NCBI GenBank assembly: GCA_001464275.1
Contig: LNFL01000170.1
Location: forward strand, 1-64,000
Direction: 5' to 3'
DNA from: Actinobacteria bacterium Ga0077560
Lineage (GTDB): Bacteria; Actinomycetota; Thermoleophilia; Miltoncostaeales; Miltoncostaeaceae
Length of the DNA stretch: 64,000 nucleotides
Shown here: positions 1 through 64,000 of the stretch, one piece after another
How the letters are laid out: every line of letters begins with the position of its first letter
Numbering within the stretch: the stretch's first letter is position 1
The notes under the pieces: model-generated
The model's database searches: none
Told to the model about the DNA's origin: nothing
The model's input: only the letters and a program-made list of their open reading frames with translations
Position numbers and translations under genes: made by a program

Positions 1-231
1 CACCACGCGCACACCCGTCGCCACCAGCCGGGCCCCGGTCCCGACCGTGATCGTGCCCTTCACGCGGGTGCCCCACAGACGGCAACTCGCCCCGTCCGGC
101 ACCCTGAGGTTGTCGACGGTGGCCGCGGCGATGGCACCCCGGCACACCCGCTCCTCGCCCGCCGCGGGCACCGCGGCCAGGCCGGTGGCCACCACCGCCG
201 CCGCCAGCACCGTGCTCATCGTGGTTCGCAT
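1..231 (-). CDS. Secreted hypothetical protein, truncated by left window edge (MRTTMSTVLAAAVVATGLAAVPAAGEERVCRGAIAAATVDNLRVPDGASCRLWGTRVKGTITVGTGARLVATGVRV...)
   Basis: Reverse-strand frame open to the window edge with a clear signal peptide and a 'GASCRLxGTxVxGTITVGxGARLVA' repeat-like body. Confidence 0.6.
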   Translation of the reverse strand, partial: MRTTMSTVLAAAVVATGLAAVPAAGEERVCRGAIAAATVDNLRVPDGASCRLWGTRVKGTITVGTGARLVATGVRVV

Positions 232-473
232 CCCCGCCTCCGGTTCGCTCGCTGGAGGAACACTCCCCCGGCCGGGTGAGCAGGGGATGAGTCCGGGATG
301 AGAGATCCCTCATCTGGGCGGTGGCGGTCCGGACACCCTCTGCGCACGATCGTTTGTCCTCATGGCCAAAGCGAATCCCGAAAGGTTGTCCATCTGGCGA
401 ATGGGCGCGTCCCCCGAGCGTCCGTACGCTCGCCGCTGCTGGTTGCCCGCGACACCTCACGGGAGGGGACCCT

Positions 474-823
474 GTGAAGCTCGTGATCGGAATCGTGCGT
501 CCAGAGCGGGCGAACGAGGTACTCGAGGCGCTGCACCGCGCCGACATCCGCGGCTACTCCATCAGCCGCGTGCAGGGCCACGGCGGGGAGGTCGACCGCG
601 TGGAGACCTACCGCGGAACCACCGTGAAGATGGAGCTCTCGGAGAAGCTGCGGTTCGAGATCGCCGTCTCCGAGCCGTACGTCCAGCCCACCATCGACGC
701 CATCTGCGCCGGGGCGCGCACCGGTGAGGTGGGCGACGGCAAGATCTTCGTCCTGGACCTGGAGCAGGCCGTGCGGATCCGCAGCGGCGAGAAGGACGCG
801 GGCGCCGTGACGCCGGTGGGCCA

Positions 824-827
<4 letters not shown>
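474..827 (+). CDS. glnB: Nitrogen regulatory protein P-II
   Basis: GTG start after GGGAGGGG RBS; MKLVIGIVRPERANEVLEALHRADIRGYSISRVQGHGGE...; adjacent to Amt. Confidence 0.9.
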
Positions 828-2098
<1,271 letters not shown>

Positions 2099-2106
2099 CA
2101 ACGGGT

Positions 2107-2139
2107 CGGGGAGGGGCGCCGTCGGGCCGTCCCTCCCCG
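2107..2139. terminator. Hairpin between convergent amt and MFS genes
   Basis: CGGGGAGGG ... CCCTCCCCG, 9-bp arms. Confidence 0.45.
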
Positions 2140-2149
2140 CCCCGGCTGA

Positions 2150-3550
2150 TCAGGCGTGGTGCGGGGCGTGCGCGGACCGGGGGATGCTCGCGGCGACCGC
2201 CGCCCCGGCCAGGCCGCACAGGCCGCACACCACGAACCCGGGCACGAAGTCCGACGCCTCGAGCCGTATCCCGGCGGTCGTCTGCAGGGTCGCCTCCACG
2301 ACGGCGACGCCCACCACGAACCCCACCTGCCGCACCACGTTGACCACGCCGCTGCCCACGCCGGCCCGTGGTCCGGCCACGGTCGCCATGGCCCCGCCCA
2401 CCAGCACCGGGAACGAACATCCCACGCCGATGCCCGCGAGCGCGCACAGCACCACCACGCGCACCGGGTCGGGCTCACCGCCGAGGGTCGCGAGCAGCAG
2501 CACCGCGGTGCCGAACACCGCCAGTGCCGGCGCGGCGATCACCCGCACGCCGACGCGGTCCGACAGGCGCCCGGCGATGGGACCCGACACGAACGCGAAC
2601 AGCGAGAACGAGAGGACCGTGAAGGCCGCCTTAAGGGGTGAGTACGCCCACACGGCCTGCAGCAGCACGGCCAGGGCGTAGGTGGACCCCAGCAGCCCCA
2701 GTCCCAGCAGGAAGATCGTGGCCGAGGACCGGCCGAACGCCGGCGATGCGAAGAGGCGCAGGTCCAGGATCGGCTCCCGCACCCGTAGCTCGGCCCTCAG
2801 GAACGCCGCGAAGGTGACGGCGGCGACCGCCAGGAGCCCCACCACGCGGAGCGACCCCCAGCCCCACGCCGCTCCCTCGACCAGGGCGAGGTTGAGGCTG
2901 AACAGCGACACCGACATGGTGGCGATGCCGGCCCAGTCGACGGTGCCGCTCGCCGTGGGATCCCGCGACTCCGGCACCAGGCGGAGCGCCAGCACCAGCG
3001 CGACGGCGCAGATCGGCACGTTCACCCCGAAGATCCAGTGCCAGGACAGCAGGTCGGTGAGGATCCCCCCGAGGGGCGGCCCGGCCGCGGCCCCGCCGGC
3101 GGCGACCGCCCCCCACGCGCCGATGGCCGTGCCGCGCTCCCGTGGCGGGAAGGCCAGCACGACGATCGCCAGCGCCACCGGCAGCATCACCGCGGCGCCC
3201 GCGGCCTGCAGCACGCGGAACCCGATCAGGGCGCCGATGGACGGTGAGAGCGCGCATGCCAGCGATGCCAGGCCGAACATCGCGATCCCCGCCGCCAGCC
3301 AGCGGCGACGGCCCTGCAGGTCCGCGAGGCGCCCCGCCGTGACCAGCAGCACCGCGAACGTGAGGTTGTAGGCGTTCAGCACCCAGGTCGCGGTCGCGAA
3401 GTCGGTCCCCAGGTCCGCCGTGATCGACGGCAGGGAGATGTTCACGATGGAGATGTCCATGACCGCGATGAACACGGCGAGGGACACCACGGACAGGATG
3501 AGCCAGCGGCGTGGGTCGCCGGCGACGGCGAGTGGGAGCTGGGCGGTCAT
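2150..3550 (-). CDS. MFS drug-resistance transporter (DHA2/EmrB-like)
   Basis: MTAQLPLAVAGDPRRWLILSVVSLAVFIAVMDISIVNISLPSITADLGTDFATATWVLNAYNLTFAVLLV. Confidence 0.88.
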   Translation of the reverse strand: MTAQLPLAVAGDPRRWLILSVVSLAVFIAVMDISIVNISLPSITADLGTDFATATWVLNAYNLTFAVLLVTAGRLADLQGRRRWLAAGIAMFGLASLACALSPSIGALIGFRVLQAAGAAVMLPVALAIVVLAFPPRERGTAIGAWGAVAAGGAAAGPPLGGILTDLLSWHWIFGVNVPICAVALVLALRLVPESRDPTASGTVDWAGIATMSVSLFSLNLALVEGAAWGWGSLRVVGLLAVAAVTFAAFLRAELRVREPILDLRLFASPAFGRSSATIFLLGLGLLGSTYALAVLLQAVWAYSPLKAAFTVLSFSLFAFVSGPIAGRLSDRVGVRVIAAPALAVFGTAVLLLATLGGEPDPVRVVVLCALAGIGVGCSFPVLVGGAMATVAGPRAGVGSGVVNVVRQVGFVVGVAVVEATLQTTAGIRLEASDFVPGFVVCGLCGLAGAAVAASIPRSAHAPHHA

Positions 3551-3626
3551 GTCCGGGAACGTACCCCTCACACGGGCCCACGCCCCGGAGCCGCTACCGT
3601 GCGGCCACCCCTACCCCACGGAGGCC

Positions 3627-5003
3627 ATGGTGCGGACCGAGTACGACATGGTGGTGATCGGCGGCGGGATGGCCGGCCTGAACGCCGCCCAGCGGGCGGT
3701 GGACGCGGGCCTGAGCGTCGCCGTCATCGAGCGGGACCGCCCGGGCGGCACGTGCCCCATCCGGGGCTGCATCCCCACCAAGGCGCTGGTTCGCAGCGCG
3801 GAGATCGCCCACGAGGCGCGCCGCGCCGCGGAGTTCGGCATCCGGGTCGGCGAGGTGGAGGTGGACTTCGCCGCCGTGATGGAGCGCGTGCGCGGCATCA
3901 TCGACCGCGGGGCCCGGGCCACCAAGGAATGGATCCTGGACCTGGAGGGCGCCACCCTGTTCGAGGGTGAGGGGTCGTTCGCCGGCCCCGGCGAGGTGCG
4001 CGTGAACGGCCACGTGATCACGGCTCCGCGGATCGTGGTGGCCACCGGTGCCGTGCCGGGCGTCCCGCCCATCCCCGGCATCGACGAGACCCCGTACCTC
4101 ACCAGCGACGACGTGCTACAGCTCAGCGAGCTTCCCCGGCGCCTGCTGATCGTGGGCGCGGGGCCCATCGCCCTGGAGCTCGGTCAGGCGCTCGGCCGCC
4201 TGGGCTCCCGCGTGACCATGGTGGAGGTCCAGCCGCGGCTGCTCATGAACGACGAGCCCGAGCTGGTGGAGGTGCTGCTGGAGCGCCTGACCGGGGAGGG
4301 CCTGGAGATCCTCCCCGGCGCCGCGGTCCACGGGGTCCGCCCCGGCGACGGCGGGGGCGTGCGGATGTCGATCTCCCACGAGGGCGCCGACCGGGAGCTG
4401 GAGGGCGACGCGCTGCTCATTGCCACGGGCCGCGCCCCGGCCGTGGCCGAGCTGAACCTCGAGGCCGCCGGCATCGGTGACAGCCGCCGGGGCATCCCGG
4501 TGGACGAGCACCTGAAGGTCCGTGAGGGCGTGTGGGCCGCCGGCGACGTCCTCGGCCCGCCGTGGGGGGCGTTCACCCACGTCGCCCGCCGGCTGGGCAA
4601 CGAGGTGGTGGAGCAGGCCGTCGGGCTCTCCGACGGGCCGGTCGATCAGGACATCGGCCCGCGGGCGATCTTCACCGACCCGGAGCTGACCGCCGTGGGC
4701 CTCACCGAGCAGCAGGCGCGCGAGGCCGGCCACGAGGTGCGCGTCGCCACCCGCGCCTTCCAGGGCGGCAAGGCCCGTGCCTGGGGCGAGGAGCACGGCA
4801 TGGCGAAGGTGATCGCCGAGGCGGGGACCGGGCGCATCCTGGGCGCCCACGTCCTGGGGTACCACGCGGCGGACCTCATCCACCCGGTGGCGGTGGCGAT
4901 GCAGGCGGGCACGGGCGCGGTGGAGCTCATCCGGCGCACGATGCACGTGCACCCCACGCTGGGCGAGGTCGTGAAGTTCGCGGTGCAGGAGGCGGGCGCC
5001 TGA
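3627..5003 (+). CDS. Pyridine nucleotide-disulfide oxidoreductase, dihydrolipoamide dehydrogenase/mercuric reductase-like
   Basis: MVRTEYDMVVIGGGMAGLNAAQ...GGTCPIRGCIPTKALV redox motif; dimerisation domain HVHPTLGEVVKFA. Confidence 0.88.
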   Translation: MVRTEYDMVVIGGGMAGLNAAQRAVDAGLSVAVIERDRPGGTCPIRGCIPTKALVRSAEIAHEARRAAEFGIRVGEVEVDFAAVMERVRGIIDRGARATKEWILDLEGATLFEGEGSFAGPGEVRVNGHVITAPRIVVATGAVPGVPPIPGIDETPYLTSDDVLQLSELPRRLLIVGAGPIALELGQALGRLGSRVTMVEVQPRLLMNDEPELVEVLLERLTGEGLEILPGAAVHGVRPGDGGGVRMSISHEGADRELEGDALLIATGRAPAVAELNLEAAGIGDSRRGIPVDEHLKVREGVWAAGDVLGPPWGAFTHVARRLGNEVVEQAVGLSDGPVDQDIGPRAIFTDPELTAVGLTEQQAREAGHEVRVATRAFQGGKARAWGEEHGMAKVIAEAGTGRILGAHVLGYHAADLIHPVAVAMQAGTGAVELIRRTMHVHPTLGEVVKFAVQEAGA

Positions 5004-5012
5004 GCCGGCGGC

Positions 5013-6461
5013 TCAGGTCACCTGGATGACGCGCAGCACGTCGGTGGTGCTCGACCGGCCGTCCGCGCCGGCGAGCACCACAACGACGTCGCCGGGGCGG
5101 ACGTGCCCCTCGGTGCGGGCGGTCTGGACCGCCTCGCGCACCATCGCCTCGTTGTCGGCGAACCCGGACAGCGTCATGGGGGTGGCGCCCCAGCTCACCG
5201 ACAGCTGCCGGCGCACGCGCTCGTCGGGGGTGAACCCCAGGATCGGCGTGGTCGGCCGGTAGCGCGCGATCGCCCGGACGGTGAAGCCCGTGCGGGTGAG
5301 GCACAGGATGGCGTTGGCGCCCACCTCGTGCGCGACCCGCCAGGCGGCGTCGGTCATGGTGTCGGTGATGCGCTGGTACCGGCCGGCCCGCCCCTCGGGG
5401 GCGTTCACCCGCAGCCGGGTGACCAGCCGCGTCCAGCCCTCGACGTCGAAGTTCGCGTCGGCCCGCTCGCACAGCCGGGCCATGGTCTCCACCACCCGCA
5501 CCGGGTCGGCGCCCATCGCCGTCTCCCCGGAGAGCATGACCGCCGACGAGCCGTCGAAGACGGCGTTCGCCACGTCGGAGGCCTCGGCGCGGGTGGGCGT
5601 GGGGGCCTGCACCATGGACTCCAGCATCTGCGTGGCGGTGATGGCCGGCCGGCCGTGGGCGATGCACTCCCGGATGATGTGCTTCTGCAGGTGCGGGAGC
5701 TCCTCGATGGGGCACTCGATGCCCAGGTCGCCGCGGGCGATCATCACGGCGCCGGCGGCGTCCAGGATCCCGGCCAGGTTGTCCACCGCGCTGCGGGTCT
5801 CGATCTTTGCCACCACCAGCGGGCCCCGCGGGTGCGGCTCGGTGAACAGGCGACGCACGTCGTGCGCCGTCCGGACGAACGAGATGGCCACCATGTCCAC
5901 GCCCGCCCCGACGAAGGCGTCGAGGATGCGCAGGTCGTCGGGCGTGGGCGTGCTGATCCGGAGCCGCTCCGAGGGGATGTGCACGCCGGGCCGGCCGGTG
6001 AGCCGGCCACCGTGGCTCACGATCGCCTCCAGGTGGTCGGCGTGCGTGCCAACCACCTCGATGTCGATGGCGCCGTCGCCGAACGCGATGCGGTCGCCCA
6101 CCTCGATGCCGTCCAGCAGCCCGGGGTAGTCGACCTCCACGGTCTGGGCGGTCGAGCGATCGTTGCCGGGAACCAGGCGCACCCGCTGCCCGTCGACGAT
6201 GTCCACGCCGTCGCGGCCGAAGCTGGCGGCGCGGATCTTCGGGCCGGGCAGGTCCACCAGCGTCCCCACCGGGCGCCCCATGTCCTCGGCGATCCCCCGG
6301 ATGCGGGCGTGGATGGCCAGCGCCTCCTCCACGGTGCCGTGCGAGAGGTTGAGGCGGGCGGCGTCCATACCCGCGGCGATCATGGCGCGCAGCACCGGCT
6401 CGGACTCCGACGCGGGACCGATGGTGGCGAGGATCTTGGTGCGGCGTGGGGCGGGCTTCAT
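5013..6461 (-). CDS. pyk: Pyruvate kinase
   Basis: MKPAPRRTKILATIGPASES...MIARGDLGIECPIEELPHLQKHII...ITATQMLESM...DVANAVFDGSSAVMLSGETA. Confidence 0.95.
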   Translation of the reverse strand: MKPAPRRTKILATIGPASESEPVLRAMIAAGMDAARLNLSHGTVEEALAIHARIRGIAEDMGRPVGTLVDLPGPKIRAASFGRDGVDIVDGQRVRLVPGNDRSTAQTVEVDYPGLLDGIEVGDRIAFGDGAIDIEVVGTHADHLEAIVSHGGRLTGRPGVHIPSERLRISTPTPDDLRILDAFVGAGVDMVAISFVRTAHDVRRLFTEPHPRGPLVVAKIETRSAVDNLAGILDAAGAVMIARGDLGIECPIEELPHLQKHIIRECIAHGRPAITATQMLESMVQAPTPTRAEASDVANAVFDGSSAVMLSGETAMGADPVRVVETMARLCERADANFDVEGWTRLVTRLRVNAPEGRAGRYQRITDTMTDAAWRVAHEVGANAILCLTRTGFTVRAIARYRPTTPILGFTPDERVRRQLSVSWGATPMTLSGFADNEAMVREAVQTARTEGHVRPGDVVVVLAGADGRSSTTDVLRVIQVT

Positions 6462-6623
6462 GGCCGGGGCATCATAGGCGCGCGGGCAGAGGGGCCCGAG
6501 TTGCATCCGCCCATTTGCCCCCACCGGCCGCGCATGGTTGGGTTCCCGGCGCGGTTCGCATGTCATGCCCCGGGGGAGACGTTGGGCGGAACGGATGCCG
6601 GGCCCCGGGATGGGGGCGCGTCG

Positions 6624-8018
6624 ATGCTGCGGCGCCTGCGCGACCGCGTGTTCTGGACGCCCTGGACGCCGAGGGCGGCCACGATCATCGCGGTCGCGAT
6701 CTGCCTGCTGGGCGCGGGGATCATCGCGCTGAGCCGGCCGAGCCCCGAGCGTGCGGCGATCATCTTCATGAGCGGCGCGGCCTGGGTCGGGCTGGGCGCC
6801 TACGACCGCACCCGCGAGACCCGGCCGATGGGGGCGATCGCGGTCATCGTCGGCCTCGCCTGGTTCGTCGGCCGCTTCGACGACGCCGAGCATCGCCTGC
6901 TGTTCACGATCGGGCAGGTGGTCGGGCTGCTGGACGTCCCCGTCGCCACCATGGCGCTCATCACCTTCCCCGTCGGGCGGTTCAGCCGCTCCCCCGCCGC
7001 GCTCGATCCTTCCACCGGCCGCATCGACCCGCGCAGGGCGCGGAGCATGCGCCGATTCGTCGTCGCCATCGCGATCTGGGCACTGCCCCTGAACCTGTGG
7101 GTCCTGTTCACCCCGGAGCCCTCGACACTGTGCAACTGCGCCGGCAGGAACATGGTGGTCGCCGATCTGCCCGTGCTGGTGGGCGTGATGCAGGTCGCCC
7201 AGACCCTCGCGATCATCGTGCTGGGCGTCCTGCTCGTCATGTGGTTCGAACGCGGGGTGCGGCGCCGCGGCCCGTTGCACCGCGATGCCCACACCCCGCT
7301 TCGCATCGCGGTCTGGGCGATGGTCGGCGCGTTCTGCTCCTACATCGTGGCCTCGGCCATCGGTTCGGACGACCTCACCCGGTGGGCATCCCTCGCCTCG
7401 AAGGTCGTGTTCATGCTCGTGCCGGTGCTCTACGGCTTCGGGCTGTTCCGCTGGACCCAGATGGAGGACGTCGCCGCCGTGGCCCTCGAGCGCTCACCCG
7501 CCCAGGGGGCGGACGAGGTGGAGCGGGCGCTGCGCGCGGAGCTCCGCGACCCGGGCCTGCGGATCGTGACCCCGCCGGTGCCGGTCGACCATGGCGACCC
7601 CCGGCGCACCGAGGTGCGCGCGCCCGACGGCACCGTCCTCGCGGTGGCCGAGCACGACATCCGGGTGCCCGACTCCACCCTGCTCGACCGCGCGCTGGCG
7701 TGGGCGGGCCGGCGGCTCGCCCCGGCGGGGTCCACCGACCATCCCGACGAGGTGGCCGCGTGGCGGGAGCGGATCGGGACGCTCACCGACGCGGAGCTCG
7801 CCACGGTGGAGCTCCTGAGCCGGCAGCGCACCAACCAGCAGATCGCGGATGAGTTCGTCCTGTCGCTGGGGACGGTGCAGAACCGGGTGAGCCGCATCTA
7901 CCTGCGGCTCGGCCTCGCGGCGCTCACGCGTCGCGAGCGGGCGGCGGTGGTCGCGCGTCTGGGAGACCTCATCCGGGCCGAGCGTGAGCGCCGGATGGCG
8001 ACGGACGAGAGTCCGTAA
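6624..8018 (+). CDS. Membrane-bound regulator: multi-TM sensor, histidine-kinase-like linker domain, C-terminal LuxR-type HTH
   Basis: Several TM segments, then LTDAELATVELLSRQRTNQQIADEFVLSLGTVQNRVSRIYLRLGL. Confidence 0.75.
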   Translation: MLRRLRDRVFWTPWTPRAATIIAVAICLLGAGIIALSRPSPERAAIIFMSGAAWVGLGAYDRTRETRPMGAIAVIVGLAWFVGRFDDAEHRLLFTIGQVVGLLDVPVATMALITFPVGRFSRSPAALDPSTGRIDPRRARSMRRFVVAIAIWALPLNLWVLFTPEPSTLCNCAGRNMVVADLPVLVGVMQVAQTLAIIVLGVLLVMWFERGVRRRGPLHRDAHTPLRIAVWAMVGAFCSYIVASAIGSDDLTRWASLASKVVFMLVPVLYGFGLFRWTQMEDVAAVALERSPAQGADEVERALRAELRDPGLRIVTPPVPVDHGDPRRTEVRAPDGTVLAVAEHDIRVPDSTLLDRALAWAGRRLAPAGSTDHPDEVAAWRERIGTLTDAELATVELLSRQRTNQQIADEFVLSLGTVQNRVSRIYLRLGLAALTRRERAAVVARLGDLIRAERERRMATDESP

Positions 8019-8135
8019 CCCGGCCGGCGCAGGTGATGAGGAAACTCACCTGGAGAACGTGCCTGCTCAGGTGACAATCGGCGTGGCCGCCCCGAACCCC
8101 GTCCGGCGGCTCCCCGGCACAGAAGGAGTGGCCCC

Positions 8136-8351
8136 GTGGCCCACCCGATCCCCACGCCCGGTTGGTGGGTGACGCATCTCGACGACACCGTCGATGCGTG
8201 CCCCTCGGCGGTCCACGCCCACGACGAGGACGCGGCCATGGTGCGCGCGGCGATCATCGTGGGACGGCACCACGGCGCCGAGGTGGTCGTCATGAGCGGG
8301 CTGGCCGACGGCCCCGTCCGGCGCCTGCGCGGGATCCCGCACCCCACCTGA
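8136..8351 (+). CDS. Small DUF2188-like protein
   Basis: 71 aa; GWWVTHLDD...HDEDAAMVRAAIIVGRHHGAEVVVM resembles the C-terminal half of the 16292-16762 product. Confidence 0.6.
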   Translation: MAHPIPTPGWWVTHLDDTVDACPSAVHAHDEDAAMVRAAIIVGRHHGAEVVVMSGLADGPVRRLRGIPHPT

Positions 8352-8432
8352 GCCGCCATCCGGGCCGAGCACCGCTCGGTCCTGCGGGCGCTGACGGATG
8401 ACGGCCGGCGGCGGCCATGCGACGCTGCCGCC

Positions 8433-10139
8433 ATGCCCCGGCCCCGACCCGTCCCCGGTCGCCCGCGTCGCATCGCGGTCGCGGCGGTGTGGGGATGGTC
8501 GATCATGGCGGGGGGCGTGTTCCTCTGCGGGCCGGAGGGCGAGCTGCTGTCCCCCGGGATCTCCCGCACGCTGCATCTGGCCGTGCTGGCCGTCGCCGCC
8601 GTGGGCCTGGTGGTCGCGCTCCGCAGACCGGCGGCCGGCGGCTGGGTCCTCGCCGTCGCCGCGATCGCGCTCGGAACGCTCGCCTCGGTGGAGTACACGC
8701 CGACCGCCGCGTTCATGGCCACGGCGATGTTCCTGCTGCCTGCATTCGCCCTGCTCGCCGCGGACCAGCCCGATCGGGGGGAGGCCGCGACGTGGGCGGT
8801 CGCCGCCGCATGCCTGGTCCTGCTGGGCGGTGGCTGGATCGCCGCCGATCGCGTCCACCGCACCGTCTTCGGCCCGTTCCACCCGCCATCCCTCACCCCC
8901 GCCCTCCCCACGGTCTCGGTGCGCTGGATGTGGAGCGGCGGGGTCACCAGCAGCACGTTCCAGGTGGTGGCGCGCCTGCGCCGGCCCGGGGCGACGGCCA
9001 CGCTGCTGGTGGGACGGCGTCCGGACCTGACGGACGCCGTCGCCGGCACCACCGTCCGGGCCGACGACGACGGCATCGCGCGGCTCGCGGCGGCCGGGCT
9101 GGACGCGGACACCCGCTACCACTACGGCATCGAGGTCGACGGCCGACTGGACGACCCGCGGCGCGGCACCGTCCGGACGTTCCCCGACGGCCCGGCCTCG
9201 TTCACCATCGCCGTCGCCTCCTGCGCCACCACCGGGTCCAACGGCAGGGTGTTCGACGCCATCCGGGAGGCGCGACCGCTGCTGTACGTGCAGACCGGCG
9301 ATCTCTTCTACGCGAACGTCGGCGGCAACCAGCGACGGCGTTTCCTGTCCGCGTACGACGCCACGCTCACCGCACCCGCCCAGGCGGCGCTCTACCGGGC
9401 GGTTCCCATCGCCTACGTCTGGGACGACCACGACTACGGCACCAACGACTCCGGCCGGAACGCCCGCAGCCGCCCGGCCGCGATGGACACCTACCGCAGG
9501 CTGGTGCCGCACGGCCCCCTCGCCCTTCCCGGCACCGAGGCACCGATCGCCCAGGCCTACACGATCGGGCGGATCCGCCTGCTGCTCACCGACACCCGCT
9601 CGGCCCGCGACCCCGCCTCGGCCGCGGACGGTCCCGCGAAGTCGATGCTGGGCGACCCACAGCGCCGGTGGCTGATCGACGAGGCCGCCCGCGCGGCGCG
9701 TGCCGGGCTCCTGCCGGTCTGGGTGAACCCCAACCCCTGGATCGGCCCCGCCACCGCCGGGGCCGACGGCTGGGCGGGCTATGCGACCGAGCGCCGCCGC
9801 ATCGCGGACGCGTTCGCGGCGAGGGGGGTCGGCGCACTGGTGATGCTCAGCGGCGACGCCCACATGGTGGCCGCCGATGACGGCACCAACAGCGGCTACC
9901 GCACCGGGGGAGGCGGCGGCTTCCCCGTGCTGCAGGCCGCGGCGCTGGACGAGCTCGGCACCGTCCGGGGCGGCCCCTACAGCGCCGGGGCGCGGGGCGG
10001 GGCGGGTCAGTGGGGGCTCATGCGCGTCACCGACGACGGCGGGGGGACCATCCGCGTGCGGCTGGAGGGGCGCGACTGGAACGGCCGCAGGATCCTGGGC
10101 GTGGACGCCACCCTGCCGGTCCGGGTGCCCGCGCGGTGA
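8433..10139 (+). CDS. PhoD-like alkaline phosphatase/metallophosphatase with N-terminal membrane domain
   Basis: FTIAVASCATTGSNG...YVQTGDLFYANVGG...IAYVWDDHDYGTNDSG...VMLSGDAHM. Confidence 0.85.
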   Translation: MPRPRPVPGRPRRIAVAAVWGWSIMAGGVFLCGPEGELLSPGISRTLHLAVLAVAAVGLVVALRRPAAGGWVLAVAAIALGTLASVEYTPTAAFMATAMFLLPAFALLAADQPDRGEAATWAVAAACLVLLGGGWIAADRVHRTVFGPFHPPSLTPALPTVSVRWMWSGGVTSSTFQVVARLRRPGATATLLVGRRPDLTDAVAGTTVRADDDGIARLAAAGLDADTRYHYGIEVDGRLDDPRRGTVRTFPDGPASFTIAVASCATTGSNGRVFDAIREARPLLYVQTGDLFYANVGGNQRRRFLSAYDATLTAPAQAALYRAVPIAYVWDDHDYGTNDSGRNARSRPAAMDTYRRLVPHGPLALPGTEAPIAQAYTIGRIRLLLTDTRSARDPASAADGPAKSMLGDPQRRWLIDEAARAARAGLLPVWVNPNPWIGPATAGADGWAGYATERRRIADAFAARGVGALVMLSGDAHMVAADDGTNSGYRTGGGGGFPVLQAAALDELGTVRGGPYSAGARGGAGQWGLMRVTDDGGGTIRVRLEGRDWNGRRILGVDATLPVRVPAR

Positions 10140-10807
10140 GCGCGCTCGACCCGTCCCGGGTGACCGCCCTGGTGCCGTGCCACATCGAACCGCCGGACAC
10201 GGAGCTGCTGGACGCGCTGCTCATGCACGTCGCCGCCGTGCTGGTGGTGTGCGACGGCATGCCGCCCCACGCCCGGCCCATCGCGCCGCGCCCCGGCGTG
10301 AGCGTGCTGCGGCTTCCGGTGAACCGCGGGAAGGGCCATGCGCTGTCGGCCGGCGTGGCCCGCCTGCTGGGCCATCGGCGGGTCCCGGAGGCGGTCCTGG
10401 TGGTGGACTCCGACGGCCAGCACCCGCCGGAGCTCGCCCCGCGGTTCATCGCCGCGGCGAGGACGGCGGAGCTCGTGGTGGGCGACCGGTTCGGCGACCT
10501 GCGGTCCATGCCGGTGCTGCGACGCGCCGCGAACCGGGCGGCGAGCGGTCTTCTGGCATCGGTGACGCGTCCCGACGTGCGCGGGCGGGACACCCAGTGC
10601 GGCATGCGGCTGTTGCGGGGCCGCGCCCTGCACGAGATCCCGCACCCGGTGGGTCGCTACGAGGCCGAGACCCTCCACCTCAAGCGATGCCTGCGCGCCG
10701 GCATCGCCGTGTCATGGGTGCCCGTCCCCGCCGTCTACGACGGCGCGCCGAGCTCGTTCCGGCCGGTCCGCGACGTGGTCCGGGTCGCCGTCGCGTCGCT
10801 GCGCTGA
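10136..10807 (+). CDS. Family 2-type glycosyltransferase
   Basis: VTALVPCHIE...LRLPVNRGKGHALSAGVARLLG...VLVVDSDGQHPPELAPRF; start overlaps upstream stop. Confidence 0.82.
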   Translation: MSALDPSRVTALVPCHIEPPDTELLDALLMHVAAVLVVCDGMPPHARPIAPRPGVSVLRLPVNRGKGHALSAGVARLLGHRRVPEAVLVVDSDGQHPPELAPRFIAAARTAELVVGDRFGDLRSMPVLRRAANRAASGLLASVTRPDVRGRDTQCGMRLLRGRALHEIPHPVGRYEAETLHLKRCLRAGIAVSWVPVPAVYDGAPSSFRPVRDVVRVAVASLR

Positions 10808-12688
10808 GCGCGGCACGTCCCGCGGAGCGGTCCACGGCCCGACGATTCCCACGCGCTCGGCGAGGGCGTACGCGAACCGCGCCGCCACCACGCCCAGCCC
10901 GGCCCCGAGCACGACGTCGGTGGGGAAATGGGCCCCGGCCATCACGCGCGTGACGCCGATGAGCGCGGTGAACGCCCACAACGGCACCGCCAGGGGCGGG
11001 GCCAGCCGGGCCACCACCACCACCATCGCCACCGTCACCACCACATGGCCGCTCGGGAACGACGGATAGGGCGCCCACAGGTGGTCGCCGACGGTGATGC
11101 CGGTGATCACCTCCTCGGGCCGGGGCCGTTCCCACGCGAGCCAGATCACGCGCACGCACAGGAAGGACACCACGCCGGCGAGGGCCGCCAGCAGCGCGCC
11201 GTGGAGGGGGATGCGCGGGCGCGCCAGCCACCCGGCCACCGCCCCGGCCACCGCCAAGACCGCGTAGTTGCGGAAGTCGGGGCTCACCAGGAGCCGGTCC
11301 ACCCAGTCGGCGCGGGGCCGCATGGCGTGCACCGCCCGGAACACCGCCTCGTCGATCGCGGCCATCGGAGTGCGCGCGACGACGAGGCCCAGGCCCGCCG
11401 TCACGGCGGTCGCCGCCAGCAGCCCGGCCAGCCAGCGCAGCGACCACCTCAGCGGCGGCGGCGTCAGGACGGGGCGCGGCATCCGGGCGCCCCGGGCCCT
11501 GGCGAGCATGGTGAGCGGCACCAGCGCCCCGGCGGTGGCGACCGCGCCGACCACCAGCAGCGTGCGGTAGGTCCCGCTGATCTGGATGGCCCACCCCACG
11601 GCCGGCAGCGCCACGGCGCCGGCGACACTGCGCACCGCGAAGAACACCGCCGTGTACGCGCCCACCTCGCCCGGCGGGATGAGCGACGAGTAGAGCGGGA
11701 AGCCCACCGTCGACAGGACCCCGAAGCCGGCAGCTGCGGCGATCAGTCCCGGGGCCGCCTCGAGCACGCTCGACGCCGGCGCCATCGCCGCGAAACCGGC
11801 GCTCATCGCCACGACGCCGGCGACGAGCAGCGTGAGGTGCCGGTCGTCGTCCTTCGCCGCGCCCGCGGCCAGCATGGCCGCGCCGGTGACCACGCCGAAG
11901 ACCACGAGCCAGAGCCCCGCCTCCGCGGTCCCGAGGCCCAGCACGCGTTCGGCGTAGAGCACGAAGAACGTGGGAAGCGCCGCGTACCCCAGCACCCACA
12001 GGCCCTGGGCGGCGATCACCAGCCGCACGCCCGGGCGGCACGCGACCCGCAGGAAGTAGGCCGGGCCCACGTGTCCGGTGGGCGGCACGGCGGCGGGCGG
12101 GGCCTCCCGGCGGCGCATCGCGGCGACCGTCGGAATGGCCAGGAGCCCCACCAGCACGGCCGCCGCGGCGAACGGCGACCAGCCGTGCCGCTCCAGCAGG
12201 GCGCCGCCACCCGCGACACCCAGCAGGCCGCCACCGAGGAGCGCGAGCTCCTCGGCCCCCGTGGCGCGGGCACGCGCCCGCGGCGGGAAGCTCTCGGCGA
12301 TCAGCGTCCGGTGGGCCGTGGTGATGGTGTTGAGGCCGGTGTACGCCACCAGGGCGCAGAGGGCCAGCAGCGGGTAGACGGTCGCGTGGGCGAGCGCCAC
12401 CGCCACGAGACCCAGGGCCGCCAGCAGCGATCCCGCGGCGACGAAGCCGGTGCGCCCGTGGCCGGCCGCCCGGCCCCGGTCGCTCCACACCCCCACCAGC
12501 GGCGGCACCAGCAGCCCGCTCGCGACGTTCACCAGCATGACGGTGCCGATCAGGCCGGGCGCGTCCTCGATACGGGAGAGCAGCACCGGCAGGTAGGTCG
12601 TGACGACGCCGCGTCCCAGGCCGGCCCCCAGGGCGGCGGTGCTGAACCCCGCGAGCAGCAGCATCTCGCGCATCGGGGCCGCGCGCAT
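10712..12688 (-). CDS. MFS transporter fused to C-terminal PAP2 phosphatase domain
   Basis: N-terminal 12-TM MFS; C-terminal WERPRPEE...YPSFPSGHVVVTVAMV...GVTRVMAGAHFPTDVVLGAGLG (PAP2 motifs). Confidence 0.82.
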   Translation of the reverse strand: MRAAPMREMLLLAGFSTAALGAGLGRGVVTTYLPVLLSRIEDAPGLIGTVMLVNVASGLLVPPLVGVWSDRGRAAGHGRTGFVAAGSLLAALGLVAVALAHATVYPLLALCALVAYTGLNTITTAHRTLIAESFPPRARARATGAEELALLGGGLLGVAGGGALLERHGWSPFAAAAVLVGLLAIPTVAAMRRREAPPAAVPPTGHVGPAYFLRVACRPGVRLVIAAQGLWVLGYAALPTFFVLYAERVLGLGTAEAGLWLVVFGVVTGAAMLAAGAAKDDDRHLTLLVAGVVAMSAGFAAMAPASSVLEAAPGLIAAAAGFGVLSTVGFPLYSSLIPPGEVGAYTAVFFAVRSVAGAVALPAVGWAIQISGTYRTLLVVGAVATAGALVPLTMLARARGARMPRPVLTPPPLRWSLRWLAGLLAATAVTAGLGLVVARTPMAAIDEAVFRAVHAMRPRADWVDRLLVSPDFRNYAVLAVAGAVAGWLARPRIPLHGALLAALAGVVSFLCVRVIWLAWERPRPEEVITGITVGDHLWAPYPSFPSGHVVVTVAMVVVVARLAPPLAVPLWAFTALIGVTRVMAGAHFPTDVVLGAGLGVVAARFAYALAERVGIVGPWTAPRDVPRSAQRRDGDPDHVADRPERARRAVVDGGDGHP

Positions 12689-12691
12689 CGG

Positions 12692-13603
12692 TCAGCCCCG
12701 CCCCGTCACCAGCCGCATCGCGCCGGGCAGCACGCGGATCCCGACCGGGCCGGGACCCACGTCCTCCGAGTCGGCGATCACGGGTGAGGCGCCGCCGGTC
12801 GAGAGGCGCAACTCGGCCACGCGCCGGGTGTGCACGTCGGGTCGCCCCAGGTGGGTACCACGGCGCAGATGCCACAGCATCGCCGGGATCGCCCGGCGCC
12901 CGGGCGCGGCGAGCGCCACCAGGTCCAGCAGCCCGTCCCGTGGGTCGGCGCCGGGCGCCACCGGCAGGCCGTCGAGGTACAGCGGCAGGTTCGCCACGAA
13001 CAGCTGGGCGACGTGCAGGATCCGCTCGTCCCCCCGCACGCTCAGGCGGACGTCGAGCGGGTGGAACGCGGCCAGCGCCTCGATTCCCGCCAGCAGCGCG
13101 GCCATGGGGTGCGCGGAGTTCGAGGCGTGGTACCGGGCGCGGGCCTGGGCGAGGAAGCCCACCGACACGCCCTCGACCGCGATGGTGCGCCCGGCCGCCC
13201 CGTCCACCGCGATGAGATCGACCGCGCGCGCATCGCCCAGCACCGCGAGCCGCACCGCGGCGTCGAGCTCGAGCGGCACGCCCAGCGCGTGGGCGAGGTT
13301 GTTCGCCCGCCCGGCGGGGATGAGCGCGAGCTCCGGGCCGCCGGCGGCGCACGCCGGCGCGGCGGCGTGGACGGTGCCGTCCCCGCCCACCAGCACCACG
13401 CGGGCCCCGGGCTCCGACTCCAGCAGCCGGTGCAGCTCGCCCGGGGAGTGGGTCACCACGACGCGCGGTCGCGCCCCCAGCCCCTCCATGATCGCCCGGA
13501 TCCGGGCGGGGCCACGGGCGCCGCCCACCGCGCTGGCGTTCGCGTTGACCACCAGCAGCAGCTCACGGGCGTCGCCCGGCGCGGAGTGTGAGGCCACCTC
13601 CAT
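12692..13603 (-). CDS. Diacylglycerol/lipid kinase family protein
   Basis: LLLVVNANASAVGG...VVLVGGDGTVHAAA...IPAGRANNLAHALGVP. Confidence 0.88.
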   Translation of the reverse strand: MEVASHSAPGDARELLLVVNANASAVGGARGPARIRAIMEGLGARPRVVVTHSPGELHRLLESEPGARVVLVGGDGTVHAAAPACAAGGPELALIPAGRANNLAHALGVPLELDAAVRLAVLGDARAVDLIAVDGAAGRTIAVEGVSVGFLAQARARYHASNSAHPMAALLAGIEALAAFHPLDVRLSVRGDERILHVAQLFVANLPLYLDGLPVAPGADPRDGLLDLVALAAPGRRAIPAMLWHLRRGTHLGRPDVHTRRVAELRLSTGGASPVIADSEDVGPGPVGIRVLPGAMRLVTGRG

Positions 13604-13679
13604 GCGCCGAGTCTGGTCTCGGCATCCCCGCGCCGCATCGGGGCCGCACCGATGCGCTCCACGGGGAATCCGACGGGGA

Positions 13680-15491
<1,812 letters not shown>

Positions 15492-15577
15492 GGCGGCGCC
15501 GGCGGTGCGCGCCGCCCGGGGCCGACCTATCATCGGCCCGCGCGCCGGCCCACGGCGCGCGCATCGGGAGGGACGGC

Positions 15578-16276
15578 ATGCGAGGAATTCCGGGTCCGCT
15601 GCTGCGCAAGGCGCGGCACGCCCGCGTGCTGCTGCACGCGCGCGAGTCCGAGGCGTTCGACCGCCGGCACGGCGTGGACACCGTCGCCGCCGCGCAGATC
15701 GCCGAGCTCACCGTGGCCGAGGGCGACGCCGGGGAGGGCCGCATGTACGTGGGCTCCCCGCCCGCGGTCCTGCGCAACTGCATCCCGGTGCTCGCCCCGG
15801 ACCCGTCCGGCATGACCTTCGTGGACATGGGCTCCGGGAAGGGCCGGGCCCTCATGCTGGCCGCGCTCGCCGGCTTCCCGCGCGCGGTGGGCGTGGAGTT
15901 CGGCGAGGAGCTCCACGAGGTGGCCCTGCGCAACGTCGGGCTGGGCTCCCGCATCGAGTGCCGGCTGGGCGACGCCACCCGGTTCGCGTACCCGGACGGG
16001 CCGCTGATGATCTTCTTCAACAACCCCTTCCGGGCGCCCGTGCTGGGCGCCGTGCTGGACGGGCTGGAGGCGTCCCTGGCGGAGCGGCCCCGCCGCGCCG
16101 TGCTGCTCTACCAGAGCATGAAGGACGCCCCGCCGGAGTCCGGCACGGACGAGAACCTCGCGATGCTCGACGACCGTGCGTTCCTGCGGCCGGTCCCCGT
16201 GCGCCCCGCCGGCGCGTGGGGACGCCTCATGCTGCGGCCGTTCGCCCTGCGGGCCCACGAGGCCGGCCCCGCCTGA
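15578..16276 (+). CDS. Class I SAM-dependent methyltransferase-like protein
   Basis: MTFVDMGSGKGRALMLAALAGFPRAVGVEFGEELHEVALRN; MIFFNNPF. Confidence 0.75.
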   Translation: MRGIPGPLLRKARHARVLLHARESEAFDRRHGVDTVAAAQIAELTVAEGDAGEGRMYVGSPPAVLRNCIPVLAPDPSGMTFVDMGSGKGRALMLAALAGFPRAVGVEFGEELHEVALRNVGLGSRIECRLGDATRFAYPDGPLMIFFNNPFRAPVLGAVLDGLEASLAERPRRAVLLYQSMKDAPPESGTDENLAMLDDRAFLRPVPVRPAGAWGRLMLRPFALRAHEAGPA

Positions 16277-16291
16277 GGCGGTCCCGGCCCG

Positions 16292-16762
16292 TCAGCCGTC
16301 CGGGGGGTCGCTCCGGACGGGCTCCGGCGCCGGAAGGGCCGACGGCCAGGTCGAGAGGATCTGCGTCATCCGGATGGGTGCCGGGGAGAACCGCACCACG
16401 AAGACCTCGGCGCCCACGTGCCGGCCCTGCATGATCATGCCCCGCACCATCGCGTCCTCGCGGTCGCTGACCGTGGCCACGTCCTTCGGGTAGCGCTCGC
16501 CGGGCCGGCGGGCCACGACGTGCCAGCCGGGCTCCATCACCTCGTGCTCGGCGAGCACCGCCAGCAGGGGCGCCACGGCGGCCTCCGGGGTGGGACCGGT
16601 GCAGCGCCGCGTCCCCGAGCCGAGCCCCGCGGTGACGACCCACGACGCGTCCTCGTCGTGCGCACCGGTCACGGCATCAAGCCGGAACACCCAGCCGAGC
16701 AACTGGAGTCCGAACAGCGCCGTGCGTGACTCCAGCGAGACGGGCCAAGTGGCGATGTGCAT
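16292..16762 (-). CDS. DUF2188-like C-terminal domain protein
   Basis: MHIATWPVSLESR...EPGWHVVARRPGERYPKDVATVSDREDAMVRGMIMQGRHVGAEVFVV. Confidence 0.65.
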   Translation of the reverse strand: MHIATWPVSLESRTALFGLQLLGWVFRLDAVTGAHDEDASWVVTAGLGSGTRRCTGPTPEAAVAPLLAVLAEHEVMEPGWHVVARRPGERYPKDVATVSDREDAMVRGMIMQGRHVGAEVFVVRFSPAPIRMTQILSTWPSALPAPEPVRSDPPDG

Positions 16763-16764
16763 GC

Positions 16765-17514
16765 TCAGCACGGGAGGTTCCCTCCATGGACGGGTGAGCG
16801 GGTCGCCGCGGCCTGCGCCAGGGCGAGTGTTCGGACCTGCAGCGGATCGCCGAGGATCGCGGGCGCCGCCTGCGACAGCGCCCTGCGCCCCGGAACGCCG
16901 AGCCGCTCGCCCAGCCGGGCGACGTGCGTCTTCACGGTGCTCTGCGCGATGCAGAGGGTCTCGGCGACCTCCGCGGTCGAGAGCCCGTGGGCGAGCAGGG
17001 CCAGGATCTGCCGCTGCCTCGGCGTGACCGAACCGGGCCGCGCCCCGCCGGCCCCCAGGATCCGGACCGCCGCCGGCGAGGCCACCGGTCGCCCCGCGAG
17101 GGTGTCGGTGACCAGGCGCATCACCGGCGCCCGGCCCGCGTCGATATCGGCGGCGCCGGTCGCGCCGAGCGCCAGCAGCGCCGCCTCGCGCCGCGGTGTG
17201 AGGTCGGCGGCCAGCACGAGCACCCGTGTGCCGGCGACCATCTGCGCGCCGGCGAGCGCCGGAAGGACGGTGCGCAGGGCGACGTCCTCGGTGGCCACCA
17301 CGATCTCGGGCCCGCGGCCCAGCAGCAGGGACGCCTCGTGCTCGGCGTGCTCCTCCACGCGCAGCCGCAGGTGGGCGCCCTCCAGCCAGCGCACCAGCCC
17401 GGACGCCACGGGGGCCGGCCGCGCGCAGACCCCCACCAGCGTCGGCGACACCCCCCGGCGGGCGGCCGAGGCCCGGGCCCGGGAGCGCATGAGATCGGGG
17501 AGATCGGATCGCAT
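16765..17514 (-). CDS. LuxR-type transcriptional regulator with degenerate receiver-like N-terminus
   Basis: VTPRQRQILALLAHGLSTAEVAETLCIAQSTVKTHVARLGERLGV. Confidence 0.8.
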   Translation of the reverse strand: MRSDLPDLMRSRARASAARRGVSPTLVGVCARPAPVASGLVRWLEGAHLRLRVEEHAEHEASLLLGRGPEIVVATEDVALRTVLPALAGAQMVAGTRVLVLAADLTPRREAALLALGATGAADIDAGRAPVMRLVTDTLAGRPVASPAAVRILGAGGARPGSVTPRQRQILALLAHGLSTAEVAETLCIAQSTVKTHVARLGERLGVPGRRALSQAAPAILGDPLQVRTLALAQAAATRSPVHGGNLPC

Positions 17515-17550
17515 CACCCCCCTGATGTCCGGCTCGGGCCAAAGCGTTTC
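17512..17550 (-). promoter_or_regulatory. Copy A of a shared 39-nt leader (GAAACGCTTT-N8-CCGGACATCAGGGGGGTGATG)
   Basis: Same spacing and near-identical sequence to 19960-19998; both end at a start codon. Confidence 0.6.
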
Positions 17551-17675
17551 ATCGGCCCGGGACGATCCGTGTCGTCGTCCGCGGACGACACCAGGTGCAT
17601 CCCCGGACGACTGCACAGACGCCGGATCCTCCACGCACGATGGATTCGTCCGTCCAGCGAACAGGAGTGATCCAC

Positions 17676-18005
17676 GTGCCACGCACCCCCGCGCGATCCG
17701 CGCGCCGGTGGACCATCGGGCTGGTCTGCGCCGCCGCGCTCGCGGCCCCCTCGGCCGCCCTCGGGGCCGCCCACACCTACGCCAGCGGCACCCTCGGCGC
17801 CGGCGGCGCCTGGTCGAACCCCGCGACCGCCGTGTTCATGAACTACAACCGGATGAGCGTCACGACCTCCAGCTACGTCGAGATCAACTTCATCGGGATC
17901 ACCGACGTCGCCTCCTCCTGGAGCGGGTTCATCCAGGACAGCCCCAACAGCGCCGTGAAGGTCCGCGCGCGCTGCCGCAACGCGACCTGCACCTGGTACG
18001 ACTGA
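17676..18005 (+). CDS. Small secreted protein of unknown function
   Basis: GTG start after AGGAG; Sec signal, AxA site, mature AAHTYASGTLG...CRNATCTWYD. Confidence 0.65.
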   Translation: MPRTPARSARRWTIGLVCAAALAAPSAALGAAHTYASGTLGAGGAWSNPATAVFMNYNRMSVTTSSYVEINFIGITDVASSWSGFIQDSPNSAVKVRARCRNATCTWYD

Positions 18006-18016
18006 GAGGACGGCCG

Positions 18017-18595
18017 ATGACACGTGTGAACCGCAGGTCCGTCGTCGCCGCGCTCGCGGTGACCGCCGTCGCGGGGGCCGGCATCGCCGCCGCCGTGGGC
18101 TCCGGCTCGGACACCCAGCCCGCGCCGAGCGACATCGCCGTGCGGGCGGCCCTCACGGAGGCCACCGAGGTGCAGGGCCGTCCCGTCGTGGACGGCACCC
18201 TGCGCATGGTCGCCGCGGAGGACGCCGCCCGCGGCGGCCTGGGAATGTGGGCGTACCGGTCCGCCGATGGCCGCGACGAGGTGATGATCACCCGGGACGG
18301 TTCGGCGACCTTCATCGCCGGCTGCGCCGCCCCCACCGGCGCGCTGCAGCTGTGCGGCCTGCGCATGCGGGGCGGCGAGGGCGTCGTCCTGGTGGGACGC
18401 GCCGCGCCGGAGGTCGACACGGTCGTGGTGCGCTCGGCGATCGCCACCCGGACGGTGCCGTCGGTCGCCGGCCACTGGATCGCCCTGCTCCCCGAGGCGC
18501 CGGGTGATCCGGATGCGGCGTTGCCGACCGGTGTCACCGCCCTGTCCGGCGGCGCCGTCGCCGGCGAGGCCGACCCGCGCCTGCCGGGCCGCTGA
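18017..18595 (+). CDS. Secreted or membrane-anchored hypothetical protein
   Basis: MTRVNRRSVVAALAVTAVAGAGIAAAVGSGSD...; 11 nt after the preceding gene. Confidence 0.65.
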   Translation: MTRVNRRSVVAALAVTAVAGAGIAAAVGSGSDTQPAPSDIAVRAALTEATEVQGRPVVDGTLRMVAAEDAARGGLGMWAYRSADGRDEVMITRDGSATFIAGCAAPTGALQLCGLRMRGGEGVVLVGRAAPEVDTVVVRSAIATRTVPSVAGHWIALLPEAPGDPDAALPTGVTALSGGAVAGEADPRLPGR

Positions 18596-18618
18596 TCCCC
18601 GGGGCCCGGGGCTGACCG

Positions 18619-18683
18619 GGCCGGCTCAGCGGGGCGGATGCCGTGGTCCCCGCGACCACGGCATCCGCCCTGCTCAGCCGGCC
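18619..18683. terminator. Long bidirectional hairpin between convergent genes
   Basis: 30-nt arms (18619-18648 / 18654-18683), 2 mismatches, 5-nt loop. Confidence 0.7.
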
Positions 18684-18690
18684 GTTCCGG

Positions 18691-19437
18691 TCACCCTCCC
18701 GGACGCCCCGCGGGGATCGTGGCCATCACCGCGCCCGCCGCGTCGAGCGCCTCGATGCGCTCCGGCAGCCCCAGCGGCGCGCCGGCAGACGCCGCGCCCA
18801 CCACCAGGAACACGCCGGTGCCTACCGCGCCGTCCACCGTCGAACCGTCGCCGTACACCGCGCGCACGCCGACGGCCCCGGCCGGCGCCCTGCCCACCAC
18901 CGCGTCACCGAACGCGGTGCCCGCCGCCAGGCACACCCGCGCGTCGGATGGGCCGGCCGGCTCCGGGCAGGCGCCCACCGCCACCTGCTCCGGCCCGGTG
19001 GCGGTCTCGACGCCCACCACAAGCAGGGTGCCGCGATCCCGCGTGCGGACGCTCCACAGGTCCCAGGTCCCGCCGCGCGCCTCGGTACGCAGCAGGGGGG
19101 TGAGCGAGCCCGGCACCGGCGTGAGACCCGACACGTCGGGCGCCGGGAGCGTGAGGGTGTCCACCCCGCGCTGCACCGGCTCGGACGGCGTGAGCAGCCG
19201 GTACGCGGCGACCGCCCCGCCGGCGGCGAGGGCGACGGCCAGGGCCACCGCCACGGCCATGCGCAGCGCGGGGCGCCGCACCGGCCGGGGCGTGGGCATG
19301 CCCCGCTCGGCCGGATCGGTCGCGACGATGCCCTCCAGCAGCGCCATCCCCCAGGGAGAGACCGCGACCTCCGCGGGCGACACCGCCAGCGGGTCGGCCA
19401 TCGCCAACCGGGCGCGCAGGTGATCGGGGGCGTTCAT
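18691..19437 (-). CDS. Single-TM protein, probable anti-sigma-like partner of the ECF sigma
   Basis: Start overlaps sigma stop; cytosolic N-term, TM (MAVAVALAVALAAGGAVAAY), extracytoplasmic C-term. Confidence 0.55.
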   Translation of the reverse strand: MNAPDHLRARLAMADPLAVSPAEVAVSPWGMALLEGIVATDPAERGMPTPRPVRRPALRMAVAVALAVALAAGGAVAAYRLLTPSEPVQRGVDTLTLPAPDVSGLTPVPGSLTPLLRTEARGGTWDLWSVRTRDRGTLLVVGVETATGPEQVAVGACPEPAGPSDARVCLAAGTAFGDAVVGRAPAGAVGVRAVYGDGSTVDGAVGTGVFLVVGAASAGAPLGLPERIEALDAAGAVMATIPAGRPGG

Positions 19438-19962
19438 TCGATGTCCTCCAGCAGTCCGGGTGCCCCGGCCGCGCGGGCGGCGTGGTCGGGGAGCAGTGCG
19501 TGCAGGCGCTTGCGCGCGCGGTGCAGGCGCACGCGCGCGGCGACGGCGGTGCATCCGACGGCCTTCGCCGCCTCCGCGGGGGTGAGCTCGTCCCATGCGA
19601 CCAGCAGGAGGAGCTCGCGTTCCCGGGCCGGCAGCTCGCGCAGGGCCGCCGTGAGCTCGGGGTCGATGTCATGCGCGACCGTCAGCACGGGCGGCTCCGG
19701 CAGCTGGGTCACCAGCCGGGCCACCAGCCGCGACCTGCGGTGGTCGCCGCGGAGCTGGTTGGCGCGCACCCAGCCACGGCCGCTCGTCTCCGGCCGGGAT
19801 GTCCTCCAGCCGCCGCCAGGCGACCATGAAGGTCTCGGCCACCAGGTCCTGCACGCGTTCGGCGTCCGTGTCGCGACGCTGCGCCCAGGCGGTGACGGTT
19901 CCGGCGTGCTGCCGGAACAGCCGCTCGAAGTCCTCCCGCCGACGGTCGTGGATCTCGCTCAT
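19434..19962 (-). CDS. ECF-type RNA polymerase sigma factor, frame broken near 19770
   Basis: MSEIHDRRREDFERLFRQHAGTVTAWAQRR...VQDLVAETFMVAWRRLEDIP, then other frame NQLRGDHRR...LPARERELLLLVAWDELTPAEAAKAVGCTAVAARVRLHRARKRL. Confidence 0.82.
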
Positions 19963-19998
19963 CACCCTCCTGATGTCCGGACGATGGCGAAACGTTTC
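19960..19998 (-). promoter_or_regulatory. Copy B of shared 39-nt leader (GAAACGTTTC-N8-CCGGACATCAGGAGGGTGATG)
   Basis: See 17512-17550; contains perfect palindrome GAAACGTTTC. Confidence 0.6.
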
Positions 19999-20274
19999 GT
20001 GTTCGTCCAAATCGGCCGTACGGCGGGCCGGGGGGTGACGTTCGGCCCGGACGCACGGAGAAAGGGCCGGACCCCCATCACACCGGCGGCCCCCGGCCGG
20101 TTAGGATCGCCAGTCGGTGACGCCGCCCTCGCGGCGCGCCTGGGCCGCCCGCGGCCGAGATTGCGGGTATCGAACGAACAGCGGGTGACGTGGACCGGCC
20201 TCAGCGGTTGCGGGCAGACGCCTGCGGGGCCTCGCACGCTCACCCGGGCACCGGCGAGTTGGTGGGGGATCTGA

Positions 20275-21054
20275 ATGAAGATCGCGGTCTGCGTGAAAGA
20301 GGTACCGGACGCCGGCCCAGGCCGTCGAATGGACCCGGCGACCCTGCGGCTGGACCGCTCTGGTGAGCGGTCGCTGAACTCCTACGACCTGAACGCGGTC
20401 GAGGAGGCCCTGCGCCTGAAGGAGGCTGCGGGCGAGGGCGAGGTCGTGCTGGTCTCGATGGGCCAGGAGAAGGCACTCGAGTCGATCCGGAAGGCCCTCG
20501 CGATGGGCGCCGACCGGGCCGTGCTCGTGTCGGATGAGGGCGCGGTTGGCTCCGACCTCGTCGCCACCAGCTACGTGCTGGCGAAGGCGCTGGAGCGCGA
20601 GGCCCCGCAGCTGGTGCTGTTCGGGCAGTCGGCGCAGGACTCCGACGGCGCGGTGCTCTGGGCATCCGTCGCCGAGCGCCTGAAGTTCCCGATGGTGTCC
20701 CAGATCTCCGAGCTGGAGGTCGCGGGCGGGACGATCACCGCCAAGCGGCAGACCGAGTTCGGCTACGACCGGATCCAGTCCCCGCTCCCCGCGGTGCTCG
20801 CGGTCGCCGACTCCCTCAACGAGCCGCGCTACCCGTCGCTCAAGGGCATCATGGGCGCCAAGAAGAAGCCGCAGGACGTCGTCTCCCTCGCCGACATCGG
20901 CGTCGAGGCGGACCGGGCCGGCCAGGCCGGGTCGCGCACCACGGTGAGCGCCCTCGCCCCGCCGCCGTCCCGTGGGGACACGGTGAAGATCGAGGACGAC
21001 GGCACCGCCGCCCAGAAGGTCATGGAGTTCCTGGTGGAAAGGAAGTTCGCATGA
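20275..21054 (+). CDS. etfB: Electron transfer flavoprotein beta subunit
   Basis: MKIAVCVKEVPDAG...LNSYDLNAVEEALRLKE...LVLFGQSAQDSDGAVLWASVAERL. Confidence 0.93.
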   Translation: MKIAVCVKEVPDAGPGRRMDPATLRLDRSGERSLNSYDLNAVEEALRLKEAAGEGEVVLVSMGQEKALESIRKALAMGADRAVLVSDEGAVGSDLVATSYVLAKALEREAPQLVLFGQSAQDSDGAVLWASVAERLKFPMVSQISELEVAGGTITAKRQTEFGYDRIQSPLPAVLAVADSLNEPRYPSLKGIMGAKKKPQDVVSLADIGVEADRAGQAGSRTTVSALAPPPSRGDTVKIEDDGTAAQKVMEFLVERKFA

Positions 21055-21988
21055 GCACGCTCGTCTTCCTCGAGCACCACGGCGACGCGATCCAGAAGGG
21101 CTCCCTCGGGCTGCTCTCCAAGGCCGCGTCCCTCGACCCCGACACCTCGGCGGTCATCATCGGGTCCGGCGTGTCCGGCCTCGCCTCGCAGGCGGCCCAG
21201 TACGGCGCCGCCAAGGTGTTCGTCGCCGACGACGCGAGCCTGTCGGCCCCGCTGCCGCAGCCGCGCGTCGACGTGATCGCCGCCCTGGTGCAGCAGCACG
21301 GGTTCGAGAACGTCCTGTTCGGCGCGTCGGTGCTGGCCTCCGACATCGCCGGCGGCCTGTCGGCCCGCCTCGACGCCGGTCTCAACTGGGACCTCAGCGA
21401 CCTGGCGGTCGAGGGCGGCGCCCTCGTCGGCACGCGCTCGGCCCTGGGCGACACCATCGTCGCGAACGTCGGCTGGAGCTCCACGCCGCGCCTCGCGCTG
21501 GTGCGGGCCGGCTCCTTCGAGCCCGCCGAGCGCCCGGCCGGCGGCGCGGTGGAGTCCGCGGCGGTGTCCCTGCAGGACTTCTCCGGCAAGGCCACCATGC
21601 TCGACCAGGCCCATGAGGTCGCGTCGGGCCCCTCCATCGAGGAGGCCGACATCCTGGTGACCGGTGGCCGCGGCCTCGGTGCCCCGGAGGCGTTCTCCAA
21701 GCTGGAGGAGCTGGCCGGCGCCCTCGGCGGCGCCGTCGCCTCCACCCGCGCGGTGGTGGACTCCGGCTGGTACCCCTACCCCACCCAGATCGGCCAGACG
21801 GGCAAGACCGTCGCGCCGTGTCGGGCGCCATCCAGCACAAGGTGGGTATGCAGTCCTCGCAGACGATCGTGGCGATCAACAAGGACGCCAACGCCCCGAT
21901 CTTCGACTTCAGCGACTTCGGGATCGTCGGTGACCTGCACGAGGTCATCCCGGCGCTCACCGCGCTGGTCAAGGAGCGCAAGGGCTAG
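21051..21988 (+). CDS. etfA: Electron transfer flavoprotein alpha subunit, frameshifted near 21819
   Basis: [11 protein letters not shown] in one frame, then [55 protein letters not shown] in another. Confidence 0.9.
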
Positions 21989-22152
21989 ATCGACGGCACG
22001 GGGGTCCCGGGCGACCGGGATCCCCGTCCGGATCCGCCTCCTGCGGGGGCGCCGGGGCGGATCGCCCTGGCGGGTGTTGCGGGGAACGGGTTGTCAGCGA
22101 TGGGTGGGCGGCCTATACATATCGCCAAACTCGCCGATCCCGGAGCCCGCCC

Positions 22153-23841
22153 GTGCGTCGTCACCCCTTCCGCCTCGCGGTCGCTCTGGCCGCCGCAGGC
22201 GTCATCGCATCCATCCCCGCAGCGGCGGTGAGCGCGGCCCCGGCCGAGGACCGCCTCGTGATGGCGAAGCTGGTCCCCTTCTCCGAGCAGGCCGCCCGCG
22301 ACGTCGCCGAGCGCGCGGGCGTCGTCCTCGACGGCACGATCCCCGAGATCGGCTGGGCGTCGTACACCATCCCCGGCGACGTGCGGCGCGGCCGCGAGGC
22401 GCTGCTGCGCACCCCCGGCGTGTGGAGGATCGACCACGGCACCGGTGCCGCCCCGCGCGTCGACCTCATCCCCAGCGACACGATCTTCACCCAGCCCGGG
22501 TCGGTCGCCGCCGGCCAGCTCACCGCGAGCTGGAACTGGCACTGGGTGATCACCAACTTCCCGGCGGCGTGGGACATCGCCCGCGGCGACGCGAACACGC
22601 GCGTTGCGGTGATCGACAGCGAGTTCGACACCGAGCACCTCGAGCTGAAGCCCAAGCTGCTCACCGGTAAGAACCTCGACTCGGGCACCGCGGCGTACCG
22701 CACGACCTCCGTGCGGGCGAACGCGCAGGACTTCGGCACGCTGCACGGCTCGCACGTCGCCGGCCTGGTGGCCGCCGTCAGCGACAACGCCAACGGTGTC
22801 ACCGGCGCCTGCTTCGACTGCGTGGTGATCCCGTACAAGATCGGCCTGCGGGGCGGACCGCCCGGTGGGACGCAGACCACGGACGCCAAGTTCGTGCGCG
22901 ACCTCACCGAGGCCCTCGTCGACATCGCCGGACGCGACGACGTCCGTGTCGTGAACATGTCGCTGGGCACCGACCGCCTGCATCCGCCGATGCAGGACGC
23001 GGTGAACCTCGCGCTCTCCCGCGGCAAGGTCCTCGTGGCCTCGGCGGGCAACGGCCAGCTGAACAACCCCGGCGTCCCGAACTACCCGGCCTCGTTCCCC
23101 GGGGTCATCGGCGTCGGCGCGACGCAGCCCGACGACAACATCGCCCCGTTCAGCACCAACGGGGACTTCGTCGACGTGTCGGCACCCGGCCACGGCATCG
23201 TCTCCACGTGGGACACCCGCGTGCCCGCCAACGCCCAGCCGCCGGTGACCCCGCCCACCCACGGCATCGGGTTCGTGAACCTGTCCGGCACGTCCATGGC
23301 CACGCCGATGACCGCGGGCCTGGCCGCCCTCATGCTGCAGCTGCGCCCGGATCTCACGGCCGCGGAGATCCAGGGCCTGCTCGAGTCGAGCGCGGTGGAC
23401 CTGGGTGCCCCGGGGCGCGACCCGGTGTTCGGGGCCGGCCGCATCGACGCCGTCGCGGCGCTCCGCGCGACCCAGGCGTTCACGCGGCCGCCCGATGCGC
23501 GCCGCGCGCTGCGCGTGTTCTGGGCGTGCGAGCGCGGGAGCCTGGATCTGCCGGCGGGGCTCCCCCGGTTCGTGGCCGTCCCGGTCGGATCGCGCCTGGT
23601 CTGCAAGGGCCGCACCCAGCCGGCGGTCCGGTCCTCGGTGCTCCAGATCCAGCGCTACGCGGTGCGCGGCGGATGGCGCACGATCGGCACCGTGAAGACC
23701 AGCAACCGCGGCCGGTTCGGGTTCACCCGACGGCTTGCGACGGCCGGCAACTGGCGGATCCGCGTGGCCTTCGCGGGGAACGGCGCGATCCGCCCGGGCG
23801 ACTCGCTCGCCGTCCGGGTGCGGGCCACCCCGGTCTCCTGA
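22153..23841 (+). CDS. Secreted S8 (subtilisin-like) serine protease
   Basis: VAVIDSEFDTEH, LHGSHVAGLVAA, NLSGTSMATPMTAGLAALM; signal peptide; basic C-terminal beta domain. Confidence 0.9.
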   Translation: MRRHPFRLAVALAAAGVIASIPAAAVSAAPAEDRLVMAKLVPFSEQAARDVAERAGVVLDGTIPEIGWASYTIPGDVRRGREALLRTPGVWRIDHGTGAAPRVDLIPSDTIFTQPGSVAAGQLTASWNWHWVITNFPAAWDIARGDANTRVAVIDSEFDTEHLELKPKLLTGKNLDSGTAAYRTTSVRANAQDFGTLHGSHVAGLVAAVSDNANGVTGACFDCVVIPYKIGLRGGPPGGTQTTDAKFVRDLTEALVDIAGRDDVRVVNMSLGTDRLHPPMQDAVNLALSRGKVLVASAGNGQLNNPGVPNYPASFPGVIGVGATQPDDNIAPFSTNGDFVDVSAPGHGIVSTWDTRVPANAQPPVTPPTHGIGFVNLSGTSMATPMTAGLAALMLQLRPDLTAAEIQGLLESSAVDLGAPGRDPVFGAGRIDAVAALRATQAFTRPPDARRALRVFWACERGSLDLPAGLPRFVAVPVGSRLVCKGRTQPAVRSSVLQIQRYAVRGGWRTIGTVKTSNRGRFGFTRRLATAGNWRIRVAFAGNGAIRPGDSLAVRVRATPVS

Positions 23842-23854
23842 CGCGCGTCGGCGC

Positions 23855-23878
23855 GCCCGGGGCCCTCGGGCCCCGGGC
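23855..23878. terminator. GC hairpin between convergent protease and membrane protein genes
   Basis: GCCCGGGGCCC-TC-GGGCCCCGGGC, 11-bp perfect arms. Confidence 0.55.
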
Positions 23879-23886
23879 GTTCGGGA

Positions 23887-24261
23887 TCAGCCGGCGGTGG
23901 CCGCCTTGGCGGCCCGCATCGCCCGCACGTGGATGATGCCGGCGAGCACCAGCACCACCAGGGCGAGCAGGCCGTGGAGGCCGCCCACCCAGGTCTCGCC
24001 CTCGGCGAGGCCCACCTGGGCGATGCCGGCCACCAGCAGCCCGGCGGACGGCGCGATGGCCTTCCAGTTGCCCCACCGGGCGACGAAGCCGTGGAGGGCC
24101 GTGAGGACGATGAGCACCAGCACGGCGTTGCCGACATGCTTGTGCGCGTCCAGGGTGTCGGCGCCGAACGTGTACGCCGCGATGAGGTAGACCTGCACGA
24201 AGACGCCGAGCCCGACCAGGGCGGCGAGGGCCGATTCGGCCTTGAGCACATTGGTTTTCAT
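23887..24261 (-). CDS. Four-TM hypothetical membrane protein
   Basis: MKTNVLKAESALAALVGLGVFVQVYLIAAYTFGADTLDAHKHVGNAVLVL. Confidence 0.7.
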   Translation of the reverse strand: MKTNVLKAESALAALVGLGVFVQVYLIAAYTFGADTLDAHKHVGNAVLVLIVLTALHGFVARWGNWKAIAPSAGLLVAGIAQVGLAEGETWVGGLHGLLALVVLVLAGIIHVRAMRAAKAATAG

Positions 24262-24311
24262 GCGCCCCAGCCTACCCGGCGCGAGCGGCGGGGACCGGCG
24301 GAACGGGCCCG

Positions 24312-24737
24312 TCAGTGGTCGCGGGGATGCACCAGCAGGGTCGAGCACGGGGCGTCGAGGGTGAGCCGCTGGGAGAAGCCGCCCAGCACGCTGCGTTCGG
24401 CCGCGCTGCGGGCGCTGGCCATCACCAGCAGGTCGCAGCCGGCCTCCCGGGCCCATCGGGCGACCTCGCGCGCCGGGCTGCCCTGCAGCACCACGGGCTC
24501 CTCGTCGCCCTCGGCGAGGCTCGCGACCCAGGCGGTTGCCGCCTCCAGCAGCGGGCCGGAGTCGGGCATCACGCCGCCGCCGATGCCGGCCGCCAGGTTC
24601 ACCAGGAACGACGGCGGCTCCACGCAGTGCACCACCGACAGGCGCGCGGTGCCGCGCAGGGCGCGCGCCACCTCCAGCGCCCGCCCGGCGGCGGAGGAGT
24701 CGTCGACGCACACGGCGATACGGGAGAAGGCGCTCAT
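24312..24737 (-). CDS. Universal stress protein family
   Basis: MSAFSRIAVCVDDSSAAGRALEVARAL...CDLLVMASARSAAERSVLGGFSQRLTLDAPCSTLLVHP. Confidence 0.88.
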   Translation of the reverse strand: MSAFSRIAVCVDDSSAAGRALEVARALRGTARLSVVHCVEPPSFLVNLAAGIGGGVMPDSGPLLEAATAWVASLAEGDEEPVVLQGSPAREVARWAREAGCDLLVMASARSAAERSVLGGFSQRLTLDAPCSTLLVHPRDH

Positions 24738-24766
24738 GGGACGAGCATAGCCCCGGGCGGGCGGTG

Positions 24767-25990
24767 TCAGGCGGACGCCGGGACCGGCGACGGCGCGGGA
24801 CGGCGGACGGTGAGCGCGGTGACCGCGATCGCGGGGATGATCGCGACCGGCCACATGGCCATCCGGATGTCCCCGGTGGCCGCGGCGGCCTGCCCGATGA
24901 CCAGGTTGGCGGTGACCGCGGCCGAGAAGCCGCCCAGGTTCACCAGCCCCGAGGCCGCTCCGGCCCGTGCGGCGGCATTCCCGGCACGGGCGATGTCGAA
25001 GCCCAGCAGGCCCGCGGCGCCGCCGGCGCCGGTGAGCAGCAGCGTGCCGGCCAGCAGCGCGGGCGGGACATGCCCGGGCCACGCCAGGACCGCCGTCCAG
25101 GCGCCGCAGAGCACGGCGGCATGGGCGCGCAACAGGGCCGGGCGGGTTCCGATGAGCCCCAGCAGGATCGCCGCCCCCGCGAACGCCGCGACGGTGGCCA
25201 GCAGGTGTGCCCGGGCCGGGCCGGCGGCCATGCCCTCGCCGCGGACCAGGAAGGGGTACCCCCACAGCGCGGTGACGGTGACGAACGGGCCCATCAGGCC
25301 CATGTGGACCCAGAACCCGTGGCGGGTGGCGGGGGTGGCCAGCGCGATGCGCAGCGCGGTGCGGATGGGCTCCGGGTTCGCGGGCCGCGGCGGGGCGCCC
25401 GCCGGGGCGTCGCGCACCAGCAGCATGCAGGCCCCGGCCATCGCCAGCGTCAGCAGGCCGGTGGCCAGGAAGGTGGCGGTCCAGCCGAGCGCATCCAGGG
25501 AGGCGCCCAGGGGGACGGTCGTGAGGATCTGCCCCAGGGCTCCCGCAAGTCCGGCCAGGCTGGCCAGCAGCGCGTAGCGGCTCGCGGGGAACCAGCTGTG
25601 GGCCAGGCGCAGGACGTTCAGGAAGATGCAGGCGTCCCCGATGCCGATGAGGGCGCGGCCGGCGATGGCGACCTCCAGCGAGCCGGCCAAGGCGAAGGCC
25701 AGCTCCCCCGCGCCCATCAGCAGCAGGCCGATGGTGAGGGTGCGCCGCGGGCCCAGGCGGTCGGCCGCCAGGCCGGCGGGGACCTGCATGGCCACGTAGA
25801 GGGCGAGCTGCAGCGCCGAGAGGACCGCCAGCTGCCCGGGGGTGACACCCAGGCGGGACTCCGCGTCCAGCGCGGCCACCCCGAGCGCGTTCCGGTGGAA
25901 GAGCGCGGTGAAGTAGAAGCCGGCGGCGAGTCCCCAGACCGCGGCGCCCGGCAGACGGCGCCCGCGTCGTTCCGTCCGTCTTAGATGCAT
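24767..25990 (-). CDS. MFS transporter
   Basis: 12-TM; GQLAVLSALQLALYVAMQVPAGLAADRLGPRRTLTIGLLLMG. Confidence 0.85.
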   Translation of the reverse strand: MHLRRTERRGRRLPGAAVWGLAAGFYFTALFHRNALGVAALDAESRLGVTPGQLAVLSALQLALYVAMQVPAGLAADRLGPRRTLTIGLLLMGAGELAFALAGSLEVAIAGRALIGIGDACIFLNVLRLAHSWFPASRYALLASLAGLAGALGQILTTVPLGASLDALGWTATFLATGLLTLAMAGACMLLVRDAPAGAPPRPANPEPIRTALRIALATPATRHGFWVHMGLMGPFVTVTALWGYPFLVRGEGMAAGPARAHLLATVAAFAGAAILLGLIGTRPALLRAHAAVLCGAWTAVLAWPGHVPPALLAGTLLLTGAGGAAGLLGFDIARAGNAAARAGAASGLVNLGGFSAAVTANLVIGQAAAATGDIRMAMWPVAIIPAIAVTALTVRRPAPSPVPASA

Positions 25991-26014
25991 GTTGCATTTG
26001 TAGACGATGCATCT
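25983..26014. promoter_or_regulatory. Probable GntR operator in MFS/GntR divergent region
   Basis: AGATGCAT...ATGCATCT inverted repeat; inner TGCAT-TTGTAGACG-ATGCA. Confidence 0.6.
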
Positions 26015-26056
26015 GCGCGGCGCAAGGACGCCCAGCGTCCGCGCTAGTGTTGGGAC

Positions 26057-26719
26057 ATGGCACGCCCCACCGTCCCGGCGGCGAAGGACCGGGCTCTCGA
26101 GTTCGTGAAGGAGCGGATCCTCGACGGCACCTACGCCGGCGGGGAGCTGCTGAGCGAGGGCGAGATCGCCGACGCGCTCGGCGTGAGCCGCACGCCGGTG
26201 CGGGAGGCGTTCCTGCTGCTGGAGGCCGACGGTCTCATGCGCCTCTACCCCAAGCGGGGCGCGCTGGTGGTTGCGGTCTCACCCGACGAGGTCCGCGACG
26301 TCATGGAGACCCGCCTGCTGGTGGAGCGGCACGCCGCCGAGCGGGTGGCCACTCAGGGGCCGGACCTGGCGAAGCTGCTGGAGACGCTGGTGCGTCAGCA
26401 GGAGCGCCTGCTGGCGCGGCGCGACCACACCGGGTTCGTGCAGGCCGACCGCGAGTTCCACCGGGCGATCGTCGCCGCCGCCGGCAACGTGATCCTGGAG
26501 CGGCTCTACGACTCCCTGCGCGACCGGCAGCGCCGCATGGGCGCCATGTCGATCGCCCGGGACCCGAGCCTGGCCGACCGGTACATCACCGACCACCGGG
26601 AGATCGCCGCGGCGCTGGCCGCGCGCAACCCCGACGCTGCGGTGGACGCCGTGACCCGCCACCTCACCATCGCGGCCGACGGGATCGCCGGGGCCGTCAG
26701 CCCGCCTCGGCCAGACTGA
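26057..26719 (+). CDS. GntR-family (FCD) transcriptional regulator
   Basis: VKERILDGTYAGGELLSEGEIADALGVSRTPVREAFLLLEADGLMRLYPKRGALV; FCD C-terminal domain. Confidence 0.92.
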   Translation: MARPTVPAAKDRALEFVKERILDGTYAGGELLSEGEIADALGVSRTPVREAFLLLEADGLMRLYPKRGALVVAVSPDEVRDVMETRLLVERHAAERVATQGPDLAKLLETLVRQQERLLARRDHTGFVQADREFHRAIVAAAGNVILERLYDSLRDRQRRMGAMSIARDPSLADRYITDHREIAAALAARNPDAAVDAVTRHLTIAADGIAGAVSPPRPD

Positions 26720-27362
26720 CCTCCAGGCCCTCCGCGAGCTGGCGCACGTGGCCGCGCACCGCCGCGGCCTGGCCGATCTCGTCGAGCACCGGCGGGGTGG
26801 GCGCGGTGGCGAGGCCCGCGCGGGCGTGGGCGTCCATGGTCAGCACCAGCCGCGCCAGCTCCCGCTGATGTTCGCCGATCCACGCCAGGGTGGCCGTCGC
26901 CAGGCCGTCCGCGGCGGGCCCCAGGTGCTCCTCCAGCCCGTGCAGGTACAGGCGCACCCAGCCCATGAGCCGGAGCCGCCGCTCGAGGCCGGCGTCCAGT
27001 GACGGATCCGAGCCCGGGGTGGTCTGCCACTGCAGGTGCTGCTCCAGCGCGATCGCCCCCTCGGCGCGGGCCAGGTGGGCCGCCATCTCCTCGTGCTGGG
27101 CGTCGAGCCAGCCGTCCAGCTCGTCCGCGAAGCCCCGCAGGCGGTCGGACAGGGGCGGGTCGGCGACCGCCTCGGTGGCCTCCGCGAGCAACCGCAGATG
27201 GGCGCGGATGCAGCCGTCGTCGGCGGGCTGCCGCACCGGGTGGGATGCGCCCTCCTGCTCCACCAGCGCCCGCAGCCGGGCGCCGTTGGCACCCATCCAG
27301 CGCAGCACCTCGGCGGCGCGGACGGGCGGGTGGGGCGCTGCCGGAGCGGTGTCGGGGTCCAT
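26697..27362 (-). CDS. Hypothetical alpha-helical protein
   Basis: Continuous ORF; MDPDTAPAAPHPPVRAAEVLRWMGANGARLRALVEQE... Confidence 0.55.
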   Translation of the reverse strand: MDPDTAPAAPHPPVRAAEVLRWMGANGARLRALVEQEGASHPVRQPADDGCIRAHLRLLAEATEAVADPPLSDRLRGFADELDGWLDAQHEEMAAHLARAEGAIALEQHLQWQTTPGSDPSLDAGLERRLRLMGWVRLYLHGLEEHLGPAADGLATATLAWIGEHQRELARLVLTMDAHARAGLATAPTPPVLDEIGQAAAVRGHVRQLAEGLEVSLAEAG

Positions 27363-27426
27363 CCAGGGATGGTAGCCCGCGCCAGGGGAGTGGGCACGAC
27401 GGGCCTCCGACTGGCAGGATGCGGCC

Positions 27427-28644
27427 GTGCGCACGCGCGTCGTCGTCACCGGGCTCGGCGTGGTGTCCTCCATCGGGATCGGTGCGGACGCCTTCTGGAG
27501 CGCGCTCCTGGACGGGGTGTCCGGAGCGCGTCTCGTGGACGTGGAGGGCATCGGCACCATCACCGCGTTCACCGTGGACGCCGATGAGGTCGCCCGCGAG
27601 CGGTTCGGCCAGCGCGAGGTCCGCAGGATGGACCGCGCCGGGCGCATGGCCGCCCTGGCCGGGGCGCTGGCCCTGGACGAGGCCGGCGAGCTGGGCTGCG
27701 CGCCCGAGCGGGTCGGGGCCGTGCTGGGATCCGCCCACGGCGGCGCCGAGACCCTCATGGAGGCCCACCGGACCTTCCTCGAGCGCGGCGCCGACCGGGT
27801 GAGCCCGTTCTCGGTGGCCCTGTCGCTGCAGAACTCCCCCGTCGCGGCCATGACCCGGATGCTCGGCCTGCGCGGCCCCTCCGGGTCCTGCGGCACCGCG
27901 TGCGCCGCGGGGACGGACGCCATCGGGATGGCGGTGTCGGCGATCCGTGACGGACGGGCCGACGTGATGCTCGCCGGCGGGGCCGAGGCCCCGTTGTCGC
28001 CCGTGGTGGTGGCGGGCTACCTGCAGGCGGGGGCCCTCACCCGCAGCACGGACACCGGGTCCGCATCACGCCCCTTCGACGCGCACCGCGACGGCTTCGT
28101 GATGGGCGAGGGCGCCGGCGTGCTGGTGCTGGAGAACCGCGACCACGCGCTGGCCCGCGGCGCCACAATCCTCGCCGAGATCGCCGGCTACGGCTCCAGC
28201 TGCGACGCCGCCCACCTCACCGACCCGGACCCGGACGGCACCGGCGCGGCGCGGGCCATCACCGCGGCGCTGGCCGACGCGGGCCTGGCACCCGCCGACA
28301 TCGGATACGTCAACGCCCACGCCACATCCACGCCCGCCGGCGACGTCGCGGAGGCCGCGGCCCTCACCAGGGCCGGCCTGGCGGGCGCGCCCGTGTCGGC
28401 CACCAAGGCCAGCCACGGCCACGGCCTCGGCGCGGCCGGCGGCATGGAGGCGGTGGCCACGGTGCTCGCGATCCACCGCGGCGTGCTGCCCCACACGCGC
28501 AGCCTGGCCGACCCCGATCCGGCCATCACGCTGGATCACATCACCGAACCGCGGACCCTCAACGTGGATGCCGCGATCTCGAACTCATTCGGTTTCGGCG
28601 GTCATAACGCCACCCTCGTGCTGGCCAGGCATATTCATCCCTGA
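27427..28644 (+). CDS. fabF: Beta-ketoacyl-ACP synthase II
   Basis: [14 protein letters not shown]...[18 protein letters not shown]...[13 protein letters not shown]...[12 protein letters not shown]...[13 protein letters not shown]. Confidence 0.93.
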
Positions 28645-28772
28645 AGATTTGCCCGGTGGCTCAGTCCCCCGGGCGATCGTGCCGACACTCACCCCAGGCG
28701 TCCGGCGACGGGCGCCCGAGGGGCGACGGGGATGGCGCCGCTCCCAGGACACCCCCCTCTTCGGAGCGCATC

Positions 28773-30035
28773 ATGGACGACTCCGCGCCGGTGGTCCGGA
28801 CGGACTTCGACGCCGTGGACCGCACCCGCCTGCTGGGCATCGACGAGTCCACGTTCACGACGATCCGCGAGGCCGCGCCGCTGCTGCGCGAGACCGCGGA
28901 CCGCATCGTGTCGACCTTCTACCGGCGCGTCGGGCAGATCCCGTCGCTCGGGAGCCTGGTGGGCCGCCACTCCAACGTGGACCGGCTCTCGAGCACGCTG
29001 CGGCAGTACCTCCTGGACTTCCTGGACACGCGCCTGGACGAGCGCCACGTGGCCTCACGCATGCGCATCGCCGAGGTCCACGACCGCATCGGCCTGCCGG
29101 TGGACGCCTACATCGCCCAGATGTCCACGATCCGCGAGGTGTGGTCGGCGGCGGTCTGGGAGACCCACGCCGCGGCCAAGCGCACGCCGGCGCAGAGCGC
29201 GGCCTACGTCGCCGCCCTGGACAAGCTGCTGTCGTTCGACGAGGGGCTCGTGTGCCGGTACTTCACCGACGCGCTGGAGCGGACCCTCGGCGAGGCGCAG
29301 GACCATCACGAGCGCACCCGTGAGCGCCAGCGCGAGCTGAACGACCTCGCCGGCCAGCTGGCCGCCGCCGCCGAGGAGTCCTCCGCCGCGGTGGAGGAGA
29401 TGTCGGCCACCGCGGAGACCGTCGCCCAGAATGTGACCAACGCGGCCCAGCAGGCCCAGGCCGCGGCCGACGCGACCGACAGCGGCAACACGGCCCTCCA
29501 GGCGACGCAGGGGTCGGTGACCCGGGTGGGCGAGGCCACCGAGCAGCTCGGCGCGGCCGCCGGCGACCTGGAGGCCAGCTCCGCCCGGATCGGCGAGATC
29601 TCGGCGATGCTCAAGGACACCGCCGACCGCATCAACCTGCTCGCGCTCAACGCCGCCATCGAGGCGGCGCGGGCCGGCGACGCCGGCCGCGGGTTCGCCG
29701 TGGTGGCCGACGAGGTCCGCAAGCTGGCGGAGTCGACCCAGGTGCGCCTGGTCGAGTCCAGCGCCGCGGTGGAGGAGATGCAGCGCTCGATCGACCTCGT
29801 GCGCAACGCCGGCGAGGTCACCACCCGCGAGGTGCTGGAGCTGGTGAGCGCCACCCAGGAGGTCGGCAGCCGCTTCTCGGAGATCGGCGCCGCGTCCGCC
29901 GCCACCAGCGCGACGCTGGCGGACATCGCCGCGGCCTCCGAGGAGGTCGCCGCGGCCGCCGGGGAGACCGGGCGGGCGTCCACGGAGGTGGCGCACCTGG
30001 CCGAGAACGTGAAGTCCGTGGCCGACGCGATCTGA
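28773..30035 (+). CDS. Globin-coupled sensor: protoglobin domain plus soluble MCP signalling domain (HemAT-like)
   Basis: [21 protein letters not shown] (globin-sensor motif), [63 protein letters not shown]. Confidence 0.85.
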
Positions 30036-30043
30036 CCGGTGGC

Positions 30044-30072
30044 CGGGGGCGGGCGCGCCGCGCCCGTCCCCG
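30044..30072 (+). terminator. Hairpin after globin-coupled sensor
   Basis: CGGGGGCGGGCG-cgccg-CGCCCGTCCCCG, 12-nt arms with one mismatch. Confidence 0.45.
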
Positions 30073-30163
30073 ATCCGGTGTTCCAGCCCTGTCACACACG
30101 TTCGGCCGATGGCCCAGGTGCCGCTACGGTGGACGCGGGACCCCTCGCCCAAGGAGGACAGGG

Positions 30164-30557
30164 ATGACCGACAGCAGCACCAAGTGCATCGCGATGATCG
30201 CGCACGACAACCGCAAGCAGGACCTGCTCGACTGGGCCCGGTTCAACCGCGGCACCCTGGTGGGTCACGACCTGTGCGCCACCGGCACCACCGGCCGCCT
30301 GCTCGCCGACGAGCTCGGCCTAGACGTGCACCGGTTCCTCTCGGGACCGCTGGGCGGCGACCAGCAGGTGGGCGCCGGCGTGGCCGAGGGCCGCATCGAC
30401 ATGATCATCTTCTTCTGGGACCCCCTGGAGCCGCAGCCGCACGACGTGGACGTGAAGGCCCTGCTGCGCGTGGCGGTGGTGCACAACTGCCCCCGACTTC
30501 CTGCTCTCCAGCCCGCTGATGCACCGCGCGTACGCGCCGATGGCGACGGTCGCCTGA
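30164..30557 (+). CDS. mgsA: Methylglyoxal synthase, frameshifted near 30491
   Basis: [39 protein letters not shown]...[31 protein letters not shown], then other frame [20 protein letters not shown]. Confidence 0.88.
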
Positions 30558-30570
30558 ACCACCGCGCGTC

Positions 30571-31626
30571 GTGACCGGGAGTAGCGTCCCGGTCGTGCGG
30601 CGCGTTCTCACCACCGGCTTCGTCGTCGTCGTGCTCGTCGGCGTCTTCGTGTTCGTGCTGCCGCGGATCGCGGACTACGGCACGGTGTGGGACATCCTGT
30701 CCGGGGTGGAGCGGCGGGACCTGCTGATCCTGCTCGCCGCGGCGCTCGTCAACGTGCTCACGTTCCCGCCGCCATGGATGGCGGCGGTGCCGGGCCTGGG
30801 GTATCGGCAGGCGATGGTGCTCACCCAGGCGTCCACGGCGGCCTCCGCGGTGCTGCCGGGCGGCGACGTGGTGGGCATGGGCACGCAGTACGCGATGCTC
30901 AAGGGCTGGGGCTTCGGCGGCCAGCAGGCCGGGCTGGCCGTGGTGGTGACCGGCGTGTGGAACCAGCTGGTGAACGTGGCGTTCCCGGTGAGCGCGGTGC
31001 TGATGCTGTCCTGGCACGGCGAGGCGCCGGCGCAGCTGCGAATCGCGGCGATCATCGGCGCCGTCGTGTTCGCGATGGTGATCGCCGGGTTCGTGATCCT
31101 GCTGGCGCGGGAGGGCCACGCACGCGGCATCGGCAACCTCGCCGCGCGGATGGCGGCGCGGGTGATGGCCGTCATCGGGCGGGTGCGGCGCCCGGCGTGG
31201 GGCGACGCGGCGGTGCGCTTCCGGAACCAGAGCGTCGCGCTGGTGCGCACCCGCTGGCCGCACCTCACCGTCGCAACGATCCTGGGCCACATCACCGTCT
31301 TCCTCGTGCTGCTGGCGGCGATCCGGGCGGTGGGGATCGACGCCGGGCAGGTGAGCGCGGTGGAGTGCTTCGCCGCCTGGTCGCTCATCCGCATCCTCAC
31401 CGCCGTCCCCATCACCCCGGGCGGGCTGGGCGTGGTGGAGCTGGGGCTCACCGGCGCGCTGGTGGGGTTCGGCGGCGACCAGGAGCCGGTCGTCGCCGCC
31501 GTGCTGGCCTACCGGGTGCTCACGATGGTGCCGCCCATCGCACTGGGCGGCCTGTGCCTCCTCATCTGGAGGCGCATGGCACCGCGCCGCGCCGCCGCGG
31601 CCACCGGTCCCGGCGCTCCCGGCTGA
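30571..31626 (+). CDS. UPF0104/lysylphosphatidylglycerol synthase-like TM protein
   Basis: Multi-[30 protein letters not shown]...[27 protein letters not shown]. Confidence 0.8.
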
Positions 31627-31664
31627 CGAGCTGCGCCCCGGGGCACGCGCTCCTGCGAGCCAGA

Positions 31665-32738
31665 TCAGGGCAGCGGCCGCTCCAGGCGATCCCGCTCCCG
31701 CCCCTCCGAGTCGAGGTAGCGGAACACCACCCGCCCGGGCGAGACGTCCACCCGCAGCAGGCCGAACGGCAGGATGTAGACGTCCGCGTCCGGGCTGCGC
31801 GGTGTGCCCCCCTCGCTGGCCGGCGCGCCGCCGGTGCCCACCGTGAGCAGCGGGAGCCCCGGTGCGTCGGGGGACTCCCGGCGCTCGTAGGCGTGCAGGT
31901 GGCCGCTCAGCACCGCGGCCACCGGGCGGCCCGCCAGCGCCCGCAGCACCGGGTTGCCGGGCTTCAGCGGCTGGTGCACCACCACGAACCGGGCCGCGGG
32001 ACCGGGCCGGGACAGCGCGCGGCGCAGGAACGGGACGTCACCCGCGTCGCCCAGCAGCCCCAGGCCCACGAACTGCAGGGGTCCGTACCGCAGGTCGAAG
32101 CGGTCACCCTCTCCGGGCCACTCCAGCGCGTCCACCAGGGCCCGACGCCCCTCCTCGAACACGATGTCGTGGTCGCCCACCACGCCGTAGTGCGGGGTGT
32201 TGGCCATCAGCTCCCGCAGCGGCCGGAAGATGTTGGGGTCCAGCAGGTCCGGGACGGCGGCCAAGTAGCTGTTGTCGCCGGTGGTCATCAGCAGCCGCGG
32301 CCGCTGCGCCAGGGCGGTGGCCGCCACGGCCCGCTCGCCGTCGGTGTTGGCGCCGTAATCCCCGAAGGCCACGAACGTGAGGGTGCCGGTGAGGGCGGTG
32401 GGCGCGGTGGTGAAGGTGCCGGTGGCCGCGCCGGCGTCCCCGGCGCGCGCGGTCCAGCGGTAGGCGGTGTCGGGCCGCAGCCCGGTGAGGGTGCCGTCAC
32501 GGCCGGTCACCACGGTGCCGTCGGGGGCGGTCGCCGTGAGCGTCACCGGCCGGCCGTCGCGGGCGATCCACCGCAGCCGGGCGTCGCGCTCGGTGACGCG
32601 CACCAGGTACGGGCCGCGGGCGAACGCCTCGGCCGCGGCGGCGGGCGCGTCGTCACCACCGCGCGTGCCGATCACCAGCGCCGACGCGCCGGCCGCCACC
32701 ACGGCGGCGACGATCACGGCGAGGCGGCGGGGGTCCAT
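31665..32738 (-). CDS. Metallophosphoesterase with N-terminal Fn3-like domain
   Basis: LTFVAFGDYGAN...MTTGDNSYLAA...YGVVGDHDI...VVVHQPLK...AVLSGHLHAYER. Confidence 0.85.
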   Translation of the reverse strand: MDPRRLAVIVAAVVAAGASALVIGTRGGDDAPAAAAEAFARGPYLVRVTERDARLRWIARDGRPVTLTATAPDGTVVTGRDGTLTGLRPDTAYRWTARAGDAGAATGTFTTAPTALTGTLTFVAFGDYGANTDGERAVAATALAQRPRLLMTTGDNSYLAAVPDLLDPNIFRPLRELMANTPHYGVVGDHDIVFEEGRRALVDALEWPGEGDRFDLRYGPLQFVGLGLLGDAGDVPFLRRALSRPGPAARFVVVHQPLKPGNPVLRALAGRPVAAVLSGHLHAYERRESPDAPGLPLLTVGTGGAPASEGGTPRSPDADVYILPFGLLRVDVSPGRVVFRYLDSEGRERDRLERPLP

Positions 32739-32791
32739 GTGACGATGATGCCCCAGCCGGTGCCCGGTGGGCCCGGGGATATGGTTCCGGT

Positions 32792-34003
32792 GTGGCAAAC
32801 CCCTCCGCCGCGACCCACGCACCGGCCCCGCCGGACGACCTGCTCACCGTCACCGGCCCCGACCGGCCCGGCGTGACCCACGCCGTGTTCACCGCACTCA
32901 CCCTTCCGGGTGTCGAGGTGCTCGACGTGGAGCAGGTCGTGGTGCGCGGCAACCTGGTGCTCGGGGTGCTGGTCACCGGAGGTCCCGCCGCGGCCGGCGC
33001 GGAGGCCGCCGTGCGCGAGGCCACCGAGCCACTGGGGATGTGGGTCACCTGCACGCCGGGGCGCGGCGACAACGCCCACCGGCGCGCCGAGCGCCTGCAC
33101 GTGACCGTGATCGCCCGGCCGCTGCTGCCGGCGACGGTGGCGTCGATCGCCGGCCACCTGGCCGCCCGCGGCGCGAACATCGACCGGGTGCGGCGCCTGT
33201 CCCGCTGGCCGGTCACCACCGTCGAGTTCGACGTGTCCGGCGACGACGCCGACGTGCTGCGCCGGGAGCTGGCGGTCGAGGCCGCCCGCCACCGGGTGGA
33301 CATCGCGGTCTCCCCGTCGGGGCTCGCCCGCCGCGGACGGCGCCTGGTGGTGATGGACGTGGACTCCACGCTCATCCAGGACGAGGTGATCGAGCTGCTC
33401 GCGGCGCACGCCGGGCGGGAGGCCGAGGTGGCGGCGGTCACCGAGCGCGCCATGCGCGGCGAGCTGGACTTCGCCGAGAGCCTGCACGAGCGGGTGGCGT
33501 GCCTGGAGGGGCTGCCCGAGACCGTGATCGACGACGTGCGGGCCGCGGTGCGGCTCACCCCCGGCGCGCGGACCCTCTGCCGTACGCTCGGCAGGCTGGG
33601 ATTCACGCTGGCGGTGGTGTCCGGCGGGTTCATCGAGGTGGTGGGACCGCTGGCCGAGGAGCTCGGCATCCACCATGCCCACGCCAACCGGCTGGAGATC
33701 CGGGACGGGTTCCTGACGGGACGGGTGACCGGCCCGGTGGTGGACCGCGCCGAGAAGGCCGCGGCGCTGCGCCGCTTCGCCGCGGAGGAGGGCCTGCCCC
33801 TGAGCCGCACGGTGGCGGTGGGCGACGGCGCGAACGACCTCGACATGCTCGCCGCCGCCGGGCTGGGCATCGCGTTCAACGCCAAGCCGGTGGTGCGCGC
33901 GCAGGCCGACACGTCGGTGACGGTGCCCTACCTGGACGCGGTGCTCTACCTGCTGGGGATCCCCCGGCAGGAGATCGAGGAGGCGGACGCCGCCCAGGGG
34001 TGA
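32792..34003 (+). CDS. serB: Phosphoserine phosphatase with N-terminal ACT-like domains
   Basis: LVVMDVDSTLIQDEVIELLA...VVSGGFIEVV...VAVGDGANDLDMLAAAGLGIAFNAKP. Confidence 0.93.
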   Translation: MANPSAATHAPAPPDDLLTVTGPDRPGVTHAVFTALTLPGVEVLDVEQVVVRGNLVLGVLVTGGPAAAGAEAAVREATEPLGMWVTCTPGRGDNAHRRAERLHVTVIARPLLPATVASIAGHLAARGANIDRVRRLSRWPVTTVEFDVSGDDADVLRRELAVEAARHRVDIAVSPSGLARRGRRLVVMDVDSTLIQDEVIELLAAHAGREAEVAAVTERAMRGELDFAESLHERVACLEGLPETVIDDVRAAVRLTPGARTLCRTLGRLGFTLAVVSGGFIEVVGPLAEELGIHHAHANRLEIRDGFLTGRVTGPVVDRAEKAAALRRFAAEEGLPLSRTVAVGDGANDLDMLAAAGLGIAFNAKPVVRAQADTSVTVPYLDAVLYLLGIPRQEIEEADAAQG

Positions 34004-34006
34004 CGC

Positions 34007-34390
34007 TCAGGCGGCGGTCCCGGCCAGCCGCGCCCGCAGCCGGTCGGTGAGCTCCACCACGTAGGGCAGCCGCCGAAGGTCGTCGGGTGTCACCGGCACC
34101 CCGCGGGCGCGGGCGCGCTCTGCCAGCCACTCGTACGGATGCTCCTCGGTGGCCGGCTCGTCCGGGAGGACCACGTTCAGCACCTCGCGGGTGACCGGCT
34201 CGACCGTCGCGTGCTCCCAGATGTCGCCGTCCGGGCGGATCTCGGAGACGTAGCCGCGCTCGGCGTGAAGGATGAGGCGCCGGCCGTCCTGCAGGTCGAT
34301 GAACTCGCTCACGCGGATCTCCTGGCGACGGGGATCGCCGTTGCGGGCGGGATCCATGTCCGCGAGCGCGCCGAGCCGGACGAGGGCCAT
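34007..34390 (-). CDS. Hypothetical protein divergent to heliorhodopsin
   Basis: 128 aa; MALVRLGALADMDPARNGDPRRQEIRVSEFIDLQDGRRLILHAERGY... Confidence 0.6.
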   Translation of the reverse strand: MALVRLGALADMDPARNGDPRRQEIRVSEFIDLQDGRRLILHAERGYVSEIRPDGDIWEHATVEPVTREVLNVVLPDEPATEEHPYEWLAERARARGVPVTPDDLRRLPYVVELTDRLRARLAGTAA

Positions 34391-34459
34391 GGGCGCGATT
34401 CTGCCACCCGGGTGCGGACCCAGGTGACTTCGGTCCGGGAAACGGGGAACCTTGTCCTC

Positions 34460-35226
34460 ATGACACCCTCCCCCTCCCCCCCGCCCGCGGTGGACCGGCA
34501 ACTGCGCCGGCTGCGCCTGGGCAACGCCGGCCTGGCGGTGCTGCACCTCGCGCAGGCCATCGTGATCCTGCTGCTGGCCAACGACTTCTCGCTGCCGGTC
34601 ACCGGCGCGTTCCTCAACGCCCAGCCGGGCAGCCCCATCCCCCCGCAGGAGACGCTGTTCGACCTGCCGGTGGGCATCGCGGTGGCGGCGTTCCTGCTGC
34701 TGGCCGCGATCGACCACGCGCTGGTCGCCGCCCCCGGCGTGCACGGCTGGTACGAGCGCCGGCTCCTGGCGGGGGAGAGCCCCGCCCGCTGGATCGAGTA
34801 CTCGCTCAGCGCGACCCTCATGATCATTCTCATCGCGATGCTCACCGGTGTCGCCGACATCGGCGCGATCATCGGGATCGCCGGGGCCAACGTCGCGATG
34901 ATCCTGTTCGGCTGGCTCATGGAGCGCGCCAACCGTGACCGGGAGGGCGGCATCGACTGGCTGCCCTTCATCTTCGGATCGATCGCCGGGGCGGTGCCGT
35001 GGATCATCGTGACGGTGTCGATCGTCGGCTCGGTCACCGACGGCGGCGGACCGCCCGCCTTCGTCTACGGGATCTTCGTGTCCCTGCTGATCCTGTTCTT
35101 CAGCTTCGCCGTCAACCAGGCGCTGCAGTTCGCCCGGAAGGGCCCGTGGCGGCGGCGGTTCACCGCCGAGTGGGGCTACAGAGCGTGCTGGCCTGGCAGG
35201 TGTTCGCCAACACCCTGGTGCTGTAG
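34460..35226 (+). CDS. Heliorhodopsin, frame broken near 35180 just before the TM7 retinal lysine
   Basis: LANDFSLPVTGAFLNAQPGSP; RWIEYSLSATLMIILIAMLTGVADIGAIIGIAGANVAMILFGWLME; WLPFIFGSIAGAVPWIIV; FVYGIFVSLLILFFSFAVNQALQF; then other frame (K)SVLAWQVFANTLVL*. Confidence 0.92.
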
Positions 35227-35245
35227 CCGCCACGGAGGGCGCGAC

Positions 35246-35272
35246 GGGCGGGTCCGCGAGGCGGATCCGCCC
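35246..35272 (+). terminator. Hairpin after heliorhodopsin
   Basis: GGGCGGGTCCGC-GAG-GCGGATCCGCCC, 12-nt arms with one GU-type mismatch. Confidence 0.5.
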
Positions 35273-35340
35273 TTCCCCCGCGCCGCGGGTGGGTGATGGC
35301 CCCGATGCCCGCGCCCACGGGTGGCGCGGAGACTGGGTGC

Positions 35341-35922
35341 GTGTTCCAGGTGCGCATCCACGGGCGCGGCGGGCAGGGCGTCGTCACGGCGGCAGAGCTG
35401 CTGTCGGTGGCCGCCTTCGCCGAGGGCCGCACCGCGCAGGCGTTCCCGAGCTTCGGGTCGGAGCGCACGGGCGCGCCGGTGGTGGCGTTCTGCCGCATCG
35501 CCGACGGTGAGATCCGCACCCGGGAGCCCATCGCCGAGCCGGACGCGCTGATCATCCAGGACGCCACGCTGCTGCATCAGGTGGACGTCTTCTCGGGCCT
35601 GCGTCCCGACGGCTACATCCTGCTCAACTCGCCGCGCACGTTCGACGAGCTGGGCGTCGGCACGTTCACGGCCGGGTTCCGCCACGAGCGGCTGCTCACG
35701 GTGCCGGCCACCGAGCTGGCGCTACGGCACCTGGGTCGGCCCATCCCGAACGCCGTGCTCCTGGGCGGCTTCTGCGCGATCAGCGGGGTGGTGGGCCTGC
35801 CGGCGCTGGCCGACGCGCTGCGGGAGCGGTTCCCGGCGGCGCTCGCCGATCAGAACGTCGCCGCGGCGACGGAGGCCCACGACTGGGTGGAGGCCGAGAT
35901 GCGGGAGCTCGCCAATGGCTAG
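35341..35922 (+). CDS. 2-oxoacid:acceptor oxidoreductase gamma subunit
   Basis: VRIHGRGGQGVVTAAELLSVAAFAEGRTAQAFPSFGSERTGAPVVAFCRI. Confidence 0.9.
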   Translation: MFQVRIHGRGGQGVVTAAELLSVAAFAEGRTAQAFPSFGSERTGAPVVAFCRIADGEIRTREPIAEPDALIIQDATLLHQVDVFSGLRPDGYILLNSPRTFDELGVGTFTAGFRHERLLTVPATELALRHLGRPIPNAVLLGGFCAISGVVGLPALADALRERFPAALADQNVAAATEAHDWVEAEMRELANG

Positions 35923-37174
35923 GCGCCAGATGGAGGGCGCGCGGGGCGTCGCCGAGACGGTCGCGGCCTGCCGGCCGCAGGTGATCTGCGCGTACCCCAT
36001 CACCCCCCAGACGCACATCGTGGAGGGCCTCGGGGCGCTGGTGAAGAGCGGTGCGCTGTCGCCGTGCGAGTTCGTGAACGTGGAGTCCGAGTTCGCCGCG
36101 ATGTCGGTGGCCATCGGGGCGTCGGCCGCCGGGGCCCGCGCCTACACGGCCACGGCCAGCCAGGGGCTGCTGTTCATGGCCGAGGCCCTCTACAACGCCT
36201 CCGGCCTCGGGCTGCCGATCGTGATGACGGTGGCCAACCGGGCCATCGGCGCGCCCATCAACATCTGGAACGACCACTCCGACGCCATGTCCCAGCGGGA
36301 CTCCGGGTGGATCCAGCTTTACGCGGAGACCAACCAGGAGGCCATGGACCTCCACATCCAGGCGTTCCGGCTGGCGGAGGAGTTCTCGGTGCCGGTGATG
36401 GTGTGCATGGACGGGTTCGTGCTGACGCACGCCTTCGAGGCGCTGGACGTGCCGACGCCCGAGCAGGTGGACGCATTCCTGCCGCCGTTCCGGCCCCGCC
36501 AGGTGCTCGACCCCGACGAGCCGCTCACGATCGGCGCCATGGTGGGGCCCGAGGCGTTCACCGAGGTGCGGTACCTGGCCTTCCACCGCCAGCAGGAGGC
36601 CCTGGCCCGCATCCCGGAGATCGCCGAGGAGTTCCGCGCCGCGTTCGGACGCGACTCCGGCGGGCTGCTGCACACCTACCGGTGCGAGGACGCCACCACG
36701 ATCGTGCTGGCCATGGGGTCGGTGCTCGGCACCCTCAAGGACACCGTGGACGGGCTGCGCGACGACGGCGAGCGCGTGGGCGTCGTGGGGCTCACCTCCT
36801 TCCGGCCGTTCCCCATGAGCGCGGTCTGGAACGCCCTGCGCCGCGCCGAGCGGGTCATCACCCTGGAGCGGGCCTTCTCGCCCGGCGTGGGCGGCATCGT
36901 GTCGGCGAACGTCCACATGGCGCTGGCCGGGCTCTCCCAGCGGTACCACACGGTCATCGCCGGGCTGGGCGGGCGGCCCGTCACGCGGGCATCCCTGGAG
37001 ACCATGATCCGCGACGCGATCTCGGGACGCCTGGAGCCCTTGGTGTTCCTCGACCTCAACCGCGAGCTCGTGGACCGGGAGATCGCCCGAGTGCACGCCC
37101 ACCCCCGCTCCGGTCCCGCCGCGGAGAACATCCTCCGCGACATCGGCATCGTCGCCGGGGGGCCGCACGGATGA
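35915..37174 (+). CDS. 2-oxoacid:acceptor oxidoreductase alpha subunit
   Basis: VICAYPITPQTHIVEGLGALVKSG...FVNVESEFAAMSVAIGASAAGARAYTATASQGLLFMAEALYNASGLGLPIVM. Confidence 0.9.
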   Translation: MARRQMEGARGVAETVAACRPQVICAYPITPQTHIVEGLGALVKSGALSPCEFVNVESEFAAMSVAIGASAAGARAYTATASQGLLFMAEALYNASGLGLPIVMTVANRAIGAPINIWNDHSDAMSQRDSGWIQLYAETNQEAMDLHIQAFRLAEEFSVPVMVCMDGFVLTHAFEALDVPTPEQVDAFLPPFRPRQVLDPDEPLTIGAMVGPEAFTEVRYLAFHRQQEALARIPEIAEEFRAAFGRDSGGLLHTYRCEDATTIVLAMGSVLGTLKDTVDGLRDDGERVGVVGLTSFRPFPMSAVWNALRRAERVITLERAFSPGVGGIVSANVHMALAGLSQRYHTVIAGLGGRPVTRASLETMIRDAISGRLEPLVFLDLNRELVDREIARVHAHPRSGPAAENILRDIGIVAGGPHG

Positions 37175-38178
37175 GCGACACACGGGAGATCCGGTACTTC
37201 CAGGTGGGCAGCCACGCCGTGGGCAACCGGCTGCTCGACCCGGACCAGCGCACGGTGCAGGCCGACCCGGAGCGCGCCAACGCCCTCACCTGCGGGCACC
37301 GCGCCTGCCAGGGCTGCGGCGAGGCGCTCGGCGCCCGGTACGTGGTGGACGCCGCGCTGCGGGCCAGCGCCGGCCGGCTGGTGGCGGTGAACGCCACCGG
37401 CTGCCTGGAGGTGTTCAGCACCCCCTACCCGGAGAGCTCCTGGCAGCTCGCCTGGCTGCACTCGCTGTTCGGCAACGCCCCCGCGGTCGCCACCGGCGTG
37501 GCCGCGGCGCTGCGCGCCCGCGGCATGGACGACGTGCGCGTGCTGGCCCAGGGCGGGGACGGCGGCACCGTGGACATCGGCTTCGGCTGCCTGTCCGGGA
37601 TGTTCGAGCGCAACGACGACGTGCTGTACGTCTGTTACGACAACCAGGGCTACATGAACACCGGCGTGCAGCGCTCGGGCGCCACCCCGGCGGCGGCCCG
37701 CACCGCCACCACGGAGGCGGTGGGCGAGCACCCCGGCAACCCCTTCGGGCAGGGCAAGGACGTGCCCCGCATCGCCATGGCCCACGGCGTGCCGTACGTG
37801 GCCACGGCCACCGTCGCCGACCTGCGTGACCTGGAGGCCAAAGTGGAGCGCGCGATGGCCGTGCGCGGCGCCCGGTACCTGCACGTGCTGGTCCCCTGCC
37901 CGCTGGGCTGGGGGACCCCGTCGAACCTCACCATCCGCATGGCGCGCCTGGCCACCCAGAGCGGGCTGTTCCCCGTCTACGAGGCCCGCGACGGCGAGGT
38001 GACCGAGGTCACGCGCATCCGCCAGCACGTGCCGGTGGAGGACTACCTGCGGCCGCAGAAGCGGTTCGCCCATCTGTTCACGCACCCCTCGGGCGCCGAG
38101 GCGCTGGAGCGCATCCGCGCGTCGGCGCTGGCGAACATCCGGCGCTACGGGCTCCTGGACCGGGAGGACGAGCGGTGA
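37171..38178 (+). CDS. 2-oxoacid:acceptor oxidoreductase beta (TPP) subunit
   Basis: LTCGHRACQGCGEALGARYVVDAAL...GDGGTVDIGFGCLSGMFERNDDVLYVCYDNQGYMNTGVQRSGATP. Confidence 0.9.
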   Translation: MSDTREIRYFQVGSHAVGNRLLDPDQRTVQADPERANALTCGHRACQGCGEALGARYVVDAALRASAGRLVAVNATGCLEVFSTPYPESSWQLAWLHSLFGNAPAVATGVAAALRARGMDDVRVLAQGGDGGTVDIGFGCLSGMFERNDDVLYVCYDNQGYMNTGVQRSGATPAAARTATTEAVGEHPGNPFGQGKDVPRIAMAHGVPYVATATVADLRDLEAKVERAMAVRGARYLHVLVPCPLGWGTPSNLTIRMARLATQSGLFPVYEARDGEVTEVTRIRQHVPVEDYLRPQKRFAHLFTHPSGAEALERIRASALANIRRYGLLDREDER

Positions 38179-39800
38179 CCGAGCACCCCTTCGCCATCAC
38201 CCTGGACGTGGGCTCCAGCCGGGCGAACCACACCGGCTCGTGGCGCACCGAGCGCCCGGAGTACGTGCGGCGGCTGCCGCCCTGCAACGGGGTGTGCCCC
38301 GCGGCCGAGGACGTGCAGGGCTGGCTGTTCCACGCCGAGTCCGGTGACTACGAGGCGGCCTGGCGCACCATCGTGGCCGACAACCCGTTCCCCGCCGTGA
38401 TGGGGCGCGTCTGCTACCACCCGTGCGAGACCGCCTGCAACCGCGGGCAGCTGGACGAGGCGGTCGGCATCAACTCCGTGGAGCGCTTCCTCGGCGATCT
38501 GGCCATCGAGCGCGGCTGGTCGATCCCGGTGGAGGCCGCCGAGACCGGGAAGCGGGTCCTGGTGGTGGGCGCCGGCCCCTCCGGCCTGTCCGCGGCGTAC
38601 CACCTGCGCCGCATGGGCCACGCCGTCGAGATCCGCGACGCGGCGGAGCAGCCCGGCGGGATGATGCGGTTCGGCATCCCCCGCTACCGGCTGCCGCGCG
38701 AGGTGCTGGACGCCGAGATCGCCCGCATCACGAAGATGGGCGTCACCATGCGACTGGGAGAAGCGGTCACCGACCTGGCCGTCGCGATGACCGACGACGG
38801 CTTCGACGCCGCGTTCCTGGCGGTGGGCGCGGGGGTCGGCAGGCGCGCCCACATCCCCGCCGGAGAGGCCGCCCGCGTCGTCGACGCCGTGGCGTTCCTG
38901 CACCACATGGAGGACGCCGAGCCGCCGCGGATCGGCCGGCGCGTGGTGGTCTACGGCGGTGGCGACACCGCGGTCGATGCGGCCCGCACGGCGAAGCGCC
39001 TGGGCGGCGAGCCGCTCATCGTCTACCGCCGCACCCGCGACCGCATGCCGGCGCAGGACTTCGAGGTGCGCGAGGCCGAGGAGGAGGGCGTGCTGGTGCG
39101 GTGGCTGTCCACCATCCGCCACATCGACGGCGGCACGGTCACGGTGGAGCGCATGGAGCTCGACGAGCACGGCTTCCCGCAGCCCACGGGCGAGACCGAG
39201 ACCCTGGAGGCCGACACCGTCGTCCTCGCGCTGGGCCAGGACAGCGACCTCTCGCTGGTGGCCGGCATGGACGACGTGGAGGTCGCCGACGGGACCGTCC
39301 GCGTGGGGCCCGACATGATGACCGGGCGCCCCGGGGTGTTCGCCGGCGGCGACATGGTGCCGGCCGAGCGGACCGTCACCACCGCGATCGGGCACGGCCG
39401 CCTGGCCGCCCGGCACGTGGACGCCTGGCTGCGCGGCACCCTCCACACGCCGCCGCCGCGGCCGCCCACGGCGACGTTCGACCACCTGAACACCTGGTAC
39501 TACTCGGACGCCCCGCGCACGATGCGTCCCCATCTGGAGGCCGCCCGCCGGGCGTCGGGGTTCGACGAGGTGGTCGCGGGCCTGGACGAGGACACGGCCC
39601 TGTTCGAGGCCCGCCGCTGCATGAGCTGCGGCAACTGCTTCGAGTGCGACAACTGCTTCGGGGTGTGCCCCGACAACGCCGTCATCAAGCTGGGCCCCGG
39701 CACGGGCTATCGCTTCGACCTGGAGTACTGCAAGGGCTGCGGCATCTGCGCCACCGAGTGCCCCTGCGGCGCGATCGCGATGGGCCCCGAGCCCTCGTAG
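38175..39800 (+). CDS. GltD-like NAD(P)H/FAD oxidoreductase fused to C-terminal 2x[4Fe-4S] ferredoxin domain
   Basis: LPPCNGVCPAAEDVQGWL; VCYHPCETACNRGQLDEAVGI; RVLVVGAGPSGLSAAYHLRRMGH; CMSCGNCFECDNCFGVCPDNAV...CKGCGICATECPCGAI. Confidence 0.9.
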   Translation: MTEHPFAITLDVGSSRANHTGSWRTERPEYVRRLPPCNGVCPAAEDVQGWLFHAESGDYEAAWRTIVADNPFPAVMGRVCYHPCETACNRGQLDEAVGINSVERFLGDLAIERGWSIPVEAAETGKRVLVVGAGPSGLSAAYHLRRMGHAVEIRDAAEQPGGMMRFGIPRYRLPREVLDAEIARITKMGVTMRLGEAVTDLAVAMTDDGFDAAFLAVGAGVGRRAHIPAGEAARVVDAVAFLHHMEDAEPPRIGRRVVVYGGGDTAVDAARTAKRLGGEPLIVYRRTRDRMPAQDFEVREAEEEGVLVRWLSTIRHIDGGTVTVERMELDEHGFPQPTGETETLEADTVVLALGQDSDLSLVAGMDDVEVADGTVRVGPDMMTGRPGVFAGGDMVPAERTVTTAIGHGRLAARHVDAWLRGTLHTPPPRPPTATFDHLNTWYYSDAPRTMRPHLEAARRASGFDEVVAGLDEDTALFEARRCMSCGNCFECDNCFGVCPDNAVIKLGPGTGYRFDLEYCKGCGICATECPCGAIAMGPEPS

Positions 39801-39935
39801 CTCCCCCGGGGTGGTGGTGCGCGGCGCGCCCGGTCCATGCGGACGGGCCGGGCGCGCGACGCGCGGGCGGCAGGGGGCTGCCGCCACGCCGGCGGGAGGG
39901 GGCTCCGCGCCGGCGATCTCGTCATGGAGCGCCGC

Positions 39936-40742
39936 TCAGGCGGTCTCCCAGCTCCAGGTGACCTGCGCGGCACGGGGCGCGCCGGGGCGCACCGGCTCCG
40001 CCGCATCGTCCGGGCCGCCGGGCGGCGCGGTCTGGGGCTCCAGGCACACCACGTCCTCCAGCTCGTCGAACACCACCATCCAGCCGGCGTCGCCCGCGAT
40101 CTCCAGGCTCAGCGCGCCCGGCCAGTCGATGCGGGCCCGGCCGTCGGGCACCTCGAACGCGTCGTCGAAGGGGCCCCGCACGTCCGCGGGGTCGAGGCGG
40201 CGCCCGGTGGGGAGGCCCGCGGCGTCACGCTCCAGGACGGCGCTCGCGTCCATGCGCCACCGCAGCGGCTCGCCACGGTCGAGGCGGCGGCGGAACCAGG
40301 GATGCCAGCCCAGCTCGGCCGGGAACGGGTCGCCGTCGGTGGCGACCTCCAACCTCGACCGCAGGCGGCCCTCGCCCAGCTCCCAGGTCACCGTGGCGCG
40401 GCCGGGCCACGGCCACGCGGGGCCCAGTTCCCCGCGCAGCTCCACCCGGTGGGGGGTCCGTTCGGCCACGCGCAGGGCGCGTCCCAGGAGCGTCCCGTGC
40501 ATGGCGTACCCCAGGTACGTCACCGGCATCGGGTGCTCGGCGCCCGCGAAGCGCACGGCGTTGCCGCGCAGCCGCCCCGGCCAGGGCACCATCGGGTAGC
40601 AGCCGTGCTCCTCCGGGAGCGGGCCCCGCGTGCCCAGCAGCTCCAGGTCACCCACGCGCCACGACACCAGGCGGCCGCCCGCGGACGGGTCCACCCGCAC
40701 CGAGGCGCCCCCGGCGGCCAGCTCCAGGGTCGCCGCGCTCAC
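39936..40742 (-). CDS. Aldose 1-epimerase family protein
   Basis: GGRLVSWRVGDLELLG...CYPMVPWPGRLRGNAVRFAG...MHGTLLG...ELGWHPWFRR. Confidence 0.82.
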   Translation of the reverse strand: MSAATLELAAGGASVRVDPSAGGRLVSWRVGDLELLGTRGPLPEEHGCYPMVPWPGRLRGNAVRFAGAEHPMPVTYLGYAMHGTLLGRALRVAERTPHRVELRGELGPAWPWPGRATVTWELGEGRLRSRLEVATDGDPFPAELGWHPWFRRRLDRGEPLRWRMDASAVLERDAAGLPTGRRLDPADVRGPFDDAFEVPDGRARIDWPGALSLEIAGDAGWMVVFDELEDVVCLEPQTAPPGGPDDAAEPVRPGAPRAAQVTWSWETA

Positions 40743-41935
40743 GCGGCCCGTTCCCGCACCCGCTCGACGCAGCCGATCGGGTCGTCCAGCAGCGGTGCGA
40801 ACACCGACTCCGCCGCGCCGATGAGCGCGGCGTCGCGGTCCATGCCGGGCAGCGCGAGGCGCACCTGCTCGCGCGGCGCGGTCAGTGCCGCCTCCAGCTC
40901 GTCGCGCACCTGGTCGGCCACCAGCGGCAGCAGCTTGCTGAGCAGGCCGCCGCACACCACCACGTCGGGGTTGAAGACGTTCACCAGGTTCCCCACCCCG
41001 ATGCCGAGCCACCGGCCGATCTCGCCCAGCCGGCCCGCCTCGGCCGCCGACGGGACCTCCGCCAGCAGGGCGTCCACGGGGTCGCCGGGCTGCCCGCCCA
41101 GCGCGCGCACCACGGCCTCCTCGCCGATCTCGGTCTCCCAGCAGCCGCGGCGGCCGCACCGGCACCGCCGGCCCCCGGGGTTGACCACCATGTGGCCCAC
41201 CTCACCGCCGTAGCCGCCGGCGCCCACCATGAGCCGGCCGTCCAGGATGATGCCGCCGCCCACGCCCACCTGGCCGGCCAGAAACACCATGTTCGCCGAG
41301 CCGCGTCCCACGCCGCGCAGATGCTCGGCGATGGCGCCCATGTCGGCGTCGTTGCCCACCACGATCGGCCCGGCGCCCGGGATGCGGGCCTCCAGCATGG
41401 CCGCCACGGGGACGTCCACCCAGCCCATGTTCGGTGCGAAGCGCACCAGGCCGTCGGAGTGCCGCACCACGCCGGGGATGGCGAGGCCCACGCCCAGGCA
41501 CACCGCGCCCGCGGGCGCATCGGCCAGCAGCTCCGCGGTGAGCCGCTCCAGCTGGCGGAACACGGCCTCGGGATCCGGGTCGCGGTTGGTGTGCCGCGCC
41601 TCCCGCCGGCTCGCCACCGCGCCGCCCAGCGACACCACCGCCGCGATGGTGCGCTCCACGCGCAGGTCGAACGCCAGCGCGAACGCCCCGGACTCGTGCG
41701 GGGTCACCATGATCGAGGGCCGGCCGACGCCGCGCCCCACCGGGTCGCGCTCCACCGCCAGCCCGGCGCGCGCCAGGTCGGTGGTGAGCGCCCCCACCGT
41801 GCTGCGGTTGAGGCCGGTGAGCCGCGTGATGTCCGCGCGGGACACCGGGCCGCCCAGGTGCAGGATCCGGAGGAGGCGGCCGAGATTGTGCCGGCGCACC
41901 TCCTCCTGCGTCGCACCCGCGAGTGAGCTTGTCAC
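40739..41935 (-). CDS. ROK-family transcriptional repressor (XylR-like)
   Basis: N-terminal wHTH (GPVSRADITRLTGLNRSTVGALTTDLARAGL); ROK motif GGEVGHMVVNPGGRRCRCGRRGCWETEIGEEAV. Confidence 0.9.
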   Translation of the reverse strand: MTSSLAGATQEEVRRHNLGRLLRILHLGGPVSRADITRLTGLNRSTVGALTTDLARAGLAVERDPVGRGVGRPSIMVTPHESGAFALAFDLRVERTIAAVVSLGGAVASRREARHTNRDPDPEAVFRQLERLTAELLADAPAGAVCLGVGLAIPGVVRHSDGLVRFAPNMGWVDVPVAAMLEARIPGAGPIVVGNDADMGAIAEHLRGVGRGSANMVFLAGQVGVGGGIILDGRLMVGAGGYGGEVGHMVVNPGGRRCRCGRRGCWETEIGEEAVVRALGGQPGDPVDALLAEVPSAAEAGRLGEIGRWLGIGVGNLVNVFNPDVVVCGGLLSKLLPLVADQVRDELEAALTAPREQVRLALPGMDRDAALIGAAESVFAPLLDDPIGCVERVRERAA

Positions 41936-41969
41936 GGTCCGCCTTCCGGCCGACTCGATCTTGATGGGA

Positions 41970-43217
41970 TCAGCCCGATACCGACCGGCGCCGGGACAGG
42001 GCATCGACGCTCGCCGCGATCAGCAGCACCGCGCCGGTCACCGCGAACTGGATGCCCGCCTCCTGGGTCAGCAGGGGCAGGCCGTTCAGGATGACCCCCA
42101 CCACCAGGCCGCCGGTGATGGCATCGACGATGCGGCCCTTGCCGCCGAAGAGGCTGGTGCCGCCGATCACCGCGGCGCCCACGGCGAGCAGCAGGGTGAG
42201 GGTGCCACCGGTGGTGGGCGAGACCGAGTTGTCCCGCGAGGCGAACAGGATGCCCGCCACCGCCGCCAGCGTGGAGCACAGCACGAAGCAGATGATCTTG
42301 ACCCGAACCACGCTGATGCCGGCGCGGCGCGCCGCCTCGGCGTTGCCGCCCACCGCGTACACGTGGCGGCCGAAGTTGGTGCGGGTGAGCAGGAACGTGA
42401 GCCCCACGAACAGCACCAGGATGAGCGGCAGCACGTAGGGGATGCCCTTGATGGAGGTGATCTCCGGACGCCGTGAGCGCTCCTCGTTGAGGAAGTAGGT
42501 GACCGCCAGGATCACCACCGCCAGCAGACCGGTCTTGGCGAGCCACACGGTGAAGGCCTCGGTCGCCAGACCGGCGGCGGCCCGCCCGCGGCGACGCATC
42601 AGCGTGAGCAGCGCGTAGCCGCCCACCACCACCAGGGCGAGCAGCCACCCGCCCCACACCGGGAGGTTGTCGTTCTGGATCGCGAGGATCGTCTCGTCGC
42701 GGATGCCGATCGTGCCGCCGTCACCGATGATCAGCAGCAGCACGCCCTGGAAGGCCAGGAACGTCGCCAGGGTCACCACGAAGGACGGGATGCCCAGGTT
42801 CGCCACCAGCACGCCCTGTGCCAGCCCCACGACCACGCCGGTCAGCAGGCACGCGCCCAGGCCCAGCGCCAGCGGCCAGCCATGCTCGGTCATCGTGACG
42901 CCCAGGACCGCGGCGCACATACCGGCCGTGAAGCCGGCGGCCAGGTCGATCTCGCCGAGCAGCAGCACGAAGATGAGCCCCATGGCGATGACGATCACCA
43001 TGGCCGACTGGCCCACCAGGTTCGCGAAGTTGAACGAGGACAGGAAGCGGTCGCCCTCCAGGGAGCCGAAGAGGAGCACCAGCGCCGCAAGGCCCAGCAT
43101 GGCCGGCAGGGAGCCGAGGTCCCCGCCGCGGAGCCGGTCCACGTACGCGTGCACGGCGCCGGCGACGCCGCCGGGCTCCTGGCCCTCCGCCACCTGCTCG
43201 GCCGGGGTGGTGGTCAC
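41970..43217 (-). CDS. xylH: Sugar ABC transporter permease (xylose type)
   Basis: MGLIFVLLLGEIDLAAGFTAGMCAA...NFGRHVYAVGGNAEAARRAGISVVRVK...GTSLFGGKGRIVDAITGGLVVGVILNGLPLL. Confidence 0.9.
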   Translation of the reverse strand: MTTTPAEQVAEGQEPGGVAGAVHAYVDRLRGGDLGSLPAMLGLAALVLLFGSLEGDRFLSSFNFANLVGQSAMVIVIAMGLIFVLLLGEIDLAAGFTAGMCAAVLGVTMTEHGWPLALGLGACLLTGVVVGLAQGVLVANLGIPSFVVTLATFLAFQGVLLLIIGDGGTIGIRDETILAIQNDNLPVWGGWLLALVVVGGYALLTLMRRRGRAAAGLATEAFTVWLAKTGLLAVVILAVTYFLNEERSRRPEITSIKGIPYVLPLILVLFVGLTFLLTRTNFGRHVYAVGGNAEAARRAGISVVRVKIICFVLCSTLAAVAGILFASRDNSVSPTTGGTLTLLLAVGAAVIGGTSLFGGKGRIVDAITGGLVVGVILNGLPLLTQEAGIQFAVTGAVLLIAASVDALSRRRSVSG

Positions 43218-44026
43218 AGCGCCACCTCCGCCATCGCCGGGGAGAGCCCGATGTCGCCGCTGCGCCCCGCGGTGATGAGCTCCACCACCTGGTTGCGCTG
43301 CACGTCCTTGGTGTCCACCTGCGCGGCCAGCTGCCCCAGGTAGAGGACCGCGATGTCGTCGGCCACCTGCATCACGTCGCCGAGGTTGTGCGAGATGAGG
43401 ATGACGCCCAGCCCGTTGTCGGCGAGCTGGCGCACCAGACGCAGCACCTGCTCGGTCTGCGCCACGCCGAGGGCGGCGGTGGGCTCGTCCAGGATCACGA
43501 GCTTGCTGTTCCACAGCACCGCGCGGGCGATGGCGACGGTCTGCCGCTGACCACCGGAGAGGCTGGCCACCGGCTGCCGCACCGAGCGCAGGGTGCGGAC
43601 CGCCAGACCGTCGAGGGTCTTGCGCGCGCGGGCCTCCATCACGTCCTCGTTGAGGGTGATGCCCTTCATGACCTCACGGCCCAGGAACATGTTGTGCACC
43701 ACGTCCAGGTTGTTGCACAGCGCGAGGTCCTGGTACACGACCTCGATCCCGAGGGCGTTGGCGGCCTTGGGATCGTGCACCTCCACCGGGACGCCCTCGT
43801 AGAGGTACTCGCCGGCGTCGAAGTTGTGGATGCCGGCGACGCCCTTGATGAGCGTCGACTTGCCGGCGCCGTTGTCGCCGACGAGGGCGGTCACCCGCCC
43901 GGAGCGGACCTTCAGATCGACACCGCGGAGGACCTCCACGGCGCCGAAGCTCTTGTGGATGCCGCGGAGCTCGAGGAGCGGCGTGTCACCGCCCGCCGTC
44001 GCGGCGGACGCGTCTGGTTCGGACAT
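43214..44026 (-). CDS. xylG: Sugar ABC transporter ATP-binding protein, single ABC domain
   Basis: LVGDNGAGKSTLIKGVAGIHNFDAGEYLYEG...SLSGGQRQTVAIARAVLWNSKLVILDEPTAALGV. Confidence 0.9.
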   Translation of the reverse strand: MSEPDASAATAGGDTPLLELRGIHKSFGAVEVLRGVDLKVRSGRVTALVGDNGAGKSTLIKGVAGIHNFDAGEYLYEGVPVEVHDPKAANALGIEVVYQDLALCNNLDVVHNMFLGREVMKGITLNEDVMEARARKTLDGLAVRTLRSVRQPVASLSGGQRQTVAIARAVLWNSKLVILDEPTAALGVAQTEQVLRLVRQLADNGLGVILISHNLGDVMQVADDIAVLYLGQLAAQVDTKDVQRNQVVELITAGRSGDIGLSPAMAEVAL

Positions 44027-44073
44027 TTGGTCGGATACCTCGCCTGCTGCAGCCGGGACGGGAGCGGGACCGC

Positions 44074-44110
44074 GATACGCGGGCGGCCGGGGGAGGGCCG
44101 CCCGCGTATC
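44074..44110 (-). other. Intra-operonic stem-loop between xylF and xylG
   Basis: GATACGCGGGCGGCC / GGCCGCCCGCGTATC, perfect 15-bp stem, 7-nt loop. Confidence 0.7.
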
Positions 44111-44132
44111 CCCGCGGGGGATTGCTCGGCGC

Positions 44133-45233
44133 TTACTCCACGCCGAACTTGGTGCACGCCGCCTTGAGCTCGGCGGTGGTGCAGAGCTTCGCCGCGGTGG
44201 TGTAGCCGTCGGCGACGACGTCCTTCACGTTCTCCGCGAAGATCGCCTGCGGCTCGAGGAGCACGGACGGGACGTCACGGCCCGACTCGGTGTCCTTCAC
44301 GGTGGCGGTCGCGGTCGTGGGCTCCTCACCCTTGGCCAGGGCGATCGCCAGCTCGGCGGCCGCGTCGGCCTCCTGACGCACGGCCTTGTAGACCGTCATG
44401 CACTGGGTGCCGAGCAGCACGCGCTGCAGACCCTCGTCGGTGGCGTCCTGACCGGTGACCGGGATCTTGCCCGCCACGCCGTTGCGCTCCAGCACGGAGA
44501 TGACCGCGCCGCCGAGGCCGTCGTTGGCGGCGTCGACGCCCACGAAGTTGCCGTTGGCCTTCGTGTACATCTGCTCGAAGATCCGGCCGGCCTGCGTGTT
44601 GTCCCAGTCCGGGACGCTCTGGTCGGCGGCGATCGTGTAGCCGGCGGCCTTGATGGCGGCCTCGTAGCCCTGCTTGAACAGCGTGGCGTTGTTGTCGGTG
44701 GGCGAGCCGTTGAGGAGCGCCACCGGGCCGCTGGTCTTGCCGAGGTCCGTCATGCACTTCACGAGGCCCTCACCCTGCGCGGTGCCGACGGCCACGTTGT
44801 CGAACGACACGTAGTAGCTGGCCTCGCCGTTGAGCGTCAGGCGGTCGTAGTCGATCGTCTTGATGCCCTGGGCGGCGGCCTTCTTCTGACAGGCCGCGCC
44901 GGTCTCGCTGTCCAGGTTCACGATCATCAGCACGGCCACGCCGTCGTTGATCATCTGGTCACAGAGCGTCGCGAACTTCGCCTTGTCGCCGTTCGCGTTC
45001 TGGATGTCGGCGGTCACGTCGGCCGCCGCGAAGGCGTCACCGAGGAACTTGCGGTCCGCCGTCTCCCAACGGGCCGAGGACGCGCTGTCCGGCAGGATCA
45101 CGCCGACGGAACCGACCTCGGCCGCCGTGGTGTCGCCATCGCCGGTCGAGGCCTCGTCGTCACCGCAGGCCGCAACGCCGAAGGCCATCACTGCAAGAGC
45201 GGCGCCGATGGCCAGGGAACGCTTACCACGCAT
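44133..45233 (-). CDS. xylF: Sugar ABC transporter substrate-binding lipoprotein (xylose type)
   Basis: MRGKRSLAIGAALAVMAFGVAACGDDE lipobox; VGVILPDSASSARWETADRKFLGDAFAAADVTADIQNANGD. Confidence 0.92.
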   Translation of the reverse strand: MRGKRSLAIGAALAVMAFGVAACGDDEASTGDGDTTAAEVGSVGVILPDSASSARWETADRKFLGDAFAAADVTADIQNANGDKAKFATLCDQMINDGVAVLMIVNLDSETGAACQKKAAAQGIKTIDYDRLTLNGEASYYVSFDNVAVGTAQGEGLVKCMTDLGKTSGPVALLNGSPTDNNATLFKQGYEAAIKAAGYTIAADQSVPDWDNTQAGRIFEQMYTKANGNFVGVDAANDGLGGAVISVLERNGVAGKIPVTGQDATDEGLQRVLLGTQCMTVYKAVRQEADAAAELAIALAKGEEPTTATATVKDTESGRDVPSVLLEPQAIFAENVKDVVADGYTTAAKLCTTAELKAACTKFGVE

Positions 45234-45299
45234 AGGTGTGTCTCCTTGATCTGATGCGAGTCGGTGGGTGAAGCGGGGTCCGGTCCACGGACCGGGGGT

Positions 45300-46444
45300 T
45301 CAGGGACGGAGTCCGAGGATGTGGTCGATCACGAGCTGGTCGAGCCGCTCGTTGTTCAGGGCACGCGCGCCGAGGGCGTCCACGTCGAACGCCTCCTCGC
45401 GAAGGGCTGCGGCCGCCGCCGGGCTGTAGCTCCCGACGGACGCCTCGCGGAGATCGGGGACGCCGCCGGGTCGGCGTCGAACGCCCGGACCCGCTCGGCG
45501 AGGGCCTTGTAGGTGCGCATGCACCCGCGGGCGAAGTCCCAGATGCCCTCGCCGCTCTCCACGCGGTACGGCCGCGCGTCGAAGTGGCGGGGGCCGTCGT
45601 ACCCGCTGCCCTCCAGCAGCCGGACGAGGAAGAACTGGTCCTTCAGGGCCTGCGAGCCGAACCGCAGGTCCTGGTCGTAGCGGCCCACGTTCTGGTCGTT
45701 CAGGTCGATGTGGAAGAGCTTGCCCTCCCAGATCGCCTGCGCGACGCCGTGGTGGAACGACAGCCCGGCCATCGTCTCGTGCGCGAACTCGGGGTTCAGG
45801 CCCACCATGTCCGGGTGGTCGAGCGTGCGGATGAAGCTCAGCGCGTGCCCGATGGTGGGCAGGAAGATGTCGGCGCGGGGCTCGTTCGGCTTGGGCTCGA
45901 GTGCGAAGCGGATGTCGTAGCCCTGGTCCCGCACGTACTCGCACAGGAAGTTCAGCGCCTCGCGGAAGCGGTCGAGCGCCGCGACCGGGTCCTTGGCCGC
46001 GTGCGAGTCCACGCCCTCGCGGCCACCCCAGAACACGTACGTCGGCGCGCCGAGCTCGGCGGCCAGGTCCAGGTTGCGCATGACCTTCTGGATGGCGAAC
46101 CGGCGCACCTTCGGCGCGTTGCTGGTGAACGCCCCGTCCTTGAACACCGCGTGCGAGAAGAGGTTCGTGGTGGCCATCGACACCACGACCCCGCTGTCGG
46201 CGAGCGCGCGGCGGAAGCGGGCGATGATCGCATCGCGCTCCGCGGCCGGCGTGCCGAACGGGATGAGGTCGTCGTCGTGGAAGCTGACGCCCCACCCGCC
46301 GATCTCCCCGAGGCGGCCCACGAAGTCCACGGGGTCGAGCTTCGGGCGGGTGGGACCGCCGAAGGGATCGCCGCCCACGTGGCCGATGGTCCACAGGCCG
46401 AAGGCGAACTTGTCAGAGGGTGTCGGAGCGAGCGGGTCGGGCAT
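45300..46444 (-). CDS. xylA: Xylose isomerase, frameshifted near 45465
   Basis: [54 protein letters not shown]...[11 protein letters not shown], then other frame [13 protein letters not shown]...[29 protein letters not shown]. Confidence 0.93.
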
Positions 46445-46476
46445 CGGTTCCGTTCACGGAGATTGGTCAAACGAAC

Positions 46477-46495
46477 ATGTTGTGGCGCGCAACAT
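46477..46495. promoter_or_regulatory. Inverted repeat upstream of xylA
   Basis: ATGTTG-TGGCGCG-CAACAT. Confidence 0.5.
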
Positions 46496-46533
46496 ATTCC
46501 ATTTGCAACATCCCGCACAACCCCCAGTCTGAA

Positions 46534-46553
46534 AAACGCATGGCCATGCGTTT
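46534..46553. promoter_or_regulatory. 20-bp perfect palindrome between xylB and xylA, candidate ROK-repressor operator
   Basis: AAACGCATGGCCATGCGTTT. Confidence 0.65.
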
Positions 46554-46592
46554 CAGAACGCTCCGAGATGTTTCAGGGCTCCCCGGAAACGG

Positions 46593-47963
46593 TCAGGAGC
46601 CCACGGCGGCCCGGGCGGCCGCGTAGGCCTCCCGGACCGCCGGGGCGGGGTCCGCGTGCACCGCGTGCACGGCCCCGGTGTCCCAGGCGGGCGGGGCGTC
46701 CGCCCCGGAGTGCGCCCAGGCGGCCTGCCGGGCCGCCCCCAGCGCCACGTACTCGCCCGCCGCGGGCACGTGGACGGTGCCGCCGAAGAGCGTGGCCGCC
46801 ACGTGCCGCACCGCGGGTGAGGCGGCGGCGCCGCCGATGAGCAGCACCCGCCCGCCGTCACGCGGTCCCAGCGCGTCGACGGCGTCCGCCAGGCCGCACA
46901 GCATCCCCTCCACGGCGGCGCGGGCCATCGTCCCCGGCGTCATGTTGGCGCGGGTCATCCCCACCAGCGTGCCGGTGGCGTCGGGCAGGTCCGGCGTCCG
47001 CTCCCCGTCCAGGTACGGGATCAGCACCAGCCCGCCGGCGCCGGCCGGCGCCGCGAGCGCCAGGTCGCTCAGGCGGTCCAGATCGGTGCCCAGCAGGGTC
47101 GCGGCGGCCGACACCACCCGGGCCGCGTTGAGCGTGCACACCAGCGGGAGGAACCGGCCGGTCGCGTCGGCGAAGCCGGCGACGATGCCGGTGCCGTCCG
47201 CCGTGGGACACTCGGCCACGGCCATCGCCGTCCCGGAGGTCCCCAGCGACACCACCACGTCGCCCGGACCCAGCCCCAGTCCCAGCGCGGCGCCCATGTT
47301 GTCGCCGGTGCCGGCGCCCAGGATCACGCCGCCGGGGGTCTGCCCCACCGCCTCACCGGGGCCGGCCACCCGCGGCAGGCCGGCCTCCCGGCCCAGCGCG
47401 CGCACGAGGAGCTCACGCCGGTACTCGCCGGTCGCCGGCGACCAGTAGCCGGTGCCGCTGGCGTCACCGCGGTCGGTGGCGAGCACCGTCCCCCCGGACA
47501 GCCGGTGGGTGAGCCAGTCGTGCGGCAGCAGCACGGTCGCCGCCCGCGCCGCCGATTCCGGCTCCATGCGGGCCAGCCAGCGCAGCTTGGTGACGGTGAA
47601 CGACGCCACGGGCACGCTGCCCACCGCGTCGGCCCACGCCTGCCCACCGCCCAGCTCGGCCACGAGGTCCGCAGCGTCCGCCGCCGAGCGGGTGTCGTTC
47701 CACAGCAGGGCCGGGCGCACCACCTGGCCAGCGTCGTCGAGCACCACCATGCCGTGCTGCTGCCCGGCCACCGACATGGCCACCACGCCGTCCATGATCC
47801 CGTCCTTCGCGGCGTTGAGCGCCTCCCACCAGCGGTCGGGGTGGCACTCGGTGCCGTCGGGGTGCGGCGCGCGTCCCTCGCGGACCACCGCGCCGGTCGC
47901 GGCGTCGCACACCACCACCTTCACCGACTGGGTGGAGGAGTCGACCCCGGCGACGAGCGGCAC
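46593..47963 (-). CDS. xylB: Xylulokinase
   Basis: [49 protein letters not shown]...[32 protein letters not shown]. Confidence 0.93.
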
Positions 47964-47967
47964 GGCC

Positions 47968-48989
<1,022 letters not shown>

Positions 48990-48993
<4 letters not shown>

Positions 48994-49268
48994 CCGGGGA
49001 TCGCCCCGTCCTCGCCCAGCAGCGCGATCGCCTCGGCCAGCGTGGTCTCCGGCCCGGGGACCACCAGGTCGGACCCGATGAACTCGTCCACCGCGAGCGG
49101 CGTGCCCACCCGCGTGATCGTGTGGGCCAGGGCACCCAGCGCGGCGGTCAGGGCCGTCTCGTCGCCGGCGGCCAGCGCCGCCTCCACCTGCCCGTCGGCG
49201 GTTTCCACGACGGCCATGTCGGCGTCGTCGAGCCGGAACTGCCCGATGCCCAGCACCCGGATGATCAT
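48990..49268 (-). CDS. PspA-associated protein (PspAA-like)
   Basis: MIIRVLGIGQFRLDDADMAVVETADGQVEAALAAGD; immediately follows and overlaps pspA. Confidence 0.75.
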
Positions 49269-49993
49269 GCCGCGCCCCCCGTCTGCGCCCGGCCCGGCCC
49301 GGCGCCGCCGATCTCGGCCTTCAGCCGCTCCAGCTCCTGGTCGACCTTCGTGCCGGCCGCCGCGGTGGCGACCTCCGCGTCCAGGCGGTCGCCACCCGAC
49401 AGGTCCTCCAGGCTCCCGGAGGCGATGAGCTCGTCGATGGCCTCGGCCCGCGCCTGCATGTTCTGCAGCCGGTCCTCGGCCTTGGCGGCCGCGGCGCCCA
49501 TGTCGGCCATGTCCTCCGAGAGGCCGGAGACGGCCTCCCCCACCTTCACCTGCGCCTCCGCCGCCGAGTACTGGGCCTGGATGGTGTCCTTCTGGGTGCG
49601 GAACGCGTCGATGCGGGCCTGCAGCTTGGCCTCGGTGAGCGACATCTTGTCGTGTTCGGCCACCAACACCGCGCGCTGCTCGGTGATCTGGGCGATCTGC
49701 GCCTCCACCCCGGCGCGCCGCTGCAGCGCCTGGCGGGCGAGGTCCTCGCGGCCGGCCTGCAGGGCCTCGCGGGCATGCTGCTCCAGCGCCGCGGCGCTCG
49801 CCCCCAGCCGGTCGATCTGGATGTCCAACCGCAGACGACCCGCGGTGACGTCGGCCATCGCGCGCCCGAGCGTCGCCAGCACCTGCTGGCTCTTCTCCAG
49901 CGAGACGTCCATCAGATCGCCGGGCTCCCGGCCGTCGTCCTCGGCCGCCGCGCGGCCGCGGAAGATCGAGGTGATGCGCTCGAACAGGCCCAT
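49265..49993 (-). CDS. pspA: PspA/IM30 family protein
   Basis: MGLFERITSIFRGRA...MDVSLEKSQQVLATLGRAMADVTAGRLRL; long coiled coil. Confidence 0.85.
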   Translation of the reverse strand: MGLFERITSIFRGRAAAEDDGREPGDLMDVSLEKSQQVLATLGRAMADVTAGRLRLDIQIDRLGASAAALEQHAREALQAGREDLARQALQRRAGVEAQIAQITEQRAVLVAEHDKMSLTEAKLQARIDAFRTQKDTIQAQYSAAEAQVKVGEAVSGLSEDMADMGAAAAKAEDRLQNMQARAEAIDELIASGSLEDLSGGDRLDAEVATAAAGTKVDQELERLKAEIGGAGPGRAQTGGAA

Positions 49994-50099
49994 GGAACTC
50001 CGGTGCTCGCGGGGGTGACCACCCGAGCCTAGCCCGATGCGCCCGGGTTCGGAACGCCCGGCGCTTGCGGGGCGGGCCGGACGCTGCGACCGTTGGCCC

Positions 50100-51428
50100 A
50101 TGCGAACCCACCCCCGCGGCCCCCTCGGCGCCCTGCTCGCCGCCATGGCCCTCCTGATGCTCGTCGCCGCGGCCCCCGCGGCCGCGCTGATCAACCCGAA
50201 CCAGCTCCTGGACACGGACGTCGCCGCGGAGCCCTCGGCGCAGCTCACGCGCGCCGAGCGGAACCAGCTGGACACCGCGGCCCGGCGCCTGGCCGCCCAG
50301 GGCACGCCCACCAAGTTCATCGTGCTGGGCCGGGCCCCCGGCACCGTCGAGGAGCAGCGCCAGTACGCCTCGCTGGTGCGCAGCACCGTGGGTCAGCAGT
50401 ACTCGGTGCTGGTGCTGTCCGCGTCGCCCCGGCGGCTCACATTCGCCACGCCCCTCCCGCAGAGCGAGACCACGGCGATCTTCAACGCCCGCGTTCCGGA
50501 GCTGCGGGCGGACCCGGTGAACGGGACCGTGCTCGTGGCCCAGGACATCGGCAGGGCCGTCGCGACGACCGAGCCGGAGCCGCAGGTGACCCAGGACACC
50601 GGATCCGGCGGGGACAGCGGCGGCGGGAGCATCCTGCCGCTGCTGGTCATCGCGGGTGTGGGCGCGGGCGGCATCTTCTGGCTCACCCGCCGCGGCCGGA
50701 AGAAGGCCCGGCGGCGCGTGGAGGATCAGCGCGGCCTCGAGAAGGCGATGCTCGACCCGATGATCGACGGGCTCGCCGCCCAGATCAACGACCTGGATCC
50801 CGAGATCCAGGTGGGCGGGGAGCGTGCGCAGGCGGCCAAGGCCGACTACCAGGACGCCGTGCTCACCTACTCCGACGCCCGCGCGGCGGCCGAGAAGGCG
50901 CAGACGCCGGCACAGATCGCGGAGGCGCGGGCGATGCTGGAGAAGGGCCTGCGCTCCGCCCGGCGGGCGCGCGCGCAGCTGGACGGCCGGCCCGTGGAGG
51001 AGGCCGAGCAGGAGCCCCTGCTGGAGGGCCTCTGCACGTTCGACCCCAAGCACGGGCGCGCGGTGGGCCAGGCCACCGTCACCGCGCCCGACGGCCGCAC
51101 CGCCGAGGTGCCGGTGTGCGCCGACTGCATGCGGCGCATGGAGCACGGCGAGGCCCCCGAGATCCGCGAGATCGAGATCGCGGGACACCGGCGCCCGTAC
51201 TGGCAGTCCGGCGGCGGCGGCATGGGAGGCCTCATGAACGGCGCCCTGCTGGGCATCCTGCTGGGCGGCATGTTCGGCGGCGGATCGGCCAGCGGCGACA
51301 TGGGCCAGCAGGACCAGGGCGGCGGATGGCCCGACCAGTGGTCCGGCGGCGGCGACGCCGGCGGCGGCGGCTTCGGCGGCGGTGACTTCGGCGGCGGTGG
51401 CGGCGACGCCGGAGGCGGCGGCTTCTAG
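50100..51428 (+). CDS. TPM-domain-like membrane protein with Gly-rich C-terminus
   Basis: Signal peptide, N-terminal TPM-like domain, TM, cytoplasmic coiled region, GGGGFGGGDFGGGGGDAGGGGF tail. Confidence 0.65.
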   Translation: MRTHPRGPLGALLAAMALLMLVAAAPAAALINPNQLLDTDVAAEPSAQLTRAERNQLDTAARRLAAQGTPTKFIVLGRAPGTVEEQRQYASLVRSTVGQQYSVLVLSASPRRLTFATPLPQSETTAIFNARVPELRADPVNGTVLVAQDIGRAVATTEPEPQVTQDTGSGGDSGGGSILPLLVIAGVGAGGIFWLTRRGRKKARRRVEDQRGLEKAMLDPMIDGLAAQINDLDPEIQVGGERAQAAKADYQDAVLTYSDARAAAEKAQTPAQIAEARAMLEKGLRSARRARAQLDGRPVEEAEQEPLLEGLCTFDPKHGRAVGQATVTAPDGRTAEVPVCADCMRRMEHGEAPEIREIEIAGHRRPYWQSGGGGMGGLMNGALLGILLGGMFGGGSASGDMGQQDQGGGWPDQWSGGGDAGGGGFGGGDFGGGGGDAGGGGF

Positions 51429-53917
51429 CTAGCCGGTGGTCTCGGTGACCCGGTAGCGGCGCGCGTCACGGTCCAGCGCCGCCCGGGTCCGGGGACCGAG
51501 CGTCCCGTTCGCCGGGAGCTTCACCGAGGTCTGGTACCGCTGCACGGCCCGCAGCAGCGGCGTGGTGAAGCGGTTGCCGATGGGCCACCGCGGCGGGAGC
51601 GCCTGGATGGCCACCATCTGGGTCTGGACGCCGCGCAGCACGGTGCGGCGCACGCCGAACTGGACGCGACCGGACGGGTCGTAGCGCAGCTGGTCGCCCA
51701 GCACGCCGTCCAGCGAAGGGTGGCGCACCGGCAGCGGCGCGAGCTCGGCGACGCGCAGCACCATGGTGGCGCGGTTGCCGTTCACGTCCTCGGCCACCAG
51801 CACGTGGCGCACGCCGGCGCTGATGGCCGCGGCGGTGGCGCCCTCGCCCAGGGGCCTGCCGTCGATGGTGATGCGCCGCACGCCGCTGAGGCCGTCGGTG
51901 ACGGTGATGGCCGCCACCACCCGGCCGGGGCTCGCCACGCCCGGCGCGGTGACCCGCAGGATGGGCGGGGTGCCGTCGATCACCACCCGGTCCGTCACGT
52001 CCCGGCTGTTGCCCACCATGTCCGTGGCCCGCACCACCACAGCTCCACGCCCTTCGCCCCGATGTTCTGCGGGGCCGTCGGCCCGCGCAGCAGCCGCACG
52101 CCGGCCACCCCGGTCTCGGGGTCCACTGCCCGGGCGCGCAGGATGTTGCGCCGCACCATGAGGGTGAGGGCCGGCGGCCGGTCGTCCACCACGACGTCCA
52201 CGTTCTGCTGCACCAGCGTGCCGTCGCGGGCCATCACCGACACCCCGATGCGATGCGTCCCGGGCATCGCGAACTGCCCGCTGAACCTCGGGCCGATCGC
52301 CAGCAACTGCCCGTCCATGCGCCACTCGACGGGGGTCACGGCGATGCCGTCGATGGCGGCGGTGAGGCTGGCCGTGCCACCGGGCTTCATCATCACCCGC
52401 TGCGCGGAGATGGTGAGCTTGGGCGGCAGCCCGGGGTCCGGCATGACGCTGTACGCGGACGAGGCATCCGACACGTTGCCCGCGGCGTCGACCGCGAGCA
52501 CCGTGACGCTGCGCGTCACCGCCGGGTCGAGCCCCGTGATGTCGAACGACGGCTCGGTGGTGGTGCCCACCTCCTGCCCATCCAGCTGCACCACGTAGTG
52601 ATGCACGCCGGAGGTGGTGACGATGGTCGCCGACGGTGACACCTCGCCCTGGTTGCCGGCGAGGTCCGCGGCGCGCACCGTGTAGACGTGCTCGGTGCCG
52701 TAGTCCGCCGGGGGCGTCCACCTCGCGCGCAGCGTCCCCCGCGCGGGGACGGTCACCAGCAGCCCGGCGGGCGGGTCGGGCGCCGAGATGTCGGTGGCCC
52801 CGGCATCGGTGAGCGTGGTGGTGGACACGCTGCCGAGGGCCGCGCCGTCGCGCCGCACCGCGTACGTGGCGGCGCCGGCCACGGCGTCCCAGCTCACGCG
52901 CTGCGGCCATCCGGTGCCGGTCGGCGGCGCGGGCCGCGGCGGCGGCGTCCGGTCGATCCAGACCAGCCCCGACGGGTCCGGGCCGCCCGCGTGCGCCGGT
53001 GCCCAGGCGCTGCGGTTGCCCACGAGGTCCACGCCGCGGAACTGCACGAGGGTCTGGCCCTCCCCGGCCACCGTCAGCGATGCGCCGGACACGGCGCTGG
53101 TCCACGTGGCGCCGCCGTTGGTCGACGTCCGGTACTCGTAGCCGGCCAGGCCGGCGGTGGCATCGGTGGATCCCGACGCCGTGACCGTCACGTCGGGGGT
53201 GTTGAGCGGCGTGGGCTGAGCGCCCGACACGGTCGGGAGCGTCGGGGCGGTCGCATCGGAGACCACCGTCCGGCCGGGTGACTGCAGGCTCAGGTTCCCG
53301 GCCCCGTCGTAGGCCACCACGCGGTACAGGTGGCTGCCGTCGGGACTGGTGGTGTCCAGGAACAGGGGCATCGAGGTCGTGCCCACCTGGACGCCGTCGC
53401 GCAGCACCCGGTACCCGGCGAGCCCGCTTCCGCCGGTGTCGGTGACCGCCGACCAGGTGAGCGACGGCGCGGAGGTGGGCGAGCCGGCGCTGGGCTGGGC
53501 CGGCGTGCTGGGCGTGGTGCGGTCGATGCGCACGATGCCCTCGGGGGACGGCGCGCCGGCCCAGGCGGACCGATTGCTCAACGCGTCCACGCTGCGGAAC
53601 TGCAGGAACGTCTCGCCCTGGGCGCTGATCACCGCCGAGGCGCCCGCCGTGGGTGCCGACCAGCTGCCGCCGCCGTCGCCGGAGGTGCGGTACTCGTAGG
53701 AGACGGCGTCGGCCCCGCCGCCGCCGGCGGACACCGTCACCGACACCGACGGCGCCCACGCGGACGATCCGCCGCTCACCACCGGGGCGTTCAGGGGCAG
53801 CGCGGCGGCGGGCACCGCGAGGACGATCGCGCATGCGATGACGGCCATGCGGCCCATGCGGGGCCCGCGCCGGGGCCGGGCGCGGGCGCGTCGTGGGGTG
53901 CGGCGGATCTCGGGCAT
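51429..53917 (-). CDS. Secreted multi-Ig/Fn3-repeat protein with C-terminal peptidoglycan-binding-like domain, frameshifted near 52044
   Basis: Repeats SYEYRTSGDGGGSWSAP.../GYEYRTSTNGGATWTSA...; other frame AVVVRATDMVGNSRDVTDRVVIDGTPPIL...LLRAVQRYQTSVKLPANGTLGPRTRAALDRD. Confidence 0.75.
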
Positions 53918-54307
53918 GCGAAGGTTTGGGAACTTTGCTTCCCGTTTCGCCTTCGGCATCCGGGGGCTCGAAATGAGCCGCACGGTCCCCGCCGGACCGG
54001 GCCGGCGGAGAGAGGTGACACGCGCCCGCCGATCTCCTTGCGACCGCTCCAGCCGGGTCGCGACGGTCCGCACCCCCGCGGCGGAACCGTCGCGCCGGCC
54101 GGTGATCGCCTCTCCGTAGGAGGGCGACGCGGCGGGCGCGCGTCGGAATCGACACTACATGACGAATATGCGTCGTCGACCCCCAAAGGACCAGCGTTTG
54201 GCCCGCAAACCGGGTCCTCCGGGTCGTTTCGCATGAGGGGTTTCCCTCGCTCGGGATGTGGGATCGTTTTCACGAGGGCGTGAGGCGCGCGGCTCACCCC
54301 GCGCCCC

Positions 54308-55039
54308 GTGCGGGCCGATCCACGGAGGGTGAGGAGTTGGTCCGGCACGGTTGCCGCATGCGCCTTGCTGCTCGGGTGGGTGCCCGTGGCGGCCGCCTCG
54401 CCGATCCCGCCGGTCCCGCGGCATGCCGCCCTCACCGCGCTGGTGGTGTGGCCCACGGTCGCGCGCGCCGCCCCGCACCGCGACGCACGCCCGCTCATGC
54501 GCCTCACGGGCGCCACCGCGTACTCCCGGCGGCCGCAGGCGATGCTCGTCACCGGCGTCCGCCGCACCACGCGAGCCACCTGGGTGCGCGTGCAGTTGCC
54601 GATCCGCCCCAACGGCACGGCGGGATGGGTGCGGCGCGGCACCGTGCGCCTCCAGGTGACCCGGGTGCGGGTGGTCGTGCGGCTGGCCTCGCGGCGTCTG
54701 GAGATCTGGCGCGGGCCGCGCCGCCTGGTGAGCTGGCCGGTGGGCATCGGCCGCGCCGGGACGCCGACGCCGGTGGGCCGCTTCGCCGTGCAGGACGCCC
54801 TCCCGACCCTGCCCGGCTGGCGGCGGGTCTACGGTGGTTGGACGATCCCGCTGACCGCGCACTCCCCCACGCTTCGGTCGTTCATGGGCGGCGACGGCCT
54901 GGTGGCGCTGCACGGCGGGCGCCCCTGGCGGCTGGGCGTGCCATCCAGCAACGGCTGCGTGATCCTGTCGGAGGCGCACCTGGCGGTGGTGGCGCGGCTG
55001 GTGCGGCCCGGGACGCCGGTGGTCATCACACCGCGCTGA
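54308..55039 (+). CDS. L,D-transpeptidase (YkuD family)
   Basis: RRLEIWRGPRRLVSWPVGIGRAGTPTPVGRFAV...LVALHGGRPWRLGVPSSNGCVILSEAHLAVVARLV. Confidence 0.88.
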   Translation: MRADPRRVRSWSGTVAACALLLGWVPVAAASPIPPVPRHAALTALVVWPTVARAAPHRDARPLMRLTGATAYSRRPQAMLVTGVRRTTRATWVRVQLPIRPNGTAGWVRRGTVRLQVTRVRVVVRLASRRLEIWRGPRRLVSWPVGIGRAGTPTPVGRFAVQDALPTLPGWRRVYGGWTIPLTAHSPTLRSFMGGDGLVALHGGRPWRLGVPSSNGCVILSEAHLAVVARLVRPGTPVVITPR

Positions 55040-55086
55040 CCGGTCCCCGTGCCGGGTCCGGACCGCCCCGGCTACGATCCGCGTGG

Positions 55087-55749
55087 ATGGTGTCCCTCGA
55101 CCAACCGCTGCCCACCGGCGGGGCGGTGCGCCACACCGGCCCCCGCGACGGGGACGTGGTGGTGGCCCTCAACGGCGGCCGGGCGCGACCCGTGCCCGGT
55201 GACTGGAGCCCGTCCATCGAATGGCTGGTGCGGCGCCTCTCGGCGCGCCTGCCCGAGGTGGGCTTCACCGAGGTGCGCTACCGGGTGAAGTCCTGGCGGC
55301 GCCTGGACGACTGCATCGAGGACGGCCTGGCCGCGGTGGACGCGGCCCTCGAGGCGGGCGCGCGACGGGTCGCGATGCTCGGATTCTCGATGGGCGGGGC
55401 CGTGAGCCTGGCCTGCGCGGGGCAACGCCCGGTGCGGGACGTGGTGGCCCTCGCGCCCTGGATCCCCCGGGAGCTGGACCTCGCGGCGCTGCGCGGCAGC
55501 CGCGTGACCGTGCTGCACGGGTCGCTCGACGCGGCCTTCCCCGGCGTGCCCGCGCTGCGCCCCGGGCATTCCCTGGAGGGCGTCCAGCGCATGCGGGCGC
55601 TGGGCGTGGAGGCCACCCACACCGTCATCACCGGCGGTGTGCACGGCGTGGCGCTGCGGCCCCTCGGGATCCTCGCCCCACTGCCGCGGGCCGGCGAGTG
55701 GCTGCGCCTGGCCCATGCCGGGCTGGCGCGCTTCGCCGACGGCGGCTAG
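55087..55749 (+). CDS. Alpha/beta-hydrolase family protein
   Basis: GARRVAMLGFSMGGAVSLACAGQRPVRDVVALAPWIP. Confidence 0.78.
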   Translation: MVSLDQPLPTGGAVRHTGPRDGDVVVALNGGRARPVPGDWSPSIEWLVRRLSARLPEVGFTEVRYRVKSWRRLDDCIEDGLAAVDAALEAGARRVAMLGFSMGGAVSLACAGQRPVRDVVALAPWIPRELDLAALRGSRVTVLHGSLDAAFPGVPALRPGHSLEGVQRMRALGVEATHTVITGGVHGVALRPLGILAPLPRAGEWLRLAHAGLARFADGG

Positions 55750-56696
55750 GCCGGGTCGATCTCCCGGCGCGCGAGCCGCTCGGGCGTCGGCAGCTTGACG
55801 CGCCAGATGAGGCCCAGCTTCTCCATGCCGCGGATGACCATCCAGCTCACGTCGATCTGGAAGCGGCCGAGGCCGTGGCGGGCCGAGCCGGGGAACGCGT
55901 GGTGGTTGTTGTGCCATCCCTCGCCGAACACCAGCATCGCCACCAGCCACTGGTTGCGGCTCTTGTCGGACGTCTCGTAGGTGCGCCGCCCGAACGTGTG
56001 GCAGATCGAGTTGACGCTCCACGTGGCGTGGTCGAACACGAAGATGCGCACCAGGCCGGCCCACACCATCGCCTGCACGCCGCGGTCGACCTCACCGGTC
56101 ACCGCGAAGGCCACGCCGAACGGAATCGCCAGGCCAAGCGCGACCCACACCAGGTAGAGCCGGTCGATCCAGCGGATCAGGGGCTCGTTGAAGAGGTCCT
56201 TGCCGTAGGTGTCCCCGCGCTCCATGCCCTTCGTGGTGAAGAGCCACCCCATGTGGGCGTGGAACAGGCCGCCGATGGCGCCCCGCCAGCCCTCGCCGTG
56301 CCCATGGGGCGAGTGCGGGTCGCCCGGCTTGTCGGACATCGCGTGGTGCTTGCGGTGGTCCGTGACCCACTGGGTGAGCGGGCCCTGGGTGGCCATGCAG
56401 CCGGCGATGCCCCAGAACGCGCGCACCACCTTGCCGCTCTGGAACCCGCGGTGGGAGAAGAGCCGGTGGAAGCCCACCGTGATCCCCAGTCCGCACCAGA
56501 CGTACATGATCGCGAACAGCACGAGGTCGAGCCACGAGAGGGCGACGCCCCAGAGGATCCCCGCGGCGGACAGCACGCCGAAGAAGGGAACCACGACCGC
56601 GATGAGGGTGATGATCCTGCTGGGCAGCGACGTGTGTTGCCGCACGGTGGCGACGGGCACGCGCGGGCCCGGGGGAACGGCCGCGTTTGAGCTCAC
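55746..56696 (-). CDS. Fatty acid (acyl-CoA type) desaturase
   Basis: GITVGFHRLFSHRGFQ; WVTDHRKHHAMSDKPGDPHSP; FGEGWHNNHHAFPGSARHG histidine boxes. Confidence 0.92.
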   Translation of the reverse strand: MSSNAAVPPGPRVPVATVRQHTSLPSRIITLIAVVVPFFGVLSAAGILWGVALSWLDLVLFAIMYVWCGLGITVGFHRLFSHRGFQSGKVVRAFWGIAGCMATQGPLTQWVTDHRKHHAMSDKPGDPHSPHGHGEGWRGAIGGLFHAHMGWLFTTKGMERGDTYGKDLFNEPLIRWIDRLYLVWVALGLAIPFGVAFAVTGEVDRGVQAMVWAGLVRIFVFDHATWSVNSICHTFGRRTYETSDKSRNQWLVAMLVFGEGWHNNHHAFPGSARHGLGRFQIDVSWMVIRGMEKLGLIWRVKLPTPERLARREIDPA

Positions 56697-56779
56697 GGCG
56701 CGGAACCATAGCGGGGGACGGAGCAGATGCGATCACCAACGCGTCCTCCGCATGACGGCCGTCACGTGACACCGGGCCG

Positions 56780-56808
56780 TTGTATTTCGAGACAGACTCG
56801 TAATATAA
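56780..56808. promoter_or_regulatory. AT-rich imperfect inverted repeat upstream of EthD-like gene
   Basis: TTGTATTTCGAG-ACAGA-CTCGTAATATAA; adjacent palindrome GTCACGTGAC 56761-56770. Confidence 0.5.
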
Positions 56809-56850
56809 CCTCCTCGCGATGAGCCACCCGCTGCCCCGAGGAGCCCCGAA

Positions 56851-57165
56851 ATGCCCACCAAGATCACGTTCTTGTTCGGCAACCCCACCGACCCCGCCGC
56901 GTTCGAGGACGCCTTCGCCGAGGGCTACCTGGGCCTCGTCCGGGCGCTGCCCGGGGTGGAGCGGGTCGAGGCCGCCAGGGTGTGGCCGAGGGAGGACGGC
57001 AGCCCCACACCCGCGCACCGGGTCGTCGACGCCCACTTCGCCGACTACGCGGCCGCCTGTGCCGCGGTGACCACCGAGGCGGCCGCCGCGCTCTTCCCGG
57101 CCACCTTCCAGCTCGGCACGGGCGGGGTCACCATCCTGTTCAGCGACATCGAGGTCGCCGCCTGA
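56851..57165 (+). CDS. EthD-like dimeric alpha-beta barrel protein
   Basis: MPTKITFLFGNPTDPAAFEDAFAEGYLGLVRALPGVERVEAARVWPREDGSPTPAHRVVDAHFADYAAACAAV. Confidence 0.72.
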   Translation: MPTKITFLFGNPTDPAAFEDAFAEGYLGLVRALPGVERVEAARVWPREDGSPTPAHRVVDAHFADYAAACAAVTTEAAAALFPATFQLGTGGVTILFSDIEVAA

Positions 57166-57235
57166 CCGCCGCCGCACGCCCCGTCCGGGTCCGGATCCCG
57201 CCCCCGGGGGGCGCCGTCTGTGCGAGCCTGGGCGG

Positions 57236-58477
57236 GTGCGCATCGCGGTCATCGGAACGGGCATCGCCGGCCTGGGGGCGGCCCACGCCCTGAAGCGGGT
57301 CCACGACGTGGTGCTGTTCGAGAAGGACGGCCGCCCGGGCGGGCATTCCGACACGCACGAGGTGACCGGCGCGGACGGGGTGACCCGGGTGATCGACACC
57401 GGGTTCATCGTCCACAACCCGGCGAACTATCCGCTGCTCACCCGCCTGTTCGGCGAGCTGGGGGTCGCGACGCGCCCCTCGGAGATGAGCTTCTCGGTCA
57501 CCTGCGAGCGGTGCGGGCTCAGCTACGCCGGCCGTTCGCCGTGGGAGCAGCGCGGTCACCTGCGCAGCCCGAGGATGGTGCGGCTGCTCACCGAGGTGAC
57601 CCGCTTCCTGATGACCGCCGGGCGGTGGCTCGACGGACGGCACCGCACCCGCACGCTGGAGCAGATGGCCTGGGACGAGGGGTTCTCGCGGGACTTCCGC
57701 GACCACTTCCTGCTGCCGTTCACCGGCGCGATCTGGTCGATGCCGGCGGGCGCGTCGCGGGAGTTCCCCGCCGACACGGCCCTGCGCTTCTTCGCCAACC
57801 ACAGCCTGCTGGGGATGCGGCGGCACACCTGGCGGACCGTCGAGGGCGGCAGCCGCGAATACGTGCGGCGCCTGGTGGCGCCCCTCGGCGACCGCCTCAA
57901 CCTGTCCACCGGCGTCGCGCAGGTGCGCCGTGAGCCCGGGCGCGTGGTGGTGGCCACCGATGACGGCGCCGAGCACGCGGTGGACGCGGTGGTGGTGGCG
58001 ACCCACTCCGACCAGGCGCTCCGGATGCTCGCCGATCCCACCCCCGACGAGCGCCGGGTGCTGGGGGCGATCGCCTACCGGCCGAACGTGGCGGTGCTGC
58101 ACACCGACGAGCGCATGCTGCCGCCGCCGGGCGCGGTGCGGGCGTCGTGGAACCACCTCATCTCCGACTGCCGTGACGAGTCGGAGGCCCCGGGCGTGAC
58201 GTACCTCATGAACCGGCTCATGCGGTTCGACGCGCCGCAGGCATGGTGCGTGACGCTGAACCGGGAGAACCGGATCGACCCCTCGCACGTATATGACCGT
58301 ATGGAGTACGCGCACCCCCAGTACGACTTCCCCGCCGTGCGGGCGCAGGCCGACCTGCCCCGGGTGAGCGGCACGGACCGGGTGTGGTTCGCCGGGGCGT
58401 ACCACCGGCACGGCTTCCACGAGGACGGGCTGCGGGCCGGGCTGGCCGCGGCCGCCGGGCTGGGGGCGCCCTGGTGA
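57236..58477 (+). CDS. FAD-dependent amine-oxidase-like oxidoreductase
   Basis: MRIAVIGTGIAGLGAAHALKRVHDVVLFEKDGRPGGHSDTHEV; WFAGAYHRHGFHEDGLRAGLAAA. Confidence 0.88.
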   Translation: MRIAVIGTGIAGLGAAHALKRVHDVVLFEKDGRPGGHSDTHEVTGADGVTRVIDTGFIVHNPANYPLLTRLFGELGVATRPSEMSFSVTCERCGLSYAGRSPWEQRGHLRSPRMVRLLTEVTRFLMTAGRWLDGRHRTRTLEQMAWDEGFSRDFRDHFLLPFTGAIWSMPAGASREFPADTALRFFANHSLLGMRRHTWRTVEGGSREYVRRLVAPLGDRLNLSTGVAQVRREPGRVVVATDDGAEHAVDAVVVATHSDQALRMLADPTPDERRVLGAIAYRPNVAVLHTDERMLPPPGAVRASWNHLISDCRDESEAPGVTYLMNRLMRFDAPQAWCVTLNRENRIDPSHVYDRMEYAHPQYDFPAVRAQADLPRVSGTDRVWFAGAYHRHGFHEDGLRAGLAAAAGLGAPW

Positions 58478-60573
58478 CCACGGCGGCCGCGACGCGGTCG
58501 GCGATGTACACCGGCACGGTCATGCACTGCCGCCCCGAGGGCCCGCGCAACAGGTTCCGGTACCCGGTGTGCATGTACGCGGTGGACCTGGACGAGCTGC
58601 CCCGGCTCGGCGCCCGGATGCGGCTGTTCGGCGAGCGGGCACCCGCACCGCTCACGCTGCGGGCCGCCGACCACGTGGGCGATCCGGAGCGGCCCATCCG
58701 CGAGAACATCGAGGAGGCGCTGCGCGCCCACGGTGTCACCACCCCGATCGGGCGGATGGTGCTGGTGACCAACCTGCGCGTGCTGGGCTACGTCTTCAAC
58801 CCCATCAGCTGCGTGTGGTGCTGGGACGACCGCGGGGAGCTGGCCGCCCTGGTGGCCGAGGTCTCCAACACCTTCGGGGAGCGCCACCTCTACGTGCTCC
58901 CGGCCGGGGAGGCCGTGCCGCGCGGGCGCTACCTGTCGTGGGAGCGCGAGAAGGCCATGCACGTCTCGCCGTTCTTCGGGATGGAGCACCGGTACCGGTT
59001 CGTGGCCGCCCCGCCCGGCGAGCGGCTGTTCCTGGAGGTGTCGGTGTGGCACGACGGGACCCGCGTGCTGCAGGCGACCCTGGAGGGGCGTCGCCGCCCG
59101 TTCACCGATCGTGCCCTCGTGTGGGCGCAGTTGCGCTATCCGCTCATGCCCGTCCGGGTGATCACGCTCATCCACCTGCAGGCGCTGCGCCTGCACCGGC
59201 TGGGCGCACGTTTCCACCGCAAGCCGCGCTTCCGCGCCGGGGAGGGATCCATGTCCGTGTCCGCCTCGAACGGGTCCGCGCCGGCCTCCGCCAACGGCGC
59301 GGCGCCGACGGTCCCCGCCCGCCAGGGCCTCCGGCCGCCGCCGCCGGCGGGGCGTTCGCCGTTCACCCCGTTCATCCGCCGCCTGGGGATGCGCATGGTC
59401 CTCACACGACCCACGATCGGGTCGCTCACCACGCGCCTGCCGGACGGCACCGTCCACCGCGCCGACTCCGGGCATCCGGGCCCCTCGCCCACCCTCACCA
59501 TCCACTCCCGCGACCTGTGGCGCCGCTTCGCGCGCCGCGGGATGACCGGGGTGGGTGAGTCGTACGTGGCCGGCGACTGGGACGCCGACGACCTGCCGGC
59601 CGCGATGGAGCTCCTGCTGCGGCGCTCCGAGGCGTCCCGCACGCTGCCCGCGGGCCGGGTCGCCACCGCGGTGCGCGACCTGCGGCCAAGGCTGCCCGAG
59701 CGGGTGTCGATGCACCTGGCGGGGCGCCACATCCAGTACCACTACGACCTGGGGAACGACCTCTACCGGCTGTTCCTGGACGACACCATGACCTACTCGT
59801 GCGCGGTGTTCACCGAGCCGGGGCAGTCACTGGAGGACGCCCAGCGGGTCAAGCACCGCATGATCTGCGACAAGCTGCACCTGCGGCCCGGCGACCGGAT
59901 CCTGGAGATCGGCTGCGGCTGGGGCGCCTTCGCGCTGGTCGCCGCCGGCGAGTACGGCGCGCACGTCACCGGGGTGACGCTCTCGCGCGAGCAGCACGCC
60001 CTGGCCACGCGCCGGGCCGAGGCGGCCGGGCTGGCCGACCGCATCGACATCCGCCTGCAGGACTACCGCACGCTGGATGGCCGTTTCGACGGCATCGCCT
60101 CCACCGAGATGATCGAGGCGATCGGCCACCGGGAGCTGCCGACGTTCTTCCGCACGTGCGACCGGCTCCTGACCGACGACGGGCTGGCCTGCATCCAGGC
60201 CATCGCGGTGCCCGACCGGCGCTACGACCGCTACCGGCGCTCGCGGGACTGGATCACCGAGTACATCTTCCCGGGCGCCACCGTGCCGTCGATGCGGGCC
60301 ATGGTGGAGGCCATGACCGACGCGTCGGAGCTGATGGTGCACCACGTGGAGGACATCGGCATCCACTACGCCGAGACCCTGCGCCGGTGGCGGGTGCGCT
60401 TCGAGGAGCGGCGCCCCGAGGTGCTGGGTCTGGGCTTCGACGAGCAGTTCATCCGGGCGTGGCGCTTCTACCTGGCCGGATGCGAGGCGGCCTTCCGGGC
60501 ACGGTCGATCCACGACTACCAGCTGGTGCTCACACGGCCGTTCAACGGCCGGCTGCCGGGCGAGGTGTCCTGA
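58474..60573 (+). CDS. DUF1365 domain fused in frame to cyclopropane-fatty-acyl-phospholipid synthase-like methyltransferase
   Basis: MYTGTVMHCRPEGPRNRFRYPVCMYAVDLDELP...RVLGYVFNPISC; then HYDLGNDLYRLFLDDTMTYSCAVFTEPGQSLEDAQRVKHRMICDKLHLRPGDRILEIGCGWGAFAL. Confidence 0.88.
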   Translation: MTTAAATRSAMYTGTVMHCRPEGPRNRFRYPVCMYAVDLDELPRLGARMRLFGERAPAPLTLRAADHVGDPERPIRENIEEALRAHGVTTPIGRMVLVTNLRVLGYVFNPISCVWCWDDRGELAALVAEVSNTFGERHLYVLPAGEAVPRGRYLSWEREKAMHVSPFFGMEHRYRFVAAPPGERLFLEVSVWHDGTRVLQATLEGRRRPFTDRALVWAQLRYPLMPVRVITLIHLQALRLHRLGARFHRKPRFRAGEGSMSVSASNGSAPASANGAAPTVPARQGLRPPPPAGRSPFTPFIRRLGMRMVLTRPTIGSLTTRLPDGTVHRADSGHPGPSPTLTIHSRDLWRRFARRGMTGVGESYVAGDWDADDLPAAMELLLRRSEASRTLPAGRVATAVRDLRPRLPERVSMHLAGRHIQYHYDLGNDLYRLFLDDTMTYSCAVFTEPGQSLEDAQRVKHRMICDKLHLRPGDRILEIGCGWGAFALVAAGEYGAHVTGVTLSREQHALATRRAEAAGLADRIDIRLQDYRTLDGRFDGIASTEMIEAIGHRELPTFFRTCDRLLTDDGLACIQAIAVPDRRYDRYRRSRDWITEYIFPGATVPSMRAMVEAMTDASELMVHHVEDIGIHYAETLRRWRVRFEERRPEVLGLGFDEQFIRAWRFYLAGCEAAFRARSIHDYQLVLTRPFNGRLPGEVS

Positions 60574-60653
60574 CGCAGAACTGACCGTGGGTCGAGTCGG
60601 AGAAACGGGAGAACCGTCCTACACTCCGCACCGCCCACGACCGATGAGCCGGT

Positions 60654-63212
60654 GTGACCGCACGTTCGATCCTCGGCGCGTTCAGCGTTGTCCTGATCCT
60701 CGCAGCGACCGTCGTCGCCGCGACCGTGTCCGCGCGCTCGGCCGAGGACCAGGCCGCGCAGGACGACCTCATGCGCATGAGCCAGCTGGTCGGCGGGTTG
60801 CACGCCGAGACCGCCCGGGTGCTGGCGGTGGCCGAGAGCGCCGGCGCGCTCATCGCCGTCGGCGGCGCGGATCGCGACGAGGAGTTCCGGAGCTTCGGGC
60901 AGCGCATCGGCTACGACCCCGGCGTAGGGTACGTCACCTGGATGCCGCGGGTCACGGCCCGGGAACGCGCCGCATTCGAGGCGCGCACGGGCGAAGGGAT
61001 CTGGACGGCCAGCGTGCTCAACCCCGACCCGCTGCCGGCCCCGGCCCGCCCCGTGCACTTCCCGGTGCTGTGGACCGTGGCGCCCGGCGTGGAGTCGACG
61101 GTGGGCTTCGACCCGTACGCGTTCCCGCTGATGTCCGACACCGTCGACCGGGCGATCGCGACCGGGCGGCCCGCGGCCACCCAGCCGATGCCGCTCTCGT
61201 ACACCAACCTCACGCCCATGACCTCGGTGTTCGTGCCGGTGCGGCGGCCGGCGGGTCGCGAGGGGCCGGCGCTGCTGGGGCTCATCGGGGCGAGCATCAT
61301 CACCGAGGAGCTCGACTCGCTGCGGCCGCTGGCGCCCGGCAGCGTGTACGTGGCGGACGACGGCATCCCGCTCGCCGGGACGCCCATCGAGGGGCCCGTC
61401 CTGACCGCAGGGGTGGAGGTGGCGGGTCGCACGTGGAGCGTGACGATGGCCCGGCGCGAGGCCTCCACGCCCGCCCCCTGGTTCATCGGCGCAGCCGGCG
61501 CCCTGCTGGCGTTCTTGGTGGGCGGCCTGTTCGCCCGCAGCCACGTGCGGGAGCAGCGCGCGATGGCCCTGGTGGAGCGGCGACTCGGCGAACGCCTCGA
61601 CGCCGAGTGGCAGCTGCGCTCCGAGCGGGACTACTCCCGGGCGATCGTGGATGCGCTCCAGGACGGCCTGATCGTCCTTGACGCCGACGGCATGGTGATC
61701 CGGGCCAATGCGCACGTCACCGCGATGACGGGCTTCCCGCCCGAGTCGCTGGTGGGCGCCGTGGACCCGCTGCCGTTCGTGCCACGGGACGACGACGGCG
61801 CGGCGAAGGCGTTCGCGGAGCTGCGCACCCGGGAGCGGATGGAGGCCGAGGTGCGGCTGCGTCGCAGGGACGGGGGCGCCGCATGGGTCATCCTCAGCGC
61901 CGCCGCCCTGCACGACGCCGACGGCGTGGTGACCGGCCATCTGGTGGCGTTGAAGGACATCACCGACCGGCGCGCGGCCGAGCAGGAGCTCGCCGCCCTG
62001 GCGTCCGCGGACCCGCTCACCGGCCTGGCGAACCACCGCAGCTTCCATGACACGCTCGACCGGGAGGTCCTCGCCGCCGCCACCACCGGCAGCGAGCTGG
62101 CGGTCGCGGTGCTGGACCTCGACCACTTCAAGCAGATCAACGACGCCATGGGGCACCAGGCCGGCGACGACGCCCTGCGGGAGGTGGCGCGCCGGCTGCG
62201 GTCCTGCATCCGGGGCGGCGACACGCTGGCGCGGGTGGGCGGCGAGGAATTCGCCTGGCTGTTGCCGGGTGCGAGCGCGGAGGCGGCGTTCGCGGCGGTC
62301 GAGCGGGCCCGGCGTGCCGTGAGCGCCATGCCGGTGCGCGGCGTCGGCACCGTCACCATCTCCGCCGGGATCAGCGACACGGGACAGGCGGTGTCGCCCA
62401 GGGAGCTGTACCGCCTCGCCGACGGCGCGCTGTACTGGGCGAAGGCGAACGGCCGGAACCGCACCTTCGTCTACACGCCCGAGGTGGTTGAGGCGACCTC
62501 CGCCGAGGAGTATGCGACGCGCCTTGACCGGCTGCGCGCGATCAGCACCATCCAGGCGCTGGCCCGCGCGGTGGACGCAAAGGACGAGTCGACCCGCCGG
62601 CACTCGGAGCGGGTGGCGGACCTGGCGGCGGCGATCGCGCGGGAGCTGGGCTGGCAGCCCGACGACGCGGACATGCTCCACGGCGCGGGTCTGGTGCATG
62701 ACGTCGGCAAGATCGGCGTCCCCGACGCCATCCTGTTCAAGCCGGGGCGCCTCACGCCGCAGGAGTACGAGCAGGTGAAGCTCCACGCTGCGCTGGGGGC
62801 GCAGATCGTGGCCGGCGCGCTCACCGACCGGCAGGCCCGCTGGGTGCGGGGCCACCACGAGCACTGGGACGGCCGCGGTTATCCGGACGGCCTCGCCGGG
62901 GATGAGATCTCGGTGGGCGCCCGCATCCTGGCGCTGGCTGACGCGTGGGACGTGATGACCGTCGCCCGCCACTACTCGGCGCCGCGGGATCTGGCCGGTG
63001 CCGTCGCCGAGTGCGAGGCCATGTCGGGCACCCAGTTCTGGCCGGACGCGGTGGCCGCGCTGGTGCGGCTCGTGGAGGTCGGCGCGGTGGGCATTCCGAC
63101 CGCGTCCGAGGACGCGGAGGCCCCCTCGGACGCGGCGGCCCGATCGGGCTTTGCAGGGTCGCCGGGTTGGACTATCTTCGGCTCACCACGGAAAGGAGGT
63201 GATCCGGCTTGA
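60654..63212 (+). CDS. CHASE-PAS-GGDEF-HD-GYP protein
   Basis: CHASE-like GYDPGVGYVTWMPRVTARERAAFE; PAS; RVGGEEFAWLLPG; LVHDVGKIGVPDAIL...GHHEHWDGRGYPDGLAGDEI. Confidence 0.9.
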   Translation: MTARSILGAFSVVLILAATVVAATVSARSAEDQAAQDDLMRMSQLVGGLHAETARVLAVAESAGALIAVGGADRDEEFRSFGQRIGYDPGVGYVTWMPRVTARERAAFEARTGEGIWTASVLNPDPLPAPARPVHFPVLWTVAPGVESTVGFDPYAFPLMSDTVDRAIATGRPAATQPMPLSYTNLTPMTSVFVPVRRPAGREGPALLGLIGASIITEELDSLRPLAPGSVYVADDGIPLAGTPIEGPVLTAGVEVAGRTWSVTMARREASTPAPWFIGAAGALLAFLVGGLFARSHVREQRAMALVERRLGERLDAEWQLRSERDYSRAIVDALQDGLIVLDADGMVIRANAHVTAMTGFPPESLVGAVDPLPFVPRDDDGAAKAFAELRTRERMEAEVRLRRRDGGAAWVILSAAALHDADGVVTGHLVALKDITDRRAAEQELAALASADPLTGLANHRSFHDTLDREVLAAATTGSELAVAVLDLDHFKQINDAMGHQAGDDALREVARRLRSCIRGGDTLARVGGEEFAWLLPGASAEAAFAAVERARRAVSAMPVRGVGTVTISAGISDTGQAVSPRELYRLADGALYWAKANGRNRTFVYTPEVVEATSAEEYATRLDRLRAISTIQALARAVDAKDESTRRHSERVADLAAAIARELGWQPDDADMLHGAGLVHDVGKIGVPDAILFKPGRLTPQEYEQVKLHAALGAQIVAGALTDRQARWVRGHHEHWDGRGYPDGLAGDEISVGARILALADAWDVMTVARHYSAPRDLAGAVAECEAMSGTQFWPDAVAALVRLVEVGAVGIPTASEDAEAPSDAAARSGFAGSPGWTIFGSPRKGGDPA

Positions 63213-63241
63213 GTGATCATTGTGGAGGTGGCAGTAGCTAG
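63209..63241 (+). CDS. 10-codon mini-ORF (f)SDHCGGGSS*
   Basis: TTG AGT GAT CAT TGT GGA GGT GGC AGT AGC TAG, positioned behind an extended SD; overlaps upstream TGA. Confidence 0.45.
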   Translation: MSDHCGGGSS

Positions 63242-63317
63242 GGGACGCGTCCCCAGGTGCGCAGCCGCAGCACGGGGTCGGAACCCGTCCCCTTCAGCGA
63301 AACCACTGCTGCCACCG

Positions 63318-63361
63318 GGCCCGGGGTAGTCCGTGAATCCTCACGGCGCCCCGGGCCTTTT
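63318..63361 (+). terminator. Rho-independent terminator
   Basis: GGCCCGGGG-tagt-CCGTGA-atcc-TCACGG-cg-CCCCGGGCC-TTTT. Confidence 0.75.
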
Positions 63362-63383
63362 CACGTCCGGGTACGATCGCGGC

Positions 63384-64000
63384 ATGTGTGATGACGACCG
63401 CGACGTGGACGAGCTGATCACCGCGGTCGAGGAGCACCGGCGGGCGCTCGACGCGGACCCCGACAGCCCCGACCTGCACGCAGCGCTGGCGCGTGACCTC
63501 TACGCGCTGGCCTACCACCCGGGAACCTGGGACGACCGGGTGATGAACATCGGTCCCACGGTGCTGCTCGCGGCGATCCACATGTCCCGTGCCTGCGGCG
63601 CGCGACCCGACGACGCCGAGCTGCGCGAGGCGCTGGCCCCCATGCTGAGCGACCTGGGGGCGTACGAGCTGCAGGCGGCCGAGGTGAGCCGCGCGTTGCG
63701 GTCCCGTCCGGACGATCCCCACCTGCTGGTGGAGCTGGCCGACGCGCTGGAGCACACCCCCGAGAACCGCACGCGCGCCCTCGAGGCGCTGCGCCGGGCC
63801 GTCGAGATCGCGCCGGACGACCCGGTGGTGCTGTCGGCGGTCGCCGGCACCGGGCCGCGGCTGGGCGTGCCGGACGACGCCGTGGCGGCGGGGCAGCGGC
63901 TGCTGGGCATCGCCGACGACGACGACAGCCGGGCCGACGCGCTGGCGCTCATCGGGGAGGCCCACGCCGCCGCGGGACGCACGGACGCCGCGGTGCTGGC
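63384..64000 (+). CDS. TPR-like repeat protein, truncated by right window edge
   Basis: MCDDDRDVDELITAVEEHRRALDADPDSPDLHAALARDLYALAYHPG...; open to window end. Confidence 0.65.
   Translation, partial: MCDDDRDVDELITAVEEHRRALDADPDSPDLHAALARDLYALAYHPGTWDDRVMNIGPTVLLAAIHMSRACGARPDDAELREALAPMLSDLGAYELQAAEVSRALRSRPDDPHLLVELADALEHTPENRTRALEALRRAVEIAPDDPVVLSAVAGTGPRLGVPDDAVAAGQRLLGIADDDDSRADALALIGEAHAAAGRTDAAVL

Follow-up and report, generated by a model that had tools for sequence, protein, structure and literature searches.

Here, a structured RNA of about 177 nt was located at positions 63185-63361 of the forward strand of the window, the 64,000-nt stretch of an actinobacterial draft genome that was analysed. 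The element is a type II variant of the Ms_IGR-5 group without a pseudoknot (type II denotes the window's branch and type I most of the phylum). Comparison of homologous sequences demonstrates a conserved reading frame, a helix termed P1, a pseudoknot in type I, an unconstrained peptide and non-conserved neighbouring genes. The reading that we favour, and to which we give about even credence, is that of a free-standing, promoter-to-terminator RNA of this group that acts in trans, either as a switch driven by translation or as a ribosome trap, with the peptide as a by-product. An earlier note on this DNA had proposed a candidate structured RNA in which an extended anti-16S sequence precedes a mini-ORF of 10 codons, and the comparative frame and pairing tests bear this out.

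Position, family and genomic context

The assignment of the element rests on its homologues, its alignment to an Rfam model and its fold, with a z-score of -4.9 and none of 200 shuffles as good. An extended Shine-Dalgarno (SD) sequence at 63190-63205 (+) was defined by matching to the 16S tail and by counts over the genome and the window. Within it, GAAAGGAGGTGATCC (63191-63205, +) is complementary to the 16S 3' tail over 15 nt; a match of this length is found once in the 3.8-Mb draft genome, and the second-longest match inside the window is 11 nt. The duplex between the RNA 5' end and the 16S tail has a calculated energy of -30 kcal/mol. The draft assembly of the window's genome contains no 16S gene. 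Genome G004, from the same family, has a 16S gene ending in GGCTGGATCACCTCCTTTC, which makes the complementarity genuine in G004. Because the 16S tail is identical wherever it was located, and the window's draft genome lacks it, co-variation between RNA and tail is untrackable.

A predicted -10 element, TATCTT, lies at 63173-63178 (+), and its position recurs across homologues: among 168 non-redundant elements, TANNNT stands at -22 or -23 relative to GGAGG in 102 and at any other position in at most two. The predicted transcription start is A63185, where 97% of homologues have an A; it is the base directly 5' of P1, and the element would thus begin earlier than the earlier note had it. At the other end, an intrinsic terminator (63317-63361, +; the equivalent of hairpin P4), assigned from sequence and fold in a family without the conserved GTCC pseudoknot loop, consists of a stem followed by TTTT that ends at 63361. 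The 15-nt complement, the mini-ORF from TTG to TAG, the closing stem and the terminator described previously were all confirmed in the sequence.

Since the scan of the window at Rfam gathering thresholds returned no match, the kinship of the element is visible only at a relaxed threshold, at which positions 63185-63364 align end to end with RF02471 (Ms_IGR-5; model positions 1-184) at 27.2 bits (E 1e-4), below the gathering cut-off of 45 bits. The nearest relatives of the window element score up to 44.5 bits, and L058, a relative from the window's class, passes at 45.5 bits. The earlier note did not recognise a known Rfam class; this holds as far as the cut-off is concerned, but not for the end-to-end relationship to RF02471 at 27 of 45 bits. 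A covariance model built from the 5' domain of the element (R1) joined it to RF02471 members above the cut-off, with which it shares the 5' 16S-tail complement, the in-frame mini-ORF and P1. RF02471 further resembles it in a GAGGUGGC segment and a 3' hairpin. The differences are that neither P1 nor a long P2 nor a pseudoknot appears in the structure line printed with the Rfam matches, and that the window's branch shows a one-base frame offset of GAGGTGGC and lacks the GUCC loop of the 3' hairpin that pairs with the mini-ORF and is conserved in type I. Judged by these alignments, the window element is related to RF02471 Ms_IGR-5, but distantly and below the threshold.

Searches at the DNA level found the element throughout the window's family. 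With R1, it was detected in 206 of 299 genomes at the level of the class and in 151 of 396 at that of the phylum, and most genomes with the element carry a single copy; R1 matches L184-L186, which were weak and inside coding sequence, were dropped as false. RF02471 at its own cut-off matched 25 of 296 genomes, and at this cut-off the model misses most class members. The search of actinobacterial genomes for compensatory changes, a check named in the earlier note, yielded homologues in which P1 covaries and three P2 pairs change on both sides. Ms_IGR-5-type transcripts have been detected in S. lividans and S. avermitilis (PMC8079986, PMC8780764) and in M. smegmatis (PMC10454040).

Upstream of the element, a gene for a CHASE-PAS-GGDEF-HD protein (60654-63212) overlaps the start of the RNA with its final 28 bases and stop codon, its TGA overlapping the TTG start of the mini-ORF (TTGA). 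A TPR protein gene lies downstream of the RNA in the window; in the window's genus, this gene apparently stands between the RNA and a tRNA gene at about 1.3 kb. In most of the window's family, tRNA-Glu comes next downstream; at loci L004-L012, L015, L017, L018 and L032, tRNA-Glu(TTC) is found about 180-240 nt past GGAGG, right after the terminator. Beyond the family, the neighbours include genes for a class IV aminotransferase, NAD ligase, gyrA, phosphofructokinase, a PLP enzyme, YceI, ABC and MFS transporters, a 2OG oxygenase and uracil-DNA glycosylase. Since no neighbour gene is kept, a role in cis is unlikely. The leader-peptide attenuator suggested previously would control the next gene, and the order of ORF, stem and terminator resembles a leader, with tRNA-Glu downstream in much of the window's family. 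However, the neighbours differ between families (tRNA-Glu, TPR protein, YceI, MFS transporter, oxygenase, NAD ligase, uracil-DNA glycosylase and others), some lie on the opposite strand, and the RNA has its own predicted promoter and terminator, so that we regard a cis attenuator as highly improbable. Known leader-peptide attenuators and rnTrpL-like dual-function sRNAs (PMC10117765, PMC7298713) likewise have a short translated ORF that overlaps the structure, but the element has no conserved downstream gene, regulatory codons or peptide.

The mini-ORF and its peptide

The mini-ORF of the window element occupies 63209-63241 (+) and has 10 codons, from TTG to TAG; in actinobacterial elements generally, the mini-ORF spans 10-19 codons. 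ATG, GTG, TTG, CTG, ATT, ATC and ATA were accepted as starts 6-13 nt after GGAGG. The collection pattern demanded a stop 8-10 nt after AGG[TG], which pre-selected the presence of a stop but not its frame. In 167 of 168 elements, the stop shares its frame with an initiation codon at normal SD spacing, against 36 and 35 for the other frames; the frame is free of internal stops in 167 elements, against 29 and 59. The one element without a standard start codon in this frame at normal spacing is L055. The SD-to-stop distance modulo 3 is distributed 92/38/38 over the 168 elements; as it takes all residues, start and stop shift together. TAG, TGA and TAA interchange as the stop, and the start codons comprise TTG (81), ATG (25), CTG (18), ATT (15), ATC (15), GTG (10) and ATA (3), the weak starts CTG, ATT, ATC and ATA making up 31%. 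This comparison supports the mini-ORF as real. Loci L042, L158, L159 and L181, which the pattern missed, fit the mini-ORF plan by eye.

Selection acts on the frame and not on the peptide, since differences are even over the three codon positions: in similar type I elements, the codons before the structured part differ at positions 1, 2 and 3 in 376, 433 and 394 cases. Changes in the mini-ORF are mostly non-synonymous, with no third-position bias. In addition, GAGGTGGC is read in different frames by type I and type II, a one-base offset that is compensated before the stop, so the C-terminal half reads EVAAR in type I and GGGSS in type II. These observations weigh against a small-protein gene with the 10-19 residue peptide as its product, even though frame, start and stop are conserved and functional short peptides encoded by sRNAs are known elsewhere (rnTrpL; PMC10117765). 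We consider such a gene very unlikely. The pattern of changes suggests instead that, for this mini-ORF, being translated counts rather than the peptide made.

A second SD-like sequence, GGAGGTG, lies inside the frame at 63224-63230 (+), with 7 nt between the end of its GGAGG and the last sense codon. This distance is fixed in the collected elements at 7 nt (type II) or 8 nt (type I), partly owing to the selection pattern. ARAGORN found no tmRNA, and hence no tRNA-like domain of one, in the window.

Helices that reach into the mini-ORF

P1, which the earlier note had not noticed, links the first bases of the transcript (CCAC, 63186-63189, +) with the middle of the mini-ORF (GTGG, 63222-63225, +). 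Among 119 distinct type I elements, P1 cells are paired in 97.5% of cases, against 66% (maximum 73%) with partners shuffled, and two of its base pairs are seen in all four forms, CG, AT, GC and TA; type II shows the variants CG/TA/TG and AT/GC/GT. A local SD hairpin, ACCAC/GTGGT, was rejected because it suits type II but not type I, whereas P1 suits both. In type I, GGGACC of the mini-ORF also pairs with the loop GGTCCC of the 3' hairpin, forming a pseudoknot. This pairing reaches 90.5%, against 77.7% shuffled (maximum 80.5%), and one of its pairs occurs as GC 99, TA 10, CG 7 and AT 2 times; the 3' loop was aligned independently of the 5' part, and the P1 and pseudoknot shuffles ignore relatedness. 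In the alignments, P1 and, outside the window's branch, the pseudoknot into the mini-ORF covary strongly. In the window's family, the pseudoknot is absent and the 3' hairpin amounts to a simple terminator whose loop varies.

The end of the mini-ORF (GGTGGCAGTAG, 63227-63237, +) forms helix P2 with CTGCTGCCACC (63306-63316, +), with 10 pairs, three of which carry changes in both strands within the window's family. By duplex energy, P2 is only slightly more stable than with shuffled partners (-18.9 versus -17.9 kcal/mol), because the outer pairs hardly vary. Inside P2 (63241-63292, +), minimum free energy folding pairs GGGGACG (63241-63247) with CGTCCCC (63286-63292), and the alternative is a local hairpin at 63241-63254. 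Of the enclosed hairpins described previously, the strings are in place, but the GGGGACGCGTCCCC hairpin is ambiguous, since it competes with this long-range pairing. In type I (e.g., L035, L056 and L066), GAAUCC is conserved opposite the stop-codon helix, apparently as an unpaired P2 bulge and a possible binding site.

A structure that opens toward the 3' strand of P2 and P4 would also suit a conventional base-pairing sRNA, in which a freed strand, for example near the P2 3' strand or the P4 loop, pairs with mRNAs and is released by translation; Rfam annotates Ms_IGR-5 as an sRNA. Nevertheless, the P4 loop varies together with the mini-ORF strand, as expected of an internal pair, and we hold this explanation to be unlikely.

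A proposed role for translation

We infer the following sequence of events, which comprises ribosome capture, unfolding and holding at the stop codon. The 5' end would offer a near-whole complement of the 16S 3' tail and thus catch 30S subunits. A captured subunit would then initiate slowly on the frame of 10-19 codons, often at a weak start codon. Since this frame traverses P1, P2 and, in most relatives, the pseudoknot, every translating ribosome would unfold the RNA. The opening of the closing stem by translation, proposed in the earlier note, is consistent with a frame whose overlap is conserved for P1, P2 and, outside this branch, the pseudoknot. Finally, the second SD-like sequence, GAGGTG, 7-8 nt before the last codon, could retain the terminating ribosome at the stop. 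Among the options first raised for the element, an sRNA or ribosome-sensing RNA is the preferred direction. MS_IGR-5 homologues in M. abscessus and M. smegmatis bear ribosome-protected reads (PMC4974804), which agrees with the proposed mechanism, subject to the authors' caution that such footprints, where they fall on non-coding RNAs, may stem from contaminating ribonucleoproteins.

Another explanation is a pure ribosome or 30S decoy, in which the long duplex with the 16S tail ties up subunits or protects the 16S 3' end, and the only task of the mini-ORF is to let bound subunits clear. The near-full 16S complement, its calculated duplex energy of -30 kcal/mol and its conservation in both examined phyla would fit such a decoy, and weak start codons would lengthen 30S binding. 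A decoy, however, has no need for a covarying P1, a pseudoknot, a P2 inside the frame or a frame-matched stop, which makes it rather unlikely compared with a translation-driven switch or trap. Extended SD-aSD initiation in Staphylococcus aureus (PMC13009471) is similar in its extended SD, non-canonical starts and small ORFs, but involves mRNA or uORF starts rather than a stand-alone structured RNA.

A similar plan is found in the Alphaproteobacteria. The Caulobacter sRNA CC2171 (RF01867), to which the window gave its second weak Rfam match, has GAAAGGAGGTGATCC at its 5' end, followed by a GTG mini-ORF and terminator-like hairpins, and at least 120 alphaproteobacterial loci (L202-L321) share the 16S complement, GTG and mini-ORF. 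The search pattern for these loci fixed the start but not the stop. Mini-ORFs have 18 codons in 35 of 37 members of subtype b and 14 codons in 12 of 12 of subtype c, and mostly 20-26 codons in subtype a. Stop identity varies in these RNAs (TAG, TGA and TAA are all used in subtype b) while its position is kept; the other frames scatter. Just 5' of the promoter in subtype b (L233, L237, L281) is an inverted-repeat-like sequence, ACACAAAATCTGTGT, perhaps a regulator site. In CC2171, however, the frame start is paired differently, the window scores 16.7 bits against a gathering cut-off of 75 bits, and the resemblance that could point to shared descent is confined to the 16S complement. The papers found on Ms_IGR-5 and CC2171 describe no mini-ORF. 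We tentatively suggest, as a possibility less secure than the trans-acting role itself, a widespread RNA type with an actinobacterial and a parallel alphaproteobacterial form. Such RNAs may pair with almost all of the 16S tail and in this way capture 30S subunits, and peptide-neutral translation of the mini-ORF may drive refolding or ribosome holding, reading out ribosome or initiation-factor status in trans.

In sum, an sRNA family of Mycobacterium and Streptomyces, long annotated without a function, proves to centre on a reading frame under selection purely as a frame, which makes its function directly testable. The element suggests that cells retain an RNA whose role is to be translated, and the alphaproteobacterial parallel hints that this solution may have arisen or spread more than once.
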